Below the pieces are notes generated by a model. The model was not told where the DNA came from. It was given only the letters and a program-made list of their open reading frames with translations, and did no database searches. Positions 1 through 10,341 of a DNA stretch of 10,341 nucleotides are shown piece by piece (the first letter of the stretch is position 1; the number at the start of each line of letters is the position of its first letter). Position numbers and translations under genes: made by a program. The stretch is taken from assembly GCA_018902765.1 (NCBI GenBank), contig JAHIQC010000211.1:1-10341 (forward strand), written 5' to 3'. This stretch comes from Actinomycetota bacterium (GTDB taxonomy: Bacteria; Actinomycetota; Coriobacteriia; Anaerosomatales; JAHIQC01).

Positions 1-822
1 GACCTCAACGATCTTGGCCTTGATCCTGGAGCCGTCATCTCCCGTGGCCGCGCCTTCGATGACCACGAGCACCGCACCCTCGACGAAGGCAACGGCGACG
101 ACCTTGCCGCTCTGGCCGTAGTACGCGCTGCGTCCGCCGACGCTCAGCGTGGCGGAGCTGTCCGGATATGAGGCCTTTATCACGCTATCAAGCTCAGCCT
201 TGGCCGCCGTGGCATCCTTGAATTGCTCGGCCACGATGACCGCCTTGAGAAGTGTGCCCGGTGTACCCGGCAGATAATCGCGGGTCAGTGTAAACGGGTC
301 TGTGATCAGCCCCTGGCCGACGAGCCCTGCCACCGAGTCCGGGGTGTATGAAACGAGGCTGAGTATGGGGCCTGTCGGCTGATCGTCGCCGGGAGTCCCG
401 GGATCCTGCCCACCGGGGCCGGGGCCGGTCGGCTGTGTTCCATCAGATGCGGGTATCTTGCCTGATTTGAGCTCAGCCAGCTGAGTGCCCGCTTTGCGAT
501 ATGTGGCATCGAGCTTGAGTATCGCCGTCAGCGCCGCCGCAGCCCCTGCTGAGTCTCCAGCGTCAAGCGCGGCCTGTGCATCGGCGTAGAGCTTCGCGAG
601 CTTCGTGTGCAAGTCACACGTCACGACCCTCGTGCGAACCGAGTGCTTGCCTACCTCGTCGGCAGGGACCTGCAACTCCTCGGTAGTGTCTGAGACGATC
701 TCGCCCTCGGTACACAGCACGATCTCGCCGCTGCGAACCGTCACGGTCTTTGCGCGACATCCCGCCGACAGCGGAAGCGCGATCAAGAGCACTAGCGCAA
801 GCGTGATCCGAAGCGATCTCAT
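1..822 (-). CDS. Lipoprotein with TPR-like helical hairpin and Pro/Gly linker (3' end beyond window)
   Basis: The frame is open from ATG at 822 to the window edge: 274 codons with no stop. The start ATG overlaps the TGA of the upstream membrane-protein gene (ATGA), so translation is probably coupled. Residues 1-22 form a lipoprotein signal: MRSLR, a hydrophobic stretch, then the lipobox LSAGC with the lipidated cysteine at 22. Cys37 and Cys69 could form a disulfide in the first small domain. Residues about 75-118 are an Ala-rich helical pair resembling one TPR unit. Residues about 118-152 are a Pro/Gly/Asp/Gln linker. A mixed alpha/beta domain from about 153 onward contains a GGRSAYYG segment and a valine-rich strand. 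I do not recognise the family. As the last visible gene of the formate dehydrogenase operon it may be an outer-face accessory protein; that is inference from position. The true C-terminus lies outside the window. Confidence 0.85.
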   Translation of the reverse strand, partial: MRSLRITLALVLLIALPLSAGCRAKTVTVRSGEIVLCTEGEIVSDTTEELQVPADEVGKHSVRTRVVTCDLHTKLAKLYADAQAALDAGDSAGAAAALTAILKLDATYRKAGTQLAELKSGKIPASDGTQPTGPGPGGQDPGTPGDDQPTGPILSLVSYTPDSVAGLVGQGLITDPFTLTRDYLPGTPGTLLKAVIVAEQFKDATAAKAELDSVIKASYPDSSATLSVGGRSAYYGQSGKVVAVAFVEGAVLVVIEGAATGDDGSRIKAKIVEV

Positions 823-2318
823 GAGCGTCCTTCCGATACGGGAACCGAAGCCGCATCCACCGCTTCGGGCAATAGCCACACAGACCACGCGCCCAACCCT
901 GCAGCCAGCGCAGATAGAGACAAACCGATCAACTGCCACGCCGAGGAAAGCGGCGTAAACACCAGTGATGCGAACTCCGTGCCGTAGTCTTGCTGGACCT
1001 CCGGCGGAATCCAAGTGACCCACGTGTGCAAAGGCATTGTCCGGAGCACGGTCCACGCCATCGCGAGCACCACGAGCGCCCCGAGAATGCCCGCAGCGCG
1101 CCATCGTCCGAGGCCGGAGCGCACCGACACTAGGACGATGAGAGCCATCGCAAAAGCGAGCCAGCCGGCAACGGTCTCAAAGCCCGCCATCGTGAAATCA
1201 GCAGCGAACACCTCACCGTTACTCAATCCACCTCGCACGGCGACGCCAAGAGCAGGAGCAAGTAGGCCAGCAGCCGCGGCCAAGAGGGCTGCTACCGCGA
1301 GGCCAAGCGCCAGGCGCCCCGGAGGCACGACTCGCTTGCGCGGTGAGTCCGCCAGCGCGATGGCGATGGCGCATGCGCCGACCGCACTCGCCCCAATGAC
1401 GGGAGCGACAAGAATCGGGCGCGGGCCCATGATGCCAACGGCGGATTCAAGAACAGTGAGCAACGTGATCGCAGCAGGAGCGGCGGCGATGGCGGTGCCT
1501 GCTATGAGGGCCCCACGACCGGGGCCGACCGACAGCACCATCAAGTACAACACCGCAGACGCTCCTGCCGAGAGCAGGATGATAGGCGATAAGAGTGTGG
1601 AGAGTCCTGGGGCAGATCCGATGAGTAGCACTGCCCCGGCGAGCCCCGAACCGATGGCGATCGGCAGCGCACTCGTTGCCCAACCGAGCTTCTCTACACG
1701 CGCCGCAAGGTAGAAGACAATCACTACCCATGCCAGCGCTGCTAGGGCCATGTAGACCTGCGGTCCGGTGTAGCGCACGAGCAATGAGAACGAGCTGGGC
1801 CTCTCCCAATTCGCGAGCACGCCGGCCGCAGAGACCAAGAGCAAGAGGGCTGCGGCGAGGCGCAAGAGTCTATCGCGTCCAGCGGCAGCCCCGACGCCCA
1901 CGAGGACGACCCCGACGAAAGCTGTGGTCCAGAACGCGACCACTGAGCCCGCGGGGGCATCACTGTGGCGGTTCGCAAAGACCAACAGCGGCAGTCCTGC
2001 CTGAGCAAGCCCTGACGCGATCGCCATGAGCAGCAGCGAAAGTGCTGGGGCGGGGTGCTCCGAAGCGCCGCTCGAGCGATTCGGCCAGTGAACGGTTGCG
2101 ACCAGCAGGCCGGACAAGAGCGCAGATACGCCGACGACCACGCGAGCGTCGAACCGACCGACAGAGGCCGTGTCCATGACAAAGCGCAACGAAGTTGCGA
2201 GAGCCACAATCACCCAAACCACAAAGGCAAGGCCGGGTCTGGACAGCGTCGTAGCGCGGGGAAGGCCGGACTGTGTCCGGCCTTCCCCCTCGGTACGGTA
2301 TAGCCGCACCAAGCGCAT
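819..2318 (-). CDS. Polytopic membrane protein of unknown function, about 14 TM segments
   Basis: This is a 499-residue protein, very rich in Ala, Leu, Val and Gly. Hydrophobic segments lie near residues 29-49, 58-78, 91-114, 124-146, 150-170, 188-207, 216-234, 240-264, 268-291, 301-323, 335-361, 377-399, 406-427 and 458-483. I chose ATG 2318 because GGGAG sits just upstream and the ORF then begins 8 bases after the cytochrome stop; an ATG at 2351 would overlap the cytochrome gene without a clear ribosome site. The first half faintly recalls DMT/EamA permease organisation. There are few histidines (within VHW, EHP, RHS and PLHTW), so it does not look like a di-heme FdnI cytochrome b, and I see no NrfD signature. 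It occupies the operon slot where a quinone-linked anchor subunit would be expected. A role in electron transfer or cytochrome maturation is only inferred from that. The last hydrophilic loop (about 428-455) carries Trp, Pro, Glu and Asp and may be functional. Confidence 0.82.
   Translation of the reverse strand: MRLVRLYRTEGEGRTQSGLPRATTLSRPGLAFVVWVIVALATSLRFVMDTASVGRFDARVVVGVSALLSGLLVATVHWPNRSSGASEHPAPALSLLLMAIASGLAQAGLPLLVFANRHSDAPAGSVVAFWTTAFVGVVLVGVGAAAGRDRLLRLAAALLLLVSAAGVLANWERPSSFSLLVRYTGPQVYMALAALAWVVIVFYLAARVEKLGWATSALPIAIGSGLAGAVLLIGSAPGLSTLLSPIILLSAGASAVLYLMVLSVGPGRGALIAGTAIAAAPAAITLLTVLESAVGIMGPRPILVAPVIGASAVGACAIAIALADSPRKRVVPPGRLALGLAVAALLAAAAGLLAPALGVAVRGGLSNGEVFAADFTMAGFETVAGWLAFAMALIVLVSVRSGLGRWRAAGILGALVVLAMAWTVLRTMPLHTWVTWIPPEVQQDYGTEFASLVFTPLSSAWQLIGLSLSALAAGLGAWSVWLLPEAVDAASVPVSEGRS
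2258..2288 (-). repeat. Perfect 14-bp inverted repeat / RNA hairpin near the start of the membrane-protein gene
   Basis: The arms 2258-2271 and 2275-2288 are perfectly complementary with a 3-base loop (2272-2274). On the minus-strand transcript the stem begins about 30 bases after the start codon at 2318 and is GC-rich (GGGGAAGGCCGGAC on the 5' arm). It encodes part of the Gly/Arg-rich cytoplasmic N-terminus (EGRTQSGLPR). No U-run follows, so it is not a classical terminator. It could pause polymerase, act as an RNA-stability boundary, or lower translation of the membrane protein relative to the cytochrome. Confidence 0.7.
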
Positions 2319-2326
2319 TCGACTCC

Positions 2327-3541
2327 CTACTTGTTGTGGCAGCTCTCGCACACGTAACGGTTGTCTCCGCGCAGAAGCGCGTTGCCGTCAGTGGGCGGAA
2401 CGCCACCAGTGCCGCTGTCGGGCTGCGGGTCGGTTGAATCGGCCACATTGGCGTAGCCGGTCATAACCGCGCTCGAGCCGTGAGCAACGTGACAGGTCAG
2501 GCAGTCGATCCAGTCCGTGCTGCTGTTGGTTGCCACGTCAGCGGAGCTTCCGTGAGCCAACGGCAAAGGCTGGGTCGTGATGATCAGCGAGCGCGCTCCC
2601 AAGTAGTTGCTGAGCGGTACGTTGACCGGGTGGCGATGACGAACGACCGCACCGAAGCCGTCGTTGCTGTCATAACCCAGAGCGACATTGACCACGCCAG
2701 CTGAATTCTCGGCGCCTGTCGGGTTGATGTACTGGATATGACATCCCGAACACCAGCCGCTCATGCCCTTTTCAGGGTCTGGGCCAGGAGTCAGATCAGC
2801 ATCCGGGGCCTTGGCATACATGGGCTGGGTGTAGTTGGGGGTGTAACCCGCAACCTGCAATGCACCAGGTGCATGAAGCAGCCAACCCGTTGTCGGATAG
2901 CCGGGCTCAGCCGAGACGACCCACGGGGTCGGCTTCGGATCCTCAGGCGTGTAACCAGGAGCGGTTCCGTCGTAGCCACCAACAACAGCGGCAGACGGAC
3001 GCTCGAGCGCCGGAAGGACGTCCTTGAGAAGACGATAGTTGGAGCTACCATGAACGTCATGGCAGGTCGAACAGCTCATCTCAACCTGAGGACCGTCCTT
3101 GAGGTTACCAAGGATGTCCGGCTCGGTGGATCCGCCGTACACCATCCACGACGCACCCGTGTACATGTGCTGCGTGGGGAACAAAGTAGCCTCAAAGCCA
3201 CCGCCGTTGAGCGGATCGTTCTGCGTACCGTTGGTCGTTCCTTCGTAGATGCCGGTTTCGACGTTGGTCTCAGCGCCGAGGCTTACGGAGTCATGACATG
3301 TGTAGCAGAACTGGTAGATCTCGGTGGACGTCCCGAGCAGCAACGCGCTGCCCTGGGTGTTGTCGGTCTTGGTCCACGTGATGGAGCTGGCAGCCGTGTG
3401 TGCGCGGTGACAACCGGCGCAGGCGTCCGTGTCCATCGTATAACCACCGTGGATCGAGAAGTTCGCCATCGCCACACCTGGGGTCAAAGCGATGATGACT
3501 GCCGCGGTTACGACCGCGAGCGCAATAAGGCGCTTACGCAT
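2327..3541 (-). CDS. Secreted hexaheme c-type cytochrome
   Basis: This is a 404-residue protein with a Sec signal (MRKR, a hydrophobic core, then cleavage probably after AMA at residue 26). Six CxxCH heme-c motifs begin at Cys41 (CAGCH), Cys79 (CYTCH), Cys157 (CSTCH), Cys264 (CSGCH), Cys347 (CLTCH) and Cys398 (CESCH). Three of them are followed by xxH (CHRAH, CHDVH, CHVAH), the doubled-CxxCH type of arrangement that can supply distal ligands. Other His residues (His125, His302, His304, His330) are candidates too. The protein ends two residues after the last heme motif and has no C-terminal anchor, so it is soluble outside the membrane or docked to a partner. Its start lies 6 bases after the fdhB stop and is preceded by GGGGAGGGG. 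The likely role is to accept electrons from the FdhAB module. Heme attachment needs cytochrome c maturation genes that are not in this window. Confidence 0.92.
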   Translation of the reverse strand: MRKRLIALAVVTAAVIIALTPGVAMANFSIHGGYTMDTDACAGCHRAHTAASSITWTKTDNTQGSALLLGTSTEIYQFCYTCHDSVSLGAETNVETGIYEGTTNGTQNDPLNGGGFEATLFPTQHMYTGASWMVYGGSTEPDILGNLKDGPQVEMSCSTCHDVHGSSNYRLLKDVLPALERPSAAVVGGYDGTAPGYTPEDPKPTPWVVSAEPGYPTTGWLLHAPGALQVAGYTPNYTQPMYAKAPDADLTPGPDPEKGMSGWCSGCHIQYINPTGAENSAGVVNVALGYDSNDGFGAVVRHRHPVNVPLSNYLGARSLIITTQPLPLAHGSSADVATNSSTDWIDCLTCHVAHGSSAVMTGYANVADSTDPQPDSGTGGVPPTDGNALLRGDNRYVCESCHNK

Positions 3542-3547
3542 TCTTGA

Positions 3548-4378
3548 TCACCCCTCCCCGTTAGCAAGGCGAATACGACGAGCTATCACCGCGATGATAC
3601 CACCGGCAACGAGCGTCGGCACCACGGTAGCCTTGCTGACAGAATCGGTCAGCATGCTCGAGAGCATCGGCGTGATGTGGTCTTCGACGAACGGGTCGGC
3701 CTTCGGAGCTGCGATGATGTACTTCTTACTTGCCCAGAACATGCTGCCGTCGCCCTGGTAGGAGATGTATCCACCAGTGGCAATGATTCCGCCAGCACCG
3801 ACGATAGCGGCACGAGTGTCCCACTGCATCGCCTTGGCAGGGCAGGTGTAGACACACGTAGGCTCATGCGCCTTCTCGGCGACAAGACCGATCTCCGCGG
3901 CCGTGGCACGCGTCGGGTTCGGATCGCCATACGCCGGGTCAAGGTCGGCTGCCGCGCCCGCAACACCGTTGCACAGCGTGCACTTCCAAGCCTTGGACGT
4001 GGTGAACAGGTCGCTACCGACACCGACCTTGGGATAACCGCCGCGCTGGCAGTCGGTCACGCACTGCCTGCTGCACTGGGTCGGATCACACTTGGTCGGA
4101 TCAATCGCGACTGCGCCGTCTGCCTTCTTCTCAAGCGCGCCGAAGGGGCAACGCTTGACACAGGGAGGATCGGGGCAGTGCCAGCAGCTGAATCGGATAA
4201 ACGGACCCATATCCAGTCGCTTCTGGCTCTTGATGATGACCCTCTGGTCCGGAGCGGTCTTGTGAACGCCCGGGTTAAGCGCCTTCATCTTCCACTTGCG
4301 CTTACAGCTGATTACGCAGCCGTTGCAGCGCATGCACTTATCTACATCTTGAAAAACAGCCATCGTATTAGTAGCCAC
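3548..4378 (-). CDS. fdhB: Formate dehydrogenase iron-sulfur (beta) subunit, FdnH/FdhB-like
   Basis: This 276-residue ferredoxin-type subunit should carry electrons from FdhA onward. Cysteine groups lie at 15/18/21/25 (CxxCxxCxxxC), 65/68/73/77 (CxxCx4CxxxC), 97/102/106/110, and 133/136 paired with 175/179, enough for four [4Fe-4S] clusters as in the DmsB/FdnH/NrfC family. The third group has spacing Cx4Cx3Cx3C, two residues longer than the usual CxxC opening. Residues about 248-266 form one hydrophobic segment followed by ARRIRL, a single C-terminal membrane anchor like that of FdnH. No signal peptide is visible; export together with the Tat-bearing FdhA is expected from the family. The start is GTG at 4378, supported by a near-perfect ribosome site (GGGAGGTGA) ending 6 bases upstream. 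An internal ATG at residue 6 lacks such support. It lies 15 bases after fdhA and 6 before the cytochrome gene. Confidence 0.93.
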   Translation of the reverse strand: MATNTMAVFQDVDKCMRCNGCVISCKRKWKMKALNPGVHKTAPDQRVIIKSQKRLDMGPFIRFSCWHCPDPPCVKRCPFGALEKKADGAVAIDPTKCDPTQCSRQCVTDCQRGGYPKVGVGSDLFTTSKAWKCTLCNGVAGAAADLDPAYGDPNPTRATAAEIGLVAEKAHEPTCVYTCPAKAMQWDTRAAIVGAGGIIATGGYISYQGDGSMFWASKKYIIAAPKADPFVEDHITPMLSSMLTDSVSKATVVPTLVAGGIIAVIARRIRLANGEG

Positions 4379-4393
4379 TGATCGTCACCTCCC
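4379..4393 (-). promoter_or_regulatory. Strong Shine-Dalgarno that sets the GTG start of fdhB
   Basis: The whole 15-base gap between the fdhA stop (TAA, 4394-4396) and the GTG at 4378 is occupied by GGGAGGTGACGATCA on the minus strand. GGAGGTGA is a full complement of the 16S rRNA 3' tail, at normal spacing from the GTG. This supports the non-ATG start over the ATG five codons later, and predicts efficient initiation of the beta subunit. Confidence 0.8.
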
Positions 4394-7300
4394 TTAGGAT
4401 ATCTTCGCGATATTGCACAGACAGGCCTTGTATTCGGGGATGGTCGTGTTCGCATCACCGGCGTCGATACACAGGTCGTTCGCACGGCTACCCGTGGAAA
4501 GACCGCGATCGCCCCAGTGCCACGGAATCGCGACGACACCCTGACCAACACGCTGGTTGGACTTCAGACCGACTCCAACGCGAGCCCTGAAGCCCTTTGC
4601 GAAGCCAGCTGCGCCATCCGTACGACTCTGCTGGTCGGCGATGCTGTCGCTTCTGGCGGTGGTGACATTCACCCAATCGCCGGTCACGATACCGAGTGCC
4701 TGAGCGTCGATCGAGTTGATCTCCACCCAAGGCTCCGGCTCCATCTCGACGTTCCACGCATTGTTGCGAGTGATGGGGCCGCCCTGGAAATGCTCGACGC
4801 ACCGAATGGTGGTTAGCACGAGCGGGTACGAGGCGGGATCGACCGTGTACGCAGGGTTGCGCCCTGAGCTCGAAGTGGCGACCATGGTGTCGGGCTTGAC
4901 ACAGCTCCACTTGGCTGCGCCGGTGGTGTTGCGACCCCATACAGCGGCGAGGTCTTCACGCGGCGTCTCGTACGGCTCCACGTGTCCAGGGAATCTACCC
5001 GTGAGCACGTGAGGCGCAGTGTAGCTGACCAGACACGTATCGGGCTTGTCCTTAAGGGTGTGAACCGAGCGGTACGTAGTTCCATAGTCAATCACGCCGC
5101 TGTTGGTGCTCACGAAGAGCCTCGCGACCTGATCTGGGCCCTGGAAGCCGTCGGCCTGATCCCAAGGAGTGTCGACGCTCTGGTTGTACAGGACTCGCCT
5201 GTTGACCAGCCACGCGTAACCCCAGTTCTTGAACATAAGGTTGTCGTCCTTGACGGCGTTATAGGCCGCCAGATCGGCAAAGCCAAGCGCCTGAGCTGCA
5301 GCATCGCTAGCCAGCGTCTGGCCAAGGTCGCGGTTGTCGCGCGACTTGGCGCGGTTGGCTACCACCCAGTCGCCGCCCTGGCCGCCCGTACCCGTACCGG
5401 GGGTGCCTGCGTATGCAAGCGTGTACAGCCAGAACGTGCCACCAGCAGGTCCGGGGGTCTTGACGTTGGCGCTCATCTGACGATAAACCGCCTCGCAGAC
5501 GGCCTCGGAGCCTGTGGCTGTGCCGAGCGTGGGAGCGGTTGCGTTTGCAGCCCAGCTCTCAACGTTGGCCATGGTCACAGCGGTCTCGAAAGAGCCAGTC
5601 GCAGGTGTCCATCCACCAGCGTACTGCTCGCCGTAAAGCTTGTCGTAGACCGTCCCAACGATCGGTACGGAGAGACTGGCCCACACGGCGGAGATATGCG
5701 AGAACGCTCCAGCGACGTCAAGTGCCTTCGCGAAACGAAGGAGCATCTCGATATCGGACTTGCTGTTGCCCAAAGGCATGGTCGCGCGCTCGCGCCACTG
5801 CAAGACACGTCCGGAGTTGGTAACGCTACCGGCTTCCTCGACGTATGAGCACGACGGAATCAGGTAGGTATAGCTACCGGTCTTGCGCTTACATGCGGCA
5901 GTCTCCTGCTCGAAGAGGTCGACGACCACGAGGGTGTCGAGGTTCTCCAGCCCGGTGCGCACCATGCTCTGGTTCGGCTCTGTGATTGCAGGATTCTGAC
6001 CCCAGACAACTGCGCCTCGGGTGATTCCAGCAGCCATGTTGCGGAACATGGTGATGTGATCGTTGCCGTTTGACTTGGGCCACAGTGCATAAATCTTGTC
6101 CATGTCACCAGCAACGAGGTTGCCGCCTGCATCCTGGATGTCACCAAAGAACTTGTTGGTCATCTTAAGGAAGCCTGCCTGCTGCAGCCCGTTCACGTAC
6201 TTGGCCGGGTTGTAGGCATCGGCGTAGGCACTGCCACTGAGCCGGATACCGTACAGCTTGTCCATGTACTGGCCGAACGACTGAGTGAAGTTCGGGTTCG
6301 CGGAGTACCCAGGAATCAGGTGATAGAGGAGACCCATGTCAGTGGAGCCCTGCACGTTGTGAATGCCGCGTAGAGCGTTGATGCCGCCACCCGCACGTCC
6401 CATGTTGCCCAGAAGCGTCTGGAGCGTCGCGAACGACTTGACGTTCTGGCCGCCGCAGGTGTGCTGGGTGATACCCATGGCATAGAGCATGGTGGTTGAG
6501 CGGTAGTACTGGTTCTTGGGATCAAACAAGATGGTCCCAGGCGTAGCCGGGTCATAGCTCGAGAAACGGCTGTTCTCCAGGTACGCATCGGCCACCGCAA
6601 CAATCTCGGCCTCGGTGCAACCGCAAATGTCGGCCACCGTGGTGAGATCGTACGGGGCGACCTGCTCGGCCAGCTTGTTGTACACGGTGTCGACGCCAGC
6701 CGCATTGTAGGAAGCGGCCATGACCGGCAGGCTCGAGATCCCGGACTGCAGCGAGCGCTGATAGTCCGGCTGACCGCCAAAACCAGTCTCGTCGATGACG
6801 AACGCTGCATCCGTATAGCGCGGACGCGACACGGCGGTGCCTGTGCCCAGATCGTTCGTGTACGTACGGCTCTGGTTCTGGTTGAGGTATGCCTCCCAGT
6901 TGGTCTTCTTTTGACCTGAGATGTTGGTGATGATGTAGTTGATCAGCCCGTTGATGAAGGCGATGTCGCTGCCGGGGCGGATACGCACGTAAAGATCGGC
7001 CTGGGCCGCAGTGCGCGTCTTTCGCGGATCGACGACGACGAGCTTCGCCTTGGGGTGACCGTTGGCGCCAGCACGGGCCTTATTGATGTGGGCCATGCTT
7101 GCGGGGTGATTCTCGGCCGGGTTGGCACCCATCACGATGAAGCACGTGGCGTTTGCCATATCCGTCCAGTTATTCGTCATTGCGCCTCGCCCGAATGCGG
7201 CGGCCAGACCGGCCACCGTAGACGAGTGTCAAATACGAGCCTGATGCTCGGTGTCTGTCGTCCCGAAGTTCGCAATGAGCTTCCGATAGACGTAGTTCGA

Positions 7301-7891
7301 CTCGTTGTTCATGTGAGAACTGCCGAAGAATACGACGCCCTTGCTGTCGTATTGCTCCAGACCGGTCGTCCAGTCGGCGTAGCCTCGAGCGACCACTTCG
7401 TCGTCACGATGGCCCTTGAGCCTGACAGCGGCTTCCTCCATAGCAGTCTGGAGATCCATCGCGGTCCAGTCGCTGGTGCCTTCGATGCGGCGATACGCAA
7501 CGCCCTCAGTGAAGGCGGGGTTGGCCGCAAAGACCGGATTCACGGGATGAGTACCCGCGTAAGCGCCGATACGACGCTTGTTGGTGACGAGCTGGAACGC
7601 GCCCGCACCCTTCGCACACAAACCGCCCTGGTTAAAGGGCGACATATAGTCGCCGTAGACATCGATGACGTTCTTATCAACGTCTACGTCGACAAGCTGC
7701 CCGCAACTCGCGGAACAGTAGGGGCATGTGGTGTGGTATGTCGCATCGACCGTCGCAGCAGCAGCCATTGAAGGCGCGACTGCGAAGTCGAGGCCGGCAG
7801 CACCAACAGCCGCAGCAGCAGCGCCAGTCTTCAGGAAATCCCGACGACTGAGGCCCTGCTTCACCCCTTCTTCCTTGTCGTATTTCGCCAT
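4394..7891 (-). CDS. fdhA: Formate dehydrogenase alpha subunit, selenocysteine-containing, Tat-exported (FdnG-like)
   Basis: One 1165-residue reading frame contains an in-frame UGA at 7229-7231. It catalyses formate oxidation to CO2 at a bis-MGD Mo or W site facing outside the cytoplasm. ATG 7891 is preceded by GAGAGGG at 7899-7905. Residues 15-21 are the Tat motif SRRDFLK, followed by an Ala-rich core. Cys56, Cys59, Cys63 and Cys92 bind one [4Fe-4S] cluster (CxxCxxxC-x28-C) and LCAKG follows. HQARI precedes Sec221 and His222; the next residues, TVAGLAAAFGRGAMTNNW, match the FDH family. Arg508 in INALRGIHNVQG is the counterpart of catalytic Arg333 of E. coli FdhF. The C-terminal molydopterin-binding domain includes EPWVEINSIDAQALGI and IPWHWGD. 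The protein is about 150 residues longer than E. coli FdnG (1015), with extra length both between Sec and Arg and further C-terminal. It heads the fdhAB-cytochrome operon behind a long regulated leader. Function requires SelA/B/C/D encoded elsewhere. Confidence 0.95.
7186..7231 (-). promoter_or_regulatory. Bacterial SECIS element with selenocysteine UGA codon
   Basis: The UGA is at 7231-7229. Eleven bases later the transcript forms a 7-bp stem, 7217-7211 (GGTGGCC) with 7205-7199 (GGCCGCC), closed by the loop GGTCT (7210-7206). A lower helix can form between CTCG (7226-7223) and CGAG (7189-7186). From memory, the E. coli fdhF SECIS has the same 11-base spacing from UGA to the apical stem and the same GGUCU apical loop, which is the SelB contact. 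The flanking frame stays open on both sides and the protein aligns across the UGA, so this is recoding and not a stop. Confidence 0.9.
7229..7231 (-). other. UGA codon decoded as selenocysteine (Sec221 of FdhA)
   Basis: TGA interrupts an otherwise continuous frame exactly between ARI and HSSTV, where Sec (or Cys in other homologues) ligates the metal in formate dehydrogenases. His222 right after it is the conserved catalytic histidine. Naive annotation would give two adjacent fragments, 7229-7891 and 4394-7216. Confidence 0.93.
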
Positions 7892-7944
7892 ACTGTATCC
7901 CTCTCTTTGCTCCACCAGCCGTTCCGGCGTGGCGGATCGGGTCC

Positions 7945-7971
7945 CGCGCGAGAGCGGTTCGCTCACGCGCG
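7945..7971 (-). other. GC-rich hairpin in the fdhA 5' leader
   Basis: On the transcript, CGCGCG (7971-7966) pairs with CGCGCG (7950-7945) and GAGCG (7964-7960) pairs with CGCTC (7956-7952), with a T/T mismatch between the two helices and a three-base loop. The hairpin ends about 53 bases before the fdhA start codon. No U-run follows, so it is unlikely to be a terminator; it may stabilise the mRNA 5' end after processing or pause polymerase. Confidence 0.5.
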
Positions 7972-7974
7972 CGT

Positions 7975-8085
7975 CTACACCGTGGACACCACCTCCTTCA
8001 GGATCGGGCGAAGGCTGAATCCGCGCACGAAAAAGCCGACCAGACTCCACGCCCTCGTGGTGCCATTCGGTCGGCCAGATTGCAC
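7975..8085 (-). CDS. Possible 36-residue leader ORF overlapping the terminator
   Basis: AAGGAGG at 8097-8091 lies 5 bases before GTG 8085, an excellent ribosome site in a region with no other gene. The frame runs 36 codons to TAG at 7977-7975 and would encode VQSGRPNGTTRAWSLVGFF and a basic/hydrophobic tail. It crosses both arms of the predicted terminator (8076-8030), so ribosomes on it would block hairpin formation. I do not recognise the peptide, and it may be fortuitous. It shows no obvious run of regulatory codons as in amino-acid attenuators. Confidence 0.25.
   Translation of the reverse strand: MQSGRPNGTTRAWSLVGFFVRGFSLRPILKEVVSTV
8030..8076 (-). terminator. Intrinsic terminator in the fdhA leader (attenuator)
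   Basis: On the minus-strand transcript GGCCGACC (8076-8069) pairs with GGTCGGC (8041-8035) plus a terminal G-U, and five T residues follow at once (8034-8030). Inside, CCACG (8060-8056) and CGTGG (8051-8047) form a second stem with an AGGG loop. A stem followed by a U-run, about 140 bases upstream of fdhA and after the riboswitch-like element, is the arrangement of transcription attenuation. The internal loops on both sides of the upper stem make it less compact than typical. Confidence 0.65.
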
Positions 8086-8117
8086 GCGCGCCTCCTTACC
8101 CAGTAGATGAGCGATCA

Positions 8118-8137
8118 GAGACGCCGCCGGGCGCCTC
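8118..8137 (-). other. Strong 8-bp hairpin between the riboswitch-like RNA and the terminator
   Basis: GAGGCGCC (8137-8130) pairs with GGCGTCTC (8125-8118), one G-U included, around the loop CGGC. The 3' arm contains CGTCTC, which can also pair with GGAGACG (8157-8151), the 3' strand of the riboswitch-like P1 helix. It therefore has the makings of a competing structure that reads P1 formation. Confidence 0.5.
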
Positions 8138-8144
8138 AACACTG

Positions 8145-8250
8145 AACGCTCGTCTCCTTTCCACCGGGAGGCATCGTCGTTTCCTTCGATACCCTGATCG
8201 GCTACACCGCCATAGCTCACGCGTTAGGTCGATGCAGCTCGGAGACCGTT
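8145..8250 (-). ncRNA. Moco (molybdenum/tungsten cofactor) riboswitch-like element
   Basis: P1: GTCTCC (8246-8241) pairs with GGAGAC (8157-8152), extended by AACG (8250-8247) with CGTT (8148-8145) past a 3-base bulge. P2: GCATCG (8235-8230) pairs with CGATGC (8176-8171). An internal hairpin joins GCTAT (8216-8212) to GTAGC (8205-8201). The single-stranded signature CTCCGAGC on the 5' side, and GATGCCTCCC followed by GGAAAGGAG on the 3' side, match what I remember of the Moco RNA motif, known upstream of Moco synthesis genes, molybdate transport genes and Moco enzymes. Its location upstream of a Moco/W-cofactor enzyme and ahead of a terminator agrees. Presence of the internal hairpin favours Moco over the 'Tuco' variant. 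The family assignment is from memory, not a covariance search. Confidence 0.65.
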
Positions 8251-8285
8251 CCTATATGTCGTCGCATGTACCCGTCCCGCAGGCC

Positions 8286-8303
8286 TTGTAACTTTCGTTA
8301 CAA
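8286..8303 (-). promoter_or_regulatory. Perfect palindrome TTGTAAC-GAAA-GTTACAA, candidate operator
   Basis: The two 7-base arms are perfect inverted repeats around GAAA. Read as TGTAA-N6-TTACA it has the 5-6-5 geometry of CRP/FNR-family regulators, which commonly control anaerobic respiration operons. It sits just downstream of the predicted -10 (8321-8316), where a bound protein would repress that promoter. As RNA it would be a GAAA tetraloop hairpin at the 5' end of the transcript. The regulator is not in this window. Confidence 0.5.
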
Positions 8304-8315
8304 TACGACGTCTCG

Positions 8316-8344
8316 ACGTTACTCCTGAGCACGATAAACGTCAA
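8316..8344 (-). promoter_or_regulatory. Sigma-70-type promoter for the fdhA operon
   Basis: TTGACG (8344-8339) and TAACGT (8321-8316) are separated by exactly 17 bases. TTGACn with TAnnnT is a standard housekeeping-sigma pattern in GC-rich bacteria. Transcription would start near 8309, about 420 bases before the fdhA ATG, which puts the riboswitch-like RNA and terminator inside the leader. An ACGTC-GA-GACGT inverted repeat (8319-8308) overlaps the start region. Confidence 0.55.
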
Positions 8345-8371
8345 CTACCGTTCGTCGCAATTGCTTGATAA

Positions 8372-9907
8372 CTATGAACTTGATCGGGCATTCTTCGCGT
8401 AGCGCTCTAGGAACGTCCGGACATCGAGGACCTCGATGTCCAAGGCGCCTGCGAACGACGCCATGCGAGTATCCTGCGTGCAGAGTCGACCGGCGCGCTT
8501 GGCCACGACCAACAGCACCGCCTCGTCATAGGTGATGCCCATGCGATCCACCAGATCGCGCGCATCTGAATCAGAGTGCTCGACACCTTCGATGAGCGCG
8601 CCCAGGTCGACTCCTTGGATAACCTTGCCCTCAAAGACCGACCAGCGCGCCTGCGGCGTCAGCCACTTCCAGCGCCTACGCTCCATACGAGGAACAAGTT
8701 CACGTCGCTCGAGCTCGACCACGAAGTCCTCGGTGACCGCAAAGCGCTTGCGACGCCACCACCAAAGAAGGAGCGGCAGCAGGAGGAGCGGTGCCGCACA
8801 CAAAGCGGCCCACTGGCTGCGGGTCTTGGGCATGCCGGGGACGACGATCTCATCTTCGGGCCAGGCCCAGACCTGGATCTGATGATTCTCGCGGTCGGAT
8901 ATGTAGATGTGCTCCTGGCGATCGAGCGCGACGTCGTTCGCATAGCGGAACTCCCCAGGACCGACGCCCTGAGCTCCGAAGGTGACTATGCGCTCCCCTT
9001 TGAGGGAGTAGACGTCCGTTGTGTGCGCAAGTGCATCCACGACGTACAGGCGTTCCTTTGAGTCTATGGCCAGCCCACGGGGGATTCCCGCGGTGCGGAT
9101 GAGGTAATCGAACGAGCCGTCGGGCTTGTACACCTGGATCCTGCGGTTGTTGCTGTCGCCCACGAAGAGCCGGCCGTCCTTGCTCACCACGATCCCGTTG
9201 GGGAAGTAGAACTCGCCGGGAAAGTCCGACATTTGATTGGCGCGTCCGGTCTTGCCGAAGCGACGCAGCTCGCGCCCGTCCGGCGTAAACACGATCACGC
9301 GATGATTGTTCGTCTGGCCCACATCGGTCGCATACAGGTTGCCTGCAGCATCCCACGTCATCGCGAGCGGACTCCACGTGTTTGCATCTGGCATACCCGG
9401 GACTATCTTGCGGATGAAGTCACCTTGGACGGTGAACACGAGGATGGCGCGCACCCGCCTGTCGGACACATACAAGTTGCCATCAGGGCCGATGGCCAGA
9501 TGGGCCGGAGCTTCAAGCTGATCGGATATGGTGAAGCGATAACGCCCTTCGGTCGAGTAGACTCTCACCACACCGACCTCGGTGTCGGTCGCAAAGACCA
9601 GATCGTCCTTGGTGACCGCCACGCCGACGGGGCGCGTCAGTGCGTCATTGCCCGGAGGGCCCGAAATCGAGTACAGATACTCCGGCGGTGCCACCTCTTG
9701 GACCGCAGTACTGCCGATCCTTGGAATGGGTAGGCGCCTGTTGTTGACGTAGTAGTACGTGGCCCACAGGACCAGCAGGAACAACAGCAGGAGCAAGACG
9801 AGCATGACGATCTTCTTGATCGTCGATGACCGCTTCTTGCGTGCAGGGGTGCTATGGAATTCTGTATCCTTCATCGGATCCGTCACGTCCGCATGCCTTC
9901 CTGTCAT
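8372..9907 (-). CDS. Membrane-anchored six-bladed NHL beta-propeller with C-terminal PIN-like tail
   Basis: This is a 511-residue protein. Lys/Arg-rich residues about 22-32 precede a Leu-rich membrane segment (about 33-54). Six NHL-type repeats follow to about residue 355, each with a pattern such as PxGIAVxxDGRLFVxDxxNxRIQVY; clear copies begin at LTRPVGVAV, LEAPAHLAI, FYFPNGIVV, IPRGLAID and FRYANDVAL. A second membrane segment (about 365-384, ending WWWRRKR) returns the chain across the membrane, leaving about 126 C-terminal residues in the cytoplasm by the positive-inside rule. In that tail, residues about 450-503 (YDEAVLLVVAKRAG, LCTQDTRMASFAG, IEVLDVRTFLERY) resemble the C-terminal half of a PIN domain, but the usual N-terminal catalytic Asp is not obvious. 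ATG 9907 overlaps the upstream TPR-gene stop (ATGA) and its ribosome site is weak, so coupling is likely. The propeller probably binds a ligand or protein outside; function unknown. Confidence 0.88.
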   Translation of the reverse strand: MTGRHADVTDPMKDTEFHSTPARKKRSSTIKKIVMLVLLLLLFLLVLWATYYYVNNRRLPIPRIGSTAVQEVAPPEYLYSISGPPGNDALTRPVGVAVTKDDLVFATDTEVGVVRVYSTEGRYRFTISDQLEAPAHLAIGPDGNLYVSDRRVRAILVFTVQGDFIRKIVPGMPDANTWSPLAMTWDAAGNLYATDVGQTNNHRVIVFTPDGRELRRFGKTGRANQMSDFPGEFYFPNGIVVSKDGRLFVGDSNNRRIQVYKPDGSFDYLIRTAGIPRGLAIDSKERLYVVDALAHTTDVYSLKGERIVTFGAQGVGPGEFRYANDVALDRQEHIYISDRENHQIQVWAWPEDEIVVPGMPKTRSQWAALCAAPLLLLPLLLWWWRRKRFAVTEDFVVELERRELVPRMERRRWKWLTPQARWSVFEGKVIQGVDLGALIEGVEHSDSDARDLVDRMGITYDEAVLLVVAKRAGRLCTQDTRMASFAGALDIEVLDVRTFLERYAKNARSSS

Positions 9908-10341
9908 TTGCTCGTTGCTTCAGAGAGACGTTTGACCGCAGCCAGTGCCTCGGGGTCTTCGGGGGCGAACTTCAGCAGAGTCTCCCATGCAGTTCGGCCG
10001 GCAGCGACGTTGCCGACCTTCTCCTGCAGTTGGGCGACCATCCGGATACCGTCGACGTTCTCCGGGTCGATTGCGACCGCTATGCGCGCCTCATCAAGGG
10101 CAGAGGTTGTCTCCTTCGATGCGAGCGCTGCGCGTGCCTCGCCTACGTGCTCAGTCGCGGTGCCGAGCTTCGCGAGCTCATCGGCGGGCTCGGCGCGATC
10201 AGCCGGAGCGTTATCGATCGACACACGAAGCCGCTCTGCCGCATCGGCCACCTGCCCGTTTTCTATCAGCAGCAACGCATACTCATAGTTGGCTTCAGGA
10301 AGAAGCGGGTCGAACTCCAAGGCGTTCCGCAGGTTCTCCTC
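9904..10341 (-). CDS. TPR-repeat protein (5' end beyond window)
   Basis: The frame is open from the window's right edge to TGA at 9906-9904; 145 residues are visible. The fragment is helical and contains TPR-like units: one around ALEFDPLLPEANYEYALLL, one around DEARIAVAIDPENVDG, and one ending in KFAPEDPEALAAVKRL. The A..A...P pattern at repeat ends is typical of TPR scaffolds. The sequence continues upstream without a start (EENLRNALEFDP), so the TTG within it is an internal Leu codon. The stop overlaps the NHL gene start by ATGA. The TPR and NHL proteins are probably made together as a scaffold/propeller pair; their link to the formate dehydrogenase operon is only adjacency. Confidence 0.82.
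   Translation of the reverse strand, partial: EENLRNALEFDPLLPEANYEYALLLIENGQVADAAERLRVSIDNAPADRAEPADELAKLGTATEHVGEARAALASKETTSALDEARIAVAIDPENVDGIRMVAQLQEKVGNVAAGRTAWETLLKFAPEDPEALAAVKRLSEATSK

Follow-up and report, generated by a model that had tools for sequence, protein, structure and literature searches.

What does the structured RNA in front of fdhA in this actinobacterial genome sense, and how does it act on the operon behind it? The window analyzed here is a stretch of 10,341 nucleotides from an uncultured Actinomycetota bacterium of the class Coriobacteriia and the order Anaerosomatales, in which a first-pass annotation had predicted a Moco-riboswitch-like RNA before a formate dehydrogenase operon and, with it, direct control of the enzyme by its own cofactor. 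Our main reading, to which we assign a probability of roughly 55%, is that the leader of this selenocysteine (Sec) formate dehydrogenase operon contains a P3-lacking riboswitch of the Moco family that senses the tungsten cofactor and, by exchange of a decoy strand, turns fdhA ON. The parts of this reading differ in strength: that the RNA belongs to the Moco family is virtually certain, and that it controls fdhA is very probable. The features of the locus are collected in Table 1.

Membership in the Moco family is demonstrated by the Rfam Moco RNA model RF01055, which in a cmscan search of the window matches 8256-8138 on the minus strand over its full length (model 1-135) with 65.8 bits against a gathering score of 36 (E 2.1e-14 for the window), bearing out the annotation. 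The match has an E of 1e-15 when the whole source genome (G000; 2.09 Mb in 458 contigs, 73% complete) is searched, and it is the sole RF01055 match there. The strings CTCCGAGC, GATGCCTCCC and GGAAAGGAG, which had been singled out as conserved looking, are found on the minus strand, and the P1 extension is seen in a fold with P1 enforced. P4 has a GNRA tetraloop (GGAAAC loop) and P2 a receptor (CCTAA...TATGG), both recognized by sequence. The placement of the RNA between a promoter and a terminator stood in its second half: a terminator-like hairpin lies at 8076-8030, and a consensus scan of 7850-8400 returned no promoter.

Table 1. Features of the fdhA leader and operon, with positions in the window
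Feature	Position	Strand	Basis
Operator-like inverted repeat TTGTAAC-N4-GTTACAA, TTGTAACGAAAGTTACAA	8286..8303	.	
Moco-family (RF01055) aptamer, P3-lacking	8138..8256	-	cmscan, 65.8 bits; junction GCCGATCAGGG without P3 stem
P1 5' strand GTCTCC	8241..8246	-	coordinates and covariation
Conserved core GCCTCCC and P5 loop	8161..8172	-	CCC can pair with P5 GG or with GGG of the downstream strand
P1 3' strand GGAGAC	8152..8157	-	coordinates and covariation
Leader hairpin "P6" between aptamer and purine strand	8109..8151	-	fold; arms coevolve
Candidate decoy strand CATCTACTGGGTAAGGAGGCG (GGGTAAGGAGGC at 8101-8090), complementary to P1 5' strand	8089..8109	-	column-wise test not significant
Intrinsic-terminator-like hairpin GGCCGACC...GGTCGGC and TTTTT	8030..8076	-	fold -26.6 kcal/mol, U5; covaries; termination itself predicted
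Second purine element TGAAGGAGGTGG past terminator	7989..8000	-	conservation
fdhA ribosome-binding region GAGAGGG and ATG	7889..7905	-	ATG at 7891
fdhA, Tat signal, in-frame TGA (selenocysteine) at 7231-7229	4394..7891	-	
SECIS_3-like element at UGA	7176..7234	-	48.5 bits, below gathering 63
fdhB-like 4Fe-4S subunit	3548..4378	-	
Multiheme cytochrome c, 6 CXXCH	2327..3541	-	

FdhA has the domains Molybdop_Fe4S4, Molybdopterin and Molydop_binding. The prediction of Sec in FdhA is supported by the in-frame TGA and by SelB and tRNA-Sec in the genome (one match each, over the cut-off), despite a SECIS_3 (RF01989) match that falls short of its gathering threshold. The best solved sequence relatives of FdhA are the Sec-containing FdhA entries 9qm0, 8cm4 and 6sdr (E near 1e-105), followed by 1h0h; we take the first three to be the tungsten FdhA of Desulfovibrio vulgaris and the nearest solved chains to be tungsten enzymes.

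To place this leader among its relatives, RF01055 was searched in 119 genomes, including the source genome, giving 133 matches in 68 of them, one below the cut-off (L127, G085:C34, a degenerate match directly 5' of an AOR gene). Clustering of the first downstream genes yielded 57 TupA-like, 42 FdhA (41 by cluster and one, in G062, added separately) and 34 other genes (two without a called gene); at least three more in the last class have a TupA-like match behind them that ORF calling missed (G010:C56, G011:C70 and G030:C10). We use the name TupA-like because the curated cut-off of TupA model NF041772, 400 bits, is reached in none of the 119 genomes (best E 4.9e-69); one representative matches it with E 2e-62 and a second with 2e-22. 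P3 was scored by the junction pattern, which left 3 of the 133 matches unassigned (two FdhA leaders and L127). It is absent before all 57 TupA-like genes and all 42 FdhA genes (40 from the pattern, 2 read by eye), and among the other genes it is absent before 27 of 34, present before six and unassigned once. Two neighboring Moco-family RNAs, separated by a few hundred to ~1200 bases, occur at each of L041 (G053:C13), L071 (G023:C7), L075 (G025:C35), L113 (G085:C101) and L116 (G016:C2).

The absence of P3 bears directly on the ligand. Regulski et al. 2008 (PMC2408646; here and below, the portions of this paper available to us) proposed that Moco RNAs lacking P3 sense the tungsten cofactor (Tuco); this specificity was inferred and not measured, direct ligand binding could not be shown, and tupA homologs were used for assigning tungsten use. 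For the window, the idea that Moco controls the fdh operon keeps its footing in the RNA family and in the position before a Mo/W enzyme operon, but the ligand it named is doubtful because the window copy lacks P3 and the same sub-type precedes 57 TupA-like genes. We infer that the ligand is the tungsten cofactor, which we regard as likely. Three comparisons point in this direction. First, among the genomes of the order (its own and 68 others), 62 have a P3-lacking RNA and all 62 have a TupA-like or AOR match, while of the seven without this RNA three have AOR (G001, G020 and G066) and four have neither (G016, G022, G031 and G043; Fisher p 4e-5, a figure weakened by shared ancestry and incomplete genomes). 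Second, an RNA lies close upstream of 59 of the 68 TupA-like matches. Third, G016, the sole genome of the order with P3-containing RNAs only, accounts for four of the six such RNAs in the other class; one of them precedes modA (154 bits, cut-off 62.5), and searches of G016 gave neither a TupA-like nor an AOR match.

The strongest competitor has the same riboswitch binding Moco, with the loss of P3 leaving specificity unchanged. Formate dehydrogenases use Mo or W, a P3-lacking RNA (L012) precedes a modA-like gene (106 bits) in G045, and the source genome, 73% complete, encodes ModA and gave no TupA-like match; to this can be added that the specificity of P3-lacking RNAs was only inferred in the available text of Regulski et al. 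2008 (PMC2408646). Set against the 57 P3-lacking RNAs before TupA-like genes, the AOR homologs encoded in the source genome and the contrast offered by G016, we nevertheless consider Moco an unlikely ligand. In the source genome, no Moco RNA match lies near the ModA gene. Both forms of the RNA occur in G085 and G089. Near the P3-containing RNAs L116 and L124 of G016 lie ORFs that, from the look of their sequence, we take to be FmdE-like.

How would such an RNA act on fdhA? On the minus strand, the inverted repeat is followed by the aptamer, the P6 hairpin (the arms of which coevolve; 0 of 5000 permutations), a purine strand, the terminator, a second purine element, the ribosome site and the ATG, and the distance from aptamer to ATG is 246 nt in the window and 206-276 nt in 38 FdhA leaders. 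The purine strand, with the consensus GGGGTAAGGGAGGC in FdhA leaders and GGGTAAGGAGGC in the window, is similar to the 3' strand of the aptamer itself (GG-AAA-GGAG against GGGG-TAA-GGGAG), and a further conserved GAAGGAGG follows the terminator in FdhA leaders. A simple terminator scan reported none, although the hairpin and U run are present at 8076-8030. The layout before TupA-like genes is another one: here, the purine stretch in the 3' strand of P1 is followed at 3-9 nt by a start codon (ATG, GTG or TTG) in 55 of the 57 cases. Burial of the ribosome site in P1 is the arrangement to which the OFF behavior of the E. coli moaA switch has been attributed (Regulski et al. 2008, PMC2408646), and by analogy the TupA-like copies look to have an OFF-switch layout. 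By this measure the two layouts overlap somewhat, since in 10 of the 42 FdhA leaders, too, an ATG follows the P1 purine stretch at no more than 18 nt. As minor observations, the AAGGAGG element at 7989-8000 lies ~100 nt before the fdhA ATG and, by eye, has no obvious start codon at a constant spacing; the window contains two copies of AAGGAGG, which by itself is not beyond chance (38 of 200 shuffles).

We suggest that, as long as no ligand is bound, the decoy at 8109-8089, a mimic of the aptamer 3' strand, would pair with the P1 5' strand and with the core CCC, and that the terminator at 8076-8030 would then stop transcription before fdhA. With ligand bound, P1 would close on its own 3' strand and release the decoy, and the free decoy would increase read-through, most simply via a ribosome or other factor that uses GGGTAAGGAGG beside the terminator 5' arm. 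In this way the cofactor would switch the enzyme ON at fdhA; in front of tupA-like genes, by contrast, an aptamer of the same type would switch tungstate uptake OFF through the ribosome-binding site buried in P1. On balance we lean toward the ON direction for fdhA. An OFF switch, in which the ligand favors termination and shuts fdhA off, would agree with the OFF behavior of the E. coli moaA switch, with the OFF look of the TupA-like copies and with the outcome of our search for an explicit antiterminator as an ON design calls for, which found none; however, it would be strange for a cofactor to repress the enzyme that uses it, and the fdhA leader is unlike that of the TupA-like genes and contains a strand that, in the ligand-free state, is predicted to pair with P1. 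We hold this reading to be rather improbable.

Folding models and swap tests make strand exchange between the P1 5' strand and the decoy likely. The decoy conformer is predicted to be more stable than enforced P1 plus P5 in 34 of 36 leaders, by a median of -8.5 kcal/mol (2 of the 38 leaders gave no pairing, and the energies include no ligand, tertiary terms or shuffled control). In a duplex swap test, pairing of the P1 5' strand with the decoy gave a family-level p of 0.004, and the pairing P5' gave 0.019, or 0.028 with tighter windows, these windows having been chosen after a scan of the same leaders. In that coevolution scan (2564 window pairs, 21 of the 38 leaders), P5' (columns 97-111 with 193-207) reached z -4.3; the pairs scoring above it fall in the helices of the aptamer, in the leader and terminator hairpins and in a local hairpin at columns 415-447, and pairs without explanation reach z -3.7. 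Column-wise covariation between decoy and P1 was not significant: there was one double change, and 47 of 500 shuffles attained the covariation score and 167 of 500 the paired cells. Among the 60 best window pairs, no antiterminator taking the terminator 5' arm was found, which leaves a gap in the model between aptamer and terminator: this arm pairs with its own 3' arm (z to -8.9), and the sole other partner overlapping it is a weak one, pairing columns 103-117 with 223-237 (z -2.7, -2.8 kcal/mol). Two further pairings were considered and rejected. CCTCCC and GGGAGGC are fully complementary in many leaders, yet the core is (nearly) invariant and the swap test gave p 0.79; an outer stem around the terminator, formed by the purine strand and a tract after the terminator, was not significant (p 0.13). 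The local hairpin at A1 columns 415-447 lies just upstream of the fdhA ribosome site, and its arms coevolve (z -4.5).

The terminator begins 14-23 nt past the purine strand, and a ribosome at an ATG adjacent to the decoy could block it. Of the 38 leaders, 20 have such an ATG no more than 20 nt from the strand (24 if GTG is counted as well), against a shuffle mean of 8.6 and a largest value of 18 in 2000 shuffles, related leaders not being independent. This enrichment also feeds a different explanation, namely that the purine strand is the ribosome-binding site of a leader ORF, translation by or through the terminator drives read-through and the complementarity to P1 is incidental. The column-wise test, which lends the decoy pairing no support, would suit it, as would four f12 leaders (L130, L015, L011 and L129) in which an ATG after the purine strand is followed immediately by a stop (ATGTGA or ATGTAG) beside the terminator. 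Yet 14 of the 38 leaders have neither ATG nor GTG near the strand, and conservation extends into the GGGG before the SD-like part. Nor is there a conserved peptide: the 81-aa ORF at 7975-8220, compared with 133 downstream regions, found besides itself a best E of 0.044, and since these matches are weak a conserved peptide is rejected while a ribosome-binding role is not. We judge this explanation improbable, less so than chance folding but more so than an OFF switch, and retain decoy exchange as the preferred reading.

The aptamer and terminator themselves are firmly supported by covariation. With four paralogue leaders of 33-35% FdhA identity left out, the aptamer helices and terminator reach 95.0% paired cells in the remaining 38 of 42 FdhA leaders, and 20 of their 35 pairs show changes on both sides; the tested structure is the RNAalifold consensus of the same 38-leader alignment, which favors the 95.0% figure. 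Neither value is reached in any of 500 shuffles, and slid versions of the structure have at most 48.9% paired cells and 9 double-changed pairs. Changes on both sides affect 4 of 6 pairs in P1 and 3 of 4 in the outer P2 helix, the two helices in which, according to the first-pass annotation, a lack of covariation in homologous leaders together with the lack of a cmscan hit would have spoken against it, as well as 5 of 10 in P4 and 7 of 9 in the terminator hairpin. That the leader is a chance fold or an unrelated structured RNA is hardly conceivable: GC-rich leaders fold readily, and the fold energy of the window leader is on its own weak evidence since it reaches only z -2.95, but a full-length Rfam match at E 2e-14 and the covariation across fdhA leaders stand against it.

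The RNA family and its P3-lacking sub-class are already known; the lineage and the gene pairing are new. With the P3-lacking RNAs of Regulski et al. 2008 (PMC2408646), the window RNA shares the full-length model match, the lack of P3, a place in front of a Mo/W enzyme, the P4 GAAA tetraloop and the P2 receptor sequence CCTA..ATGG, and both the P1-ribosome-binding-site and terminator platforms are reported there; the lineage differs, and the available portions of that paper do not describe a conserved purine strand before the terminator or the pairing of FdhA and TupA-like genes in one order. The E. coli moaA Moco riboswitch shares the aptamer core, and its ribosome-site-in-P1 layout is common to the TupA-like copies; it has P3 and is OFF, whereas the window copy has 246 nt from aptamer to ATG and a terminator. 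The accessible part of PMC12121620 describes the E. coli switch as modulating transcription termination, citing a 2023 structural study. In Eubacterium limosum, a Moco RNA upstream of a hydrogenase complex linked to formate dehydrogenase is likewise tied to formate dehydrogenase metabolism (PMC5651825), in a different phylum and with no platform analysis described in the accessible part of that paper. In the open-licence literature we found no later test of the P3-lacking tungsten proposal, and no title or abstract opening concerned the Moco leaders of this order, which is weak evidence of novelty. This lineage ties the P3-lacking RNA to TupA-like genes and a Sec formate dehydrogenase, with G016 having the P3-containing form only; matched leaders, P3-lacking against those of G016, permit a direct test of the 2008 tungsten proposal, and the predicted ON platform can be set against the known OFF one.

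The inverted repeat upstream of the aptamer points to a possible second layer of control. At a threshold of at least 12 of 14 positions, it is present in 32 of 42 FdhA leaders, beginning 47-79 nt ahead of the aptamer, compared with 2 of 57 TupA-like leaders, 1 of the 33 others long enough to score and none of 2100 shuffles; the window copy is the only perfect repeat in the source genome. Among 30 Rex loci compared, 4 of the 8 of PEGVIERLP type have the repeat (13-14 of 14) at 71-77 nt ahead of the domain, and the 22 others all stay below 12 of 14. The repeat is present at 13 of 14 at the Rex locus of G001 and before a Rex-like gene in G017, the latter site having been located via the repeat itself, while the sole Rex match of the source genome is of the other type, with only 7 of 14. 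Because the repeat stands before some of the Rex-like genes, our best guess for the regulator at this candidate operator is a redox repressor of the Rex type, and the operator may add a second layer to the leader. HcpR2, with the site GTAACnnnnGTTAC (PMC1274295, available portion), is a less favored rival regulator; the Rex loci give the better fit. We tentatively picture a tungsten-cofactor regulon in which one aptamer type would serve an OFF platform before tupA-like genes and an ON platform before fdhA, overlaid by a Rex-like redox operator, although we would not yet bet on the whole of it; if true, such a two-platform regulon would be a clear natural test of the idea of a tungsten-sensing riboswitch. 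Upstream of the leader, an NHL-repeat protein is encoded on the same strand at 8372-9907, and in L145 an ORF that by eye is similar to it (SRPVGVAV stretch) adjoins the inverted repeat.
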